Shown here: one piece after another, positions 1-59,166 of the stretch
How positions within the stretch are numbered: position 1 is the stretch's first letter
Layout of the letters: every line of letters begins with the position of its first letter
DNA from: an uncultured Pelagibacteraceae bacterium
GTDB taxonomy: Bacteria > Pseudomonadota > Alphaproteobacteria > Pelagibacterales > Pelagibacteraceae
NCBI GenBank assembly: GCA_902566775.1
Contig: CACFKF010000001.1
Location: forward strand, 1-59,166
Direction: 5' to 3'
DNA: 59,166 nt
The notes under the pieces: generated by a model
What the model was told of the DNA's origin: nothing
What the model saw: the letters and a program-made list of their open reading frames with translations, nothing else
Databases searched by the model: none
Program-made: the position numbers and the translations under genes

Positions 1-1025
1 TCAAAAGATTCACTAAAAGAATATTCACTTTCGCCTTCAATATTTAAATTCTTATTTTCATATTTCAGTCTTATTGAATTATTTTTTAACAAAACAGAAT
101 CTTCATAATTGTTAAAATAATTTTTTATTAAATTATTTTTTTGTTTCAAAATTAAGCTATCTAAATCTATTTTTGATGAATATTTCAGTGCTTTAACTTT
201 CCCTTTTTTTATATTGAAAGAAAATTTATTTTTTATTTCAAAAATAATTTCTTGATCATGAATGAAGTTTAAATCATTTTTGAATATATCTTTTAATAAT
301 GTTATATTGATCGTATTTTTTTTAGTTCTAACATCTCCTGTTACTATTTTTTTTCCATCAGTGTCTGTAGTTATATTTATTTTGTCTGACAGAAGTTTTA
401 TTTTTTTATGATGGAAATTTGCATTATTGATTGAAATTTTGTCCTTTTGATTGGTGAAATTAAAATTAATATTTCCAAAAGAATATTTATCACTGAACTT
501 TACTTTTGCTTTTTTAACTTGACCATCAAATTTATGATCAATTATTTTTCCGTTCCCATCAAACTTTATATATCCCCTTAGGTTGGCATATCCACCTTTT
601 ATAAATATATTGTAAATTATTGCCGAAGGTTGTTCTAATGATGCAATCGAAATTAGATCTTTAATTTTGTTGTCTTTAGTTCTTATTTCAAACTCTTCTA
701 TGATAAAATTATCTTTAAAGTATGATAAAATATCAATTCTAGTATCAATAGATTTAAGTTCTATTTTACTCTGACCTGAAATTAATGTTGGATCTTTAGT
801 GCTAATCCTTATTTTTGGATTTGTTAAACTTTTTATAGAAAGATAAATTTTTACTTTTTTAATATTTAAATTAAGATTTTCATTATATTTTTTTACTTGT
901 GAAATAATCAAAGGATTAAATTTTTTAGTTTCTAACCCAACATTTGAAAGAAAAATTATCGAAAAAAATAAAACAACAATTAAAATTAAAATTGAATAAA
1001 TAAAAAATTTAATAAGTCTAATCAT
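1..1025 (-). CDS. AsmA-like membrane-anchored protein, C-terminal part outside the window
   Basis: This reading frame starts with ATG at 1025-1023 and stays open to the window edge, giving about 341 residues without a stop. The start overlaps the prfB stop by 8 bases, so it is probably cotranscribed downstream of mrcA-prfB. The first 30 residues form one hydrophobic anchor (MIRLIKFFIYSILILIVVLF). The remainder is polar and beta-rich with repeated D/N/K-rich strands, as in AsmA/YhdP-type proteins that span the periplasm and are linked to phospholipid transport or outer-membrane assembly. I see no catalytic motif. Family assignment rests on architecture rather than a signature, and the diagnostic C-terminal domain is not visible. 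Confidence 0.6.
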   Translation of the reverse strand, partial: MIRLIKFFIYSILILIVVLFFSIIFLSNVGLETKKFNPLIISQVKKYNENLNLNIKKVKIYLSIKSLTNPKIRISTKDPTLISGQSKIELKSIDTRIDILSYFKDNFIIEEFEIRTKDNKIKDLISIASLEQPSAIIYNIFIKGGYANLRGYIKFDGNGKIIDHKFDGQVKKAKVKFSDKYSFGNINFNFTNQKDKISINNANFHHKKIKLLSDKINITTDTDGKKIVTGDVRTKKNTINITLLKDIFKNDLNFIHDQEIIFEIKNKFSFNIKKGKVKALKYSSKIDLDSLILKQKNNLIKNYFNNYEDSVLLKNNSIRLKYENKNLNIEGESEYSFSESF

Positions 1026-2116
1026 TTAAATTATATAGATTGCTTTCTAAAAACTCATCTAAATCTCCATCTAATACTTTATCTGGATTTGAGCTCTCAT
1101 AATTTGTTCTATTATCTTTAACCATTCTATATGGATGCAAAACATATGATCTTATTTGATGACCCCATCCAATATCTTGCTTTGAACTTTCTATATTTTT
1201 TGTTTGGTCTTCTTTTTTCTTTAGTTCATAGTTGTACAGTCTTGCTTTGAGCATTTTCATGCAAGTTTCTTTATTTTTATGTTGTGACCTTTCATTTTGA
1301 CATTGTACAACAATTTTTGTTGGAATATGTGTAATTCTAACAGCACTATCAGTGGTATTTACATGTTGTCCTCCTGCGCCACTAGAACGATAAGTATCAA
1401 CTCTTAAATCTTTTTCCAAAACTTCTATGTCAATATTTTCATCAACAACTGGGTAAATCCACACACTGGCAAAACTAGTATGTCTTCTTGCACCAGAATC
1501 AAATGGCGAAATTCTCACAAGCCTATGTATTCCTGACTCTAACTTCAGCAGTCCAAAAGCATAATCTCCTACAATTTTAATTGTAGACGATTTTATACCA
1601 GCTTCATCTCCCTTGTGTTCGCTAATTATTTGAAACTTAAATTCTTTATTTGAAGACCATTTCATATACATTCTTCTTAGCATTTCGGCCCAATCTTGAC
1701 TTTCTGTACCTCCTGCACCAGCGTGAATTTCTACATAACAGTCAAAACTATCGGATTCTTTTGAGAGAAAACACTTTGTTTCGTTTTTTTTTGCTTTTAT
1801 TTTTAAATTTTCAATGCTGTTTAATGAATCATTAATTACTGCAGCATTGTTTTCTTCAACTGCTAAGTTAAATAGTTCAGAAATTTCTTTACATTGATTA
1901 GCTAAATAATGATAAGAATTAATTAGATCTTCTTGAAATTTCTTTTCTTTAATTATTTTTTGAGCTTTATTCTTATCTTGCCAGAAATTAGATTCTAGCA
2001 TCTTTGAATTATTTTTTTCTAATTTTGAATAGATATTATTTTTTTCAAAGATACTCCTTAATTCTCAAGTTAATTTTTTCTATTTCTAATTTAATATTTG
2101 TAAAATCTTTATCCAT
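1018..2116 (-). CDS. prfB: Peptide chain release factor 2, made by +1 programmed frameshift
   Basis: RF2 releases finished proteins at UGA and UAA codons. The gene begins at ATG 2116-2114; its first 23 codons end in CTT followed by an in-frame TGA (2047-2045). Shifting +1 at CTT-TGA joins the frame that runs to the TAG at 1020-1018, giving 365 residues, the length of E. coli RF2. The GGQ peptidyl-hydrolysis motif lies at about 248-250 (SGAGGQHVN) and the SPF stop-recognition tripeptide at about 203-205, close to E. coli positions. The start overlaps the mrcA stop (TAATG), so the two are translationally coupled. A start at the internal ATG 2001 would drop the conserved N terminus and is unlikely. 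Confidence 0.97.
2045..2059 (-). other. prfB +1 frameshift signal (internal Shine-Dalgarno, CTT-TGA slip site)
   Basis: Reading the minus strand, AAGGAG (2059-2054) is followed by TAT and then CTT TGA (2050-2045). This reproduces the classical RF2 signal: a Shine-Dalgarno-like element three bases before the CUU codon that slips into the +1 frame at UGA. In E. coli low RF2 lets the ribosome pause at UGA and shift, so RF2 regulates its own synthesis. The frame after the shift continues directly into conserved RF2 sequence. Autoregulation here is inferred from the conserved signal. Confidence 0.95.
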
Positions 2117-4455
2117 TAATAAAACTTTAATATATTATTGTTATTTAATCTATCATTAATATTTCCAAATGATGCGTCTTCATTATCAATTTTTTCTTTT
2201 TTAAAAACTTCAATAATTGTTTTTTTAGATCCAAAGTTGGCTTTTTTACCTGTTACAGATTCAACTACCATCATAGAAATACCTGGGGGAACTTTAAATG
2301 GTCTTGCGTCTTTTTTTTTAATAGCCAATTTAACAAAGTCTTTAAAAATTGGCATAGCTGTTTTGGCTCCTGTCTCATAACGGCCTAAGGGTTTTGGTTC
2401 ATCCATGCCTACATATGCTCCTATAACAAGCTTTGAAGTGTATCCAATAAACCAAGTGTCGGTATTCTTGTTTGTTGTTCCTGTTTTTCCAGCTAAATCT
2501 AGATTAAGATCTCTAAGGCGTTTTCCAGTACCTCTCTTGATTACTCCTTCCAACATAGAAGTGACCTGATAAGCCGACTGAGGTGAAATAACTTGATTAA
2601 AATTATCAGTAATCTTTGGGATAGATTCACCAGAATATGAAATATGCTCACACTCTTTACAAGATCTAGTTTCAGAATTAAAAAAAGTTACTCCTTCAGA
2701 GTCTTGTATTCTATCTATTAAAATAGGATTAATTTTTTTTCCTCCATTAACAAATGAACAATATGCTGAAGTTAATTTTAATAGTGTTGTTTCAGCAGAA
2801 CCAAGAGCGATTGATAATAGTTCTTGGGGGCTCTCATATATGCCAAGCTTTTTTGAAAAATTAGCTATTTTATCTACGCCAATTTCTTGTGCAATTCTTA
2901 CTGTCATTAAATTTCTTGATTTTTCCAAACCCATTCTGAGTGTTGAAGGTCCATAGAACTTTTTTCCATAATTTTCCGGTTTCCACATTTTTAAATCTGA
3001 ACCTTGCTCTAATACCAATGGAGCGTCTAGTATTAATGTGTTTGGAGAAAAATTATTTTCTAATGCTAAAGCGTAAATAAATGGTTTAAATGCCGAACCA
3101 GGTTGTCTTAAAGCTTGTGAAGCTCTATTAAATTCACTTTTTTTAAAACTAAAACCTCCCGATAAAGCATAAACTCTGCCGGTAAATGGGTCCATGACAA
3201 CTATTCCTCCATTAACTTTGGGTAGTTGCTTTAATTCATACTTGTTATTCCGGATTTTTTTAACATAAATTACATCGCCAACTTTAAGTAATTCTTCAAA
3301 TTCCTTTTTTGTCCAAGAAATATTCTCATAATCAATTACTCCATTAAAATCTTCAGTAGTTTTAATATGTACATTAAACTTATTTACTTTGTTAACAATA
3401 GCAAGCCGCCACCCGATAGATTTTTCTAATTTATATTTTTCTAGATCATTTTTCCAATTATCCAACTTTTTTTTATTAGTTAAAGGTCCTCTCCATCCTT
3501 TTCTCCTGTCATATCTTTCTAGACCTTTTCTAAGAGAAATGGTTGCTATATTTTGTAATTCTAAATTTAAAGGTGTTTTAATATTTAAACCTTGCTTATA
3601 TACTTTTTCAAATCCAAATTTATCTACTACATGTTTTCTTATATCTTCAACATAATATCTAGTGTCTTCTAGAAAGATTTTTTTTCTTTTTTTTAATTCA
3701 ATCTTTTTATTAACTAATTTTATATAGTCATCTTGATTTAAATAATTATTATCCAATAAATTTTTTAATACTAGATTTCTTCTAAATTTTGCAAGTTCAA
3801 GATTTTTATAAGGATTGTATTTGCTAGGGGCTTTGGGAAGTGCCGCAAGCAATGCTGCTTCTGAGTAATTTAGTTCACTGATAGGCTTGTTAAAATATTC
3901 TAAACTTGCTGAAGCTATTCCGTACGCTCCTTGTCCTAAATAAATTTGATTTAAATAGAGTTCTAAAATTCTTTTCTTTGAAAGGGCCCTTTCTATTCTA
4001 AAAGCTAAAATAGCTTCTTTAATTTTTCTATTAATACTAACTTCGTTGCTTAGTAAAAAATTTTTTGCGACTTGCTGGGTAATTGTTGAAGCTCCTTCAA
4101 GCCTTTTTGAATACAAAATATTCGAAATATTATTTATAGTGGCTCTAATAACGCCTTTTGCATCAACTCCAGGGTGTGAAAAAAAATTTTTATCCTCAGC
4201 AGACAGAAATGAATTTATTACTTTTGGTGGAATTGCATTATAAGGGACAAAAATCCTTTTTTCTTTGGAAAAATCGCTAACTAATTGACCTTCTCCAGCA
4301 TAAACTTTACTTGAAACTGGAGGTTTGTAGTTCTTTAAAAATTTGTAATCTGGAAGTTTGTTTGAAAATGCCCATAAAATAGCAATTAATGTTATGAACA
4401 TTAACAATGTTCCCACTGAAAATAATATTACTATTTTTTTGAAAAAACTATTCAT
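2116..4455 (-). CDS. mrcA: Penicillin-binding protein 1A (bifunctional peptidoglycan synthase)
   Basis: A class A PBP of 779 residues that polymerises and crosslinks peptidoglycan in the periplasm. One N-terminal membrane anchor lies at about 8-30. The GT51 glycosyltransferase domain follows, with catalytic Glu87 in SAEDKNFFSHPG, then EGASTITQQVAKN and RIERALSKKRILELYLNQIY. An OB-fold-like insert lies around 310-410. The transpeptidase has the SxxK serine at 454 (PGSAFKPF), an SRN triad and a KTGT box (AGKTGTTNK). Its stop overlaps the prfB start. In many alphaproteobacteria an amidase gene separates rne from mrcA; here the two are directly divergent with 86 bases between. Confidence 0.96.
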   Translation of the reverse strand: MNSFFKKIVILFSVGTLLMFITLIAILWAFSNKLPDYKFLKNYKPPVSSKVYAGEGQLVSDFSKEKRIFVPYNAIPPKVINSFLSAEDKNFFSHPGVDAKGVIRATINNISNILYSKRLEGASTITQQVAKNFLLSNEVSINRKIKEAILAFRIERALSKKRILELYLNQIYLGQGAYGIASASLEYFNKPISELNYSEAALLAALPKAPSKYNPYKNLELAKFRRNLVLKNLLDNNYLNQDDYIKLVNKKIELKKRKKIFLEDTRYYVEDIRKHVVDKFGFEKVYKQGLNIKTPLNLELQNIATISLRKGLERYDRRKGWRGPLTNKKKLDNWKNDLEKYKLEKSIGWRLAIVNKVNKFNVHIKTTEDFNGVIDYENISWTKKEFEELLKVGDVIYVKKIRNNKYELKQLPKVNGGIVVMDPFTGRVYALSGGFSFKKSEFNRASQALRQPGSAFKPFIYALALENNFSPNTLILDAPLVLEQGSDLKMWKPENYGKKFYGPSTLRMGLEKSRNLMTVRIAQEIGVDKIANFSKKLGIYESPQELLSIALGSAETTLLKLTSAYCSFVNGGKKINPILIDRIQDSEGVTFFNSETRSCKECEHISYSGESIPKITDNFNQVISPQSAYQVTSMLEGVIKRGTGKRLRDLNLDLAGKTGTTNKNTDTWFIGYTSKLVIGAYVGMDEPKPLGRYETGAKTAMPIFKDFVKLAIKKKDARPFKVPPGISMMVVESVTGKKANFGSKKTIIEVFKKEKIDNEDASFGNINDRLNNNNILKFY

Positions 4456-4541
4456 TTTAGTTTTATTTAACTTATGAATTTGTTAAAGTTAAGGCATCAA
4501 AATAAAACAGAATTTATAATGAAAACAATAATCAAAAAAAT

Positions 4542-6312
4542 ATGGAAAAAAATTTATATATTGATGCTTCGCATCCTAACGAAACTAGAGTTGTGCTTAA
4601 ATCAAATGGTAACATTGAAGATTATGAGTACGAAGGCATAAAAACCAACTTAATAAAAAATAATATTTATTTAGGAAAAGTAAGCCGTGTGGAACCTTCT
4701 TTGCAGGCAGCATTTGTAGATTTCGGCAGAGAAAGACATGGATTCTTATCTTTTAACGATATTCAATCAGATTATTATCAAATACCACAAAGTGATCTCG
4801 AAAAAATTAAAAAAGAAGAAGAATTTGCTAGAGAAAAATTATTGAAAGAAAGTGAACAGCTAGAAGAAAAAAATTTAAGTGAAGGTAATTTTGCATCAAC
4901 CGATCCTGTGGAAAAAAAAGTAGAAAGTTATGAAAATGGTGAAAATGTTAATGTTGAAAAAAAAACATCCAAATAAAAGATATAAAATTCAAGAAGTTAT
5001 TAAACCTAATCAAGTAATACTTGTGCAAGTACTAAAAGATGAAAGAGGCTTGAAAGGAGCAGCTCTTAGTACTTTTATTTCTATAGCTGGTAAATATATT
5101 GTGCTTATGCCAAATACTCCAAAAGGAGGTGGTATATCAAGAAAAATTTTTAATCCTTCTGATAGAAAAAAAATCAGAACTATTTTAAATCAAATTGAAA
5201 TTCCTAAAGAAATGGGAATTATAGTTAGAACCGCGGGCTCAAACAAAACAAAAAATGAAATTAACCATGATCTTGAAAATTTATTGATAGTTTGGAATTC
5301 AATTAAGGAGACTGCAATGAATTCAATGGCTCCATCACTCATTCATCATGAAAGTGAAATAATTAAAAGAACTTTAAGAGATATGTTCGATGAAAACACA
5401 AAAAATGTAATAGTTGAAGGCAATGAAGGTTACCAAAAAGCAAAAAACTTCATGAAACTTTTAATGCCAAAACTTGTTAAAAAAGTAAAAAAATATAGAG
5501 ACAAAATTCCCTTATTTGTAAAAGAAAATATAGAAAATAAACTAAATGAAATTTTTGAAACACAAGTTAAGCTAACCTCAGGAGGTTATTTAGTAATAAA
5601 CCCCACGGAAGCTTTGGTTTCTATAGACGTAAACTCAGGGAAATCTATAAAACAAAAAAATATTGAAAGCACTGCCTTAAACACAAATTTAGAAGCAGCT
5701 GAAGAAATATCGAGACAAATAAAAATTAGAGATTTATCTGGGTTAATAATTATTGATTTTATTGACATGCACAATTTTGGAAATAGAAGATTAATCGAAA
5801 GAAAACTCAAGGAAAAATGCAGATCTGACAGAGCAAGAATTCAAATTGGAAGAATTAGTACCTTTGGATTGCTTGAAATGTCAAGACAACGCTTAAGAGA
5901 AAGTGCGGTAAAATGGAATATTACACTAACAAACGAATCTTTTGCTTTAAAATTATTAAAAACTGTTGAACTGAAATCAATTAGCAACAAATCAAAAAAT
6001 GTTAAAATAACAGTATGCGAAAAAATTAGTAACTTTATAAATAACAACTTTTTAGAAGATATAAAATATTTTCAAAAAAAAAATAAAATAAAAATTGAAA
6101 TTGTTAATGATAATTCATTGATTGTTCCTGATTATATTATTGAATTTCAAAATAAATCTAGAAAAATTATAGAAAAAATAGAATCTTTATCAACATTAAA
6201 AAAATTAGAATTACCAGATGATAAAAATATAAACGTTAAAGAAATCAAAAAATTTAAAAAATTCAAAAAAAAAAAATTTTACAAAAAGAAATTTTACAAA
6301 AAAAAAAATTAA
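4542..6312 (+). CDS. rne: Ribonuclease E/G, reading frame interrupted at an A9 tract
   Basis: Two overlapping frames together encode one RNase E/G. The first (4542-4976, 144 codons) has the start of the S1 domain ([20 protein letters not shown]) and an acidic insertion typical of alphaproteobacterial RNase E. The second frame resumes immediately with [20 protein letters not shown] and carries the catalytic core: [10 protein letters not shown] and IIIDFIDM hold the two magnesium-binding aspartates. The frames join if one A is lost, or two gained, in the nine-A run at 4957-4965, giving about 593 residues. There is no CPxCxG zinc-link motif and no long degradosome scaffold; the protein ends in a lysine-rich tail with repeated FYKKK. 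The stop shares TTAA with convergent thiG. Either a sequence error, real slippage, or a split gene restarting near 4930. Confidence 0.88.
4957..4965 (+). other. A9 homopolymer where the rne frame breaks
   Basis: Nine consecutive A residues sit at the end of the acidic S1 insertion. Before them the rne frame is GTT GAA AAA; reading through nine As gives KKTSK and a stop, whereas eight As would give [11 protein letters not shown] and continue into the conserved core. Long A runs are known sites of RNA polymerase slippage and also of sequencing error; the sequence alone cannot separate these. Confidence 0.8.
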
Positions 6313-7085
6313 ATTCTTCCTTTTTCAGGTGAAGACGCACTGCCATATATAGATTTATTTATTCTACCAGATAAATAAGATTGTCTTCCAGCTAAGACAG
6401 CAAATTTCATAGCTACAGCCATTTTGAAAGGATCTTTGGCTTTGGCTATAGCCGTATTAACTAAAACACCGTCGCAACCTAATTCCATTGCTACTGTAGC
6501 ATCGGAAGCTTGTCCTAAGCCAGCATCTATAATTAATGGAAGATTTGTCTGACTTCTAATTATTTTAATATTCGTTTGATTTTGAATTCCAAGACCAGAT
6601 CCAATTGGAGCTGCTAATGGCATAATAGCAGAAGCTCCACAATTTTCTAACCTCTTAGCCATAAGTGGATCATCAGTGCAATAAACCATAACTTTAAAAC
6701 CTTCTTTAGATAAAACTTCTGTTGATTTTAAAGTTTCTATCATGTCAGGAAAAAGTGTTTTTTTATCTCCTAAAACTTCAAGCTTTACCAATTTCCAGCC
6801 ACCTATTTCTCTTGCTAATCTAAGTGTTCTAAGAGCTTCTTCAGAAGTGAAGCATCCAGCTGTATTTGGCAAGTAGGTTATTTTTTTTGGATCTATATAA
6901 TCCATCAATAATGGTTTTTTTTTATCAATTATATTAACTCTTCTTACTGCAACTGTAACAATTTCTGCGCCAGATAACTTTACAGACTTTGCGCATTCTC
7001 GCATGTTTTTATATTTGCCAGTCCCTACAATTAAACGTGATTTGAATTTTTTTTTTGCAATTATTAAGTTGTCTATATTTGTCAT
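6309..7085 (-). CDS. thiG: Thiazole synthase
   Basis: ThiG forms the thiazole phosphate of thiamine from deoxyxylulose phosphate, dehydroglycine and the sulfur carried on ThiS. The 258-residue protein is a full-length TIM barrel with the N-terminal RLIVGTGKY segment, the conserved VKLEVLGD strand with the Schiff-base lysine region, and the phosphate-binding [14 protein letters not shown] segment followed by [15 protein letters not shown]. It starts on the last base of thiS (thiS stop 7085), so the two are translationally coupled. The stop shares the TTAA palindrome at 6309-6312 with rne on the other strand. No thiC, thiO or thiF is in this window. Confidence 0.95.
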
Positions 7086-7303
7086 TAACCTCCACCGATA
7101 AAGTGAACTATTTCTATTTTATCATTTTGTTTTATTTTAATTTTGCTCAATGAATTCTTGTTTATTATTGACTGATTTAACTCAATAGCTACCTTTTTTA
7201 ATGGCACTTTTAATTTTTTGATTAAATTAAGCAAAGTAATTTTATCTTGTATTTTAATATATTTTCCGTTTATTTTAATTTTTATTTTATTTACTTTTTT
7301 CAT
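7085..7303 (-). CDS. thiS: Sulfur carrier protein ThiS
   Basis: A 72-residue ubiquitin-like sulfur carrier ending in Gly-Gly (VHFIGGG), the tail that is adenylated and converted to a thiocarboxylate for thiazole synthesis. It is a little longer than the usual 65 or so residues because of a lysine-rich N-terminal strand. It lies directly upstream of thiG with a one-base overlap. Its start codon is only 16 bases from the divergent aroQ start, leaving no room for a TPP riboswitch or a full promoter outside coding sequence. Confidence 0.93.
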
Positions 7304-7319
7304 AATATATAAGAGTTCA

Positions 7320-7766
7320 ATGAAAAATAATATTATTGTTATTAATGGTCCAAATCTTAATCTATTAGGAGAAAGAGAACAATCAGAATATGGATCAATT
7401 AATTATCAAGATTTAAAAAATAAATGCTTAAAATATTCTAAAGATATAGAAATTAATGTAGATTTTACTCAATCAAATATTGAGGGCGAAATAGTAACGC
7501 TAATACAAGAAGCTAGAAAAAAATATGATGGTTTGATAATTAATGCAGCTGGATTTACTCATACTTCAGTATCAATCCGCGATGCTTTAGCTATTTTTAA
7601 AAAACCCAGTATAGAACTTCACATATCGAATATATATAAAAGAGAAGAGTTTAGGCAAAAATCTATGATAAGTGCTGTTGTAACTGGGGTAATTTGCGGA
7701 TTAGGAGCAAACGGTTATATTTTGGCCATAAATGCAATGCATGAATTGCTAAAAAATGGAAATTGA
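7320..7766 (+). CDS. aroQ: 3-dehydroquinate dehydratase, type II
   Basis: This shikimate-pathway enzyme dehydrates 3-dehydroquinate to 3-dehydroshikimate. The 148-residue length is normal for the dodecameric type II family. Signatures include NGPNLNLLGERE at the N terminus, with the catalytic Tyr in the following QSEYGS, then DGLIINAAGFTHTSVSIRDAL, and ELHISNIYKREEFR with the active-site His. I place the start at ATG 7320 because the family begins just before NGPNLN; an upstream in-frame ATG at 7218 would add a 34-residue hydrophobic stretch antisense to thiS. It overlaps accB by 11 bases. Confidence 0.96.
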   Translation: MKNNIIVINGPNLNLLGEREQSEYGSINYQDLKNKCLKYSKDIEINVDFTQSNIEGEIVTLIQEARKKYDGLIINAAGFTHTSVSIRDALAIFKKPSIELHISNIYKREEFRQKSMISAVVTGVICGLGANGYILAINAMHELLKNGN

Positions 7767-8112
7767 TAAAAAAATAATCAAAAAATTAGTTGAAGCCTTA
7801 GATGAATTAAAAAAATCTTTGAAAGGTGAAAACCTTACAATTTCCGATTCAACTGTTGAAGAAGAGGTTGAGATTTCAAAATCTGTTGTAAAAAGTCCAA
7901 TAGTTGGAACTGCATATCTCGCTCCTGAACCTGGGGCCAAGCCTTTTGTTTCAATTGGAAAAAAAATTAAGAAAGGTGAAACTATAATGATAGTTGAAGC
8001 AATGAAAACTATGAATCATGTTCCGTCTTCTTTAGATGGTATCGTCAAAAAAATTTGTGTTGAAGATGGTCAGCCAGTTGAATTTGATCAAACGCTTATT
8101 GTTCTTGAGTAA
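7756..8112 (+). CDS. accB: Biotin carboxyl carrier protein of acetyl-CoA carboxylase
   Basis: AccB carries carboxybiotin between biotin carboxylase and carboxyltransferase in the first step of fatty acid synthesis. The biotin-acceptor motif is VEAMKTMNHV with Lys84 as the biotinylated residue; the EAMKT variant instead of EAMKM occurs in other alphaproteobacteria. At 118 residues it is shorter than E. coli BCCP (156), mainly through loss of the Pro/Ala-rich linker, leaving a short helical N terminus joined to the biotinyl domain. The stop overlaps the accC start by one base (TAATG). Confidence 0.95.
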   Translation: MEIDKKIIKKLVEALDELKKSLKGENLTISDSTVEEEVEISKSVVKSPIVGTAYLAPEPGAKPFVSIGKKIKKGETIMIVEAMKTMNHVPSSLDGIVKKICVEDGQPVEFDQTLIVLE

Positions 8113-9449
8113 TGTTTAAAAAAATATTAGTCGCAAACCGAGGTGAAATTGCTGTCAGAGTAATTAGAGCTTGTAAAGAATGGGGCATTCAAACAGTTGC
8201 TGTTCATTCTAATGTTGATAAAGATAGTATGCATGTCAGGTTAGCTGATGAAAGTGTTTGTATTGGTTCTCACCAACCAGTAAACAGTTACTTAAATATT
8301 CCAGCCATAATGTCAGCAATAGAATTAACCAACACTGAAGCAGTTCATCCAGGCTATGGTTTTTTGTCAGAAAACGCAAGTTTTGCAAAAATTCTTGAAG
8401 AAAACAAAATAAAGTTTATTGGTCCTTCATCAAAATTAATAAGTATGATGGGTGATAAAATAGAAGCAAAAAAGATTGCCAAAAAATACGGTTTGCCAGT
8501 TATTGAAGGTTCTGAAGGTGGAGTTTCAAACTTAAATGAAGCAAAAAAAATATCAAAAAAAATAGGTTTCCCTGTTCTCATTAAAGCAGCAGGAGGTGGT
8601 GGTGGCAAAGGAATGAAAATAGTACATGAAGAAAAGAATTTTGATATATCGTTTTCTTCTGCAAAAACTGAAGCATTAAAATATTTTGGCAATGATGAAG
8701 TTTATATAGAAAAATTTTTTCAAAACCCTAGACATATAGAGGTTCAAGTATTATCTGGAAAAAATAGAACTGTTCACTTGCATGAAAGAGATTGCTCTGT
8801 GCAAAGAAGACATCAAAAACTTATAGAAGAAACTCCTAGTCCACTTTTAACTGAAGAAATAAGAAAAGATCTGTTTGAAAAAACAGTAAATATGGTAAGC
8901 CAAATTGGTTATGAGGGTGCCGGTACTGTGGAATTTATATACGAAGATGGAAAATTTTTTTTTCTAGAAATGAATACAAGAGTCCAAGTAGAACATCCTG
9001 TAACAGAAGTTGTAACTGGAATAGATATTATAAAAGAACAAATTCACATTGCATTCACTGGCGAAACTGCATTAACACAAAAAGATATAAAACCTAGAGG
9101 ACATGCTATCGAGTGTAGAATAAATGCCGAAGATCCAAGTAAAAATTTTCAACCTTGTCCTGGTACAATTGGAATATGTCATCAACCATCAGGTTTTAGA
9201 ACTAGAGTAGACGGATCTATTTTTCAAGGATATAAAATAACTCCTTATTACGATAGCATGGTATGTAAACTAATTTGCCATGGAAGAAATAGAAATGAAG
9301 CTATACAAAGAATGTTGCGTTCTTTGGATGAGTTTGTAATTGAAGGAATTACAACGACAATAGATCTACATAAAAAATTATTAACTCATAAAAAATTTAT
9401 AAACTCTGATTTCAATGTGAGTTGGCTAGATAACGAAAAAATTATTTAA
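8112..9449 (+). CDS. accC: Biotin carboxylase subunit of acetyl-CoA carboxylase
   Basis: AccC carboxylates biotin on AccB using ATP and bicarbonate. The 445-residue ATP-grasp protein is full length. It starts MFKKILVANRGEIAVRVIRA, has the glycine-rich ATP loop KAAGGGGGKGM, the HERDCSVQRRHQKL segment and the catalytic EMNTRVQVEHPVTE. It is cotranscribed with aroQ and accB. In many alphaproteobacteria accC is followed by aat (leucyl/phenylalanyl-tRNA transferase); here it runs straight into convergent DUF2155 with three bases between, so aat is absent from this place. Confidence 0.97.
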   Translation: MFKKILVANRGEIAVRVIRACKEWGIQTVAVHSNVDKDSMHVRLADESVCIGSHQPVNSYLNIPAIMSAIELTNTEAVHPGYGFLSENASFAKILEENKIKFIGPSSKLISMMGDKIEAKKIAKKYGLPVIEGSEGGVSNLNEAKKISKKIGFPVLIKAAGGGGGKGMKIVHEEKNFDISFSSAKTEALKYFGNDEVYIEKFFQNPRHIEVQVLSGKNRTVHLHERDCSVQRRHQKLIEETPSPLLTEEIRKDLFEKTVNMVSQIGYEGAGTVEFIYEDGKFFFLEMNTRVQVEHPVTEVVTGIDIIKEQIHIAFTGETALTQKDIKPRGHAIECRINAEDPSKNFQPCPGTIGICHQPSGFRTRVDGSIFQGYKITPYYDSMVCKLICHGRNRNEAIQRMLRSLDEFVIEGITTTIDLHKKLLTHKKFINSDFNVSWLDNEKII

Positions 9450-9452
9450 CTT

Positions 9453-9863
9453 TTAATAACATTTGGTTAACCAAATATCATAAACAGGATGGTCAAAAGG
9501 CCTAATTGATGGGCTGGAAGAAAAAGTCCATCCATTAAACACAAATACTTCATCATTACTTTTTTTGCTAATATCTTTGACTTGTAAGTAAGCAGTTATT
9601 TCTGGATTATCATCAAACTCCGAATTTTGGCATTTCAATGCTTTAATTAACAAATTTTCAAACTCTTTTTCTTCACCCATTCGAATTTCTAATTTACTAT
9701 TTTTTGAACTTACTTTGTCTAATATTTTTATTTCGACAAATTTTTCTTCATTTTGATTCTTTATATTGGTTTCAGATTTTGCAATTGATAAAAATAAACT
9801 TAAGCATAATAATATATATACAAAATTATTTTTTCCAAGACTTATATTTTTTTCCAATTTCAT
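9453..9863 (-). CDS. DUF2155 domain protein, exported
   Basis: About 136 residues from the preferred start MKLEKNISLG at 9863, giving a lysine-rich N terminus, a hydrophobic signal segment (NFVYILLCLSLFLSIAKS) and a C-terminal DUF2155 domain: EITAYLQVKD, then FNGWTFSSSPSIRPFDHPVYDIWLTKC. The function of the family is unknown. It lies directly downstream of an NDUFA12-like gene, a pairing usual in alphaproteobacteria, and overlaps its end by 38 bases. An alternative ATG at 9935 would add 24 polar residues in front of the signal segment and deepen the overlap, so I reject it. Confidence 0.82.
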   Translation of the reverse strand: MKLEKNISLGKNNFVYILLCLSLFLSIAKSETNIKNQNEEKFVEIKILDKVSSKNSKLEIRMGEEKEFENLLIKALKCQNSEFDDNPEITAYLQVKDISKKSNDEVFVFNGWTFSSSPSIRPFDHPVYDIWLTKCY

Positions 9864-10185
9864 TATTTTTTTTGTTTGGATGGTATGATTGATCTGTTCC
9901 GGTTTGATTAGATAAATGTTGTTTTTGCCACTCATATCTTTTTAAATTGTGTAAATTTTCAATTTTATTTTTTGTATGATGTATCCAAGAATACCAATCA
10001 TCAGGAATTTTTGTAGCTTCAATCTCGCTGTTATAAATTACCCATCTTTTTCCATTTTTATTTTCGTAATATTTGTTGCCTAACGAATCTTTTCCAACAA
10101 ATTTTCCAAACAGAATTGTTTGAATTCTTGTTCCAAGTGTTTGCTGATTCCACCAAACAAATATTTGTTTAAAAAATGTCAACAT
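9826..10185 (-). CDS. NDUFA12-like accessory subunit of respiratory complex I (17.2 kDa subunit family)
   Basis: The 119-residue protein matches the NDUFA12/B17.2 family found in mitochondria and alphaproteobacteria: GTRIQTILFGKFVGKDSLGNKYYE early on, then KRWVIYNSEIEATKIPDDWYSWIHH and a basic C terminus. In mitochondria this subunit sits on the peripheral arm of NADH:ubiquinone oxidoreductase. The nuo operon is not in this window, which is normal for this family. It is divergent from the gene at 10300, with a 114-base gap holding an inverted repeat. Confidence 0.9.
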   Translation of the reverse strand: MLTFFKQIFVWWNQQTLGTRIQTILFGKFVGKDSLGNKYYENKNGKRWVIYNSEIEATKIPDDWYSWIHHTKNKIENLHNLKRYEWQKQHLSNQTGTDQSYHPNKKNNEIGKKYKSWKK

Positions 10186-10197
10186 ATTTTTTTATAT

Positions 10198-10224
10198 TTT
10201 TTTACAATTTAAAATTGTAAAAAA
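10198..10224. repeat. AT-rich inverted repeat between divergent genes
   Basis: A 13-base arm (TTTTTTACAATTT) is followed after one base by its complement (AAATTGTAAAAAA). It sits 13 bases upstream of the NDUFA12-like start and about 75 bases before the start at 10300. The genes diverge, so it is not placed as a terminator for either; it may be an operator or promoter dyad. In such AT-rich DNA some palindromes arise by chance. Confidence 0.5.
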
Positions 10225-10299
10225 TAAATTAGACTAAAATTATTAAATGTATATATATTAATTATCTGTAGACGTAAAAATTTAATTAATAGAATAACA

Positions 10300-11127
10300 A
10301 TGGCCAAATACCTAGTAGAAACATATTATACATGTAGTTTTAAAGTCTCCCATTACTTGGAAAATGTTAATGAAAAAGAGTTGGCAAGTCTTGAAAAAAG
10401 AGATGACGGAAAATTTGAAGTTTTAGATGTAAAACTTGATAATAGAAAAACTAAGAATCTTAACAGAAATTTAGTTGATGTTGAAAAAAAGATAATAAAT
10501 AAAGATGTTATCAACGAAACATCTAAACCAAAAGTTGTTTCAAATGATATTAACCAGAAACTCGTAAAAAAAATAAATGAAGGCATTGGAAAGCGTTTTA
10601 GTATGCCCGATAGAAGAAAAGGTTATATACAAAAAGCTTCTATTGGGAATCATAAAGTATACTTGCATACTGGAGAATATGAAGATGGAAAAATAGGAGA
10701 AATTTTCATAGACACCAGTAAAGAGGGTGAATTGGTAAAAGCATTAATGAATAATTTTGCTATAGCAATATCTCTTGGACTTCAATATGGAGTGCCTCTT
10801 GATGAATTTGTAAATGCTTATGTTGATACAAAATTTGAACCCTCTGGCAAAGTTGCAGGCAATGATCGTATTCTGAGTGCTTCGTCAATTTTAGATTATA
10901 TATTTAGAGAGCTTGCTATATCATACTTAAATAGAGAAGATTTAGCTCATACACCTTCTATTGGTGGAAAAGATGTTAATCAAAGAGATGATGAAGATAT
11001 TGAAGGTCAAAACAAATTTTTAAAAATTGTAAAAGATATTACAAGTAAAGGATTTGTAAGAAACAATTATAAGAAAAATTTAGTAGATCTTTCTGATATA
11101 AAAATTAATCTCAAAGGTAAGAAATAA
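10300..11127 (+). CDS. Orphan NrdJ C-terminal (NrdJb/TSCPD-like) protein
   Basis: The 275-residue protein aligns by eye with the C-terminal part of alphaproteobacterial B12-dependent ribonucleotide reductase Nrd[21 protein letters not shown], then [36 protein letters not shown] and [20 protein letters not shown]. The catalytic barrel of NrdJ is absent here. The N-terminal 60 residues ([20 protein letters not shown]) precede a charged linker. Only one cysteine is present, so no cysteine-pair metal site or redox pair is possible. Split NrdJa/NrdJb enzymes exist, for example in Pseudomonas aeruginosa, but no nrdJa is next to it. Its role may be nucleotide sensing or an accessory task; function unknown. 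It converges on aspS with two bases between. Confidence 0.82.
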
Positions 11128-11129
11128 TA

Positions 11130-12914
11130 TTATTTATTTTTATTTATAGACAAATTTAGTTCTTTTAATTGGTCAGAACTCGCTTCTGATGGAGCGCTCA
11201 TCATAAGATCTTGAGCATTTTGATTCATTGGAAACATGGTTACTTCTCTAATATTCTTTTCTTCTGCTAATAACATAATAATTCTATCAATCCCAGGAGC
11301 TATACCACCATGCGGTGGAGCACCATAACTCAAAGCATTAATCATTCCGCTAAATTTTTCATCTACTTTATCCTTGTCATATCCAGCAATGGAAAACAAC
11401 TTGTACATAAGTTCTGGTATATGGTTTCTAATTGCACCTGAAGATAGTTCAACTCCATTACAAACAATGTCGTACTGATAAGCTTTAATATTTAATGGGT
11501 TTTTAAAATCAATTTTTTTTACTTCTCCTTGTGGCATTGAAAAAGGATTGTGACTAAATTTAATTTTATTAGTTATTTGATCTTTTTCAAACATTGGGTA
11601 GTCAACTATCCAGCAAAAAGCAAATTCGTTTTCATTAATTATTCCTAATGAACTAGCTATCTTATCTCTAGCTAATGAAGTAATTTTTTCCAAATCACCA
11701 GTTTTTGCACAGGCCAAAAAAATACTATCTCCTATTTCTGCAGAAGTTATATTCATGATTTCTTTTAATGATTCCTCTGAAAAAAATTTCCCTACAGGAC
11801 CTTTGGCAGAAATATTATTATTTTTTTCGAGTATGAAATATGCAAGACCTGAAGCACCTTCTTCTTTTGCCCATTTGTCTATACCATCAAAAAAACTTCT
11901 TGGTCTATCTTTTGTTTTTTTGGCAACTATTGCTCTTACAAAAGATCCTGATTTAACAAGTTTTTTAAAAATTTCAAATTTGACATCTTCTCTAGAAAAA
12001 ATCTTTGTCAAGTCGTGTATAATTAATGGATTTCTCAAATCAGGCTTGTCTGTCCCATATTTTAACATTGTTTCTTCAAATTTTATTTTAGGAAATTTTT
12101 CATACTTAAGTTTTTTATTTGAGAACTTTTTAAAAATATTGACCATTAATTTTTCTACAACTTCAAAGACATCTTCTTGTTCTACAAAAGACATCTCCAA
12201 ATCTAATTGATAAAATTCCCCAGGGCTTCGGTCAGCACGTGCATCTTCATCTCTAAAACAAGGAGCTATTTGGAAATATTTATCAAAACCAGCTACCATA
12301 ATTAATTGTTTAAATTGCTGAGGAGCTTGTGGAAGAGCATAAAATTTTCCTGGATTTAATCTGCTCGGAACTAAAAAATCTCGCGCTCCTTCAGGACTTG
12401 AAGATGTTAAAATTGGAGTTTGAAATTCCAAAAATCCAAATTTAGTCATTTCAGATCTTATGAATTCAATCACTTTTGATCTTAAAATAATATTTTCATG
12501 AATTTTTTTTCTTCTTAAATCTAAAAATCTATATTTTAATCTAATTTCTTCAGCATATTCTTGATCAGTAAAAATAGGCATGGGTAATTCTTTGCAGTGA
12601 CCTAGAATTTCAAATGATTCTATTTTAACTTCAATCTCTCCAGTTTTTAATTCAGAGTTAATAGTGTCTGCAGAACGTGCTATAACAATTCCTTCTACTT
12701 TAATAACGCTTTCTAATTGTAATTTTTCTAAACTTTTAAAAAAACTATTGCTTTTATCAATAACACATTGAGTCAGACCGTAATTATCTCTTAAATCAAT
12801 AAATAGTAAATTCCCATGATCTCTTTTTTTATTAACCCAACCGGATAAAATGATTTTTTGGCTTTTGTTTTTTATATTTAACTCATTACAGTTATGTGTT
12901 CTATATTTATGCAA
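11130..12914 (-). CDS. aspS: Aspartyl-tRNA synthetase
   Basis: A class II aminoacyl-tRNA synthetase of 594 residues, close to the 590 of E. coli. An N-terminal OB fold binds the anticodon (SGWVNKKRDHGNLLFIDLRD). Motif 2 is FRDEDARADRSPGEFYQLD and motif 3 is GIAPGIDRIIMLLAEE, with the bacterial GAD insertion between. Many alphaproteobacterial AspRS enzymes also aspartylate tRNA-Asn; discrimination cannot be decided here. The start lies one base downstream of the hdaA stop, so it is in the DUF2066-hdaA-aspS transcription unit. Confidence 0.97.
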   Translation of the reverse strand: MHKYRTHNCNELNIKNKSQKIILSGWVNKKRDHGNLLFIDLRDNYGLTQCVIDKSNSFFKSLEKLQLESVIKVEGIVIARSADTINSELKTGEIEVKIESFEILGHCKELPMPIFTDQEYAEEIRLKYRFLDLRRKKIHENIILRSKVIEFIRSEMTKFGFLEFQTPILTSSSPEGARDFLVPSRLNPGKFYALPQAPQQFKQLIMVAGFDKYFQIAPCFRDEDARADRSPGEFYQLDLEMSFVEQEDVFEVVEKLMVNIFKKFSNKKLKYEKFPKIKFEETMLKYGTDKPDLRNPLIIHDLTKIFSREDVKFEIFKKLVKSGSFVRAIVAKKTKDRPRSFFDGIDKWAKEEGASGLAYFILEKNNNISAKGPVGKFFSEESLKEIMNITSAEIGDSIFLACAKTGDLEKITSLARDKIASSLGIINENEFAFCWIVDYPMFEKDQITNKIKFSHNPFSMPQGEVKKIDFKNPLNIKAYQYDIVCNGVELSSGAIRNHIPELMYKLFSIAGYDKDKVDEKFSGMINALSYGAPPHGGIAPGIDRIIMLLAEEKNIREVTMFPMNQNAQDLMMSAPSEASSDQLKELNLSINKNK

Positions 12915-12915
12915 T

Positions 12916-13578
12916 TTAAACCTTCAGTGCTTCTTTAATAATTTTAAAATCAATAGATTTCTTTCTTTTCAAACTGATCTCATCAAGTTTATATACAAAT
13001 TCATATATCTTTCCATAAGATCTATCAATGTGTTTAATGATAAAATCTATAAGTTTTTTATCAACCTTGATTTGTCTATCAGAAAAATTTTTTAATAAAA
13101 TCGCAAAAATTAATTCATCATCAGGATTTTCAATTTTAGCGAAAACACAATTCCTTGATCTAGATACAAAATCCTTAAGTCTAAATTTGAACTGATTAAT
13201 TGGTATCAATGAGTTTATTAAAATAAATTTGTTATCTTGGTCTGCTACATTAAACAAAGTATACATTAGCTTTTCATCAACATTTTCGTCAAAATCGTCT
13301 AATATTAGGTTTTCAAAAATTTTAAATTCTTTTAAACTTTCTTGACTAAACTCATTTGCTTGTATTTTAAAAGCTTTGTACTTTTTTTTAAATATATTTG
13401 ATAAGTGTGTTTTGCCGCAATATTTTTCACCATGCACATTTAATATGTTTTTTTCCCACTTGGGCCATTTTTCTACTAAACTAAAAGCAAAAAAATTACT
13501 TTTATTTACATAAAAGTCTTCATTCATATAATTTTGTTTCAAATCAAATTGTAGTAATAATTGATTTAAATCATTCAT
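12916..13578 (-). CDS. hdaA: HdaA, DnaA-homologous regulator of replication initiation
   Basis: A 220-residue AAA+ protein related to DnaA domain III without the DNA-binding domain IV, as in Hda. It has a Walker A-like GEKYCGKTHLS (Gly50-Lys56-Thr57) and Walker B LILDDFDE (91-98), followed by a sensor-1-like ILINSLIPI and an arginine-rich RLKDFVSRSRN. Hda proteins bind the sliding clamp and stimulate ATP hydrolysis by DnaA; a possible clamp-binding motif is near the N terminus (NQLLLQFDL). The gene overlaps DUF2066 by four bases, the order usual in alphaproteobacteria. Confidence 0.87.
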   Translation of the reverse strand: MNDLNQLLLQFDLKQNYMNEDFYVNKSNFFAFSLVEKWPKWEKNILNVHGEKYCGKTHLSNIFKKKYKAFKIQANEFSQESLKEFKIFENLILDDFDENVDEKLMYTLFNVADQDNKFILINSLIPINQFKFRLKDFVSRSRNCVFAKIENPDDELIFAILLKNFSDRQIKVDKKLIDFIIKHIDRSYGKIYEFVYKLDEISLKRKKSIDFKIIKEALKV

Positions 13579-14654
13579 TTAATTTTCCAAATTTGATTAT
13601 TTTTCTCAAGATTTAATCCTATAGTTTTAATCTCTTTAAAAAATTTATCAGGCGATCCATTATAAATAACTTTATAAAAAATATCTTTGTTATTAAAAGA
13701 TAGTATCATAAAATTTGAAACTAAATCTAAATCTTCCAAAGTTTTTTCAAACAATTCTATTGTATGATAATCTTTGGAAGATAAAGAAAAAGTTATAGGT
13801 AATTGAATTGAAGTATTTATTATATTTAATTTTTTCCATTCATCTTCGTAGATATTTTTTAAATCAAGTATTAATCTTGATATAGATGTATCATAATTAA
13901 GGTCTAGGTCATTATAATTAATAGAAAAAATTTTATAATTATTATTTAATTCTAGCTTGGACAAAACATTAATTTGATTTTGGTCTTGATAAATAATTGA
14001 TACTATATAATTCTCTAAATTATATTTTTTAGAAATCTCCTCAAAATTATATTCTTCTATTAACCCAATATTGTTATTAAAAGTTTGCGCATCTTCAATA
14101 TCTTCATTTGGAAGAATATAATTTAATAAGTGATAATTTTTTTTATAATTATTCCAATTATTGTAAATTGGATTTTTTTCAAAATAAACTAATCCGTTTT
14201 CTTTGTTATTAATTAACAATGGTATAAACAAAAGGTTCAATTTTTTTGGCATAGAAGGAAAAATGTTTTTTGACTCAAAGTACTTGTATGTGTTTTTTTT
14301 ATTAAAATTAACATTAAATTTTGCATAATATTTATTTTCATAAAATTTTTCGTCACTTACATTGAAAGAATCAATTAAACTTTTTATTGTTGATAAATTT
14401 GTTTTTTTTATTTTTTTAATATCTTTTGAAACAATTACTGTTGAAATTAATTGAAAAAAAGCTGATTCAAATGCTTTATCAAAGACCCTTTTTTTATTAA
14501 AATCTAAATTAAAATCTTCAGAAATCTCTATTTCGTTTATTTTAAATGAATTAGCATGTAGTTTTGAAATTAATATAGAGTTTAAAAAAATGGTAAAAAA
14601 GAAAATGAATTTGCAAAATTTTTTTATAATTTCTAATTTACTTTTAAAAGTCAT
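13575..14654 (-). CDS. DUF2066 domain protein, exported
   Basis: A 359-residue protein with an N-terminal signal or anchor (FCKFIFFFTIFLNSILISKL, about 12-31) followed by an early region rich in Asp/Phe/Lys (DFNKKRVFDKAFESAFFQLI) that resembles DUF2066. The assignment is supported by location: DUF2066 genes sit between divergent purM and hdaA in many alphaproteobacteria. No catalytic motif is visible and the function is unknown. Its start codon is 17 bases from the divergent purM start, so the promoters of both must overlap the opposite coding sequence. Confidence 0.75.
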   Translation of the reverse strand: MTFKSKLEIIKKFCKFIFFFTIFLNSILISKLHANSFKINEIEISEDFNLDFNKKRVFDKAFESAFFQLISTVIVSKDIKKIKKTNLSTIKSLIDSFNVSDEKFYENKYYAKFNVNFNKKNTYKYFESKNIFPSMPKKLNLLFIPLLINNKENGLVYFEKNPIYNNWNNYKKNYHLLNYILPNEDIEDAQTFNNNIGLIEEYNFEEISKKYNLENYIVSIIYQDQNQINVLSKLELNNNYKIFSINYNDLDLNYDTSISRLILDLKNIYEDEWKKLNIINTSIQLPITFSLSSKDYHTIELFEKTLEDLDLVSNFMILSFNNKDIFYKVIYNGSPDKFFKEIKTIGLNLEKNNQIWKIK

Positions 14655-14671
14655 ATTTAAACTTAATAATA

Positions 14672-15697
14672 ATGAATAAACATAAATTTACATACGAAAA
14701 AAGTGGCGTCAATATTGCAGCTGCAGATAAATTTGTTAAAATTATATCTAAAATTTCAAAAAAAAATAAAAAAAATAAAAGTTTCGAAAATATTGGTGGT
14801 TTTGGATCTATATCTAACATTCCAAAAAATATTAAAAATCCAAAAATAGTTGCGAGTACGGATGGTGTTGGTACAAAAATTGAGATAGCAAATATTTTAA
14901 GCAAATATGACACAATTGGAATAGATCTTGTTGCTATGTGTGTGAACGATTTGATAGTTCAGGGTGCCAAACCACTTCTCTTTCTTGATTACATATCAAT
15001 TAACAAAATAAACCTGTCTAAACTTAAATCAATACTAAAAGGAATTATTAAAGGCTGTAATATATCAGGTTGCGAATTGGTTGGAGGTGAGACAGCTGAA
15101 ATGCCAGGTACCTATGAAAGTAATAAATTTGATATAGCTGGTTTTTCTGTTGGAATAGTTGATCAAAAAAAAATACTTCATAAAAAAATTAAAAAAAATA
15201 ATTTAATTTTAGCAATACCTTCTAGTGGAATTCATTCAAATGGTTATTCTTTGGTAAGACATATTATAAATAAAAAAAAAATAAATATTAAAAAAAATAG
15301 ATTCTTAAATAAAGAATTGTTAAGACCAACCAAAATTTATGTTAAAGAAATTTTAAGTTTAATAAAATATAACTTAATTAATGGATGTGCAAATATTACT
15401 GGGGGTGGTTTGCCTGATAACTTAAAAAGAGTTATGCCAGAAGGATTAACTGCAGAAATAAACCTCGATAAAATAAAAACAAAAAAAATATTTAAGTGGC
15501 TGAAAAAAAATAAAATTAATGACAATGAAATGTTAAAAACTTTCAATTGTGGAGTTGGTTTTTGTCTAATAATTAAATCTAAAAATTTAAATAAAATAAA
15601 AAGATTTTTTACTAAAAATTACGAACCTTATATTATCGGTAAAATTATTTCTGGAAAAAGTAAAATAAAATTAAATGAAAAAATCAATTGGTCCTGA
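14672..15697 (+). CDS. purM: Phosphoribosylaminoimidazole synthetase (AIR synthase)
   Basis: PurM closes formylglycinamidine ribotide to AIR in purine synthesis, using ATP. The 341-residue length is normal. Signatures are the N-terminal YEKSGVNIAAAD, STDGVGTKIEIA, GIDLVAMCVNDLIVQGAKPL and GGETAEMPG, then ITGGGLPDNLKRVMPEGL. Many surface positions have drifted to lysine, as throughout this genome. It overlaps purN by 23 bases, so the two enzymes are coupled. Confidence 0.97.
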   Translation: MNKHKFTYEKSGVNIAAADKFVKIISKISKKNKKNKSFENIGGFGSISNIPKNIKNPKIVASTDGVGTKIEIANILSKYDTIGIDLVAMCVNDLIVQGAKPLLFLDYISINKINLSKLKSILKGIIKGCNISGCELVGGETAEMPGTYESNKFDIAGFSVGIVDQKKILHKKIKKNNLILAIPSSGIHSNGYSLVRHIINKKKINIKKNRFLNKELLRPTKIYVKEILSLIKYNLINGCANITGGGLPDNLKRVMPEGLTAEINLDKIKTKKIFKWLKKNKINDNEMLKTFNCGVGFCLIIKSKNLNKIKRFFTKNYEPYIIGKIISGKSKIKLNEKINWS

Positions 15698-16253
15698 TAA
15701 AATTAGAACAGCTATATTTATATCAGGAACAGGTTCAAATTTAAAAAACTTAATTAAATTTTCTTCCAAAAGAAATTCACCAATTTCTATTAATTTAGTT
15801 ATTTCTAATAAAAAAAAGGCAAAGGGATTAAAATATGCAAATCAAAAAAAAATTGAAAAAAAAATAGTTACCTTTAAAGAGCAGAAAAAAGCAGAAAAAA
15901 TAATCATAAATCTACTAAAAAAAAGAAAAATTAAATTTATCTGTCTTGCTGGATTCATGAAAATTTTATCAAATAATTTTCTAAAAAAATTTAATGGCAA
16001 AGTAGTTAATATACATCCCTCTTTACTTCCAAAATATAAAGGTTTGTATACACATAAAAGAGCCCTTAAAAATAATGATAATTTTTCAGGTTGTACCGTA
16101 CATTATGTTACTTCTAAACTAGACTCTGGAAAAATAATATTACAAAAAAAAATTAAAATAAGCAAAACTGATAATGAGAACACTTTAAGAAAAAAAATTC
16201 TCATTGAAGAACATAAACTTTATCCTAGAGCTATTAATAAAATTTTTATTTAA
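15675..16253 (+). CDS. purN: Phosphoribosylglycinamide formyltransferase (GAR transformylase)
   Basis: PurN transfers the formyl group of 10-formyl-THF to GAR, linking purine synthesis to one-carbon folate. The 192-residue protein has the phosphate loop ISGTGSNLKNL, the catalytic segment VVNIHPSLLPKYKGLYTHKR with the Asn-His pair, and the conserved GCTVHYVTSKLDSGKIILQ with the active-site Asp. It overlaps the purM end and shares TTAA with the convergent ndk stop. Confidence 0.95.
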   Translation: MKKSIGPDKIRTAIFISGTGSNLKNLIKFSSKRNSPISINLVISNKKKAKGLKYANQKKIEKKIVTFKEQKKAEKIIINLLKKRKIKFICLAGFMKILSNNFLKKFNGKVVNIHPSLLPKYKGLYTHKRALKNNDNFSGCTVHYVTSKLDSGKIILQKKIKISKTDNENTLRKKILIEEHKLYPRAINKIFI

Positions 16254-16660
16254 TTATCAAAGAAAAAATTAATTTCTATTTTAGCGTTCTCTACGCTGTC
16301 AGAGCCATGAACTGAGTTTTTGTCAATAGAAACACCATATTTCTTCCTAAGTGTTCCCTCTTCTGCTTTTTTTGGATCTGTAGCACCCATAAGATCTCTA
16401 TTTGCCATTACTGCATCTTCTTTTTCTAGAACCATAACTACAATTGGCCCTGAAGACAAATAACTACATAAATCATTATAAAAAGGTTTAGTTTCATGAA
16501 CTTTATAGAATTGTTCTGCTTCAGATTTTGTTATTTGAATTTTTTTTTCTTTTACTATTTTAAAACCTTTACTGATAAATTCTTTTTTTATTTCGTTTTC
16601 TAAATTTCTTTCAACAGCATCTGGTTTTATTATTGAAAGTGTTTGTTCTAAATTACTCAT
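16250..16660 (-). CDS. ndk: Nucleoside diphosphate kinase
   Basis: Ndk balances nucleoside triphosphate pools by phosphotransfer through a phosphohistidine. At 136 residues it is near the usual 140. The catalytic His118 lies in KNSVHGSDSVENA, and the N terminus EQTLSIIKPDAVERNL and MGATDPKKAEEGTLRKKYG are diagnostic. The start overlaps the pepA end by eight bases. Overlapping TAA stops are shared with purN at 16250-16253. Confidence 0.97.
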   Translation of the reverse strand: MSNLEQTLSIIKPDAVERNLENEIKKEFISKGFKIVKEKKIQITKSEAEQFYKVHETKPFYNDLCSYLSSGPIVVMVLEKEDAVMANRDLMGATDPKKAEEGTLRKKYGVSIDKNSVHGSDSVENAKIEINFFFDN

Positions 16661-18116
16661 AATTATCCTCTACAAATTGATTTAACAGTCTCACACCGTA
16701 ACCTGTGGCACCTTTTGGATTTACCGCACCTCCATATTTTGAAAATGCCATACCAGCAATGTCAAGATGTGCCCAAGGTGTTTTATTAATTATAAATCTT
16801 TGTAAAAATTGTGCTGCTGTTGTTGAGCCTGCTCCTCCAACATAATTAATATTTTGCATATCAGCAATTTTTGACTCCATTAACTTATCATAGTTTTTAT
16901 GTAGCGGTAACCTCCACACTTTTTCTTCAACTTTTTCACCTGCATCAAAAATTTGTTTTGAAAGTTTATCATTATTTGAAAAAAGGCCTGCGTATTCAGA
17001 TCCCAAACAAACTATGATGGCTCCTGTCAAAGTTGCTAAATCGATCATAAGTTGAGGTTTAAATTTTTTCTCTGTAAAAGTTAATGCGTCAGCTAGAACC
17101 AATCTTCCTTCTGCATCAGTATTTAAAACTTCTATTGTTTTACCGCTGTATGATTTGACTATATCTCCAGGTCTTTGTGCATTGCCACCTGGCATATTTT
17201 CAACAAGACCTACAACACCAACAGCATTTATTTTTGCTTTTCTTATTGCAAAATTTTTCATTAATCCAACTACTACTGCTGATCCTGCCATATCGTATGT
17301 CATATCTTCCATAAATCTAGCTGGCTTTAAAGATATCCCGCCAGTATCAAAACACACACCTTTACCAATAAAGCCTAAAGGTTTTGATTTTGATTTAGAA
17401 CCTTTCCATTCAATAGTTACAAGATAAGATCCCCTTATACTTCCTTGACCAACTCCTAATAAAGCATTTAATCCTAATTTTTTTAATTTTCTTTTGTCAT
17501 AAATTGTAACTTTCAAGCCATACTTTTTTAATTTAATTAACCTTTTTGCATATTCATCTGGATGCAAAATGTTTCCAGGTTCAGAAACAAGATCTCTTGT
17601 AAAAAAAGTTCCTTCTTCAAGAGCTTTGAACTTTAATTTATTTTTTAGTGAAAATGTATTTTGTTTTCCAATTAAATTAATTTTTAAATTATTTTTTGTT
17701 TTTTTTGATTTATATAAATTAAACTCATATGATTTTAATTTAAGACCGTGCATAAAACGACCTACAAAATCTTTACCGGGTTTACTTTTTACACTTTCAG
17801 TAATTAATGATAGATCTTTAAATGAATTATTTTTAATATAATTATAAAATTCTGCCCCTAAGCTTTCTACATCAGAACCTTTTAAATTATTTTTTACTGA
17901 TATTAATATAAGAGTTTTTTTTGTATTTATGTTAAATGAAATAATCTTTTGTTTTGTATCTCTTTTATTTTTTATAATTTTTTCAACATAAGAGGTTTCA
18001 TCTTTTAATAAGAAATTTCTTATATTTTTTATTTGAAATTTATCTTCAGTAAATAAAGCAATTACACCTAGATTGCTTGATTTAGCTTTATTTTTATAGA
18101 CAACTTGAACACTCAT
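16653..18116 (-). CDS. pepA: Leucyl aminopeptidase (M17 family)
   Basis: A cytosolic dimetal aminopeptidase of 487 residues that removes N-terminal residues from peptides. The C-terminal catalytic domain has the signature NTDAEGRLVLADAL, and metal ligands in GKGVCFDTGGISLKPARFM and DMAGSAVV. The less conserved N-terminal domain occupies about 1-160. It is the first gene of a pepA-ndk unit and diverges from lptF across 58 bases, the order usual in alphaproteobacteria. E. coli PepA also binds DNA; nothing here shows that role. Confidence 0.96.
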   Translation of the reverse strand: MSVQVVYKNKAKSSNLGVIALFTEDKFQIKNIRNFLLKDETSYVEKIIKNKRDTKQKIISFNINTKKTLILISVKNNLKGSDVESLGAEFYNYIKNNSFKDLSLITESVKSKPGKDFVGRFMHGLKLKSYEFNLYKSKKTKNNLKINLIGKQNTFSLKNKLKFKALEEGTFFTRDLVSEPGNILHPDEYAKRLIKLKKYGLKVTIYDKRKLKKLGLNALLGVGQGSIRGSYLVTIEWKGSKSKSKPLGFIGKGVCFDTGGISLKPARFMEDMTYDMAGSAVVVGLMKNFAIRKAKINAVGVVGLVENMPGGNAQRPGDIVKSYSGKTIEVLNTDAEGRLVLADALTFTEKKFKPQLMIDLATLTGAIIVCLGSEYAGLFSNNDKLSKQIFDAGEKVEEKVWRLPLHKNYDKLMESKIADMQNINYVGGAGSTTAAQFLQRFIINKTPWAHLDIAGMAFSKYGGAVNPKGATGYGVRLLNQFVEDNYE

Positions 18117-18174
18117 AGATTACATATATACTTTAGGTTGAAATGTTGTATATGTTCAAAATTGTCATATTTCA

Positions 18175-19329
18175 ATGAAAAAATTGATTTTTAAAAAATT
18201 TGCAAAGGATGTTTTTCAATTTTTCTTGCTAGTTTCTATTAGTATTTCTTTAATTGTATGGGTAATTCAAGCAGTAAATTTTTTAGATTTTGTCACAGAA
18301 GATGGGCATGGATTTAAAGTATACTTTCTATACACTTTATTAAGTCTTCCAAAAATATTTAGCAAAATCCTTCCATTCATTTATTTTATTAGCTTGTTTT
18401 ATATTATTTTAAAATATGAAAATGAAAATGAACTAATTATTTTCTGGTCTATAGGAATAAAAAAAATAGAATTTGTAAATGTATTGTTAAAATTTTCAAT
18501 ATTTTATCTAATATTACAACTGTTATTTACAACATATATAGTCCCAACAACATTAGATAAAGCCAGATCCTATATTAGAGGATCTAATGTTGATCTATTT
18601 TCTTCAATAATACAAGAAAAAAAATTTATAGATACAGTAAAAAATTTAACAATTTTTGTTGAAAAAAAAAATAGTAATGGAGATTTAAAAAATATTTTTT
18701 TAAAAGAAAAAATTGGAAAAAATGAATCTCAAACTATAATTGCTAAAAGTGGTAAAATACAAAAATTTAATAACAATAACACTTTATTACTTTTTGATGG
18801 AAAAATAATTAATATTAATAATAGAAAAATAAATTCTTTTGAATTTTCAAAAACTGAAATCAATCTTTCAAAATTTACAACTAAAACCACCATGCATCCT
18901 AAAATCCAAGAAATTAGAACATATGATGTTTTGTCATGCATTGTTAGATTAAAAAATTTTAACAATGGTTATATTTCTAATTTTTTTGCAACTAATAAAA
19001 AATTAAATAACTGTATAGAAAAGAATTTAAAAGATACTTTCCAAGAAATTTTTAAAAGATTGATATCTCCTTTCTACTTACTAACACTATGCTCAATAGC
19101 TTGCGTAATTATCATCAAATCTAAAGATGATTATGAATTTTTAAAACATAAATTTGTTTTGTTCGTTTTGGGAGTGATTACAATTATTATCTCTGAAATT
19201 TCAATAAAATATTCTTCAACAAATACCTTACAAAACATTTACATATTTTCTTTACCTGTTTTATTTTTAATAATCATATATTTTTATATAAAATTTAAAT
19301 TAAAAAAACCTAATTTAATTAATCAATGA
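18175..19329 (+). CDS. lptF: LPS export permease LptF
   Basis: LptF and LptG form the membrane part of the LptB2FG ABC transporter that extracts lipopolysaccharide from the inner membrane. The 384-residue protein has membrane segments near the N terminus (FFLLVSISISLIVWVIQAVN and two more before residue 130), a periplasmic jellyroll region at about 140-290, and three C-terminal segments. The stop overlaps the lptG start by four bases (ATGA). Neighbours lptG and lptD confirm the assignment; LptF versus LptG is assigned by order. Confidence 0.92.
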   Translation: MKKLIFKKFAKDVFQFFLLVSISISLIVWVIQAVNFLDFVTEDGHGFKVYFLYTLLSLPKIFSKILPFIYFISLFYIILKYENENELIIFWSIGIKKIEFVNVLLKFSIFYLILQLLFTTYIVPTTLDKARSYIRGSNVDLFSSIIQEKKFIDTVKNLTIFVEKKNSNGDLKNIFLKEKIGKNESQTIIAKSGKIQKFNNNNTLLLFDGKIININNRKINSFEFSKTEINLSKFTTKTTMHPKIQEIRTYDVLSCIVRLKNFNNGYISNFFATNKKLNNCIEKNLKDTFQEIFKRLISPFYLLTLCSIACVIIIKSKDDYEFLKHKFVLFVLGVITIIISEISIKYSSTNTLQNIYIFSLPVLFLIIIYFYIKFKLKKPNLINQ

Positions 19330-20405
19330 TTTTTAATACTTACAAAAAATATATTTTAGGCCTGTTTGCAAAGACTTTGATAGAAGTAATTTTAGTTTTT
19401 TTTTCTTTAATACTTATAATAAATTTATTTGAAGAAATAAATTTTTTAAGAGATGAAAACGTTAGTGGTTATTATCCGATATTTTTAGCTTTGCTTAATT
19501 CTCCATCTATTATTTTTGATATAATGCCATTTATCTTTTTGATTTCTACTTTGTTATTTTTTATTAAACTAATAAACAAAAGTGAACTATCTATCTTTAA
19601 GTACACTGGAATAACCAATAATCAAATATTAAGTATCATGGTAATGTTTTCTTTTATCGTAGGATTGTTTCTAATATTTGGTTATTATACTTTTTCTTCA
19701 AAACTAAAAAGTCAATATCTTTTAAAAAAAAATAAATTTACATCTGATGATAAATATTTAGCTGTCATAACTGAAAATGGTTTATGGATAAGAGATGAAG
19801 TAAATGGAACAATAAACATAACAAATGCCGATAAAATAAACAACAATCTATTGATAAATGTATCCATAGTTCAATTTGATAAAAATTTTAAGTTATTGCA
19901 AGTGATTGAAAGTAATGAGGTAAATATTAAATCAAAAAATTGGAAAATTAATGAACCTTTTATAACTAAAAAAAATACTACAAATAAATTGAAGACTATT
20001 AATTTGAATAGCAACTTTGATATAGAAATAATTAACAATTTGTTTTCTAATCTTTCATCAATGTCTTTGCTGCAATTAAGAAAGCTAAAAAAAGATTATA
20101 ATAAGCTAGGTTATTCGATAGTGGGTATCAAAGTATATGAGAATAAAATTTATTCTGTACCTATTTATCTAGCAATAATGACTCTTTTATCGGGGATAAT
20201 TATGTTTAACTCAAAATACAAAAAAAGCAAAATTTTTAATGTTATTTTGGGCATCTCATTATCAGTTATAATATATTATGTTAATTATTTTTCGGGCCTT
20301 CTTGGTGAAACTGGAAAAATACCTATAGTTCTATCAGTATGGTTGCCTTTGATTATTTTAATTTTAATTAGCTCAATTGGATTGGTCAGACTAAATGAAA
20401 AATAA
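19326..20405 (+). CDS. lptG: LPS export permease LptG
   Basis: The partner permease of LptF, 359 residues, with the same layout: N-terminal segments (LIEVILVFFSLILIINLFEE), a central periplasmic domain and C-terminal segments ending in LSVWLPLIILILISSIGLVRL. The sequence LFEEINFLRD and the region SPSIIFDIMPFIFLISTL are typical of the YjgP/YjgQ family. It overlaps lptF by four bases and lptD by eleven, so the three are likely translated from one message. Confidence 0.93.
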   Translation: MIFNTYKKYILGLFAKTLIEVILVFFSLILIINLFEEINFLRDENVSGYYPIFLALLNSPSIIFDIMPFIFLISTLLFFIKLINKSELSIFKYTGITNNQILSIMVMFSFIVGLFLIFGYYTFSSKLKSQYLLKKNKFTSDDKYLAVITENGLWIRDEVNGTINITNADKINNNLLINVSIVQFDKNFKLLQVIESNEVNIKSKNWKINEPFITKKNTTNKLKTINLNSNFDIEIINNLFSNLSSMSLLQLRKLKKDYNKLGYSIVGIKVYENKIYSVPIYLAIMTLLSGIIMFNSKYKKSKIFNVILGISLSVIIYYVNYFSGLLGETGKIPIVLSVWLPLIILILISSIGLVRLNEK

Positions 20406-23031
20406 AAAAATTTTAATATTTTTTTTTGCTATTTTTTGTTTGTTACCAATAAAAATAGTTTTTGGTGAAGAAATAATTTTTGAAACCCCAGAAATCGAAG
20501 CTTTTGAAAATGGAAATATTTTAAAAGCTTCTAAAGGTGGTAAGGCTATAATAGATAATAGTACAGAAATTATTGCTGATAAGTTTGAATATAACAAAAC
20601 AACTAAAACTCTTATAGCTGAAGGAAATGCTAAAGGTATTGATCTCCTAAATAAAGTCACTATTAATGCTGATGAACTTTTTTTTAATAAAATATCTTTT
20701 GTTTACAATGCTAAAGGAAATTCAAAAGTCGTTGATAAAATAAAAAGAATTTCAATTGAGGCAGAAGAACTTGAATACAATAAAAAAGACTCAAAATATA
20801 CAGCTAACAAAAATGTAAAAGTAGATGACAATTTGAACAATGTTATTACTGAAACTGAAAAAATGATTTATATAAAAAATGAAGAAAAAATTTTTACTGA
20901 AGGAAAAACTAGAATACTTATTGAAAAAATATACACAATAAATTCTAAAGATGTTGTTTGGTTGAGAAATGAAAAAAAATTTTCTTCTGAAAAATTTACT
21001 ACATTTCAAGACACAGAAAATAACTTTTACACAGCTGAAAAATTTAGATATTTGTCTGATAAAAAATTACTAAGAGGTAATAAAGTTACTTTAGAATCTT
21101 ACAATGAGGATAAATATTTTTTCGAAGATGTTTTTGTAAATGTTGAAACACATGAAATGCATGGTAAAGATCTTCATGTAAGTTTTAGGAAAAACACTTT
21201 TGGAAATATAGATAATGATCCAAGATTAAGGGGTAACAAAGCATATTCTGACAGAAACATAACTACTGTTTCTAAAGGAGCTTTTACCACTTGTAAAAAA
21301 AAACCGGACGAAAAGTGTCCTCCTTGGATAATAGAAGCAAAAGAAGCAATACATGATAAAAGCAAAAAAACAATCTATTATAAAAATGCTTGGTTAAAAA
21401 TTTATAATGTTCCTGTATTATATTACCCATATTTTTTTCACCCAGATCCCACGGTTAAGCGTCAGTCTGGTTTTTTAACACCTCAAATTGGAGAATCACA
21501 AACTTTAGGATCCTCAGCCTACATTCCATATTTTTATGTAATTTCTGATAAACAGGATTTAACGCTTAAACCTAGAGTTTTTACTGATAATAAATTTTCA
21601 ATTCAAACTGAATACAGAAAAGCAAGCAAAAAAATGAATCATATTTTTGACGTTAGTTTAACTCAAGGTCACGATTCTTCAGAAAATGACCAGAATGATG
21701 CAAGAAGTCATTTTTTTTCTAATTCAATTATTGATCTTGATATGCCTTCTTTTGATTTAAGTAATCTTGAAATTCAACTACAAAAAACTTCAAATAACAC
21801 TTATTTAAAATTATTTAACTTAGAATCTCCTCTTTTTGGAAATGACGGTAGTTCAGGAGGAGTTTCTACATTAAATTCATTTATAAATTTAACAGCAAAT
21901 AAGGAAGATTTAGATTTAGATGCTTCAGTAGAAGTTTATGAAAAACTCGATGAATCAAATAGTGACAGGTACGAGTTTATTCTACCCAGTTATAACTTAA
22001 ATAAAAATATAAAAAAATACGATAAATTAGATGGAACTCTAACATTCAGTTCTTCTGGTTCTCAACACATTTATGATACTAATATATTTGAAGCCCAAGT
22101 AATTAATGATTTATTGTACAGTTCGCAAGATAAATATTTAAGGAGTGGAATAAAAAATAATTACAATATCTTGTTAAAAAACGTAAACTCTGATGGAAGA
22201 AATTCGGCAAAGATTTCAAACGATCCAAAAGCTGAACTACTATCAACATTTATTTTTGATTCATCTTATCCTTTGTTTAGAGAAGGTATAAATTTTAATA
22301 ATTACTTAACGCCTAAAATATCATTGAGATACAGTCCTACTAAAATGAAAAATTTAAAGAATGAAGACAGAAGAATTAATATAAATAATATTTTTTCTTT
22401 AGATAGAATTGGTTTTGCTGATACGATAGAAAGCGGACAATCTTTAACAATCGGTACTGAGTATAAAAAATCTAGAAAAGAAAAAAAAGATAGTACACCG
22501 AAGGATGTTTTGGAATTAAGTTTGGCTACTGTATTTAGAGATGAGATTAATGAAGATATTCCAACTACCAGCTCCCTTGGGAAAAGAAGCTCAGATATAT
22601 TTGGACACATTGGTGTCGAGCCAAATAATTTTTTTAGCTCAGACTACAACTTCACAGTAGATAACAATATAGATCAATTTAAATATCATGATATAACGGC
22701 CAGTTTTAAAGTAAATAATTTTATAACATCTTTTAAGTATATTGAAGAAAAAGATAGCATAGGAAATGAGAATTATTTGCAAAATACAACTTCATATAAA
22801 TTTAATGAAAACAATTCCATTTCTTTTGCGACCAGAGAAAATAAAAAAATTGATTTAACTGAATATTATGATTTAATTTATCGTTACCAAAATGACTGTT
22901 TAACTGCAGCCATATCATATAATAAAGAATATTATGCTGACAACGATCTAAAACCAACAGAACAACTTTTCTTTTCTTTGACAATTATTCCACTTGGTTC
23001 TTATGAAACAAAAAATATACTTCCAAAATAA
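20395..23031 (+). CDS. lptD: LPS-assembly outer membrane protein LptD
   Basis: LptD inserts LPS into the outer leaflet of the outer membrane. The 878-residue protein has a signal peptide (FFFAIFCLLPIKIVFG), an N-terminal OstA jellyroll with repeated GNAKGI/NADEL strands at about 35-200, and a large C-terminal beta barrel. The family hallmark YYPYFFHPDPTVKRQSGFL is at about 340-360, shortly after paired cysteines (TTCKKKPDEKC). It sits between lptG and surA, whose product helps fold it in other Gram-negatives. It ends directly at the surA start. Confidence 0.94.
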   Translation: MKNKKILIFFFAIFCLLPIKIVFGEEIIFETPEIEAFENGNILKASKGGKAIIDNSTEIIADKFEYNKTTKTLIAEGNAKGIDLLNKVTINADELFFNKISFVYNAKGNSKVVDKIKRISIEAEELEYNKKDSKYTANKNVKVDDNLNNVITETEKMIYIKNEEKIFTEGKTRILIEKIYTINSKDVVWLRNEKKFSSEKFTTFQDTENNFYTAEKFRYLSDKKLLRGNKVTLESYNEDKYFFEDVFVNVETHEMHGKDLHVSFRKNTFGNIDNDPRLRGNKAYSDRNITTVSKGAFTTCKKKPDEKCPPWIIEAKEAIHDKSKKTIYYKNAWLKIYNVPVLYYPYFFHPDPTVKRQSGFLTPQIGESQTLGSSAYIPYFYVISDKQDLTLKPRVFTDNKFSIQTEYRKASKKMNHIFDVSLTQGHDSSENDQNDARSHFFSNSIIDLDMPSFDLSNLEIQLQKTSNNTYLKLFNLESPLFGNDGSSGGVSTLNSFINLTANKEDLDLDASVEVYEKLDESNSDRYEFILPSYNLNKNIKKYDKLDGTLTFSSSGSQHIYDTNIFEAQVINDLLYSSQDKYLRSGIKNNYNILLKNVNSDGRNSAKISNDPKAELLSTFIFDSSYPLFREGINFNNYLTPKISLRYSPTKMKNLKNEDRRININNIFSLDRIGFADTIESGQSLTIGTEYKKSRKEKKDSTPKDVLELSLATVFRDEINEDIPTTSSLGKRSSDIFGHIGVEPNNFFSSDYNFTVDNNIDQFKYHDITASFKVNNFITSFKYIEEKDSIGNENYLQNTTSYKFNENNSISFATRENKKIDLTEYYDLIYRYQNDCLTAAISYNKEYYADNDLKPTEQLFFSLTIIPLGSYETKNILPK

Positions 23032-23961
23032 ATGAAAAAAATTTTTTCATTACTTATTCTTTTCAATTTTTTTATTAATTATCCTGCGTATTCTAATGAA
23101 ATCTATGTAGTCTTGAAAGTTAACAATAATGTAATAACCAATGTTGATATTGACAATGAGTATCGTTACCTTATTGCTTTAAGCCCAAGTTTACAAGACG
23201 TTGATAAAAAAACTGTGTTGAAGTTAGCTAAAGATTCAATAATAAGAGAAAAAATTAAACAAAATGAATTAAATAATTTTTATGATTTAAGTATAAAAAA
23301 TAAATTCGTTGATAGAATTGTTTCTAATTTTTATAAAAACATGGGAATGAATAATATAAATGAATTCAAAAATTATTTATCAAAATATAATTTAAATTAT
23401 GAAGATATAGAAATGAAAATTAGCATAGAAGCTGCTTGGAACGATTTGATATATAAAAAATTTGCATCTAGTGTTGAAATTAATGAGTTAGAACTAAAAA
23501 AAAGAATAAAAAAAACCATTTTAGATCGTAAAGAGCAAAATTCATATCTTATTTCTGAAATTTTATTTACAGCAGACGATTATAATAAACTTCAAGCAAA
23601 ATATAAAAAAATTGAAAAAAGTATATTAGAAATAGGATTTAGCAACACTGCAAATATACATAGCGTATCTGAAACTGCCAAATTGGGTGGAAAAGCAGGT
23701 TGGATAAGTGAATCACAATTAAATGAAACAATCAAAAAAGAGATAAAAAATCTAAAAATTGGTGATCATACTAAAGCAATCACTATTCCGGGTGGTTTTT
23801 TAATTATAAAATTAAATGATAAAAAAACAGAAATGATAAATTTAAACTATGATGAAGAATTGAAAAAAAGAATAGAAAACGAAAAAAATTCTCAACTTAA
23901 AAATTTCTCTGAAATATATTTTAAAAAAATAAAAAAAAATTCTACAATAAGTGAAATATAA
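23032..23961 (+). CDS. surA: SurA-like periplasmic peptidyl-prolyl isomerase/chaperone
   Basis: A 309-residue exported protein with signal segment IFSLLILFNFFINYPAYS, a SurA-type N-terminal chaperone region (VVLKVNNNVITNVDIDNEYRYL) and one parvulin-like domain recognised by KLGGKAGWISESQLNETIKKEI and IPGGFLIIKLNDKK. SurA escorts outer-membrane proteins such as LptD, encoded immediately upstream. E. coli SurA has two parvulin domains; this one has one. The start abuts the lptD stop and the end overlaps pdxA by eleven bases. Confidence 0.88.
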   Translation: MKKIFSLLILFNFFINYPAYSNEIYVVLKVNNNVITNVDIDNEYRYLIALSPSLQDVDKKTVLKLAKDSIIREKIKQNELNNFYDLSIKNKFVDRIVSNFYKNMGMNNINEFKNYLSKYNLNYEDIEMKISIEAAWNDLIYKKFASSVEINELELKKRIKKTILDRKEQNSYLISEILFTADDYNKLQAKYKKIEKSILEIGFSNTANIHSVSETAKLGGKAGWISESQLNETIKKEIKNLKIGDHTKAITIPGGFLIIKLNDKKTEMINLNYDEELKKRIENEKNSQLKNFSEIYFKKIKKNSTISEI

Positions 23962-24931
23962 ACCTATAATAATTGTTTCTGGGGAGCCCTATAGTACATT
24001 TTTAGAAATTTTTTATAAAATTTTTAATTCAACTTTTTATAAAAATTATAAAATTCCAATAATATTAATTGGTTCAAAAAATATAATTGAGATGCAAATG
24101 AAAAAAATGAAATACTCTTGTAAAATCAATTTAATAAAAGAAGATGAAATAAAAAAAATTAAATTAAAAAATAATAAAATTAATTTAATTGACGTTAAAT
24201 TAAATTTTAAAAAACCATTCGGTAAAATTACCAATAAATCATTTAAATATATTAATGAATGCTTCAATATTGGTATAAATATAATGAAAAAAAAAGTAGG
24301 ATTTGCCCTAATAAATGGACCGATCTCCAAAAAACATTTTCTTCAAGGTAAATATAATGGAATTACTGAGTATTTATCTAATAAAACTTGCAAAAAAAAT
24401 GAAGAAGTAATGCTAATTTACAACAAATTGCTTTCGGTTTGTCCAATCACAACGCATATTCCTTTAAAAAATGTTTCTAAACAAATTTCGTCAAATAAAA
24501 TATTAAAAAAAATAATTAAAATTGACAAATTTTATAAAAACAACTTAAAAAAAGTTCCAAAATTTGCCGTCACTGGTTTAAACCCTCATTGTGAGTCAAA
24601 TTTTAAAAATAGTGAAGAAGATAAAATAATTAAACCAGCCATTGCAAAAGCTCAAAAAAAAAATTTGAAAGTTGAAGGCCCATTTTCAGCGGATACTTTA
24701 TTTATCAAAAATAATTTAAAAAAATTTGATGTTGTTATAGGAATGTATCATGATCAAGTAATAACACCTTTAAAAACTCTATATAATTTCAATGCAATAA
24801 ACATTACTTTGGGTTTGCCTTTTATTAGAATTTCACCAGATCATGGAACAAATAATCAAATGTTGGGTAAAAAAAAATCTAACCCATCAAGTCTTAAAGA
24901 GGCTTTGATTTTTTTAAAAAAAATTAAATGA
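23951..24931 (+). CDS. pdxA: 4-hydroxythreonine-4-phosphate dehydrogenase
   Basis: PdxA oxidises 4-phosphohydroxy-L-threonine in the DXP-dependent pyridoxal phosphate pathway. The 326-residue protein has NGPISKKHFL, the metal-site histidines in CPITTHIPLKNV and GMYHDQVITPLKTL, and the family segments TGLNPHCES and GPFSADTLF. The C terminus (ISPDHGTNNQMLGK) is also typical. It lies between surA and rsmA with overlapping ends, the same order as in E. coli. Confidence 0.95.
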   Translation: MKYKPIIIVSGEPYSTFLEIFYKIFNSTFYKNYKIPIILIGSKNIIEMQMKKMKYSCKINLIKEDEIKKIKLKNNKINLIDVKLNFKKPFGKITNKSFKYINECFNIGINIMKKKVGFALINGPISKKHFLQGKYNGITEYLSNKTCKKNEEVMLIYNKLLSVCPITTHIPLKNVSKQISSNKILKKIIKIDKFYKNNLKKVPKFAVTGLNPHCESNFKNSEEDKIIKPAIAKAQKKNLKVEGPFSADTLFIKNNLKKFDVVIGMYHDQVITPLKTLYNFNAINITLGLPFIRISPDHGTNNQMLGKKKSNPSSLKEALIFLKKIK

Positions 24932-25719
24932 AAATTAGGCCAAAAAAAAGTTTAGGACAAAATTTTCTATCAGATAAAAACATAATAAAATCTATAGTTG
25001 AAATTGGAAATATCAAAAATAACAGTACAGTCCTTGAGATTGGTCCAGGAACAGGAAATTTAACTAAATTTATTTTAAAAAAAAAACCAAAAAATTTTTT
25101 TGTAATTGAAAAAGATCATAATTTAGCAAAAGTATTACACGAGAAATTTAATAACAAAATAAATATTATCAATAAAGATATCCTCAGTTTTGAATTAAAA
25201 GATATCTCAAAAGAAAAAATTATTGTATACGGAAATTTGCCATACAATATCTCAACAGAAATTTTAATTAAATGGATTACAGATAACAAAAAATTTGAAT
25301 CGTGTAAAAAACTTATTTTGATGTTCCAAAAAGAAGTAGCTGAAAGAATATTAGCAAAAACAAATTCTAAAAACTATGGAAGATTATCAATTATTTCTAA
25401 TTGGAGAATGGATATTAAAAAGGAATTTAATATAAGTCCTAATTGTTTTTTTCCAAAACCAAAAATAGATAGTACACTGTTAACCTTTGAACCTAAAAAT
25501 AAGTATTTTTATATTGACAAACCATATAACCTTGAAAAAATAACTAAAGTTTTTTTTAATCAAAGAAGAAAAATGATTAAAAATCCATTAAAACAAATTT
25601 TTAAAAAACCAGATAAAATTCTGAAAAAGCTTAAATTAGATTTAAATTTAAGACCTCAAAATTTAAGTCCTTTAAATTATTTCGAAATTACAAAAGAATA
25701 TGAAAATTTAACTAATTAA
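24928..25719 (+). CDS. rsmA: 16S rRNA dimethyladenosine methyltransferase
   Basis: RsmA (KsgA) dimethylates two adjacent adenosines near the 3' end of 16S rRNA, a late quality step in small-subunit assembly. The 263-residue protein starts [18 protein letters not shown], has the SAM-binding [15 protein letters not shown] and the catalytic [10 protein letters not shown], and ends with the typical C-terminal helical domain ([15 protein letters not shown]). It overlaps pdxA by four bases and the convergent gmk by twelve. Confidence 0.96.
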
Positions 25720-26340
25720 TTTATTAATATGTTTTTTTATCAAGTCAACATCATAAGAATTTCTAACTTTATCAATTTCAGACTTAATTAGATTATTCAC
25801 TTCATTATAACAATTATTTAAGTCGTCATTTATAACTACATAATCATAATCTTTCCAATGTAATACATCTTGACTAAACTGTCTCATTCTTTCTTCAACA
25901 ATAAGTTTATCTTTCATATCTCTATTGGATAGTCTCTCAAATAAAACTTTTTTGCTAGGAGGTAATATGAAAAAAGTTATTAGCTTATATTTTAATTTTT
26001 TTTCTTTTATTTGCTTTGTTCCTTGCCAGTCAATGTCAAAAATTACGCTGTTTCCCTTTTTTAGATTATTAATTACAAAAGATTTACTGGTACCATAAAA
26101 ATGATTAAAAACTTTAGCATGTTCTAAAAATTCATCTTTTTGAATTAAAAATTTAAATTGATCTTCTTTTACAAAAAAATAATCTTCTCCATCTACTTCG
26201 TTTATCCTTGGTTTGCGAGTTGTATGTGATACTGATATTAAATAATAATTACTTTTTGAAAGCAATTTTGTAAGTGTAGTTTTCCCAGCCCCTGAAGGAG
26301 ATGATAAGACGATCATTACCCCATCTTCTTTTGAAGACAT
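25708..26340 (-). CDS. gmk: Guanylate kinase
   Basis: Gmk phosphorylates GMP to GDP. The 210-residue protein has the P-loop [16 protein letters not shown], the GMP-binding [20 protein letters not shown], and [14 protein letters not shown]. It is the last gene of the fabD-fabG-acpP-gmk group, ten bases after acpP. The last twelve bases overlap the end of rsmA on the other strand. Confidence 0.97.
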
Positions 26341-26350
26341 TAAATAAAAA

Positions 26351-26590
26351 CTAGTTTTTTTTATTCTCTATAAACTTAATTGCATCACCAACAGTTAGAA
26401 TTTTCTCAGCTTCATTGTCGGAAATTTCTGATCCAAACTCTTCTTCGAATGCCATAACTAACTCTACTGTATCTAGACTGTCTGCACCTAAATCATCTAT
26501 AAAACTAGATTCTTCTGTGACTTTTGCTTCTTCTATACCTAAGTGGTCTGCAACTATTTTTCTTACCTTGTTTGAAATATCATCTGACAT
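26351..26590 (-). CDS. acpP: Acyl carrier protein
   Basis: AcpP carries growing acyl chains on phosphopantetheine attached to Ser38 in the motif [18 protein letters not shown]. The 79-residue acidic protein is full length. It follows fabG by 46 bases and precedes gmk. Codon choice is less extreme than in neighbours, in keeping with an abundant protein. A fabF gene usually follows acpP; gmk occupies that place here. Confidence 0.98.
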
Positions 26591-26636
26591 TTTGTTCCTT
26601 TGTTTTAATCCGTTAATAGATTAATACTCAGTTTTG

Positions 26637-27371
26637 TCAACCCATATACATGCCACCATTAACATGTATTGTTTCTCCAGTAATATAAGATGCGGCATCA
26701 GAAGACAAAAAAGCTACCGTATTTGATACATCGTCCCCTGTACCGAGTTTAGCCATAGGAATTCTTGAAGTTAAAACTGCTTTAACACTTTCAAGAATGT
26801 TATCAGTCATTTTAGATTTAATAAAACCTGGAGAAACACAATTAATAGTAATATTTTTTTTTGCATATTCAATTGCTAAACTTTTTGACATTCCAATTAT
26901 ACCAGCCTTAGAAGCCGCATAGTTTACTTGACCCAAATTTCCTGTGTGACCTACAACCGATGTAATATTTACAACTCTTCCATATTTATTTTTTAACATT
27001 TTTTTTATTGCATACTTGCACATCAAAAATGTTGATCCCAAGTTTATATCAATTACTTTTTTCCACTCTGATTCATTCATTCTTAAAGATAGGTTGTCTT
27101 TGTTTATTCCTGCATTGTTAATCAATATGTCCAAACCTGTTAATTGTGATGAAGTATTTTCTATAAATTCTTCAATTTTTTCATGTTCTGAAATATCAAA
27201 TTTTAAGATGTTTATATTTGGAAACTCTTTTTTTAAAGCATCTAATTTTTCCGTATTTGTTCCGGTAGCCAAAACACTACCTTCCAAAGAAACAAATTTT
27301 TTTACTAAAGCTCCACCTATTGCTCCTGTCGCTCCAGTAATTAAAATTTTTTTTCCTTTAAAATTAATCAT
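26637..27371 (-). CDS. fabG: 3-oxoacyl-ACP reductase
   Basis: FabG performs the NADPH-dependent keto reduction in fatty acid elongation. The 244-residue SDR has the cofactor motif TGATGAIGGALV, the NNAG signature (LINNAGINKDN), catalytic Ser in VVNITSVVGHTG and the YAASKAG Tyr-Lys pair, and ends with the usual VNGGMYMG. It overlaps the fabD stop by eight bases, within the fabD-fabG-acpP operon. Confidence 0.97.
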   Translation of the reverse strand: MINFKGKKILITGATGAIGGALVKKFVSLEGSVLATGTNTEKLDALKKEFPNINILKFDISEHEKIEEFIENTSSQLTGLDILINNAGINKDNLSLRMNESEWKKVIDINLGSTFLMCKYAIKKMLKNKYGRVVNITSVVGHTGNLGQVNYAASKAGIIGMSKSLAIEYAKKNITINCVSPGFIKSKMTDNILESVKAVLTSRIPMAKLGTGDDVSNTVAFLSSDAASYITGETIHVNGGMYMG

Positions 27372-28296
27372 TAATATTTACTTTCTTTATATCTTCTTCT
27401 GAATTAATAGAATTTGTAATAACATTTTTATCTATTCTCTTAATTAAACCAGATAATACTTTTCCAGGACCAATTTCTATAAATTTTTTTGTACCCTTGT
27501 CTATCATTAAATTAACATTCTCTCTCCATCTAACTCTACTTTCTATTTGTTGTATCAACAAACCTTTTAGCAATGAAGAATCCTTTACTTCCTCGTTTGT
27601 TACGTTGGATATTAATGTATTTATAGGATTTTTAAAATCAGATTTTTGAATTTCATTTTCCATAATTTTTGTTGCGTTGTTCATAAGTTTACAATGAAAT
27701 GGTGCGCTTACGGGTAGTTTTATGCTTTTAATATTATTTTTCTTCAAGTCCGTCATTAATAAATCAATATCAGCCAATTTTCCACTAACAACTTGCTGAC
27801 CATTTGAATTATCATTTGCTATATAACATTCATATTTTTTTTCATTTTCATTTATAATTTTTTCAATTTGGTCGGGTGTGCTTCCAAGAATTGCTGCCAT
27901 CCCTCCTTTTCCTATTGGAACAGCCTCCTGCATAGATTTGCCTCTCTTTCTAAGTAAATTTAAAGTTTCTTGAAAACTTAGTACTTCAGCGCAAGCTAGG
28001 GCAGTATATTCCCCTAGTGAGTGTCCCGCAAAATAACCTGCTTTATTTAAATCAATTCCAAAATCTTTTTTTATTAATTGAAAAATAGAAAAACCAACTA
28101 AGAAAATTGCTGGTTGAGTATTTTCGGTTTCATTTAATTTTTCGCTTGGTCCATCCAGAATCAATTTGCTAATAGGAAATTTTAACGTTTGGTCAGCTCT
28201 AAGAAATAATTCTTTTACTGTACTAAATTTGTCATATAAATCTTTTGCCATTCCAACTGATTGTGAACCTTGGCCTGGAAAGATGACTGAAAACAT
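27364..28296 (-). CDS. fabD: Malonyl-CoA:ACP transacylase
   Basis: FabD loads malonyl groups onto ACP. The 310-residue protein opens with VIFPGQGSQSVGMAKDL, has the nucleophilic Ser in FAGHSLGEYTALA, the catalytic His in VSAPFHCKLM, and the terminal FIEIGPGKVLSGL. It is the first gene of the fab group and diverges from rpsF across 88 bases, a usual alphaproteobacterial arrangement. Confidence 0.97.
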   Translation of the reverse strand: MFSVIFPGQGSQSVGMAKDLYDKFSTVKELFLRADQTLKFPISKLILDGPSEKLNETENTQPAIFLVGFSIFQLIKKDFGIDLNKAGYFAGHSLGEYTALACAEVLSFQETLNLLRKRGKSMQEAVPIGKGGMAAILGSTPDQIEKIINENEKKYECYIANDNSNGQQVVSGKLADIDLLMTDLKKNNIKSIKLPVSAPFHCKLMNNATKIMENEIQKSDFKNPINTLISNVTNEEVKDSSLLKGLLIQQIESRVRWRENVNLMIDKGTKKFIEIGPGKVLSGLIKRIDKNVITNSINSEEDIKKVNIND

Positions 28297-28342
28297 TAAA
28301 AATTATAATCTAAACGTAGTTTTTTGTGTTGTAATTAAATAA

Positions 28343-28348
28343 TTATAA
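28343..28348 (+). promoter_or_regulatory. Probable -10 box of the rpsF-rpsR-rplI operon
   Basis: A perfect TATAAT lies 37 bases before the rpsF start in the gap between divergent fabD and rpsF. A T-rich stretch upstream gives only a weak -35 (TTTTTG at 17-base spacing). The leader of about 30 bases is too short for an elaborate structure, and I see no S6:S18-type leader motif. Confidence 0.5.
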
Positions 28349-28384
28349 TAGTATATCCTCACATTTTATAAAAGAATAATAATA

Positions 28385-28735
28385 ATGAATTTATACGAGC
28401 ATACTATAATAGCTAGACAGGATGTAAGTCCTGCTCAGATAAAACAAATTATAGAAAAATATTCAAAGATAGTTCAAAAACTAGAAGGAGAGTTAGTTAA
28501 AACTGAAAACTGGGGTTTGCTAGATTTGTCATATATTATTAGCCAAAATAAAAAAGGGAATTATATTCATTTCAAAATAAAGGGCAAAGGTGAAATTATT
28601 TCAGAATTAGAAAAAAATGAAAAAATTGATAAAAACCTATTAAAATATTTGACTATAAGAGTAAAAAAATTTGATCTAGATACAAACTATTTTTTTAATA
28701 AAGAAAAAAAGCAAGAAATAAAGAATAAAAAATAA
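28385..28735 (+). CDS. rpsF: 30S ribosomal protein S6
   Basis: S6 pairs with S18 on the platform of the small subunit. The 116-residue protein has the family start [20 protein letters not shown], the central [21 protein letters not shown] and the terminal [11 protein letters not shown] strand, then a lysine-rich tail. It is first in rpsF-rpsR-rplI, with the rpsR start overlapping its stop by one base. Confidence 0.97.
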
Positions 28736-29010
28736 TGGTAAAAAAAAAAAGAAATAGCAATAAAAAATACAAACAAAGCAACTTTGCTAAATTAAGCATC
28801 TTTCAGCCTCAAAAATATAAATTTAAAAAAAATTGTCCACTTTCTGGAAAAGGTGCTCCTGTAATTGATTACAAAAATATAAAATTATTAAAAAAATATA
28901 CTTCAGACAATGGAAAAATATTACCTTCAAGAATTACATCAGTAAGTCAGAAAAAACAAAAACAATTATCTTTGTCAATCAAAAGAGCTAGAAGCCTTGC
29001 ACTAATTTAA
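28735..29010 (+). CDS. rpsR: 30S ribosomal protein S18
   Basis: S18 binds next to S6 in the central domain of 16S rRNA. The 91-residue protein has a lysine-rich N terminus and the conserved core: [20 protein letters not shown], then [20 protein letters not shown], then RARSLALI. Its start and stop overlap rpsF and rplI by one base each, so the operon is translationally coupled throughout. Confidence 0.97.
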
Positions 29011-29465
29011 TGAAAGTAATTTTATTAGAAAATCTTATAAAAATTGGATCAATTGGAGATATCATTGATGTGAAAAGAGGATTTGCTAGAAATTATTTAA
29101 TATCCTCAAAGAAAGCATTATACGCTTCGAAAGAAAATATTGCAGAAGTTGAAAAAATTAAAAAAGAACTAAACAAAAAAGATCAAGAGAGAAAAAAAAA
29201 TGCAAAAAATATTTATGAAAAAATAAACAAAAAAGAATATCTGGTTAAAAAATTAAGCACAGAAAACAACGAGTTATATGGCTCAGTAAAACCAACAGAA
29301 ATTTCGAAATTAATATTAAAACTAGATAATCTCGAAGTAAAACCTTCAATGATACAACTTGTGACAGAAATCAAATCAATCGGAAATTTTAAAGTTAAAG
29401 TTAATTTACATTCTGATGTTCAAGCAGAAATAAACTTAAAAGTAGAACAACTCGAAAATACATAA
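29010..29465 (+). CDS. rplI: 50S ribosomal protein L9
   Basis: L9 is a two-domain protein near the L1 stalk that restrains frameshifting and unusual ribosome movement. The 151-residue sequence starts [20 protein letters not shown] and VKRGFARNYLI, followed by the long connecting helix (KKELNKKDQERKKNAKN) and the C-terminal domain (LYGSVKPTEISK). It ends the rpsF operon; dnaB follows after 76 bases with its own apparent promoter. Confidence 0.97.
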   Translation: MKVILLENLIKIGSIGDIIDVKRGFARNYLISSKKALYASKENIAEVEKIKKELNKKDQERKKNAKNIYEKINKKEYLVKKLSTENNELYGSVKPTEISKLILKLDNLEVKPSMIQLVTEIKSIGNFKVKVNLHSDVQAEINLKVEQLENT

Positions 29466-29491
29466 TAATTAAACTTATACAATTTTTTCCC

Positions 29492-29510
29492 CAATAAATA
29501 TTATTTATTG
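29492..29510. repeat. Short perfect palindrome upstream of dnaB
   Basis: CAATAAAT and ATTTATTG flank a three-base centre. It lies between the rplI stop and the dnaB -10 box. No T-run follows on the plus strand, so a terminator is unlikely; an operator or chance AT-palindrome are alternatives. Confidence 0.4.
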
Positions 29511-29527
29511 TATTAATGTGGCCATGA

Positions 29528-29533
29528 TATAAT
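29528..29533 (+). promoter_or_regulatory. Probable dnaB -10 box, possible leaderless start
   Basis: TATAAT ends only eight bases before the dnaB ATG at 29542. Transcription starting about seven bases after the box would begin at or within two bases of the start codon. There is no Shine-Dalgarno sequence in the gap. The -35 (TTATTG at 17-base spacing) is weak. Confidence 0.5.
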
Positions 29534-29541
29534 TTTTTACT

Positions 29542-30963
29542 ATGATTAACAAAAAGTTAAACATAGTTAAAAACAATTTTGAAGAACTTCCAAACAATAT
29601 TGAAGCTGAACAATCTGTAATCGGTACTATTTTAGTTTCAAATGAAATATTTGATGATATTAGTACAATTATTTCAAGTAATAATTTTTTTGACCCTATG
29701 CACCAAAAAATTTTTAGTGCAATTGAAAATCTTATTTTTAAAGGAATGTTAGCAAACCCGATAACGTTAAAAAACTATTTTGAAAATGAAAAAGACGATC
29801 TTAATGTGCCTGATTATTTGGTAAAAATTACAAAATTTTCTACATCCACAAGACAAGCTGTTGAATATTCAAAAATAATTTATGACATGTTTGTAAGAAG
29901 AGAATTGATTAAAATATCTGAAAACACTATAGATTCTGCAAAGTTAAAAGATTTAAATGTAAGTGGACAAAATATAATAGAAAATTCTGAAAAATTATTA
30001 TTTGATCTAGCAGAAAAAGGTTCTTTTAATTCTTCTTTAGTAAAATTTGATGAAGCTTTGAAATTTACAATTGAAATGGCTTCCAATGCATATAAAAATG
30101 AAGAAGGTATAGTTGGCGTTCCTACCGGCTTAACTGATCTCGATGATAGACTTGGGGGATTACATAAGTCAGATTTAATAATCATCGCAGGAAGACCATC
30201 AATGGGAAAGACTGCTTTAGCAACAAACATAGCTTTTAATGCTGCTAGAAAAATTCAAGAAAGTGGAAAAAAAACTTCTATTGCATTTTTTTCACTTGAA
30301 ATGTCTTCAGAACAATTGTCCACTAGGATATTAGCTGAACAATGCAGAATTAAATCAAACGACATAAGAAGAGGTAGAATTTCAGATGAACAGTTTGATA
30401 AATTTATTGAAACTTCAAAAAATATTTCTGAACTACCTTTGTTTATTGATGAAACTCCTGCAATTAGTATTGCTGCATTAAGCAATAGAGCAAGAAGAAT
30501 TAAAAGATTATTTGGTTTAGATATGATTGTAGTTGATTATATCCAGTTAATGAGGGCTTCAATTAGTAATAAAGATGGTAGAGTTCAAGAAATTTCAGAA
30601 ATTACCCAAGGCTTAAAAGCTATTGCTAAAGAACTAGCTGTCCCTGTTTTAGCCTTATCTCAACTTTCAAGAGCTGTTGAACAAAGAGATGATAAAAAAC
30701 CTCAACTTTCTGACTTAAGAGAATCAGGTTCAATTGAGCAAGATGCTGACGTTGTGATGTTTGTATATCGAGAAGCATATTACCTAAAAGCTAAAGAACC
30801 AAGACCAGCGACAGTTGAGCATGCTGACTGGCAAGCAAAAATGAATGATGTTTCTCATTTGGCAGAGCTTATTATTGGAAAACAAAGACACGGTCCAACA
30901 GGCAATATAATGTTAGAATTTGAAGAAATGTTTACCAAATTTAAAGATATCCAAAATAGCTAA
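29542..30963 (+). CDS. dnaB: Replicative DNA helicase
   Basis: DnaB is the hexameric helicase of the replication fork. The 473-residue protein has the N-terminal primase-interacting domain (LPNNIEAEQSVIGTILVSNE), then the RecA-like core with Walker A IIAGRPSMGKTALATNIA, Walker B MIVVDYIQLM, and the DLRESGSIEQDADVVMFVYR segment with conserved arginine-finger neighbourhood. No intein is present. The window also encodes HdaA, but no direct operon link exists. Confidence 0.98.
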   Translation: MINKKLNIVKNNFEELPNNIEAEQSVIGTILVSNEIFDDISTIISSNNFFDPMHQKIFSAIENLIFKGMLANPITLKNYFENEKDDLNVPDYLVKITKFSTSTRQAVEYSKIIYDMFVRRELIKISENTIDSAKLKDLNVSGQNIIENSEKLLFDLAEKGSFNSSLVKFDEALKFTIEMASNAYKNEEGIVGVPTGLTDLDDRLGGLHKSDLIIIAGRPSMGKTALATNIAFNAARKIQESGKKTSIAFFSLEMSSEQLSTRILAEQCRIKSNDIRRGRISDEQFDKFIETSKNISELPLFIDETPAISIAALSNRARRIKRLFGLDMIVVDYIQLMRASISNKDGRVQEISEITQGLKAIAKELAVPVLALSQLSRAVEQRDDKKPQLSDLRESGSIEQDADVVMFVYREAYYLKAKEPRPATVEHADWQAKMNDVSHLAELIIGKQRHGPTGNIMLEFEEMFTKFKDIQNS

Positions 30964-30988
30964 ATTAAAATATATATTTTGTTATTAA

Positions 30989-33439
30989 ATGTTTGCACGT
31001 TTATATCAAAATTCAGTTATCCAAAAACCAAAAACTATATTAACTTTATTAATATTTTGCCTGTTGTTTTTTGGTTATTATACAAAAGATTTTAAATTAG
31101 ATGCTTCTGCAGATACTTTGCTTATAGAAAACGACCCAGATCTCAAATATTTAAGAGAAGTAACTGAAAGATATGGTGCTAAAGAATTTTTGGTACTAAC
31201 TTTTACACCCAAAGAAAGTATAATTTCTGACAATTCAATAAATAATTTATTAAATCTTAAGAAAGAGATTCAAAATCTTAATTGGGTTCATAGTGTTATT
31301 ACAATATTGGATATTCCTTTATTAGAAAACTCCGATAAACCTTTGTCAGAAAGGCTTGGAAATTTTGTAACATTAAAAAATGAAGGTGTTGATAAAAATA
31401 GAGGTTTTAATGAAATTCTAAATAGTCCTGTATTTAGAAATTTTGTCATTAGTGAAGATGGTACAACAACTGGGATAATTGTTAACATTAAAGAAGATAA
31501 AAAATTAAAAGATTTAATTAAAAAAAATAATGAGTTTAAAGAAAAAATAAATAACAATGAAAAAGTTTTAAATTATAATCATTTTTCTATAGAATTTGAA
31601 AAATATAAAAATCAAGCTAAAAAAAAAAATCACAAAAACATAGTAGAAATCAGAAAATTAATTCAAAATTATAATGAAGCTGGAAAAATTCATTTAGGTG
31701 GAATTCCCATGATTGCTGATGACATGATGTCATTTATCAAAAATGATATAACTGTTTTTGGAGCTGGAGTTTTTTTATTTATAGTTGGAACTCTTTGGTT
31801 TGTCTTTCGAAAGTTGCTCTGGATAATAGTTCCGTTAAGTAGTTGTTTTTTTGCTGTTGTAATTATGACTGGTCTACTTGGATTGCTTGGCTGGAAAGTA
31901 ACAGTAATCTCATCTAACTTCATTGCTTTAATGTTAATTTTAACAATGGCCATGAACATACATATGAGTGTTAGATATATTCAAATTAGAAAAGAAAAAC
32001 CTAATTTGTCAAACCAAGAAGTAATTTTAATTACATCAGGCAAAATGTTTTGGCCAATACTTTATACAGTCTTAACAACAATATGTGCATTTTTATCATT
32101 AATTTTTAGTGAAATAAAACCAGTTATTGATTTTGGATGGATGATGACTTTGGGTCTTATAACATCTTTTACAGTTACTTTCACTTTGTTGCCTACAATT
32201 TTAAATTTTTTATCTAAAGACAAAGTTGAAATAAAAGATGCTAGTAAATCTATAATTACTAACTCTTTAGCAAACATTTCAATAAATAATTCCAAAACTA
32301 TTTTTTCAACAACTTTTTTAATAATAATATTAAGTATTTTTGGAATAAATAAATTGGAAGTAGAAAATAGCTTCATAAATTATTTCAAAAAAAATACTGA
32401 AATATATAAAGGAATGAAATTAATAGATGACAAACTTGGAGGAACTACTCCATTAGAAGTAATACTAAAATTTCCAGAACAAAATAAAGAAACCGAAGAA
32501 GATGATGATTTCGATGATTGGGACGAAGATGAAGATTCAAATAGTGAAAAATACTGGTTTACAAAAGATAAAGTAGATAAAATTCAAAGAGTTCATGACT
32601 ATCTTGATGGTTTAGACAGTGTAGGAAAGGTTCTGTCGTTTTCTTCTATTTTGCGAGTAGCAAAAAAATTAAATAATAATAAAGAATTAGGCACTTTAGA
32701 AATGGGTGTTTTGTATAGCAAAATACCTGAATCTATTAAAAAAGAAATTATAGATCCTTATATATCTATTAAAGATAATGAGGCGCGAATTAATTTAAGA
32801 ATTATTGATTCAAAAAAAGAACTTAGGAGAAACAATTTAATTAAGAAAATAAATTATGACCTTGAAAACAAACTCAATTTAGAAAAAGATGAATTTAAAT
32901 TAGCTGGAGTCTTAATATTGTTTAATAACTTATTACAAAGCTTGTTTAAATCTCAAATTTTAACACTTGGCTTTGTCATGGCGGGTATTTTTATAATGTT
33001 TTTAATATTGTTTAGAAATTTAACCCTATCTTTAATTGGTGTAGTACCTAACTTTATTGCAGCTTTTTTTATTTTGGGAATTATAGGGTTGCTTGGAATA
33101 CCTCTCGATATGATGACAATAACTATAGCCGCGATTACTATTGGTATAGCGGTAGATAATAGCATTCACTACATTTATAGATTCAAAGAAGAATTTTCTT
33201 TAAATAAAAAATATCATGAGACACTTAAACTATGTCACTCAACAGTTGGGACAGCAATACTAAATACCTCTATAACGATTGTTTTTGGGTTTTCTATTTT
33301 AGTTTTTTCAAACTTTATACCTACTATTTATTTTGGTATTTTTACAGGAATTGCAATGTTGTTAGCAATGATTTCGGTTCTAACATTACTTCCGAGACTA
33401 ATACTAATTATAAAACCATTTGGTTCAGAAAATAACTAA
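30989..33439 (+). CDS. RND/MMPL-family exporter
   Basis: An 816-residue inner-membrane protein with the two-fold RND layout: one membrane helix near residue 20, a periplasmic loop, five helices around 250-405, then the same arrangement in the second half (helices near 430 and 640-815). It resembles the MMPL/HpnN-type predicted exporters of hydrophobic molecules such as lipids. In the second periplasmic loop there is a very acidic stretch (EETEEDDDFDDWDEDEDSN was read near residues 502-522, approximate). Substrate unknown. It starts 25 bases after dnaB and ends two bases before cvpA. Confidence 0.85.
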   Translation: MFARLYQNSVIQKPKTILTLLIFCLLFFGYYTKDFKLDASADTLLIENDPDLKYLREVTERYGAKEFLVLTFTPKESIISDNSINNLLNLKKEIQNLNWVHSVITILDIPLLENSDKPLSERLGNFVTLKNEGVDKNRGFNEILNSPVFRNFVISEDGTTTGIIVNIKEDKKLKDLIKKNNEFKEKINNNEKVLNYNHFSIEFEKYKNQAKKKNHKNIVEIRKLIQNYNEAGKIHLGGIPMIADDMMSFIKNDITVFGAGVFLFIVGTLWFVFRKLLWIIVPLSSCFFAVVIMTGLLGLLGWKVTVISSNFIALMLILTMAMNIHMSVRYIQIRKEKPNLSNQEVILITSGKMFWPILYTVLTTICAFLSLIFSEIKPVIDFGWMMTLGLITSFTVTFTLLPTILNFLSKDKVEIKDASKSIITNSLANISINNSKTIFSTTFLIIILSIFGINKLEVENSFINYFKKNTEIYKGMKLIDDKLGGTTPLEVILKFPEQNKETEEDDDFDDWDEDEDSNSEKYWFTKDKVDKIQRVHDYLDGLDSVGKVLSFSSILRVAKKLNNNKELGTLEMGVLYSKIPESIKKEIIDPYISIKDNEARINLRIIDSKKELRRNNLIKKINYDLENKLNLEKDEFKLAGVLILFNNLLQSLFKSQILTLGFVMAGIFIMFLILFRNLTLSLIGVVPNFIAAFFILGIIGLLGIPLDMMTITIAAITIGIAVDNSIHYIYRFKEEFSLNKKYHETLKLCHSTVGTAILNTSITIVFGFSILVFSNFIPTIYFGIFTGIAMLLAMISVLTLLPRLILIIKPFGSENN

Positions 33440-33441
33440 CA

Positions 33442-33987
33442 ATGATTGAATATTTTAAAGATCTATATGAAAGTATAGTAATTTTTGATCTAATATATTT
33501 AATAATTACATTGCTATCTTTAATTAAATGTTCAAGACAAGGATTTGTATTAAGTTTACTTGCTGCTGCAAAATGGCTTCTAGCATATGTTATTACATTG
33601 ATCTTATTTCCAAGAATAAAACCTTACGTGGGTGATATTGTTGATAATGAATATATTTTAGATATTGTTTTAGGTGTTGGAATATTTGTTGTGGTTATAT
33701 TTTTGATACTTATGATTAATAAAGGAATAAGTAGAGCCATTAAATATTCAGGACTTGGAAAATTAGATACTGTGTTTGGATTCTTTTTTGGATTTTTAAG
33801 AGGATATATTATTTGTGTCTGTATTTTTTCAACTGTTAATATATTTTATAATTACAATAATTGGCCAATTAACACTAAATCATCATGGGCCTTTTCATAT
33901 GTTGAAAAAGGTAGTAATTACTTAATTAAAGAATTTCCAAATGAAAAAAAGTACAAAGAATCAAAAGAAAAAATTGAAGATATATAA
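33442..33987 (+). CDS. cvpA: CvpA family membrane protein
   Basis: A 181-residue protein with four predicted membrane helices (near 15-35, 40-60, 70-92 and 105-130) and the CvpA features SRQGFVLSLLAAAKWL and DTVFGFFFGFLRGYIICV. CvpA was named for colicin V production in E. coli and is linked to envelope stress; its mechanism is unclear. It overlaps the purF start by 47 bases, the conserved cvpA-purF pair. Confidence 0.9.
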   Translation: MIEYFKDLYESIVIFDLIYLIITLLSLIKCSRQGFVLSLLAAAKWLLAYVITLILFPRIKPYVGDIVDNEYILDIVLGVGIFVVVIFLILMINKGISRAIKYSGLGKLDTVFGFFFGFLRGYIICVCIFSTVNIFYNYNNWPINTKSSWAFSYVEKGSNYLIKEFPNEKKYKESKEKIEDI

Positions 33988-35422
33988 TCCAAAATTAAAA
34001 GAAGAATGTGGAATTTTTGGCATAAGTAATAATGCAGATGCTTCTACCTTTGCTGCTTTAGGTTTGCACGCATTACAACATAGAGGTCAGGAAGGATGTG
34101 GTATTGTTTCTTACGACGGTAAAAATTATCACTCCGAGAAAAGATTTGGTCTTGTTGGTGATAATTTTAACAAAGAAAAAGTATTGAAAAAATTACCTGG
34201 TGAATTTGCTATTGGTCATAATAGGTATAGCACCACTGGCGGTACAACTTTAAGAAACGTTCAACCATTTTTTGCTGATACTAATGCGGGAGGAATAGCC
34301 ATCGCTCATAATGGTAACCTAACTAACGCTATAACTTTAAGAAAAAAATTAGTTGAAGATGGAGCAATTTTTTATAGCACGTCTGATACTGAAACTATTA
34401 TTCAACTTATCGCTAAATCAACTAGAGAAAAAAAAGTTGACAAAATTATTGATGCTCTTTTTCAAATTCAAGGTGCTTATGCTCTTGTTTTTTTGACTCA
34501 AAATACTCTTATTGGTGTAAGAGATCCTTTTGGAATAAGACCTTTAGTTATTGGTAAATTAAACAAATCATATATATTTGCTTCTGAAACTTGTGCTCTA
34601 GACATTATTGGTGCAAAATTTGTAAGAGAAGTTGAAAATGGTGAAATTGTTTGTATTGAAGACAATGAATTAAAAAGTATTAAACCTTTTCCAGAAAAAA
34701 AACAAAGACCCTGTGTTTTTGAATATATTTATTTTGCTAGACCAGACAGTTTATTAAATAACAAATGTGCTTACGAATATAGAAAGGATTTTGGTAAAGA
34801 ATTAGCTAAAGAATCTGATATAGATGCAGATTTAGTAGTTCCAGTTCCAGATTCTGGAAATGCTGCCGCGATAGGCTATAGTCAGCATGTAGGAAGAAAT
34901 TTTGACTTAGGCATAATAAGAAACCATTACGTTGGCAGAACTTTTATTGAACCAGTCCAAAAAATTAGAAGCCTTGGTGTTAAATTAAAGTTGAATGCTA
35001 ATAAATCAACTATAAAAAATAAAAAAATAGTTCTAATAGATGACTCTCTTGTTAGGGGAACCACATGTCATAAAATAGTTAAAATGCTTTATGATGCTGG
35101 AGCTAAAGAAATTCATGTTAGAATTGCTTCTCCAGAAATAAAATTTCCTGATTTTTATGGCATCGATACACCTACAACAAAAGAGCTATTAGCGGCTAAT
35201 AAAAACAATGACGAAATTTGTAAATATATAAATGCAAAATCATTAAAATTTTTATCTATAAATGGTATGTATAAAGCTATGGGATTTGAAAAAAGAAATA
35301 ACACTTACCCTCAGCTTACAGATCATTATTTTACTGGAGATTATCCTGTTAAACCAATTGATAATCTCGGAGATAACAAAGTGACTCAATTATCTTTATT
35401 AAGCACAGCATCAAACAATTAA
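33941..35422 (+). CDS. purF: Amidophosphoribosyltransferase
   Basis: PurF makes phosphoribosylamine from PRPP and glutamine, the committed step of purine synthesis. The mature N terminus should be Cys23 (EECGIFGISN), so the first 22 lysine-rich residues form a propeptide as in many alphaproteobacteria. Further signatures are HNGNLTNA, YSTSDTETI and the PRPP loop VLIDDSLVRGTTC. The 493-residue length is typical. Start ATG 33941 lies inside cvpA, overlapping it by 47 bases. Purine genes purM/purN lie elsewhere in the window. Confidence 0.97.
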   Translation: MKKSTKNQKKKLKIYNPKLKEECGIFGISNNADASTFAALGLHALQHRGQEGCGIVSYDGKNYHSEKRFGLVGDNFNKEKVLKKLPGEFAIGHNRYSTTGGTTLRNVQPFFADTNAGGIAIAHNGNLTNAITLRKKLVEDGAIFYSTSDTETIIQLIAKSTREKKVDKIIDALFQIQGAYALVFLTQNTLIGVRDPFGIRPLVIGKLNKSYIFASETCALDIIGAKFVREVENGEIVCIEDNELKSIKPFPEKKQRPCVFEYIYFARPDSLLNNKCAYEYRKDFGKELAKESDIDADLVVPVPDSGNAAAIGYSQHVGRNFDLGIIRNHYVGRTFIEPVQKIRSLGVKLKLNANKSTIKNKKIVLIDDSLVRGTTCHKIVKMLYDAGAKEIHVRIASPEIKFPDFYGIDTPTTKELLAANKNNDEICKYINAKSLKFLSINGMYKAMGFEKRNNTYPQLTDHYFTGDYPVKPIDNLGDNKVTQLSLLSTASNN

Positions 35423-35427
35423 ATTTT

Positions 35428-35982
35428 ATGAAAGAAGTAAGTTTCATACAAATGAAAGATGGAACAAAAGAAGATTATCTTTTGTTAAACAAGCACGAAA
35501 AAAAATTTATTGAAAGTACTGCAGATCGTATAATAAAATTTATGAGTGGCTTAACTAAAACTTTAGAAGGCTACAGAATAAATAGATTGGAACATTCTTT
35601 ACAAACTGCAACACGAGCTTTAAATGATAAAGCTGATGAAGAAATGATTGTAGCTGCTTTATTACACGATATAGGAGATGAGTTAGCTCCATTAAATCAT
35701 TCAGAATATGCTGCTGCAGTTCTTAAACCTTATGTTAACGAAAAAACATTATGGATTGTAGAAAAACACGGTGAGTTTCAAATGTATTACTATGCACATC
35801 ATTTAGATGGAAATAAAAATCAAAGAGATAAATATAAAGGACATAAATACTATAAGGATACTGTTGATTTTTGTGAAAATTGGGATCAAAAATCTTTTGA
35901 CCCTAATTTTAAATCTTTGCCTTTAAAAGAATTTGAGCCCTTTGTAAAAAAAATATTTTCTAGGAAGCCATATTCAGTTTAA
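35428..35982 (+). CDS. HD-domain metalloprotein, function unassigned
   Basis: A 184-residue single-domain HD protein. The metal motif is HDIGD in DEEMIVAALLHDIGDELAP; an earlier histidine lies in INRLEHSLQTATRA, and later ones in NHSEYAAAV and EKHGEFQMYYYAHH. This spacing resembles PhnZ/MIOX-like HD oxygenases, which share a LEHSLQ/HDIG layout, but the glycine-glutamate of PhnZ before the first histidine reads Gly-Tyr here. Either a phosphohydrolase or an oxygenase is possible. It starts five bases after purF and shares TTAA with the convergent bhmT-like stop. Confidence 0.7.
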   Translation: MKEVSFIQMKDGTKEDYLLLNKHEKKFIESTADRIIKFMSGLTKTLEGYRINRLEHSLQTATRALNDKADEEMIVAALLHDIGDELAPLNHSEYAAAVLKPYVNEKTLWIVEKHGEFQMYYYAHHLDGNKNQRDKYKGHKYYKDTVDFCENWDQKSFDPNFKSLPLKEFEPFVKKIFSRKPYSV

Positions 35983-37040
35983 GCCTTGCTCTTATATTCT
36001 TTTTGATGTTCTGGAATTCTTTCATGTGTTCCAAATAAAAAGTGATTAGCCATGTTTTCTCTATATTTGCTCGCTGGTACTTTCAATCCAACTGCTTCTG
36101 CGACTTCCCTGATTAACATTGGGTTTGCACCACAACAGACACCCAGATAGTTTACTCCAAGATCAAATGATTCTTTTGCAAATTTACCTATCTCATACCT
36201 ATTACATTGCATTGGGTCCAATGCTGTAGGAAAAGGAGTCTTGTGTTTTGTGTGACAAGTACATCCATTATTATCTGGCAAATTAAAAAAGGTAGGATTT
36301 GCTTTTGTTGTTCTATAATTGATCGGTAAAGCAGCAACATGGCATTTTAAAGCTTTTCTAATTTCTTTAATATAAGGCATCATTGTATTAGGACCTCTAA
36401 AACAATTCATACCTACTACATCTCCACCTCGTTGCTCTAACTCTTTACAAGTGTCTACTATTGAGACACCGTCTCTCATAATATTTTCTCCCATAGGCGC
36501 AATCGTTATAACAGCGGGAAGTCCTGATTGTTTCATTATTTTTAAAGCTGTATATGCTTCTTCTGCATAATAAAAAGTTTCACCAATTAAAATATCTGCC
36601 CCCTCATCTATTGCCCATCCAACCATTTCAGAAAACATTTTTTCAACTTCTTTATTTTGACTAGTGTCTTTATGGTTCCAAATATTTGAGTTAGATATAT
36701 TGCCAGCCATTAAATTAGGTTCAGTTCCTTTTGGTGTATTGACAGCAACTTTTTTAGCAATTTTTAAAGCTGATCTATTTAATGGTTCTAAAAGATCTTC
36801 TTTTCCAATCACACGCATTTTTTCTCTATGTCCATTATAAGTAAATGCCTGAACAATATCAGACCCTGCGTGTTGAAAATCCTTATGCAGATTTTCTAAT
36901 GCTTCTGGATGATCTAAAGAAACCATCGGAACAAATTCTCCTGAGGACATGTATCCCCTTTTTTCAATTTCAAAAAGAAAACCTTCTGCACAAATAAGAG
37001 GACCAGCATCAAGTCTCTCTTTTAAACTTTTTTTTGTCAT
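35979..37040 (-). CDS. bhmT: Betaine-homocysteine S-methyltransferase-like protein
   Basis: A homocysteine S-methyltransferase of 353 residues that would use glycine betaine or a related donor to remake methionine. Zinc-binding cysteines are in VGMNCFRGP and LGVCCGANP; the N terminus has AGPLICAEGFLFEIEKRGY. I place the start at ATG 37040 because GGAG lies eight bases upstream; an in-frame ATG at 37076 would translate the leader hairpin. Control by the SAM-II/SAM-V leader at 37041-37278 fits a methionine-cycle enzyme and matches what is known for Pelagibacter bhmT. The donor itself cannot be read from sequence. Confidence 0.9.
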   Translation of the reverse strand: MTKKSLKERLDAGPLICAEGFLFEIEKRGYMSSGEFVPMVSLDHPEALENLHKDFQHAGSDIVQAFTYNGHREKMRVIGKEDLLEPLNRSALKIAKKVAVNTPKGTEPNLMAGNISNSNIWNHKDTSQNKEVEKMFSEMVGWAIDEGADILIGETFYYAEEAYTALKIMKQSGLPAVITIAPMGENIMRDGVSIVDTCKELEQRGGDVVGMNCFRGPNTMMPYIKEIRKALKCHVAALPINYRTTKANPTFFNLPDNNGCTCHTKHKTPFPTALDPMQCNRYEIGKFAKESFDLGVNYLGVCCGANPMLIREVAEAVGLKVPASKYRENMANHFLFGTHERIPEHQKEYKSKA

Positions 37041-37042
37041 TT

Positions 37043-37113
37043 TTTTCTCCAATATTAATGGAGAAAAGGAGCTCATTATTTAAAGGAAAATAAATGGAGC
37101 TCTTCTTTTCTCC
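37043..37113 (-). promoter_or_regulatory. Alternative hairpins controlling the bhmT ribosome binding site
   Basis: On the minus strand GGAGAAAAG (37113-37105), CTTTTCTCC (37068-37060) and GGAGAAAA (37050-37043, the Shine-Dalgarno of ATG 37040) compete. The middle element can pair over nine bases with the first, extended by GAGCTC (37102-37097 with 37074-37069), or over eight bases with the Shine-Dalgarno. The first element begins inside the SAM-V pseudoknot. SAM binding should therefore free the middle element to hide the ribosome binding site. The pairings are seen; the switching is inferred. Confidence 0.75.
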
Positions 37114-37163
37114 TTTTTAGTGCTTTAGCTTATGCTGGGTGCACAATAAGGTTCAAATACCCG
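37112..37163 (-). promoter_or_regulatory. SAM-V riboswitch aptamer
   Basis: The minus-strand sequence has the SAM-V core GCTAAAGCAC and an H-type pseudoknot: GGGT (37162-37159) pairs with ACCC (37140-37137), and GTGC (37144-37141) with GCAC (37123-37120). CCTT (37151-37148) and AAGG (37115-37112) extend the second helix around the A-rich strand. This class senses S-adenosylmethionine and was described from marine bacteria including Pelagibacter, in tandem with SAM-II upstream of methionine-cycle genes. It lies 72 bases before the bhmT start. Confidence 0.87.
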
Positions 37164-37185
37164 GTTTTTAAATGAGAAATGATTC

Positions 37186-37215
37186 AAAAAAAAACCACCT
37201 GCTAAAGAGGTGGTT
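37186..37215 (-). terminator. Rho-independent terminator controlled by SAM-II
   Basis: AACCACCT (37215-37208), a seven-base loop, and AGGTGGTT (37200-37193) form an eight-base-pair stem that runs into a T tract ending at 37186. It starts ten bases after the SAM-II core. The loop and 3' arm (TTTAGCAGG, 37206-37198) can instead pair with CCTGCTAAA of the aptamer, giving an antiterminator. Confidence 0.9.
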
Positions 37216-37225
37216 CATTAGAAGC

Positions 37226-37278
37226 ATCTTTTTAGCAGGATTTTTTAGCGCCCCGCAAGTTGATATAAATCAGCGCTG
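37226..37278 (-). promoter_or_regulatory. SAM-II riboswitch aptamer
   Basis: The minus strand carries the SAM-II signature AGCGCTGATTTA, later GGCGCT, and GCTAAAAAG. P1 is AGCGC (37277-37273) with GCGCT (37251-37247). P2 is GCGGG (37256-37252) with CCTGC (37239-37235), giving the expected H-type pseudoknot. This is an S-adenosylmethionine-binding RNA common in alphaproteobacteria. It begins about four bases after the predicted transcription start and is followed by a terminator, so it should control elongation. Confidence 0.92.
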
Positions 37279-37288
37279 ATTGAAAGAT

Positions 37289-37318
37289 ATTATAAATAAA
37301 GCAGTAAAACAATGATAA
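37289..37318 (-). promoter_or_regulatory. Probable promoter of the bhmT riboswitch transcript
   Basis: A perfect TATAAT (37294-37289, minus strand) has a TTATCA at 37318-37313 with 18-base spacing as a partial -35. Initiation would fall near 37281, just before the SAM-II aptamer. The opposite-strand transporter gene starts at 37352, so its promoter must overlap this region. Confidence 0.6.
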
Positions 37319-37351
37319 AAAATATATATATAAATTAACAAGAAATCTTAA

Positions 37352-38215
37352 ATGAAGCTTACAAATCAACAAAAAGGGTCTTTATTAGCTTTTATAGCTG
37401 TGATGTTTATTACTCCAGATTCATTGTTTATAAGACTTTCACACATTGACACCTGGGGTCTACTTTTTTATAGAGGTGCCATACCTTTTTTAGTTGTTTC
37501 GCTAGGTTTGTTGATAATTTATAAAACAAATTTTTTTAAACTTTTATTTTCCATGGGGTATGCAGGAATTTTTTATACGATTACCTTCTCGGTCACAAAC
37601 ATCACTTTTATAATTTCTATTCAAAACACCAACGTTGCTAATACGTTGATAATGATAGCAACGGCTCCCATGTTGTCAGCTGTTTTAGGAGCTCTTTTTT
37701 TGAAAGAAAATCCAGATAAAAAAACCTGGACAACAATTTTTATAACGTTTCTAGCAGCAATTTATATCTTTTACGACTCTATACAATTGGGTAACTTTTT
37801 TGGTGATATCTTTGGATTTATTACTGCTTTAGGTTTGGCAGTAGGGGCAGTACTTATAAGATCAGCTAAAGACAGAAATCTTGTTCCTTCAGCTGCAATA
37901 GGTAAGCTTTTAGTGGCAATATTTGCATTATTTTTTGTTGAAAGTTTTGAGCTAGTTAAAACTGACATATATATAGTGCCACTTATGTGCATCATGTGTG
38001 TGGCTATACCTTTTGTACTAGTAACAATTGCACCTAGATTTATTACAGCAGCTGAAGTTAATCTTTTTTTTCTTTTAGAAACTATACTTGGACCTATTTG
38101 GGTGTGGTTAGTTATAAAAGAGCAACCTAGTTTGGAAACCATCCAAGGAGGTTTAGTTATAATTATATCAATAGCTATCCACTCCTACATGAGCCTTAAA
38201 AACAACACAAATTAA
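37352..38215 (+). CDS. DMT superfamily (EamA) transporter
   Basis: A 287-residue inner-membrane protein with about ten hydrophobic segments forming two EamA repeats; the second begins around residue 145 (GDIFGFITALGLAVGAVLI) and ends WVWLVIKEQPSLETIQGGLV, a typical EamA C terminus. These permeases export or import amino acids, sugars or other metabolites; substrate unknown. It is divergent from bhmT, with the riboswitch leader between, and upstream of an MFS gene with 48 bases between. Its relative at 45721 shares the fold. Confidence 0.88.
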   Translation: MKLTNQQKGSLLAFIAVMFITPDSLFIRLSHIDTWGLLFYRGAIPFLVVSLGLLIIYKTNFFKLLFSMGYAGIFYTITFSVTNITFIISIQNTNVANTLIMIATAPMLSAVLGALFLKENPDKKTWTTIFITFLAAIYIFYDSIQLGNFFGDIFGFITALGLAVGAVLIRSAKDRNLVPSAAIGKLLVAIFALFFVESFELVKTDIYIVPLMCIMCVAIPFVLVTIAPRFITAAEVNLFFLLETILGPIWVWLVIKEQPSLETIQGGLVIIISIAIHSYMSLKNNTN

Positions 38216-38263
38216 AATTAACTACTTGCTTTTTTATACAAAAGGCATACTCACTCAAAAAAA

Positions 38264-39598
38264 ATGGGAAGAATATTAAAAAATACCTGGGCTTTATTTA
38301 CTGGAATAGGAGTAATTCTATTAGCTAATGGACTTCAGGGAAATTTAATGGGTGTAAGATCTGTGATAGAAAACTTCAGTTCTCTATCCACTGGAATAAT
38401 AATGTCCGGTTATTTTGTAGGATACTTTGTTGGTTCTAATCTAACTCCTAATTTAGTTTCAAGAGTAGGTCATATCAGAGTTTTTGCAGCTTTTGCATCA
38501 ACAGCTTCATTAAGTATTTTAATCATTGCTGCATATGTAAATCCAATTGTTTGGACATTGGGACGTTTCTTAACAGGACTAAGTTTAGTAAGTTGTTATG
38601 TTGTGGCTGAAAGCTGGCTTAATGATAGAGCTAATAATAGAACCAGAGGAAAATTACTCTCTGTATACATGATTATAAACTACTTCGCTTTAGCTTGTGG
38701 AGCACTTTTACTAAACTTTGATGATCCTACAAGTTTTAAACCATTTATTTTAGTTTCTGTTTTATTGTCTATAGCTTTAGTGCCAATTCTGCTTACAAAG
38801 CGTCCAGCTCCAAAATTTAAAAAAATTGGCACTTTAAATTTAATTGAGCTTTATAAAATTTCTCCATTAGGCACAGTAAGTTCATTTTGTACAGGCGCGA
38901 TTTATTCCGCATTATTTGCAATGTTTGCGGTGTATGCCACTAAGATTAATTTTTCTCTTTTTGAAGTTTCAATATTGCTTTTTTTAACAACAATAGCAGG
39001 AGCTTTCTTTCAAGGTCCAGTTGGATATTTTTCAGATATATATAATAGAAGAGTTGTAATTATCTTATGTAATGTATTTAGCGCTGTTTTTTGTTTGATA
39101 TTAATTTTTATATCAGGAGATAACCTTTTTAATTTAAATGCTCTACATATGCTTTTAGATATAAATGTATTTCAAAATCTTAAATTACTTACTTATGCTG
39201 GAAAAAGTAAGTTATACTTCTTTGTTATTATAACAATTTATGCAGGTGTAACACTTTGTATTTTTTCACTAAATCTCGCTCATACAAATGATTTTGTCCC
39301 GAGAGAAAAATTTGTTGCAGCAGGTGGAGGTTTACAATTTGTTTTTGGATTAGGTGCAATGGGAGGTCCTTTATTTTGTTCTATTGTGATGGATGGACTA
39401 GGACCTAACGGTTATTTTGTTTATTTACTTGCTTTTCATATTATCATTGCTTTATTTGGTGTATACAGAATGGCGGTAAGACAAGTTGCTGAAAACCCAG
39501 ATAATACATTTACTCCTCTTCCAAGAAACATCACCCCAGCAGGAATTGAGCTTGACCCTGAAACTGGCGTAGATCTTTCAAGCACTGAAAAAAAATAA
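38264..39598 (+). CDS. MFS transporter
   Basis: A 444-residue major facilitator with about twelve hydrophobic segments. The segment between helices 2 and 3 reads PNLVSRVGHIRVFAAF, and the region YVVAESWLNDRANNRTRGKL resembles the YcaD/UMF-type subgroup. The C-terminal 35 residues are polar and probably cytoplasmic. Substrate unknown. It follows the DMT transporter on the same strand and precedes a small exported protein by 13 bases. Confidence 0.88.
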   Translation: MGRILKNTWALFTGIGVILLANGLQGNLMGVRSVIENFSSLSTGIIMSGYFVGYFVGSNLTPNLVSRVGHIRVFAAFASTASLSILIIAAYVNPIVWTLGRFLTGLSLVSCYVVAESWLNDRANNRTRGKLLSVYMIINYFALACGALLLNFDDPTSFKPFILVSVLLSIALVPILLTKRPAPKFKKIGTLNLIELYKISPLGTVSSFCTGAIYSALFAMFAVYATKINFSLFEVSILLFLTTIAGAFFQGPVGYFSDIYNRRVVIILCNVFSAVFCLILIFISGDNLFNLNALHMLLDINVFQNLKLLTYAGKSKLYFFVIITIYAGVTLCIFSLNLAHTNDFVPREKFVAAGGGLQFVFGLGAMGGPLFCSIVMDGLGPNGYFVYLLAFHIIIALFGVYRMAVRQVAENPDNTFTPLPRNITPAGIELDPETGVDLSSTEKK

Positions 39599-39611
39599 AC
39601 AAATAAATAAA

Positions 39612-40235
39612 ATGAAAAAATCTTTATGGATCGTGATTCTAAGTTTATTGGTAAGCATAAGCGCTTATGCAGATAATATTAAAGATATAGAGATAGAAAG
39701 TATGAAAATTGGAGATAGTGCGTTGGATTATTTTACTGAATCTAAACTAGAAGATGGTGAGCTAGATTGGTTTAATTACAGCTACAAAGAATATGCACAT
39801 ACACTAGTGTCAGGAAAAGGTGTTTATGACTGGTTTCAAATAAGTTACAAAAGTTATGATGATAATTTTATAATAGAAGGATTAGTTGGAATAATAGTAA
39901 AAAAAAAATATGACGACTACAAATGCAATAAAGAACTAGATACTACAGCTTTAGATATATCAAAACTATTAAAAAATACCCAGCAAGGAAAAAAACAATT
40001 ATATAAAGTTATCTATAACCCAAGTGAAGTTTTTCAAAAACCATCTCCATCTGGAAAAGGTATATTAACAAGTATTTCATTTGATCTTAAAGATGAGGGG
40101 AAAATAATTTTATCATGTTACAATATGGACGATGCAACTAATCAAATTGATTCACCAATAAAAGATATTAATCAATTTGATACGTTTAGAATTGATTTAA
40201 GAAGCAAAGCCCTTAAGTATTATTTAGAAAACTAG
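39612..40235 (+). CDS. Small exported protein of unknown function
   Basis: A 207-residue protein with a clear signal peptide (SLWIVILSLLVSISAYA, cleavage likely after AYA at residue 20). The mature part has repeated aromatic pairs (DWFNYSYKEYAHTL, DWFQISYKSYDDNF) that suggest beta strands, and two cysteines (YKCNKE, ILSCYNM) that may form a disulfide. I do not recognise a family. It lies between the MFS transporter and the duplicated-fragment region. Confidence 0.7.
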   Translation: MKKSLWIVILSLLVSISAYADNIKDIEIESMKIGDSALDYFTESKLEDGELDWFNYSYKEYAHTLVSGKGVYDWFQISYKSYDDNFIIEGLVGIIVKKKYDDYKCNKELDTTALDISKLLKNTQQGKKQLYKVIYNPSEVFQKPSPSGKGILTSISFDLKDEGKIILSCYNMDDATNQIDSPIKDINQFDTFRIDLRSKALKYYLEN

Positions 40236-40245
40236 GTAAAAAAAA

Positions 40246-40308
40246 GTGTGAACAAAGAAAATGCAAGTAAACTCTGGAAAATTATTCAGGAAGCTGGTGA
40301 TTATTTGC
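40246..40308 (+). repeat. Direct repeat B, copy 1 (63 bases)
   Basis: 60 of 63 bases match 43153-43215. It holds the start of the 75-codon gene found intact downstream. The match ends abruptly at 40308, where a GC-richer segment begins. Confidence 0.9.
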
Positions 40309-40316
40309 GGGGTTAG
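40248..40316 (+). pseudogene. Truncated copy of the 75-codon gene at 43155
   Basis: GTG at 40248 opens a frame whose first 20 codons encode the same residues as the intact gene (NKENASKLWKIIQEAGDYL), then Arg-Gly and a TAG at 40314-40316. The rest of the gene is missing. Three nucleotide differences in 63 bases suggest a fairly recent duplication; two are silent third-position changes and one is also silent. Confidence 0.8.
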
Positions 40317-40366
40317 AGGGACACACTACCCGACACGACATCACACTACCCTACACTAGTTATGCG
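40307..40366. other. GC-rich patch with a 20-base repeat
   Basis: 33 of these 60 bases are G or C, against roughly a quarter to a third in surrounding sequence. CACACTACCC occurs at 40322-40331 and again at 40342-40351, a 20-base period. No frame is open through it. It sits exactly at the breakpoint of the truncated gene copy, so it may mark an integration or recombination event. Confidence 0.65.
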
Positions 40367-40424
40367 GACTATTTACAATCCATAAAAAATAAATTGCACA
40401 AAGATTCATCAAATTAAGCAACAA

Positions 40425-40461
40425 ACTAGACACAGAACTAGATCGTTTTGAGATAAATCAA
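40425..40461 (+). repeat. Direct repeat A, copy 1 (37 bases)
   Basis: 35 of 37 bases match 43105-43141. In one frame both copies encode LDT(E/K)LDRFEI(N/K)Q, and in copy 1 the open stretch ends at a TGA near 40486, so this may be the C-terminal remnant of a lost gene. Confidence 0.85.
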
Positions 40462-40498
40462 ATAGTACATTTTAGAGGTTTTTGATAACATTTAATTA

Positions 40499-40786
40499 AT
40501 GAAAAAACTTTTAGGGATCGTGGTAATAGGTTTGATGCTAAGCGGATGTGTTGAGCCTGGTCATGAAAGTAGCACTCTATCTGGAGTGATAATGGTTGCG
40601 GGTATAATTGTTATTACAATAGTACTTAGCCCATTTGTTTGGGCAATGGGTAAACTTGATAACGTAAAAAATCCTAAACTTGCATTATTTTTATGGATTA
40701 TTTTAATCATATCAATAATTTTTGTTATGATAAATATGGGAAGTATTTTTGCATTTGTAGGAAAAACATTAGGGTTTGGTAATTAA
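40499..40786 (+). CDS. Small lipoprotein with two membrane segments
   Basis: A 95-residue protein starting MKKLLGIVVIGLMLSGCVEP, a clear lipobox with Cys17. Two further hydrophobic stretches follow (about 29-50 and 62-90), unusual for a lipoprotein. The lipidated cysteine would be followed by Val-Glu. No family recognised. It lies eight bases before the PrsW-like gene and is the first gene of a four-gene island. Confidence 0.7.
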   Translation: MKKLLGIVVIGLMLSGCVEPGHESSTLSGVIMVAGIIVITIVLSPFVWAMGKLDNVKNPKLALFLWIILIISIIFVMINMGSIFAFVGKTLGFGN

Positions 40787-40794
40787 ATAAATAT

Positions 40795-41478
40795 ATGTCT
40801 TTACTTTTAGTTACAATATTGCCTTCGATATTAATAGTCGGATTTATTGTTAGTGCTGATAAATTTAAAGAGCCAACTTCAGCTATAATTAAAGTTTTTT
40901 CCTATGGAATATTAATAACTATTCCAGCTTTTTTTATTAATACATATTTGGGAAATTTTTTTTCAACATTTGGTATAAATGAAAATATAATTAGCTCATT
41001 TTTAACTGCTGCCCCGGTAGAAGAAGGTTTAAAATTTATAATTCTTTTTTTTGTAGTTTATAATATGAAAGAATTTAATGAACCTATAGATGGTATGGTC
41101 TATGGAGTTACAGTATCCCTTGGTTTTGCTACACTTGAGAACTTTTATTATGTTTATGCATTAGCAGACCATTTTGAAACTAAATCTATATATTTAGCAA
41201 TTTTAAGATCTTTTTCTGCAATACCTGCTCATGGTTTGTTTGGTGCTTTTATGGGCTATTATTTTATGAAACATTCTTATATTGCAAAAAAAAATAATTT
41301 AGATCTTGCTATTTTCATACCTTTTTTACTTCATGGATTTTATAATTATCTAGTTACAATAAATTTTTTACTAACTCTAATATTTTTAATTATATTCTGG
41401 ATAATAATATTAAGACTGTTTAATGAATTAAGAAAATCTCAGATTAAAAAAAAACGTGAATTTGAAAAAAAAATATAA
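40795..41478 (+). CDS. PrsW-family intramembrane metalloprotease
   Basis: A 227-residue polytopic membrane protein with the PrsW/CPBP-like metal motifs: paired glutamates E76-E77 in APVEEGLKFIILF, GFATLENFYYV (E115, N116), H146 in IPAHGLFGAFMGYY and H180 in FLLHGFYNYL. In Bacillus, PrsW cleaves an anti-sigma factor during envelope stress. About seven hydrophobic segments are present and the C-terminal tail is lysine-rich. Likely substrates could be the neighbouring single-purpose membrane proteins; this is inference. The stop abuts the start of the next gene. Confidence 0.87.
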   Translation: MSLLLVTILPSILIVGFIVSADKFKEPTSAIIKVFSYGILITIPAFFINTYLGNFFSTFGINENIISSFLTAAPVEEGLKFIILFFVVYNMKEFNEPIDGMVYGVTVSLGFATLENFYYVYALADHFETKSIYLAILRSFSAIPAHGLFGAFMGYYFMKHSYIAKKNNLDLAIFIPFLLHGFYNYLVTINFLLTLIFLIIFWIIILRLFNELRKSQIKKKREFEKKI

Positions 41479-42276
41479 ATGGCAAATTTTTTAAAAACTT
41501 TTTTTATAACTAGTAGCTTAAGAAGATTTAAAAAGACTAGGGTAAAATTTGTAATAAATATTGCAATATTTTTAAGTATTTTTGCAATAACTTCTTCCTT
41601 GATTTCAATTTATTATGAAACAAAGATTAGTAAAATTGAGACTAAAGTTATAAATTTACAAAGAGAGCTTGCTTCGAGTGAAGCAATACTTAAAAATATA
41701 CCTTTAATGCTTTTAAGCTCTAATAATGCTGTCGCAGGAGCTGCATATATCAAAGAACTACATAATTTTTATGGAGAGTCAGATTCAAGAACTTTTTCAT
41801 TAAACTATTCACATGTGGCTTTGTACCAAAATTTACGTATTTTTGCTTATAATGGCTTGGATATTATTGATCAATTTTTAATTTTTGCAGAAAAATATAA
41901 TTTTGATCCTAAAAGTTATAAATATTGGGAAAGATATCTTGTATCACGAACAGAGATAGAAGAAGATTCAAAAAAAGTATCGGCCAGTGGACAAAATATT
42001 AATATTACAAAACATAATTTTGCAAAATATTATTTTAATGTAAGGAATGCCATTTTGCAGCAAGAAGGCTTTATTATTCAAGCTCAAAAACAAATTAGAA
42101 AAAAATTAAAAGCTAAAAGAAAATTATTAACCAGTTTTAAAGTTGAAATAGCTGAACTTTCATCTTTATCTAGCAAAATAATATTATTTGCTTTTGTACT
42201 TCAATTATTTATTTTTATTGTCATTCAATATTTTGAAATTTCAGCAGTGAGGGATGAACAAAATGAGAAGAGGTAG
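41479..42276 (+). CDS. Two-helix membrane protein with large helical loop (first paralogue)
   Basis: A 265-residue protein with one membrane segment near 25-47 and one near 230-250; between them is a mostly helical domain of about 180 residues with a coiled coil after the first helix (ETKISKIETKVINLQRELAS) and a basic stretch (KKLKAKRKLL) before the second. Both ends should be cytoplasmic. No family recognised. Its layout parallels the next gene. It overlaps that gene by 23 bases and follows prsW with no gap. Confidence 0.72.
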   Translation: MANFLKTFFITSSLRRFKKTRVKFVINIAIFLSIFAITSSLISIYYETKISKIETKVINLQRELASSEAILKNIPLMLLSSNNAVAGAAYIKELHNFYGESDSRTFSLNYSHVALYQNLRIFAYNGLDIIDQFLIFAEKYNFDPKSYKYWERYLVSRTEIEEDSKKVSASGQNINITKHNFAKYYFNVRNAILQQEGFIIQAQKQIRKKLKAKRKLLTSFKVEIAELSSLSSKIILFAFVLQLFIFIVIQYFEISAVRDEQNEKR

Positions 42277-43087
42277 TCTAAGTAATTCTTCAATTTTTCT
42301 TGTTGTGTGTGCTGCAATATTCGCAATTGCTTCATTTATTTTCGATCAGCTAGTAATTCAATATGAAGATAAAGTTAGAACACAAAATTCTAACTATCAA
42401 AGTATGATTTTTGATGCAATTAACGCAAGTGAATTAGACTTAAATTTAAAAAACTTAGGACTTCTTTCACATGCAAAAGCTTCGGGAGCTGAGTTTCAAA
42501 ATCAATTTTTATATAAAGTTTCTACACTTAGATTTGATGATAAATATATGAAGCGCACTTATTCAGAAGCAATAAAAATTAATAATAATTATTTAAAAGA
42601 ACAATTTGAAACTTATAAATCAATTATTAGTATTCATTATAACAGAGTAATGGCTGAAAATATTATGTTTCAGAGATTAATTGAGTCATATTCTTTAGAA
42701 GATTTTGATGAATTTAAAAAACATCAATTGAAAATCAATGCAATATTTAACAAAGTCGATCATAATAAAAATCAAAAATTTTCTGATAAAACTTTTTTAA
42801 AGACATTTTTAAATGAAAAAAAAAATTACAAAACTATATGGGAAAATATAAACGCCCTTGTCATAACATATGATAAGGTGCGAGAGCAATTAACTAAAAT
42901 GGAATTAATTGCGGAAAAACTATACGATGAAAAAATAAAAGAAGCTGAACAAATAAGTAAAAAAATCTCTAAATTGAAAAGTACTAAAAATTTTTTTATT
43001 TTATTTAGTGTTTTGTTTCAAATTTTAAGTTTAACAGCTTTACTTATATTGTTCAGAAGTATAGTTGATGAAAGATTGAAAGATTAA
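42254..43087 (+). CDS. Two-helix membrane protein with large helical loop (second paralogue)
   Basis: A 277-residue protein with the same plan as its upstream neighbour: a membrane segment near 11-32, a long helical loop (EDKVRTQNSNYQSMIFDAIN at its start, KIKEAEQISKKISKLKSTK at its end) and a second membrane segment near 247-267 with a short basic-acidic tail. Sequence similarity between the two is low, so paralogy is inferred from layout and tandem position. No known domain. Repeat A lies 18 bases after the stop. Confidence 0.7.
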   Translation: MNKMRRGSLSNSSIFLVVCAAIFAIASFIFDQLVIQYEDKVRTQNSNYQSMIFDAINASELDLNLKNLGLLSHAKASGAEFQNQFLYKVSTLRFDDKYMKRTYSEAIKINNNYLKEQFETYKSIISIHYNRVMAENIMFQRLIESYSLEDFDEFKKHQLKINAIFNKVDHNKNQKFSDKTFLKTFLNEKKNYKTIWENINALVITYDKVREQLTKMELIAEKLYDEKIKEAEQISKKISKLKSTKNFFILFSVLFQILSLTALLILFRSIVDERLKD

Positions 43088-43104
43088 ATAGGATTTTATA
43101 GGAT

Positions 43105-43141
43105 ACTAGACACAAAACTAGATCGTTTTGAGATAAAACAA
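43105..43141 (+). repeat. Direct repeat A, copy 2 (37 bases)
   Basis: Matches 40425-40461 at 35 of 37 positions. Here repeat A precedes repeat B by 11 bases, whereas at the left side of the island B precedes A by 116 bases; the order is permuted. Confidence 0.85.
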
Positions 43142-43152
43142 GAAAAGTGAAG

Positions 43153-43215
43153 GTGTGAATAAAGAAAACGCAAGTAAACTGTGGAAAATTATTCAGGAAG
43201 CTGGTGATTATTTGC
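43153..43215 (+). repeat. Direct repeat B, copy 2 (63 bases)
   Basis: Matches 40246-40308 at 60 of 63 positions and includes the GTG start and first 20 codons of the intact 75-codon gene. Confidence 0.9.
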
Positions 43216-43382
43216 TTGGCCAATTGCCTGATCATCCAAATCATCCCAAAGGAAGAAATCCTTATGCACATGTAGCAATATGTGTAAAAAATAAATTTGG
43301 TGCAAGTTATAAAGATATTCCTGATGAAAAATTTAACGAAGTTTTAGAATATATTGAATTTTTAAAAAAAAATCCGAGCTGA
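43155..43382 (+). CDS. 75-residue protein of unknown function
   Basis: A short protein with GTG start at 43155, supported by the duplicate copy that preserves the same start and coding frame. The C-terminal part (KNKFGASYKDIPDEKFNEVL) distantly recalls the ORF6C/antirepressor C-terminal domain of phage proteins, where a Ser-Tyr-Lys-Asp-Ile-Pro core recurs; this is a weak visual resemblance. PDHPNHPKGRNPYAHVAICV forms a histidine/proline-rich middle. The amidinotransferase stop begins at the next base on the other strand. Confidence 0.65.
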   Translation: MNKENASKLWKIIQEAGDYLLGQLPDHPNHPKGRNPYAHVAICVKNKFGASYKDIPDEKFNEVLEYIEFLKKNPS

Positions 43383-44498
43383 TTACTGATTAGGAAAATA
43401 ATCTTTTAACTTACCTTCCCTATAAACATCTGCTGTACAACAATGAAGTCCTCCACCAAATGCATATGCATCTCTCAAATCTACCGGGACTACTTCCATG
43501 CCCAATTTATCTAACTGTTCAGCCTGATAAACTTCACTTTTTTCTACACACACTGTTTTTGGATCTAAAACTAAAACATTCATTGATAACCAAACAGAAG
43601 AATAACAAAGTGGAGGTGGTGAATTGTGAGCTGGTTGCGCAGAATCAATAATTTCCCAATTATTATTTTCAAAAAGTTTTCTTTGCTCTTTAGGAAGTTT
43701 TCTTTGAGGATTGTTTATTATTAATCCTTCTTTTATTGGTGTAAAGGTTGCATCAATATGAATTGGATAAGGATCACCTGGAAAATTTACAGCATGAACT
43801 CTATGATCTTTATAATGTCTTTTGATCCAGTCTATGCCTTTTAAATTTGTAGTAAATCCGTGTTGAACAACCAAATCTTTTCCAAATCTTAAAATATCTG
43901 CTGCATCAAATAATGGTTCTTCCTCTGTTGTAACGAAAAATCTTTTTTCTGTCCATTCAAGTCTTTTTTGAACACCAATTTTTTCAGACAAGTAATCTTT
44001 TCTATAATCTGCATCTGTAAGTCTAGGTTTAGGAGCAGCCTCATGTCTCATGTTGGAATCTTGGTTGTAATAATCCTTTAATAGCGGTCGATAACATAAA
44101 TATTCAAACCATCGACATCTATAGCTCATAGTGGCTTCTAAAATTTCATTTCCAACGGTTAAAAGAACATCTCTTGGAGGCATACAACCAAACATAGTTT
44201 CTGATTTCCAATCAGGAGTTGATGTTTTTTGATTAAAATTAATTGGTGTAGGTCTATCAACTTTAATCCCTCTTTTTTCAAGCATACTAGAAAAATCATC
44301 TAATAATTGATTTGCTTTATCTATCGAGTCTTTTGTTCTTGGTCCATATTGACCCCTCATATCTGAATCTTCTGGAACTTTTGCATCTAAAGCTGGCTCA
44401 GGTGAAGGAATGCAAGTTCCATCTGCTCTACCAACAATTACATGCTTTAGAGGATCCCATTCATTCCAACTGTTTACAATTACTTTATCTTTTTTCAT
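43383..44498 (-). CDS. Glycine/inosamine amidinotransferase family protein
   Basis: A 371-residue enzyme of the arginine:glycine amidinotransferase family, which moves an amidino group from arginine to an amine acceptor. The catalytic triad is visible: Asp in EPLFDAADILRFG (198-206), His247 in YPIHIDATF and Cys353 in GGGLHCCTADVYR. Human AGAT (Asp254/His303/Cys407) makes guanidinoacetate; StrB1 uses inosamine phosphate; cyanobacterial relatives feed toxin synthesis. Acceptor here is unknown. It overlaps the creatinase stop by one base (TAATG), so the pair is coupled and a creatine or guanidinoacetate link is plausible. Confidence 0.88.
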   Translation of the reverse strand: MKKDKVIVNSWNEWDPLKHVIVGRADGTCIPSPEPALDAKVPEDSDMRGQYGPRTKDSIDKANQLLDDFSSMLEKRGIKVDRPTPINFNQKTSTPDWKSETMFGCMPPRDVLLTVGNEILEATMSYRCRWFEYLCYRPLLKDYYNQDSNMRHEAAPKPRLTDADYRKDYLSEKIGVQKRLEWTEKRFFVTTEEEPLFDAADILRFGKDLVVQHGFTTNLKGIDWIKRHYKDHRVHAVNFPGDPYPIHIDATFTPIKEGLIINNPQRKLPKEQRKLFENNNWEIIDSAQPAHNSPPPLCYSSVWLSMNVLVLDPKTVCVEKSEVYQAEQLDKLGMEVVPVDLRDAYAFGGGLHCCTADVYREGKLKDYFPNQ

Positions 44499-45718
44499 TA
44501 ACTTGCCTTTACAATATTGTGTTCGGGGCCAAATGGAAATTTTGTAATATTTTCTGCTGCGTTTGTTCCAAGAATCATAATATCATGTTCTCTATATCCA
44601 CCTGCACCTGGTTTTCCTTCTGGTATCATTATCATTGGTTCCATTGAAATTACCATATTGGGCTCTAAAATAGTTTCAATATCTTCACGAAGTTCTAAAC
44701 CTGCTTCTCTTCCATAAAAGTGAGATAAAACACCAAAGGAGTGTCCATAACCAAAAGTTCTATATTGAAGATATCCAAGCTCAGCATACAATTCGTTAAG
44801 TTCTTTACAAATATCGGAACATTTTGCTCCAGGTTTAATTAATTTTAACCCTCTTTTATGAACCTTAACATTTGCTTCCCATGCTTTTAATGATTCATCG
44901 TCAACTGATCTCAAGAACAAAGTTCTTTCAAGAGCTGTATAATATCCTGAAATCATTGGAAAAGTATTTAAAGATAAAATATCTCCTTCTTTCAATTTTC
45001 TGTTTGTTTTTGGATTATGAGCTCCGTCTGTATTAATTCCTGACTGAAACCAAACCCAGGTATCCATATACTCTGCGTTAGGATAAGTTTTTACAATCTC
45101 TCTTTCCATTCTGTCTCTACCATGTATTGCAATTTCAATCTCAGTTTCACCTGGTTTAATATATTTAACAATTTCTTCAGCACCTAAATCCGCTATACGA
45201 GCTCCATTTTTTATAATTTCTATTTCTTCTTCAGATTTAATCATTCTTAGTTTCATCAAATCTTTTGCAATATCTGAAAAGTTTGAAAAAGAAAAAATAG
45301 ACTTAACCTTTTTCATTATATCTAAAGTTAAATGATCTTCCTCAACACCAATATTTTTTGGAGGCTCATCTCTGCCAATTATTGAAACAATTGCTTTTAA
45401 AAAATTATCTCTTTTCCAATCGGTATAAATAATATTATCACAATGTGATCTCCTCCAGGGTTGGCTTGCATCAATATTTGCAGAAATAGTTACAATTTTT
45501 TTTTCAGTAATAACACATCCATATGGTCTGCCAAATGAACAGTAAATAAATCCAGTGTAATATGCAATATTGTGCATCGAAGTAAGCAAAATCATATTTA
45601 ATTTATTATCAGACATGATTTTTCTTAATTTAGAAACTCTATTGTTGTACTCTTGATTGGAAAATGGAAGCTTGACTTTCTCTCCATTTTTTAGCTCAAA
45701 AAAATCTGGTCTTTCCAT
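44498..45718 (-). CDS. Creatinase (creatine amidinohydrolase), M24 fold
   Basis: The 406-residue protein follows Pseudomonas creatinase along its whole length: NGEKVKLPFSNQEYNNRVSK, IYCSFGRPYG with Cys60 and Arg64, then FQSGINTDGAHNP (His234), TALERTLFL (Glu264), SMEPMIM (Glu360) and YREHDIM (His378); the catalytic residues sit two positions later than in the Pseudomonas enzyme. Creatinase splits creatine to sarcosine and urea without metal. The absence of the full M24 metal set argues against a prolidase. It lies between an EamA transporter and an amidinotransferase in one unit. Confidence 0.9.
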   Translation of the reverse strand: MERPDFFELKNGEKVKLPFSNQEYNNRVSKLRKIMSDNKLNMILLTSMHNIAYYTGFIYCSFGRPYGCVITEKKIVTISANIDASQPWRRSHCDNIIYTDWKRDNFLKAIVSIIGRDEPPKNIGVEEDHLTLDIMKKVKSIFSFSNFSDIAKDLMKLRMIKSEEEIEIIKNGARIADLGAEEIVKYIKPGETEIEIAIHGRDRMEREIVKTYPNAEYMDTWVWFQSGINTDGAHNPKTNRKLKEGDILSLNTFPMISGYYTALERTLFLRSVDDESLKAWEANVKVHKRGLKLIKPGAKCSDICKELNELYAELGYLQYRTFGYGHSFGVLSHFYGREAGLELREDIETILEPNMVISMEPMIMIPEGKPGAGGYREHDIMILGTNAAENITKFPFGPEHNIVKAS

Positions 45719-45720
45719 CG

Positions 45721-46653
45721 TTAATTAAGACCAATAAACCTTCTATTATTTTTAATTAATAAACTATAAAAAATAATAGCTATAAATATTAAAAATCCAC
45801 CAATAATAGTATTTGTTGATGGTATTTCATTAATTCCTAAAATTGGAAGCCAAACCCAAAAAATTCCTCCTATTATCTCAGTTAAAGATAAAAGAGTTAA
45901 TTCGGCAGCTGGTATTACTTTAGATCCAATTGAATATAAAATTAAACCTAAACAAACTATTGTTCCATGTAGTGCAAATAAACTTTCATTTTTACCTGAA
46001 GATAAAAAGTCAAGTTTAAATTGAAATATTACTGCAGTTGAAAATAAAAAACAAAATAAACCAGCAAATGCAACTGTAGTAAATTTGGGAGTTTCTTTTT
46101 CCCATCTTAATGAAACAGAAAAAATTGAAAAACCCAATGCTGAAGCTAAACCAAACAATAAACCTTTAAAAGTTCCCAATGAAGCGCTATCAAAAGCCAT
46201 AATTATAATACCAATAGTAGCAATTATTATTGCTGTCCAAACACTACGTGAAATTTTTTCTCTTAAAAATAAGAATCCTAGCAACGCAGTAATAAATGGC
46301 ATTGCTGCCAAACACAATAATGTGATTGATGCCGTTGTATTAGTAATAGACCAAATAAAAGTCATCATAGCAGAACCAAGGCCAATACCTCCAATTACTC
46401 CTGGAGCTCCCATTTTTAAATAATTTTTATAAAAATCTAATCCTTCTTCAATAAACAAATAAATATTTAATAAAAGAAAAATTACAATTCCTCGTGTAAA
46501 AAGATATTGCCAAGGAACAGTAGCTGCATCTTCAATGTTTCGAACTACCAAAGGGCCAAAGGACCAAAAAATTCCTGCAATAACAACTAGTAGGATCGCA
46601 AATTTAGCATTTTTTAAATCAGGCATTTCGAGATATTTAATGCCAAATTGCAT
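45721..46653 (-). CDS. DMT superfamily (EamA) transporter
   Basis: A 310-residue inner-membrane protein with ten hydrophobic segments in two EamA repeats (first FAILLVVIAGIFWSFGPLVV, second GLLFGLASALGFSIFSVSLR). It ends two bases before creatinase, so it is the first gene of a three-gene operon and probably handles a substrate or product of that pathway, such as creatine, guanidinoacetate or sarcosine; this is inference from position. An ATG at 46635 would remove the first few polar residues. Confidence 0.87.
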   Translation of the reverse strand: MQFGIKYLEMPDLKNAKFAILLVVIAGIFWSFGPLVVRNIEDAATVPWQYLFTRGIVIFLLLNIYLFIEEGLDFYKNYLKMGAPGVIGGIGLGSAMMTFIWSITNTTASITLLCLAAMPFITALLGFLFLREKISRSVWTAIIIATIGIIIMAFDSASLGTFKGLLFGLASALGFSIFSVSLRWEKETPKFTTVAFAGLFCFLFSTAVIFQFKLDFLSSGKNESLFALHGTIVCLGLILYSIGSKVIPAAELTLLSLTEIIGGIFWVWLPILGINEIPSTNTIIGGFLIFIAIIFYSLLIKNNRRFIGLN

Positions 46654-46686
46654 TTACTACAATAAAAAATTATTTATATAAAATTT

Positions 46687-47934
46687 TTATTGATTACCCA
46701 AAAGATAGAAACATTCAATTAATTGACCTTTTTTAAAAGTAGATTTTCCACTCTTAAATAGAGCCCAAGCATTAGATTCTGTAAACGATTTAATTCTGAA
46801 AGATTCTTGCCCTTTTAATACTTTAACTTGCAAAGTTCCTTTGCTGTTTATAAAAACTTTGCTTTTTAAAAATCTAGTAAAATTCTTTTTCTTTGAATAA
46901 GAATTTTTTAGTTTAGCTTTAAATGATTTTTCTTTTTTCATTCCTAAAATTAATCTTAGATAAGGATAAACAAAAAACTTAAAGCATGCAGCTGATGATA
47001 TTGGGTTGCCTGGCAAACCAAAAAATGATTGGTTTTTATTTTTGAATTTTGCAAACATAATTGGTTTTCCGGGTCTTATAGCAACATCTTTAAAATAATT
47101 TGACAATTTAAAATTCTTAATAATTTTTGGTACAAAATCAAATTTCCCAGCCGAAACAGCGCCATTTGTTATTATAATGTCATATTTAGATTTAAAATTT
47201 TTATGAATTAATTTATTAAATAATTTATCATCTTTATCTCTTAAAATACCTCCGTCTACAATTTCAAAATATAGATTGTTCGACAATGATTTTATATAAT
47301 GACTATTTGAATTTCTAATTTTCCAATTTGGTATATTATTTTTTTTTGAAATTTCATTTCCCGTTGAATAAAAAACTATTTTGGGTTTTTTTTTAACTAC
47401 AACTCTTTCAACACCAAGGCTTTTAAATGCTAGTATATGTGAAGAATTAATTATTTCGCCTGCAGATAATATCTTTTCACCTTTTTTATAATCAGAGCCA
47501 GCAAATCTTACATGATTATTTTTAGTAATTCTTTTTTCAATTAATATAAATTTTGGATTTTTTTTATCTGGATAATAATTTATTTTTTCTATTGGTATAA
47601 TTGTATCAAAATATTTAGGAATTAAAGCTCCTGTCATTATTTCCACAGAACAATATTTTTTAACATTTTTTATTTTTGGATTATCTCCTGCTGCTATTGT
47701 TTTTAAAATTTTGAATTTTTTAATTTTTTTTCTAGTTAATCCAATTGTTTCTTTAGAATTTATTGCGTATCCATCAAAAGCTGTATTATTACCAGCAGGA
47801 TAATTTGTTGGTGAAAATACATTTTGTGCAGCAACACGATTCAAAGAATCTTTTGTAAAAATTATTTCGTTTTGAATTTTTATTTTTGACTTTAAGAGTA
47901 TTTTTTGAGCTTTTGTGTATTTAATCATTTTCAT
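46687..47934 (-). CDS. moeA: Molybdopterin molybdenumtransferase
   Basis: MoeA inserts molybdate into adenylated molybdopterin, completing molybdenum cofactor. The 415-residue protein shows FSPTNYPAGNNTAFDGYAIN near the N terminus, a central NGAVSAGKFDFVPKII and the FGLPGNPISSAACF motif. It overlaps mobA by 14 bases and lies next to the formate dehydrogenase genes, the obvious consumer of the cofactor. Confidence 0.94.
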   Translation of the reverse strand: MKMIKYTKAQKILLKSKIKIQNEIIFTKDSLNRVAAQNVFSPTNYPAGNNTAFDGYAINSKETIGLTRKKIKKFKILKTIAAGDNPKIKNVKKYCSVEIMTGALIPKYFDTIIPIEKINYYPDKKNPKFILIEKRITKNNHVRFAGSDYKKGEKILSAGEIINSSHILAFKSLGVERVVVKKKPKIVFYSTGNEISKKNNIPNWKIRNSNSHYIKSLSNNLYFEIVDGGILRDKDDKLFNKLIHKNFKSKYDIIITNGAVSAGKFDFVPKIIKNFKLSNYFKDVAIRPGKPIMFAKFKNKNQSFFGLPGNPISSAACFKFFVYPYLRLILGMKKEKSFKAKLKNSYSKKKNFTRFLKSKVFINSKGTLQVKVLKGQESFRIKSFTESNAWALFKSGKSTFKKGQLIECFYLLGNQ

Positions 47935-48532
47935 ATTTTATTAAAATTTTTTTAGCTTCTTCAAGATCTTCTTGGGTATTAATATTCAAAAAAGGATCTA
48001 TATTGTCATATGTTATATTAATTGTTTTAACCCCAATTTTATTAGCCCATTTTTCTACTTTCCTATAATCATTTTTTAATATATCTGCTTCAAGTGTTTC
48101 CATTATTTTCAGTGACCACAATCCAAAAATATTATGTCTTTTTTCCTCAGACTTAACAAAATATAAAGGACTATCATTTAGCTTTGTAGCTTCAATAAAC
48201 TTATCAATTATAGAGATGTCAAAAAAAGGTGTGTCGCAAGGAAATGTCATGACCCATTTGTAGCTATAATTATTTTTTTTTATCCATTTCATTGCAGACA
48301 AAACTCCAACTAAAGGGCCAAGTTGGCCTTCTATACAATCTTTAATTACAACATAATCTTTTACTCTTTTATTATTAGATACAATTATAATTTTATTAAA
48401 TTTAGATTTAATTTTATCTAAAGTATGTATTAATAGAGTTTTACTACCTAATTTAATTTCACTTTTATCTTTGCCAAATCTTTCGGATTTTCCACCTGCT
48501 AAAACTACGCCTAAAATATTGTTTTCGCTCAT
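47921..48532 (-). CDS. mobA: Molybdenum cofactor guanylyltransferase
   Basis: MobA attaches GMP to molybdopterin to form the MGD cofactor required by formate dehydrogenases. The 203-residue protein starts LGVVLAGGKSERFGKDKSEI, the nucleotide-binding signature, and has the MTFPCDTPFFD segment with the catalytic aspartate. It is divergent from the SufU-like gene by 43 bases. No separate MobB domain is seen. Confidence 0.93.
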   Translation of the reverse strand: MSENNILGVVLAGGKSERFGKDKSEIKLGSKTLLIHTLDKIKSKFNKIIIVSNNKRVKDYVVIKDCIEGQLGPLVGVLSAMKWIKKNNYSYKWVMTFPCDTPFFDISIIDKFIEATKLNDSPLYFVKSEEKRHNIFGLWSLKIMETLEADILKNDYRKVEKWANKIGVKTINITYDNIDPFLNINTQEDLEEAKKILIKYEND

Positions 48533-48575
48533 AAAAACAAATATAAAACATTAATTGTTTAATTAAAGAATATAA

Positions 48576-48974
48576 ATGGACTTAGAAATTTTAAAAATTG
48601 CATCTAATACAGATAACAACAAAGTTTTAAACAATCACACACATTATTCAAAACTTAAAAATCCAATATGTGGTGATGAAATGCATATTGGTGTAAAAAT
48701 AGTTAAAGATAAAATCGTTGATTTTGGTTATCAATGCAAATCCTGTATTTATTGTCAAGCTTCAGTAAGTTTGCTATCTAGAAACTCAATAAACAAGAAA
48801 ATATCAAGTATAAAAAATTTATTAAAAATTTCAGAAACTTTTTTTGAAAAGGAAAATTCAATCTTTCCAAAAGAGTGGTCCACATTTAATAAAATCTTTG
48901 ATAAAAAAAACGTTTCTAGAAAAGAATGTTTACTACTACCTTTTAAAACTCTTACAAAAGCATTAAGGTCATAA
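48576..48974 (+). CDS. SufU/IscU-like iron-sulfur scaffold protein
   Basis: A 132-residue protein of the NifU N-terminal/SufU fold: NPICGDEMHIGV (Cys32, Asp34), a second cysteine site QCKSCIYCQASVSLLSRN (Cys54, 57, 60) and a C-terminal KECLLLPFKTL (Cys118). Such proteins assemble or deliver Fe-S clusters. The extra cysteines in the middle site are unusual compared with the single Cys in GC-IS-ASAS of SufU. It precedes the HPP, fdhD and formate dehydrogenase genes on the same strand, so it may serve the many clusters of that enzyme. Confidence 0.82.
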   Translation: MDLEILKIASNTDNNKVLNNHTHYSKLKNPICGDEMHIGVKIVKDKIVDFGYQCKSCIYCQASVSLLSRNSINKKISSIKNLLKISETFFEKENSIFPKEWSTFNKIFDKKNVSRKECLLLPFKTLTKALRS

Positions 48975-48979
48975 AAAAA

Positions 48980-49444
48980 ATGAAAAAAGTTGATGTTGTA
49001 AAACCAATTATAGCTGGTTTATTTTCCGCAATAACAATTGGAGTGCTAACTTTGCTTACATATAAAACAGAATTCGGTATTTTTTTGATTGCGTCTTTTG
49101 GATCCTCAATGGTTTTGCTTTTTGGATATCCTGAAAGTCCTTTTGCTCAGCCAAAAAATATTTTTTTTGGACATTTGTTGACATCATTTGTTGGTATAAT
49201 ATTTCTTTATATGGTGCCTTTGCCGATCTACGTACTTCTTCCTTTGGCAGTAGGTTTTGGTGTTGCTTTAATGATATTATTAAATGTAACTCATCCTCCA
49301 GCAGGTGGAAATCCTATTATTGTTATAATGGGCAGTGTATCATTGGACTATTTGATAAATCCAATAATAATAGGTTCATTAATAATACTAATATTTGGCA
49401 TAATTTTAAATCGACTTATATTAAAAAAGAAATATCCTTTATAA
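48980..49444 (+). CDS. HPP family integral membrane protein
   Basis: A 154-residue membrane protein with four hydrophobic segments and the name-giving motif in LNVTHPPAGGNPIIVIMG; FASFGSSMVLLFGYPESPFAQPKN is another family hallmark. HPP proteins are proposed nitrite or small-anion transporters in plants and cyanobacteria. Location between a scaffold gene and fdhD suggests formate or a related anion as a possible substrate; this is inference. Gaps to its neighbours are 5 and 0 bases. Confidence 0.87.
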   Translation: MKKVDVVKPIIAGLFSAITIGVLTLLTYKTEFGIFLIASFGSSMVLLFGYPESPFAQPKNIFFGHLLTSFVGIIFLYMVPLPIYVLLPLAVGFGVALMILLNVTHPPAGGNPIIVIMGSVSLDYLINPIIIGSLIILIFGIILNRLILKKKYPL

Positions 49445-50281
49445 ATGGAAGTAAAGTACAACATTGTTAAACTTAAAGAAAATAGAACTCAAGAAGTAAA
49501 AGATCACGTTTCTGTAGAAGAGCCTTTAGAAATGAATCTACGATTCAAACAAAACAGCAGTTGGCATACTGAAAATTTATCTATTACAATGAGAACTCCA
49601 GGCGATGATGACAACCTTATTACAGGATTTTTATTTAATGAAAGAATTATAGAAAATGTAAATCAAATAACAAAAATTGAAAAACAAGGAGATCAGGTTG
49701 GTGACTACAATATTCAAAATAAAATCGAAGCTACAATTAATAATATTAAAAACATAGATATTGGTAAATTAAAAAGAAACTTTTTAACAAACTCTTCGTG
49801 TGGAGTTTGTGGCAAAACTTCTTTAGATACAGTAGAAGTGATTAAAAATGATAAATTAAATTTATCATTTCCAAAAATCCAAAAAAAAATCATAATGAAA
49901 TTTCCAGAACTATTAATGAATGAACAATCTAGTTTTTCAAAAACGGGTGGCATACACGCTAGCTCTTTGATTAGCGATTCTGGAAAAGTAATAGCAACAA
50001 AAGAAGATGTTGGAAGACATAATGCTCTAGATAAACTTGTTGGATATGTCCATAGAAAAAAGTTAATTGATAATCGTTCTCAATTCATTGCTTGTTCTGG
50101 TAGATTAAATTTTGAATTAGTTCAAAAGAGCTTAATGTCAAATATTGGAGTTATGGCTGGTGTGGGTGCACCTACAAGCCTTGCTATAGACCTAGCAAAA
50201 CGTTTTAGTATGACACTTTTGGGATTTGTAAAAAATAATAGTTTTAATATTTATACAAATAAAGAAAGAATTATATTATAA
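49445..50281 (+). CDS. fdhD: Formate dehydrogenase accessory sulfurtransferase FdhD
   Basis: FdhD transfers sulfur to the molybdenum cofactor of formate dehydrogenase, needed for activity. The 278-residue protein has the essential cysteine pair SSCGVCGKT (Cys119, Cys122), the MRTPGDDDNLITGFLFNE segment and C-terminal EDVGRHNALDKLVGY and SGRLNFELVQKSLM. It abuts the HPP gene and is followed by the dehydrogenase beta subunit after seven bases. Confidence 0.96.
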   Translation: MEVKYNIVKLKENRTQEVKDHVSVEEPLEMNLRFKQNSSWHTENLSITMRTPGDDDNLITGFLFNERIIENVNQITKIEKQGDQVGDYNIQNKIEATINNIKNIDIGKLKRNFLTNSSCGVCGKTSLDTVEVIKNDKLNLSFPKIQKKIIMKFPELLMNEQSSFSKTGGIHASSLISDSGKVIATKEDVGRHNALDKLVGYVHRKKLIDNRSQFIACSGRLNFELVQKSLMSNIGVMAGVGAPTSLAIDLAKRFSMTLLGFVKNNSFNIYTNKERIIL

Positions 50282-50288
50282 AAAACAA

Positions 50289-51947
50289 ATGTCTAAAAAT
50301 ATCAGCAAACTTTCTGGGAGAGTTGGTTTAAAAAACAATTTATTTCAAAAAATCTCTGAAAGATCCTTAAAATCAAAAAAAGATGAAGGAATGAAATCTT
50401 TAGCAGACGAATATAATATGGGGGTGTCCACTATTCATGGAGCTGAAAGCTTTTACGAGTTTTTAAGACCAAGTCATAGAGAAAAAAAAGCATTTATTTG
50501 TAACGGTAGTGCATGCATGTGTGCAGGAACTCAAAAAAATTTAAAAAATAAATTAGAAAGTAAAATTGGTAAAGGAAAAGTGGGAGAAATGTTTTGTCTT
50601 GGACATTGTTATGAAAATCATGCTTTTCACTATGATGGTGAAAATTATGCAGGTGAAGATATAAATATGATTGATAAAATTATAAAAGGCGAAGGTATTA
50701 AACAGAAAAAGTTTTTTTCTAAGAGTTTTGCTTCAACAAGCTTTTTAATGGATGAAAAATTATTAAATGTTGGCCAATTTAAGAAATTATTAGAAAAATT
50801 TATTAATACTGATAAAAAAGAAATAATTAAATCTCTTACAGACTCTAATCTATCTGGAAGAGGAGGAGCTGGTTTTCCAACAGGCATGAAGTGGGATTTT
50901 TGCAGCAAAGAAAAATCAGAAAAAAAATATGTAATTTGTAATGCTGATGAAGGAGACTCCGGTGCTTTTTCAGATAGGTATTTATTAGAAGACCAGCCTT
51001 TAAAAGTTTTATTTGGAATGATTATTTGTGGTTATGTAATTGGAAGTGATGAAGGCGTTTTATATATTAGAGGAGAATATCCAAAATCAATTGAAGCTAT
51101 AAATGGATCAATAAATGAATTAAAATCTTCAAATCTTTTAGGTAAAAATATTTTAGGAACAATTTTTTCGTTTGATTTAAACATTTGCATTGGACAAGGT
51201 GCATATATTTGTGGAGAAGAAACAGCACTAATAGCTTCAATTGAAGGAAGAAGAGCGGAAGTAGATGTTAGACCTCCCTTTCCTGTAACTGAAGGTTTGT
51301 ATAAGAAACCAACAGTAGTTAATAATGTTGAAACTTTAGCGGCAGCTACTGGGATACTTATAAATGGATCTGATAAATTTTCTTCTATAGGTAACAAAAA
51401 ATCCGCAGGAACCAAACTTGTATGTTTTGACAGTTTTTTTAATAATCCAGGTGTTTATGAAGTTGATATGTGTACACCGATGAAAAAAGTTATAAATGAA
51501 ATTGGCGGAGGGTTTAAAGAACCTGTAAAAGCTTTACAAATTGGTGGTCCATTAGGTGGAGTGATTCCTATTAATGAAGTAGAAAAATTAAATTTAGATT
51601 TCCAAGAATTTACTGCCGCTGGGTTTATGTTAGGTCATGGAAGTATAGTAAGTATTCCAAAGGATTTTAGTATGGTTGAATACATTCATCATTTATTTGA
51701 GTTTTCAGCTGAAGAATCTTGTGGAAAATGTTTCCCTGGAAGGCTTGGATCTTATAGAGGAAAAGAAATGTTTGACCAGGCAATAAATAAATCCAAAAAA
51801 ATTCCTATAAAATTACTTAATGAATTGCTTATTACAATGAAAAAAGGATGTTTGTGCGCACTATGTGGCGCAATACCTGTTCCAATAATGAATATTTTAA
51901 AGTATTTTAGTAGTGAAATGAAAAATGATATAGTCCAGGAAAATTAA
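50289..51947 (+). CDS. fdsB: NAD-dependent formate dehydrogenase, beta subunit (NuoE-NuoF fusion)
   Basis: A 552-residue diaphorase subunit that passes electrons to NAD. The first 150 residues are a NuoE-type thioredoxin-like [2Fe-2S] domain with Cys71, Cys76, Cys103 and Cys107. The rest is NuoF-like: GRGGAGFPTGMKWDF and NADEGDSGAFSDRY bind FMN and NADH, and ESCGKCFPGRLGS with GCLCALCGA binds a [4Fe-4S] cluster. In many bacteria fdsG and fdsB are separate; here they are fused. The stop overlaps the alpha subunit start by one base. Confidence 0.94.
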   Translation: MSKNISKLSGRVGLKNNLFQKISERSLKSKKDEGMKSLADEYNMGVSTIHGAESFYEFLRPSHREKKAFICNGSACMCAGTQKNLKNKLESKIGKGKVGEMFCLGHCYENHAFHYDGENYAGEDINMIDKIIKGEGIKQKKFFSKSFASTSFLMDEKLLNVGQFKKLLEKFINTDKKEIIKSLTDSNLSGRGGAGFPTGMKWDFCSKEKSEKKYVICNADEGDSGAFSDRYLLEDQPLKVLFGMIICGYVIGSDEGVLYIRGEYPKSIEAINGSINELKSSNLLGKNILGTIFSFDLNICIGQGAYICGEETALIASIEGRRAEVDVRPPFPVTEGLYKKPTVVNNVETLAAATGILINGSDKFSSIGNKKSAGTKLVCFDSFFNNPGVYEVDMCTPMKKVINEIGGGFKEPVKALQIGGPLGGVIPINEVEKLNLDFQEFTAAGFMLGHGSIVSIPKDFSMVEYIHHLFEFSAEESCGKCFPGRLGSYRGKEMFDQAINKSKKIPIKLLNELLITMKKGCLCALCGAIPVPIMNILKYFSSEMKNDIVQEN

Positions 51948-54721
51948 TGAGTTCTGAAAAAAGAAAAATTGCATATATAGACGGCAAGCCATATGAAATT
52001 GGCTCTCAACATACATCTATATTAAAGTTTGTAAAAAGTTATCTTGGAGAAAAAAAAGTCCCAACTTTGTGTGATGATCCTAATCTAGCGCCATACGGTG
52101 CTTGTAGAGTTTGTTCTGTTGAAGTTGCCTTAAAAAAAGATGGCCCAACAAAAGTAGTTGCCTCTTGCCACACTCCAGTAGCAGAAAATTATCATATTTT
52201 TACTAATAATAAAGAATTACATTCGCTTAGAAAAAATATTGTTGAGTTGGTTTTAACTGACCATCCAATGAACTGTAATACATGTGAAGTTGACAAAAAT
52301 TGTGAACTTCAAGATGTAGCTAATGATTTAGGAATATCTGAACATAGATATAACAATCCAAAACAAAATAAAGGAATACCTAAAGATACTTCTCATGCTT
52401 ATATGAGAATGAATCTTGATAACTGTATAAACTGTGGAAGATGCGTAAGGGCATGTGATGAAATTCAGGGATCTTTTGTACTTACAATGAGCGGAAGAGG
52501 ATTTGAATCAAGAATTACAACTGACAACGATATGTTGTTTGGAGACTCTTCGTGTGTATCTTGTGGTGCATGTGCCCATACTTGTCCTACTGATGCTATC
52601 TCTGACGTTTTTGCGTCAAAATCAGCAGACTATGATAAAAAAGTTAGAACAACTTGTTCTTATTGTGGAGTTGGTTGTAATTTAGAAGCTTCTGTAAAAA
52701 ATGGTAAAGTAGTTTCGATTGATACTCCAAAAGAGACTGAAGTTAATGCAGGACATACTTGTTTAAAAGGAAGATATGCATTTGGATTTTACGATCATAA
52801 AGATAGATTAAGATCTCCATTAATTAAAAGAAACGGAAAATTTCAAGAAGCTTCATGGAATGAAGCTTATGATTATATAAAAAATAAATTAGATAAAATT
52901 ATAAAAGAAAATGGACCTGATTCAGTTGCTGGTATTTCTTCAGCAAGATGCACTAATGAAGAAAATTATGTTTTTCAAAAAATGATTAGAGCAACAATAG
53001 GAACAAATAATATAGATTGCTGCGCAAGAATTTGTCACTCACCAACAGCTTGGGGTATGCAACAAACATTTGGAACTGGAGCTGCAACTAATTCAACAGA
53101 AGATATATATCATGCAGATCTTTTCTTAGTAATTGGAGCAAACCCTACTAATGCACATCCAGTAACAGGAGCAAAAATTAAACAGCAAGTAATGAAAGGT
53201 AAAAAACTAATCGTATTAGATCCAATAACTACAGAAGTAGCAAAATTAGCTGATTATCATATTAGATTAAGACCAGGAACAAATGTAGCTGTTCTTAATA
53301 TGATGTTGTATTTCATTGTAGAATCTAAATTATATAAAGAAGATTTTATCTTAAGTAGAACAGAAGGTTTCGAAAACTTCCTTAAAGAAATTAAAAAACT
53401 AGATATTGATCAATTAGCTAAGGTTGCAGGAGTTGACAAGCAACAAGTAAAAGAAGCTGCTATTGCTTACGCAACTGCAAAAAACTCTATGGAATTCCAT
53501 GGTCTTGGAGTAACTGAGCAGGAACAAGGTTCAAAAACGGTAATGCTAATTGCTGACCTTGCAATGATTACAGGAAATATTGGAAGAAAAGGTGTTGGAG
53601 TTAATCCTTTAAGAGGTCAAAATAATGTCCAAGGTGCAGCCGACATGGGATGCCAACCACATCAAGGCGCTGGATATTTTCCAGTGTCAGATAAAAAAAT
53701 TCAAGATTTTTATACTGAAAAGTATGGGGTTGTTCACCCAACAAAGGCTGGATTAAAAATTCCACAAATTTTTGATGCAGCAATAAACAGAGAAGTAAAA
53801 GCAGTGTGGATTATTGGTGAAGATGTTGTTCAAACTGATCCTAATAGCGCCCATGTTGCCAAAGCGATGAATGCCTTAGACTTATTAGTAGTTCAAGAAA
53901 TATTTATGAGTGAAACTGCAAAACATGCAGATGTTGTTTTACCTGGAACAACTTTCTTAGAAAAAGATGGTACTTTCACAAATACTGAGCGAAGAGTCCA
54001 AAGAGTTAATAAAGCTGCAGAACCACTTCCAGGAACAAAGCCAGATGGACTTATTGTTACTGAAATGATGCAAAAACTTGGATATGATCAAAAACCATAT
54101 GATGCAGACGAAGTGTTAGCAGAAATTGCAGATGTAGTTCCTTTTTTCAAAGGCATAACTCGAGAAAGGCTTGGAAAATTAGGATTGCAATGGCCTGTAA
54201 AAGAAGATGGAACAGATACAAAAATTCTTCACGAAAAAGAATTCAAATTAGGAAAAGGTAGAATAAAATATTTTGACTGGAAAGAAAGCAATGAAATTGC
54301 AAAAAATAAAAATAAATATCCTCTAATATTAACTACTAGTAGAGTTTTACAACACTACAATGCTGCAACTATGACAAGAAGAACTAATAATATTGATATT
54401 GTTGACGAAGATATTTTATTAGTTCATCCTAAAGATGCAAACTCTAGAGAGCTAAATACAGGAGATGTTGCAAGACTTTATTCAGGAAGAGGCGAAGTTT
54501 CGTTAAAAGTTGAAGTAACAGACAAAGTAAAAGAAGGTATAGTATTTACTACATTCCACTTTCCAGAACATATGGTTAACATGGTTACTGGACACGGTAA
54601 AGATGAAGAAACAATGTGCGCTGAATACAAAGTTTCTTCTGTAGAAGTCCAAAAAATTTCAAACATGTTTAAAACTGAAGTAGATACCGAAAAGAATAAT
54701 GCTGAGGTTAGCAAGTCTTAA
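51947..54721 (+). CDS. fdsA: Formate dehydrogenase, alpha (molybdenum) subunit
   Basis: A 924-residue catalytic subunit that oxidises formate to carbon dioxide. Order of centres: [2Fe-2S] ferredoxin domain (Cys42, 53, 56, 74), His-Cys cluster (His106, Cys110, 113, 119), two [4Fe-4S] sites (Cys160-170 and Cys203-213), then the molybdopterin domain with its own cluster (Cys237, 240, 244, 272). The catalytic residue is Cys363 in DCCARICHSPT; selenocysteine enzymes have Sec there. The C-terminal domain holds GHGKDEETMCAEYK. mobA, moeA and fdhD nearby supply the cofactor. Confidence 0.96.
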   Translation: MSSEKRKIAYIDGKPYEIGSQHTSILKFVKSYLGEKKVPTLCDDPNLAPYGACRVCSVEVALKKDGPTKVVASCHTPVAENYHIFTNNKELHSLRKNIVELVLTDHPMNCNTCEVDKNCELQDVANDLGISEHRYNNPKQNKGIPKDTSHAYMRMNLDNCINCGRCVRACDEIQGSFVLTMSGRGFESRITTDNDMLFGDSSCVSCGACAHTCPTDAISDVFASKSADYDKKVRTTCSYCGVGCNLEASVKNGKVVSIDTPKETEVNAGHTCLKGRYAFGFYDHKDRLRSPLIKRNGKFQEASWNEAYDYIKNKLDKIIKENGPDSVAGISSARCTNEENYVFQKMIRATIGTNNIDCCARICHSPTAWGMQQTFGTGAATNSTEDIYHADLFLVIGANPTNAHPVTGAKIKQQVMKGKKLIVLDPITTEVAKLADYHIRLRPGTNVAVLNMMLYFIVESKLYKEDFILSRTEGFENFLKEIKKLDIDQLAKVAGVDKQQVKEAAIAYATAKNSMEFHGLGVTEQEQGSKTVMLIADLAMITGNIGRKGVGVNPLRGQNNVQGAADMGCQPHQGAGYFPVSDKKIQDFYTEKYGVVHPTKAGLKIPQIFDAAINREVKAVWIIGEDVVQTDPNSAHVAKAMNALDLLVVQEIFMSETAKHADVVLPGTTFLEKDGTFTNTERRVQRVNKAAEPLPGTKPDGLIVTEMMQKLGYDQKPYDADEVLAEIADVVPFFKGITRERLGKLGLQWPVKEDGTDTKILHEKEFKLGKGRIKYFDWKESNEIAKNKNKYPLILTTSRVLQHYNAATMTRRTNNIDIVDEDILLVHPKDANSRELNTGDVARLYSGRGEVSLKVEVTDKVKEGIVFTTFHFPEHMVNMVTGHGKDEETMCAEYKVSSVEVQKISNMFKTEVDTEKNNAEVSKS

Positions 54722-54878
54722 AAAATTTTACAAACCTTTCATACTTACTTATATTCTTCTATCTGTTGGGATAAGCTTTTACCCTTCATTTAACTTTTAT
54801 TCTTTTAAGGGCCAAGCAGTAATTTTAGGTGTCGCAATTTTTAATGGATTAATGGGTATTTATCTTAAGAAATTATAA
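54699..54878 (+). CDS. Small hydrophobic protein at the end of the formate dehydrogenase operon
   Basis: A 59-codon frame from ATG 54699 to TAA 54878. It overlaps the alpha subunit end by 23 bases, like other coupled genes here, and runs six bases into the convergent oxidoreductase. The product begins MLRLASLKKFYKPFILTYIL with a first hydrophobic segment, and has a second hydrophobic segment (AVILGVAIFNGLMGIYL) ending in Lys-Lys-Leu. Some formate dehydrogenase operons end with a small FdsD subunit, but that is not hydrophobic. Existence is supported by overlap and membrane pattern only. Confidence 0.5.
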   Translation: MLRLASLKKFYKPFILTYILLSVGISFYPSFNFYSFKGQAVILGVAIFNGLMGIYLKKL

Positions 54879-55976
54879 TACGTAAGGCTCCACTCTTTCC
54901 TGTTTGTTCAAAACTCTTTCAATACCAAAACAACTAAGGTCGATTGTTTGATAAGATCCAGTAGTAATTAACTCTGTTAATCCTCTGCCAATGCCTGGTG
55001 ATTGCATTAAACCTCTTCCTGTAAAACCTGTAGCTAAATAAACATTTTCATATGCAGGATGTTTCCCTACAATTGCATTATTGTCTAATTTATTAGTATC
55101 GTAATATCCTGCCCAACCCCCAGTAAGTTTTAATTCTTCAAAAGCTGGAATTCTTTTTGCTAATGCAGGCCATACCAATTCCTCAAAATCATTCCATTCT
55201 GGTTCTAAATCTTCGCAATTCCATTTTGATATAGGAGAACCAGCTAAATATTCTTTTCCCTCAGGTCTCCAATAAACGCCTGTTGTTAAATCTCCAGTTA
55301 AAGGCATTTCCGGATAATGTTTAGGGCACTTAACTCTAAATACTGTATGTTTCTGAGGAAATACTGGAACATCTTTTAAGAGTTCGTTGGTCCAACAACC
55401 TGCTGCAGAAATAATAACCTTGGCTTTAATTTCAGAAATACTTTTTACATCACCTTTAATAAATTCTGCTCCAAGTTCCTTGGCTTTGCTTTTAAATGCA
55501 TTGTGAAACATAAAAGGATCAATCCAACCCTCGATTTTGTTATCAGTATAAGTAGCAGTTTCAATGCCTTGGTTGTTTATATACGGAAAAACTTTTGATA
55601 ATTCAGTTCCTTTAATATTTTTTGTGCCTGCTTCACATGCCTTATGATTTTCTAAAGCTCTATACTGTTCTTCAGCATGTTCAAGACCAAACATAAGTAG
55701 ATATCCATTTGGAACCATGCTTGCTGTAGGATTTGGGTTTTTTTCTGTTTTTAATAAATCTGGTATTTGAAAAATAAATTCTCTTGCAAATTTCCCTAAT
55801 AAAATATTTTCTTTCTGAAAAAATTGTCTTCTAAAACCTCCCAATGATAATGGAAACGATGCTTTTTTATAACTAGGATCTCTTTCAATAACTTTTACTT
55901 TTCTTCCTTCTTTGGACAAAAAGTAAGCTGTTGAAGCCCCTATTATGCCACCACCAACAATTATTACATCATCCAT
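54873..55976 (-). CDS. FAD-dependent oxidoreductase of the DAO family
   Basis: A 367-residue flavoprotein with the N-terminal FAD motif DVIIVGGGIIGASTAYFLS and the C-terminal VYLATGFTGRGLMQSPGIGR. It resembles the sarcosine/dimethylglycine oxidase and FOXRED1 group (SLGGFRRQFFQKENILL near residue 45-60). The substrate is unknown; an N-methylated amine such as sarcosine would fit the neighbouring creatinase and formate dehydrogenase, but this is inference. No covalent-flavin motif is obvious. It converges on the formate dehydrogenase operon. Confidence 0.85.
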   Translation of the reverse strand: MDDVIIVGGGIIGASTAYFLSKEGRKVKVIERDPSYKKASFPLSLGGFRRQFFQKENILLGKFAREFIFQIPDLLKTEKNPNPTASMVPNGYLLMFGLEHAEEQYRALENHKACEAGTKNIKGTELSKVFPYINNQGIETATYTDNKIEGWIDPFMFHNAFKSKAKELGAEFIKGDVKSISEIKAKVIISAAGCWTNELLKDVPVFPQKHTVFRVKCPKHYPEMPLTGDLTTGVYWRPEGKEYLAGSPISKWNCEDLEPEWNDFEELVWPALAKRIPAFEELKLTGGWAGYYDTNKLDNNAIVGKHPAYENVYLATGFTGRGLMQSPGIGRGLTELITTGSYQTIDLSCFGIERVLNKQERVEPYVL

Positions 55977-56011
55977 GAATCAATTAACTATAAAAAAAAT
56001 TATAATATATC

Positions 56012-56488
56012 TTAGTTAAGTGTAAAGATAGAATAATTCAAAATAAAAGCAAAACACAACCAAGCTAAATAAGGTACCATTAAATAAGCGCTAATTTTAT
56101 TTATCGAGTAATAAAGTTTAATTAAAAAGATTACAAAAAAAATTATTAAACCAATTATTATTAAAGATACAAGTATCTGGTGAAATGCAAAAAATGTAAC
56201 ACTCCAGCTGGCGTTAATAATTAAATGAATAAAATAAATATTTAAAATTTTTTGGGTATTTTTTTTACTCGACCACATCAACCAAGCGGCATATCCCATT
56301 AACAAATATAAACTTACCCAAACAGGAGCAAAAATCCAATCTGGAGGAGTATAAGAAGGCTTAATAATAGTAGTATACCATGGTTCTTTAAAATAATCGG
56401 TTATGTATCCACCCCACCAAGACATAAAATAAGACAAAAATAAAAATAAAGCTAAATAAACAAATTTGTTTGACTGAATTTTATTCAT
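56012..56488 (-). CDS. tspO: TspO/MBR family membrane protein
   Basis: A 158-residue protein with five hydrophobic segments and the family sequences YTTIIKPSYTPPDWIFAPVW and LMGYAAWLMW; the tryptophan-rich loops match bacterial TspO, which binds and turns over porphyrins and modulates photosynthesis or stress genes in Rhodobacter. Its start overlaps the stop of the upstream DUF5872-like gene by one base. Confidence 0.92.
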   Translation of the reverse strand: MNKIQSNKFVYLALFLFLSYFMSWWGGYITDYFKEPWYTTIIKPSYTPPDWIFAPVWVSLYLLMGYAAWLMWSSKKNTQKILNIYFIHLIINASWSVTFFAFHQILVSLIIIGLIIFFVIFLIKLYYSINKISAYLMVPYLAWLCFAFILNYSIFTLN

Positions 56489-56955
56489 TAAAAATAATTT
56501 CCCCCCATAGCTTTATATTTTTTTGCTAAATACTGAGCTTTTCTTGCAGACCATTGGCCAGCTTTGGTACCGTGGCTATTGGCTGCTTTTATTTCTATAA
56601 ATAATTTTTTCCTAAGATTTGGCTTAGTATAATTTCCATTCTTATTATTAGTTTTTATTTTCCATTCATCTCTAAATATTTTTACTTTGTTTATTATAAA
56701 TTTTGGTTGTTTTGAAAACTGTTTTCCTTTTTTTAATGCCTTGAGCTTCAATTTACTTGTTAATTTGTATTCAGATTCCGAGATTGCTTTGATAGCCTTT
56801 TCAGGAAGATATCTTTCGCCTGTATCAGAAGATTTTTTCCCTGATTTTGTTCTCCATTTTTGCTTTATCCAAGCCTTTAAATTAATTTGTTTTTTAGAAA
56901 GCATTAGTTTCGTATAAATATTATTTTTATTTGATCCATTTACATCTTGTCGCAT
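56488..56955 (-). CDS. DUF5872-like basic protein
   Basis: A 155-residue lysine-rich protein with two recognisable parts: an N-terminal KWRTKSGKKSSDTGERYLPE region with AIKAISESEY, and a C-terminal LRKKLFIEIKAANSHGTKAG followed by QWSARKAQYLAKKYKAMGGNY. Both halves match a family of unknown function found beside light- and stress-related genes. The start is uncertain: ATG 56955 or ATG 56904; the second would begin MLSKKQINLKAWIKQKW, nearer the conserved region. The stop is coupled to tspO. Confidence 0.78.
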   Translation of the reverse strand: MRQDVNGSNKNNIYTKLMLSKKQINLKAWIKQKWRTKSGKKSSDTGERYLPEKAIKAISESEYKLTSKLKLKALKKGKQFSKQPKFIINKVKIFRDEWKIKTNNKNGNYTKPNLRKKLFIEIKAANSHGTKAGQWSARKAQYLAKKYKAMGGNYF

Positions 56956-56997
56956 CTAAAACATTACAATTTCTTAAAAAGAAGATAAGATAAGATT

Positions 56998-57750
56998 ATG
57001 AAAAACATATGGATTACTGGTGCAAGTAGTGGCATAGGAAATGCCCTAGCAATTAAATTTGTAAAAGAAGGTTGGCAAGTTGCCGCATCAGCTAGAAGAG
57101 AAAACTTATTAGAAGAACTTAGTAATCAATATCCCAATATACACACTTTTCCTTTAGATGTTACTGATAGTGAAAAATGTAAAACGGTTTTCAATGAAAT
57201 TATAAATAAATTAGGTGATATAGAAATTTGTGTATTTTGTACAGGAATGCACGATCCAAAATCTGAAAGAAGTTTAAATTTAGAGAAAATTAAAAAAATA
57301 ATGGAGGTAAATTATTTTGGTACTATCAACTCAATAAATGCAGTTTATGATAATTTTAAAAAAAAAAAGTCCGGTCATATTTCAGTAATCTCCTCTGTAG
57401 CGGGATATAGAGGTTTACCAACTGGGGGAGGATATTGTGCTTCAAAATCTGCTCTAACAACTTTTGCTGAAAGTTTATATTTTGATTTAAAAAGATACAA
57501 TGTAAGAGTTTCGATTATTCATCCTGGCTTTATAAAAACTCCAATGACAGATCAGAATGATTTTCCTATGCCTATGATAAAATCGCCAGAATTTGCTGCA
57601 GATCAAATATTTAAAGGTTTAACTAAATTAAATGCTTTTGAAATTCATTTTCCTAAACAATTTACTTACATCATGAAAATTCTTCAAATTATGCCTAATT
57701 GGTTATACTTTAAAATCCTAAAAAAAGGTATGAAATTAATAGGTCGTTAA
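56998..57750 (+). CDS. Short-chain dehydrogenase/reductase
   Basis: A 250-residue classical SDR with the NADP motif ITGASSGIGNALA, catalytic Ser in SVISSVAGYRG and Tyr-Lys in GGYCASKSALTT. HPGFIKTPMTDQNDFPMPMI is typical of the group that sits beside cyclopropane-fatty-acid synthase in alphaproteobacterial stress clusters. Substrate unknown. Its promoter is in the 42-base gap to the DUF5872-like gene; its stop shares TTAA with DUF3833. Confidence 0.9.
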   Translation: MKNIWITGASSGIGNALAIKFVKEGWQVAASARRENLLEELSNQYPNIHTFPLDVTDSEKCKTVFNEIINKLGDIEICVFCTGMHDPKSERSLNLEKIKKIMEVNYFGTINSINAVYDNFKKKKSGHISVISSVAGYRGLPTGGGYCASKSALTTFAESLYFDLKRYNVRVSIIHPGFIKTPMTDQNDFPMPMIKSPEFAADQIFKGLTKLNAFEIHFPKQFTYIMKILQIMPNWLYFKILKKGMKLIGR

Positions 57751-58295
57751 TTTTTTTGAAAAACAACTGTCAGTTCTCCAACTTTAAAACCAAATTTGCT
57801 CAGAGTTGCACGATTAATTGCAATTTTTTCATCTTGTTTAAAAATCCAATCATCGAATCTAATTTTGATATTTTTCCCTTTTAATGGAATTAATAAATTA
57901 TATTCAAACTTAAAGGCAGATCCATAAGAAAATCCCTTTGCTTCCCCCACTACATCTGATGCTTTTCCTAAATAATTGTGATCATCTATTTTCTGAATTT
58001 TCCAAACTCTTTTTTGATTTTCACCATCTTTCCAATAAAAATCTTCCTCTAATGTAAGAATATTATTTTCAAATTTACCAAACATATCAGCTGTAAACTG
58101 TCTGGTTACTTTTCCTTTTCTATCTTGTAGTACTCCCCAAGCTTTTACATTTCCTTCAAAATACTTTTCTATTTGTAATGCTGGTTCAGTGTTTTTAAAA
58201 TCTTCAGGTTTCATATCGTCATTTATTAGGACAAAATTAAAAAATCCAAATAAAATTACTATTATTATGAAAAATAAAAGTAATTTTTTTTTCAT
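57747..58295 (-). CDS. DUF3833 family lipoprotein-like protein
   Basis: A 182-residue protein with an N-terminal hydrophobic segment (LLLFFIIIVILFGFFNFVLI) without a lipobox cysteine, so it is probably anchored by that segment. The rest matches DUF3833: PALQIEKYFEGNVKAWGVLQ, DRKGKVTRQFTADMFG, a GEAKGFSYGSAF motif and IRFDDWIFKQDE. The family is a usual partner of cyclopropane synthase genes. It lies five bases after the cfa gene, probably one operon. Confidence 0.88.
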   Translation of the reverse strand: MKKKLLLFFIIIVILFGFFNFVLINDDMKPEDFKNTEPALQIEKYFEGNVKAWGVLQDRKGKVTRQFTADMFGKFENNILTLEEDFYWKDGENQKRVWKIQKIDDHNYLGKASDVVGEAKGFSYGSAFKFEYNLLIPLKGKNIKIRFDDWIFKQDEKIAINRATLSKFGFKVGELTVVFQKN

Positions 58296-58300
58296 TATAA

Positions 58301-59166
58301 TTATCTATTTTGCATCGAAAACTGAATTAAATCTATATTTTTAGACTTAAATCCAGCCTCACAGTAAGATAAGTAAAAATTCCACATTCTTTTAAAAGTT
58401 AAGTCAAATCCTTGTTTGGAAATTTCTTCCCATTTTTTAAAAAATTCATTTCGCCAAATATTCAAAGTATTTGAATAATGCATTCCATAAGAATTATATT
58501 GGTCGACCTCTAGTCCATTGTCATTTGCGTATTTATACAAACTTTTTTTTGATGGTAAAAAACCTCCAGGAAATATGTATTTTTGAATAAAATCTTCTTT
58601 AGTTTTATATCTATCAAACAAATTATCATCTATAGTTATTGCTTGTATTGCTGCAGTACCGTTTTTTTTTAAATTCTCTTTTATAGATCTAAAATAATTT
58701 TTTAAATAGTTTTGTCCCACAGCTTCTATCATTTCAATAGAAGCAATGGAATCGTATTTTTTTTTCACATCTCTATAATCCATCATAAAAATATTAACTT
58801 TTTCATTAAGTTGGTTTTTTCGAACTCTTTCTTTAGCATATTCAAATTGTTTTTTTGAAATAGTAATGCAATCCAATTTTACATCAAAATTTTTTCCTAA
58901 GTGTTCAGCAAATCCTCCCCACCCGCATCCTATTTCCAAAATTTTATCACCTGAATTTGGATTAATTAAATTAATTAATTTTTTATATTTGTTGATTTGT
59001 GCTTCTTCCAAATTATTTTTTTCATTTTCAAATATAGCACTTGAGTATGTGAGTGTTTTATCTAGCCATAATGAAAAAAATTCATTGCCTAAATCATAGT
59101 GTCTGGAAATATATTCTTTGCTGTTTTTTTTTGTATTTTTAAGGAAAATATTTTTTAAATAATTAA
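58301..59166 (-). CDS. cfa: Cyclopropane-fatty-acyl-phospholipid synthase family, N-terminal part outside the window
   Basis: The frame is open to the window edge, giving 287 visible residues. It shows SRHYDLGNEFFSLWLDKTLT, the SAM-binding LEIGCGWGGFAEHLGK, and YIFPGGFLPSKKSLYKY with the C-terminal helical domain, the features of cyclopropane or related methyl-fatty-acid synthases that act on membrane phospholipids. An internal ATG at 59011 is not the start, because conserved residues precede it. It heads a unit with DUF3833. Related genes in Rhodobacter make furan fatty acids under singlet-oxygen stress, so the exact product is open. Confidence 0.93.
   Translation of the reverse strand, partial: NYLKNIFLKNTKKNSKEYISRHYDLGNEFFSLWLDKTLTYSSAIFENEKNNLEEAQINKYKKLINLINPNSGDKILEIGCGWGGFAEHLGKNFDVKLDCITISKKQFEYAKERVRKNQLNEKVNIFMMDYRDVKKKYDSIASIEMIEAVGQNYLKNYFRSIKENLKKNGTAAIQAITIDDNLFDRYKTKEDFIQKYIFPGGFLPSKKSLYKYANDNGLEVDQYNSYGMHYSNTLNIWRNEFFKKWEEISKQGFDLTFKRMWNFYLSYCEAGFKSKNIDLIQFSMQNR

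Follow-up and report, generated by a model that had tools for sequence, protein, structure and literature searches.

Introduction

SAM-V riboswitches (Rfam RF01826) are described, in the passages of PMC6061858, PMC5069961 and PMC9481103 that deal with their output, as governing access to a ribosome site within or adjoining the aptamer. The output given in PMC6061858 is occlusion of the Shine-Dalgarno (SD) sequence by helix P2a, with SAM binding reported for a bhmT SAM-V RNA, and the text of PMC2704228 on the motif places it within about ten nucleotides of the start codon. The closest described system is the tandem SAM-II/SAM-V leader of bhmT in 'Ca. P. ubique'; in the sections of PMC2704228, PMC9481103 and PMC11508383 on this leader we found no mention of a relay between aptamer and ribosome site. 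Anti-anti-SD platforms are an established kind and were given that name for the E. coli btuB cobalamin riboswitch, which is presented in PMC11162775 as an OFF switch whose anti-SD pairs with either the SD or an anti-anti-SD.

Here, we analyzed a 59,166-nucleotide stretch of DNA (the window) from an uncultured Pelagibacteraceae bacterium, which has the same tandem arrangement and the same gene. As in btuB, the window would be an OFF switch; unlike btuB, it has another aptamer and ligand, and its anti-anti-SD would be the aptamer's terminal GGAG, which serves as the SD in leaders of the direct type.

The bhmT Leader and Its Elements

The aptamer belongs to SAM-V by its covariance model score (Table 1) and is the one SAM-V match found in this genome of about 79% completeness. 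The downstream gene is called bhmT after usage in the SAR11 literature. With published SAM-V riboswitches the window shares the aptamer match, the CC:GG pairing of P2a and the control of a methionine gene in SAR11. Its output is unlike the SD occlusion by P2a set out in PMC6061858: the GGAG of SAM-V stands 73 nt upstream of the bhmT start, rather than within about ten, and is therefore too distant to be the bhmT ribosome site.

An earlier note on this DNA, made from its letters, had placed a tail (SD1), a middle element (anti-SD) and a true ribosome site (SD2) on the minus strand, and all three were found exactly there (Table 1), with a nine-base loop between the last two. It had also paired the GG of the tail with an upstream CC, and by our mapping this CC does sit where P2a, as modelled in the relevant part of PMC6061858, needs its partners. 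The note's proposal that translation is controlled through an anti-anti-SD relay, rather than by direct masking, is supported by this spacing and by the second SD before the start, and gains further support from the folding predictions below.

Table 1. Features of the bhmT leader in the window, listed 5′ to 3′ on the minus strand.
Feature	Position	Strand	Basis
SAM-II-like aptamer, first half of tandem	37211..37286	(-)	Rfam RF00521, 21.5 bits, under gathering 36
Terminator-like stem ACCACC/GGTGGT, then nine T	37186..37214	(-)	Sequence reading; similar stem and T-run in tandem leaders of relatives
SAM-V aptamer	37107..37171	(-)	Rfam RF01826, 75 bits, gathering 41
CC of helix P2a, partner of GG 37113-37112	37150..37151	(-)	Mapping from the P2a model in PMC6061858
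Element 1 (tail, SD1) GGAGAAAAG, 3′ end of SAM-V, proposed anti-anti-SD	37105..37113	(-)	Sequence
GAGCTC, upper stem of 1:3 hairpin, 5′ arm	37097..37102	(-)	Sequence and folding
GAGCTC, upper stem of 1:3 hairpin, 3′ arm	37069..37074	(-)	Sequence and folding
Element 3 (middle) CTTTTCTCC, anti-SD, pairs with element 1 or element 4	37060..37068	(-)	Sequence, conservation
Element 4 (SD2) GGAGAAAA, bhmT SD	37043..37050	(-)	Sequence, conservation
bhmT, 353 aa, homocysteine S-methyltransferase family PF02574, ATG 37040-37038	35979..37040	(-)	Frame, family match

The stretch 37171-37010 folds more stably than expected (z = -3.9), and the hairpin of elements 1 and 3 is very stable by itself (z = -5.1). 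Across the window and its relatives, hairpins from SD1 to the anti-SD scored z < -2 in every one of 49 distinct cases (median -4.3). The longest Watson-Crick match was equalled in fewer than 5% of dinucleotide shuffles of the spacer in 21/37 leaders for SD1 and 24/37 for SD2, and complementarity by itself appears less decisive than fold stability as evidence beyond chance.

Two candidates were set aside. An ATG at 37076 is in frame with bhmT; it falls within the hairpin and has no SD nearby, and relatives keep the ATG that follows SD2. Translation from this ATG would have spoken against the relay according to the earlier note, and conservation places the start after SD2 instead. Sub-threshold Rfam matches over the hairpin, to microRNA, snoRNA and plastid families, were dismissed.

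Proposed Mechanism

We propose, with a probability of about 0.78, that SAM-V governs bhmT translation by way of an anti-anti-SD relay, acting as a SAM-driven OFF switch. Without SAM, the tail would pair with the middle element in a long hairpin, and the true ribosome site before the ATG at 37040 would be open. With SAM, P2a would claim the two Gs at the start of the tail. This would release the CC of the middle element to pair with the GG of the ribosome site, from where the helix could migrate into a hairpin that hides this site. The elements, their conservation and their complementarity can be read from the sequence, and the start site from its conservation. The change in SD2 accessibility is a prediction of the folding model, and both the role of SAM as the driver in living cells and the sequence of folding steps during transcription are our inference.

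The induction of bhmT on sulfur limitation in HTCC1062, as reported in PMC5069961, is counted for the relay. A point against it is that P2a consists of two base pairs only, and our confidence is slightly lowered because the shuffle control for the helix of anti-SD and SD2 (see below) is weak.

The combination of an anti-anti-SD platform with SAM-V, having the direct-type SD as switching strand, is new as far as the literature was searched. No description of a relay for SAM-V was found in the SAM-V, Pelagibacter, bhmT and SAR11 literature searched, a scope that does not extend to Poiata et al. 2009. The relay, if correct, would mean that in many leaders of an abundant lineage of the ocean the decision to translate bhmT passes through more steps than simple covering of the SD.

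bhmT Leaders of Related Genomes

Relatives of BhmT were collected from the window's genus (399 genomes, 29 matches with an identity of at least 75%, including the window's) and from a named collection, with the best 80 of 252 used. Together these searches gave 109 leaders of genes with at least 60% BhmT identity, of which 84, the window included, were distinct in their last 200 nt. In this set, with the named collection represented by its best 80 of 252, the distance from GGAG to start is bimodal: 38 direct leaders have 7-14 nt and 37 relay-type leaders have 68-80 nt, all of the latter with a second SD. The remaining nine comprise three with a longer ORF between SAM-V and bhmT, five without a match to the SAM-V pattern and one at a contig end. 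These classes include assignments made by hand: the script had returned 38 far, 37 direct, 6 without SAM-V and 3 without SD, and L071 was moved to direct, L045 (contig end) to truncated relay, and L095, L130 and L135 to the small-ORF class.

A later search of the family (397 genomes, 57 matches at 1e-150 or better) yielded 46 leaders that were read, 27 of them repeats and 19 new, and five more that were already in the set; the other six matches were left out. The new leaders comprise 15 that are relay-spaced, one direct, one small-ORF and two without the SAM-V pattern. This brings the relay-spaced leaders to 52 (37 plus 15, with 12 of the 15 being close relatives from genus g7).

Loss of the elements in relatives would, in the earlier note, have counted against a relay. 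They are kept in the 37 relay-type leaders, which come from the window's genus or from named records mostly labelled Pelagibacteraceae, and they recur in genus g7 (12 leaders) and in g12 (one leader), where the hairpin differs in sequence. The CC of P2a is kept in 51/52 relay-spaced and 34/37 direct leaders.

Among the 56 best-scoring SAM-V loci, the 45 metY and three mmuM leaders were all classified as direct, with an SD-like end 8-14 nt from the start; five other loci precede bhmT and three were unclassified. In this sample, the relay layout was seen only before bhmT. Ordinary direct masking, in which ribosomes bind bhmT at the SAM-V GGAG itself, the general assumption for SAM-V, fits 38 of the 84 bhmT leaders and 48 of the 48 classified metY and mmuM leaders. 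As an account of the window it is extremely unlikely, given the 73-nt spacing and a separate SD before a conserved bhmT start; moreover, the bhmT frame of HTCC1062 carries a TGA that overlaps the AUG next to SAM-V. The relay would be one of several outputs of bhmT SAM-V, with 38/84 leaders apparently using the ordinary direct design.

On a BhmT protein tree, 10 changes between direct and relay are required, or 11 for relay against all other rows. The histories of leader and gene seem to disagree, perhaps via recombination, and the protein tree was left out of the covariation analysis. In these leaders nature has combined one aptamer with different outputs, which makes them useful material for studying the evolution of riboswitch platforms.

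A few loci lie apart from these classes. In L029, a tail and an anti-SD hairpin are present at and after the SAM-V match (1501-1566), with neither SD2 nor bhmT; the next gene (1623-2285) is convergent and HAD-like by its first residues, and the locus looks like an orphan leader left after loss of bhmT. A second BhmT-like family has 45-51% identity, and a second BhmT-like protein, 48% identical, is encoded outside the window in the same genome (G000 contig C1, 79485-80504). A scan of viral contigs for BhmT confirmed no relative.

Pairing and Covariation

In the relay leaders, the middle element is complementary at nearly every position both to the tail and to SD2. The two helices were tallied on joined segments of fixed length, with 24 distinct rows among the 37 leaders; the anti-SD positions had been picked by complementarity, three of them by hand. 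In the tail/anti helix, 97.7% of cells are paired and 5/9 pairs are changed on both sides across the 24 rows, with 0/500 shuffles as high. For the anti/SD2 helix, the share of paired cells is 93.1% in the 24 rows (3/500 shuffles as high) and the covariation score was equalled by 4/500 shuffles; two-sided change is found in 2/9 pairs, a number reached by 181/500 shuffles, and the number of pair types was reached by 487/500. Both helices have more cells paired than every slide by 1-3 columns, which is partly expected as the positions were picked by complementarity. The earlier note's claim that the middle element can pair with either partner is borne out by these tallies. Covariation at the elements, which it proposed as a check, is clearer for the tail/anti helix than for anti/SD2, and the changes at the switching pairs amount to few independent events.

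The changes can be followed at single pairs. Pair 7 of the tail/anti helix is A-T in 23/37 leaders and G-C in 9/37; the corresponding pair with SD2 is A-T in 26/37 and G-C in 8/37; and the pair flanking SD2 is T-A in 27/37 and A-T in 7/37. Eight leaders have G at position 7 in both tail and SD2, and C in the middle element, so that all three elements have changed together; in seven of the eight, the flanking pair is also swapped from T-A to A-T. In genus g7, the anti/SD2 helix is kept as GGAGAGA/TCTCTCC with a different upper stem, GATGAAATC/GATTTCATC, and L212 has yet another upper stem. On the leader tree, few changes are needed at pair 7 (four in the anti-SD, five in the tail and one in SD2), and a tree-aware test of pairs had too few events for significance. 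Pairing with SD2 is poor in L051, L052 and L138. RNAalifold found no consensus structure on a MAFFT alignment of the 37 leaders, in which MAFFT had misregistered the anti-SD in several rows. Concerted changes are seen in only a few lineages and are weaker for the anti/SD2 helix. On sequence grounds, we consider the case for the tail/anti hairpin strong and that for the anti/SD2 helix good.

The stability of the 1:3 hairpin would also suit a role mainly in mRNA stability or termination, with the match to SD2 as a by-product. This is very unlikely: no T-run follows the hairpin in the window, and the changes on the SD2 side (pair 7 and the flanking pair), like the GGAGAGA/TCTCTCC of g7, keep the pairing with SD2.

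A C-rich motif at the hairpin tip (about 37090-37082 in the window) recurs even where the stem has diverged. Its presence as CCC, CCTC or TCCT in 45/49 distinct hairpins, against 36.8 in shuffled spacers, is a weak enrichment on which we make no claim.

Predicted Folding

The SAM state was mimicked in silico by holding the two tail Gs that P2a takes, in a model that omits the pseudoknot, Mg2+ and co-transcriptional folding. With the GG free, the window folds best into the long hairpin, which leaves SD2 open. When the GG is held, the GAGCTC hairpin is retained and SD2 becomes covered by TTTTCTCCA/TGGAGAAAA, the fold energy passing from -36.3 to -34.0 kcal/mol at 20 °C and the predicted openness of SD2 from 0.26 to 0.0001 (0.31 to 0.00007 in a shorter stretch). 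The earlier note had a hairpin extended by GAGCTC opening the ribosome site in the absence of SAM. The hairpin and the open SD2 are indeed predicted; the GAGCTC upper stem, however, is predicted to be paired in both states, and the lower stem alone would switch. By sequence and in silico folding, the anti-SD can pair with the SD or with the segment linked to the aptamer, each pairing excluding the other, as in an anti-anti-SD platform.

The same effect is predicted widely. Holding the GG lowers SD2 openness more than 2-fold in 35/37 leaders (all except L054 and L131), with a median of 10^3.6 (about 4000-fold); when other spacer dinucleotides are held, the median is close to 10^0 and the 95th percentile is 10^2.7. 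The GG exceeds every other dinucleotide of the spacer in 22/37 leaders and is matched by some other in 15/37. Among the relay-spaced leaders of the later family search, which were not used in building the model, 15/15 gave a drop of more than 10-fold, 12 of them being the close relatives from g7. In many leaders SD2 is predicted to be mostly closed even with the GG free (median openness 0.04, n = 37); there, folding order during transcription would have to keep SD2 open.

Upstream Open Reading Frames

Translational coupling would place the switch differently: SAM-V would mask SD1, SD1 would drive a short upstream ORF, and its ribosomes would unfold the hairpin at SD2 before re-initiating at bhmT. 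An ATG lies 5-11 nt past the SD1 GGAG in 22/52 relay-spaced leaders, including HTCC1062 and all 12 from g7; outside g7 and g12 it is found in 9/39 leaders, against 4.4% of mononucleotide-shuffled spacers. The resulting ORFs end 4-26 nt beyond the first base of the bhmT ATG in 21/22 cases, none in the bhmT frame; the remaining one (L108) stops before bhmT, which speaks against coupling there. Leaders with such an ORF are predicted to have a less open SD2 when the GG is free (median 0.008, n = 22) than those without such a start (0.26, n = 27). The Mann-Whitney p of 0.0002 for this difference is inflated by near-copies; without g7, g12 and L196 (10 vs 26 leaders) it is 0.012. Longer ORFs of 44-48 codons directly after SD1, in L095, L130, L135 and L168, also fit coupling. 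Against it, no ATG, GTG or TTG is found 3-13 nt past the SD1 GGAG in 26/37 relay leaders, the window among them, and in the CTTCTTCTCC subtype (eight leaders with GGAGAAG or GGAGGAG as SD2) the ATG is replaced by ATA or GTA in four.

We consider coupling unlikely overall. The window has no start near SD1 opening an ORF that reaches the gene start, and the relay alone is the better account of it because this start codon is missing. To us the ORF-bearing leaders represent a second design, where translating the short ORF may help to open SD2. In some relatives, HTCC1062 among them, coupling may add to the relay or replace it.

Short ORFs past the SAM-V GGAG that overlap bhmT in another frame were observed in L193 (HTCC1062), L056, L057, L059, L124 and L200-L211, and their peptides are alike within g7 (MKS...RFHLSPV...). 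The 44-48 codon ORFs of L095, L130, L135 and L168 end at or near the bhmT start (with an ATGA overlap in L168) and form a third layout. A short ORF with an AUGA overlap, comparable to those of L168, L201, L205 and L209, is the route by which the M. tuberculosis ppe2 B12 riboswitch acts, according to the part of PMC11260477 on its leader; aptamer and ligand are different there, and unlike ppe2 the window has no such ORF.

The HTCC1062 Leader

The leader of 'Ca. P. ubique' HTCC1062 (L193) has the layout of the window and all three relay elements, with AAGAGGAAAA as SD2. Residue 2 of the BhmT match maps to 1127289 (-), in agreement with the intergenic region 1127293-1127553 given in Table 1 of PMC2704228. 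Three primers printed in PMC11508383 match this leader at the printed spacing, and position 177 falls on the last base of GGAGAAAAGAGGCCTATG. The ATG that ends GGAGAAAAGAGGCCTATG is 11 nt past the GGAG and out of frame with bhmT, and it is overlapped by a TGA of the bhmT frame. The 177-nt construct of PMC11508383, its end taken from the stated length, seems to stop short of the anti-SD and SD2. If the relay holds, the part that decides translation lay beyond the end of the fragment used in at least one structural study of the P. ubique bhmT RNA.

For SAR11 as a whole, we lean slightly toward a picture in which one aptamer class serves at least three outputs of bhmT translation, namely direct masking, a relay in which the former SD has become the switching strand, and a short overlapping ORF, repeatedly exchanged among related genomes. 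In this picture the SD and AUG next to SAM-V in HTCC1062 would belong to a 23-codon overlapping ORF, so that the RNA used in vitro would have lacked the true platform.

The Upstream SAM-II-like Unit

The terminator-like stem and its nine T lie between the SAM-II-like match and SAM-V in the window. This upstream SAM-II/terminator unit may add a transcriptional layer, as already proposed for such tandems. No Rfam SAM-II match at E 0.05 or better was found in 12 SAM-V loci. Among L002-L019, metY leaders carry a SAM-II-like sequence (GCCGATTTGATCCTATTGCGGGC...GCTAAAAAGGA) 5′ of SAM-V, without an evident terminator. Finally, two bhmT leaders from genus g5 of the family (L198 and L199) have no SAM-V pattern and consist of only a SAM-II-like element and a terminator-like stem, with the SD directly after the T-run.
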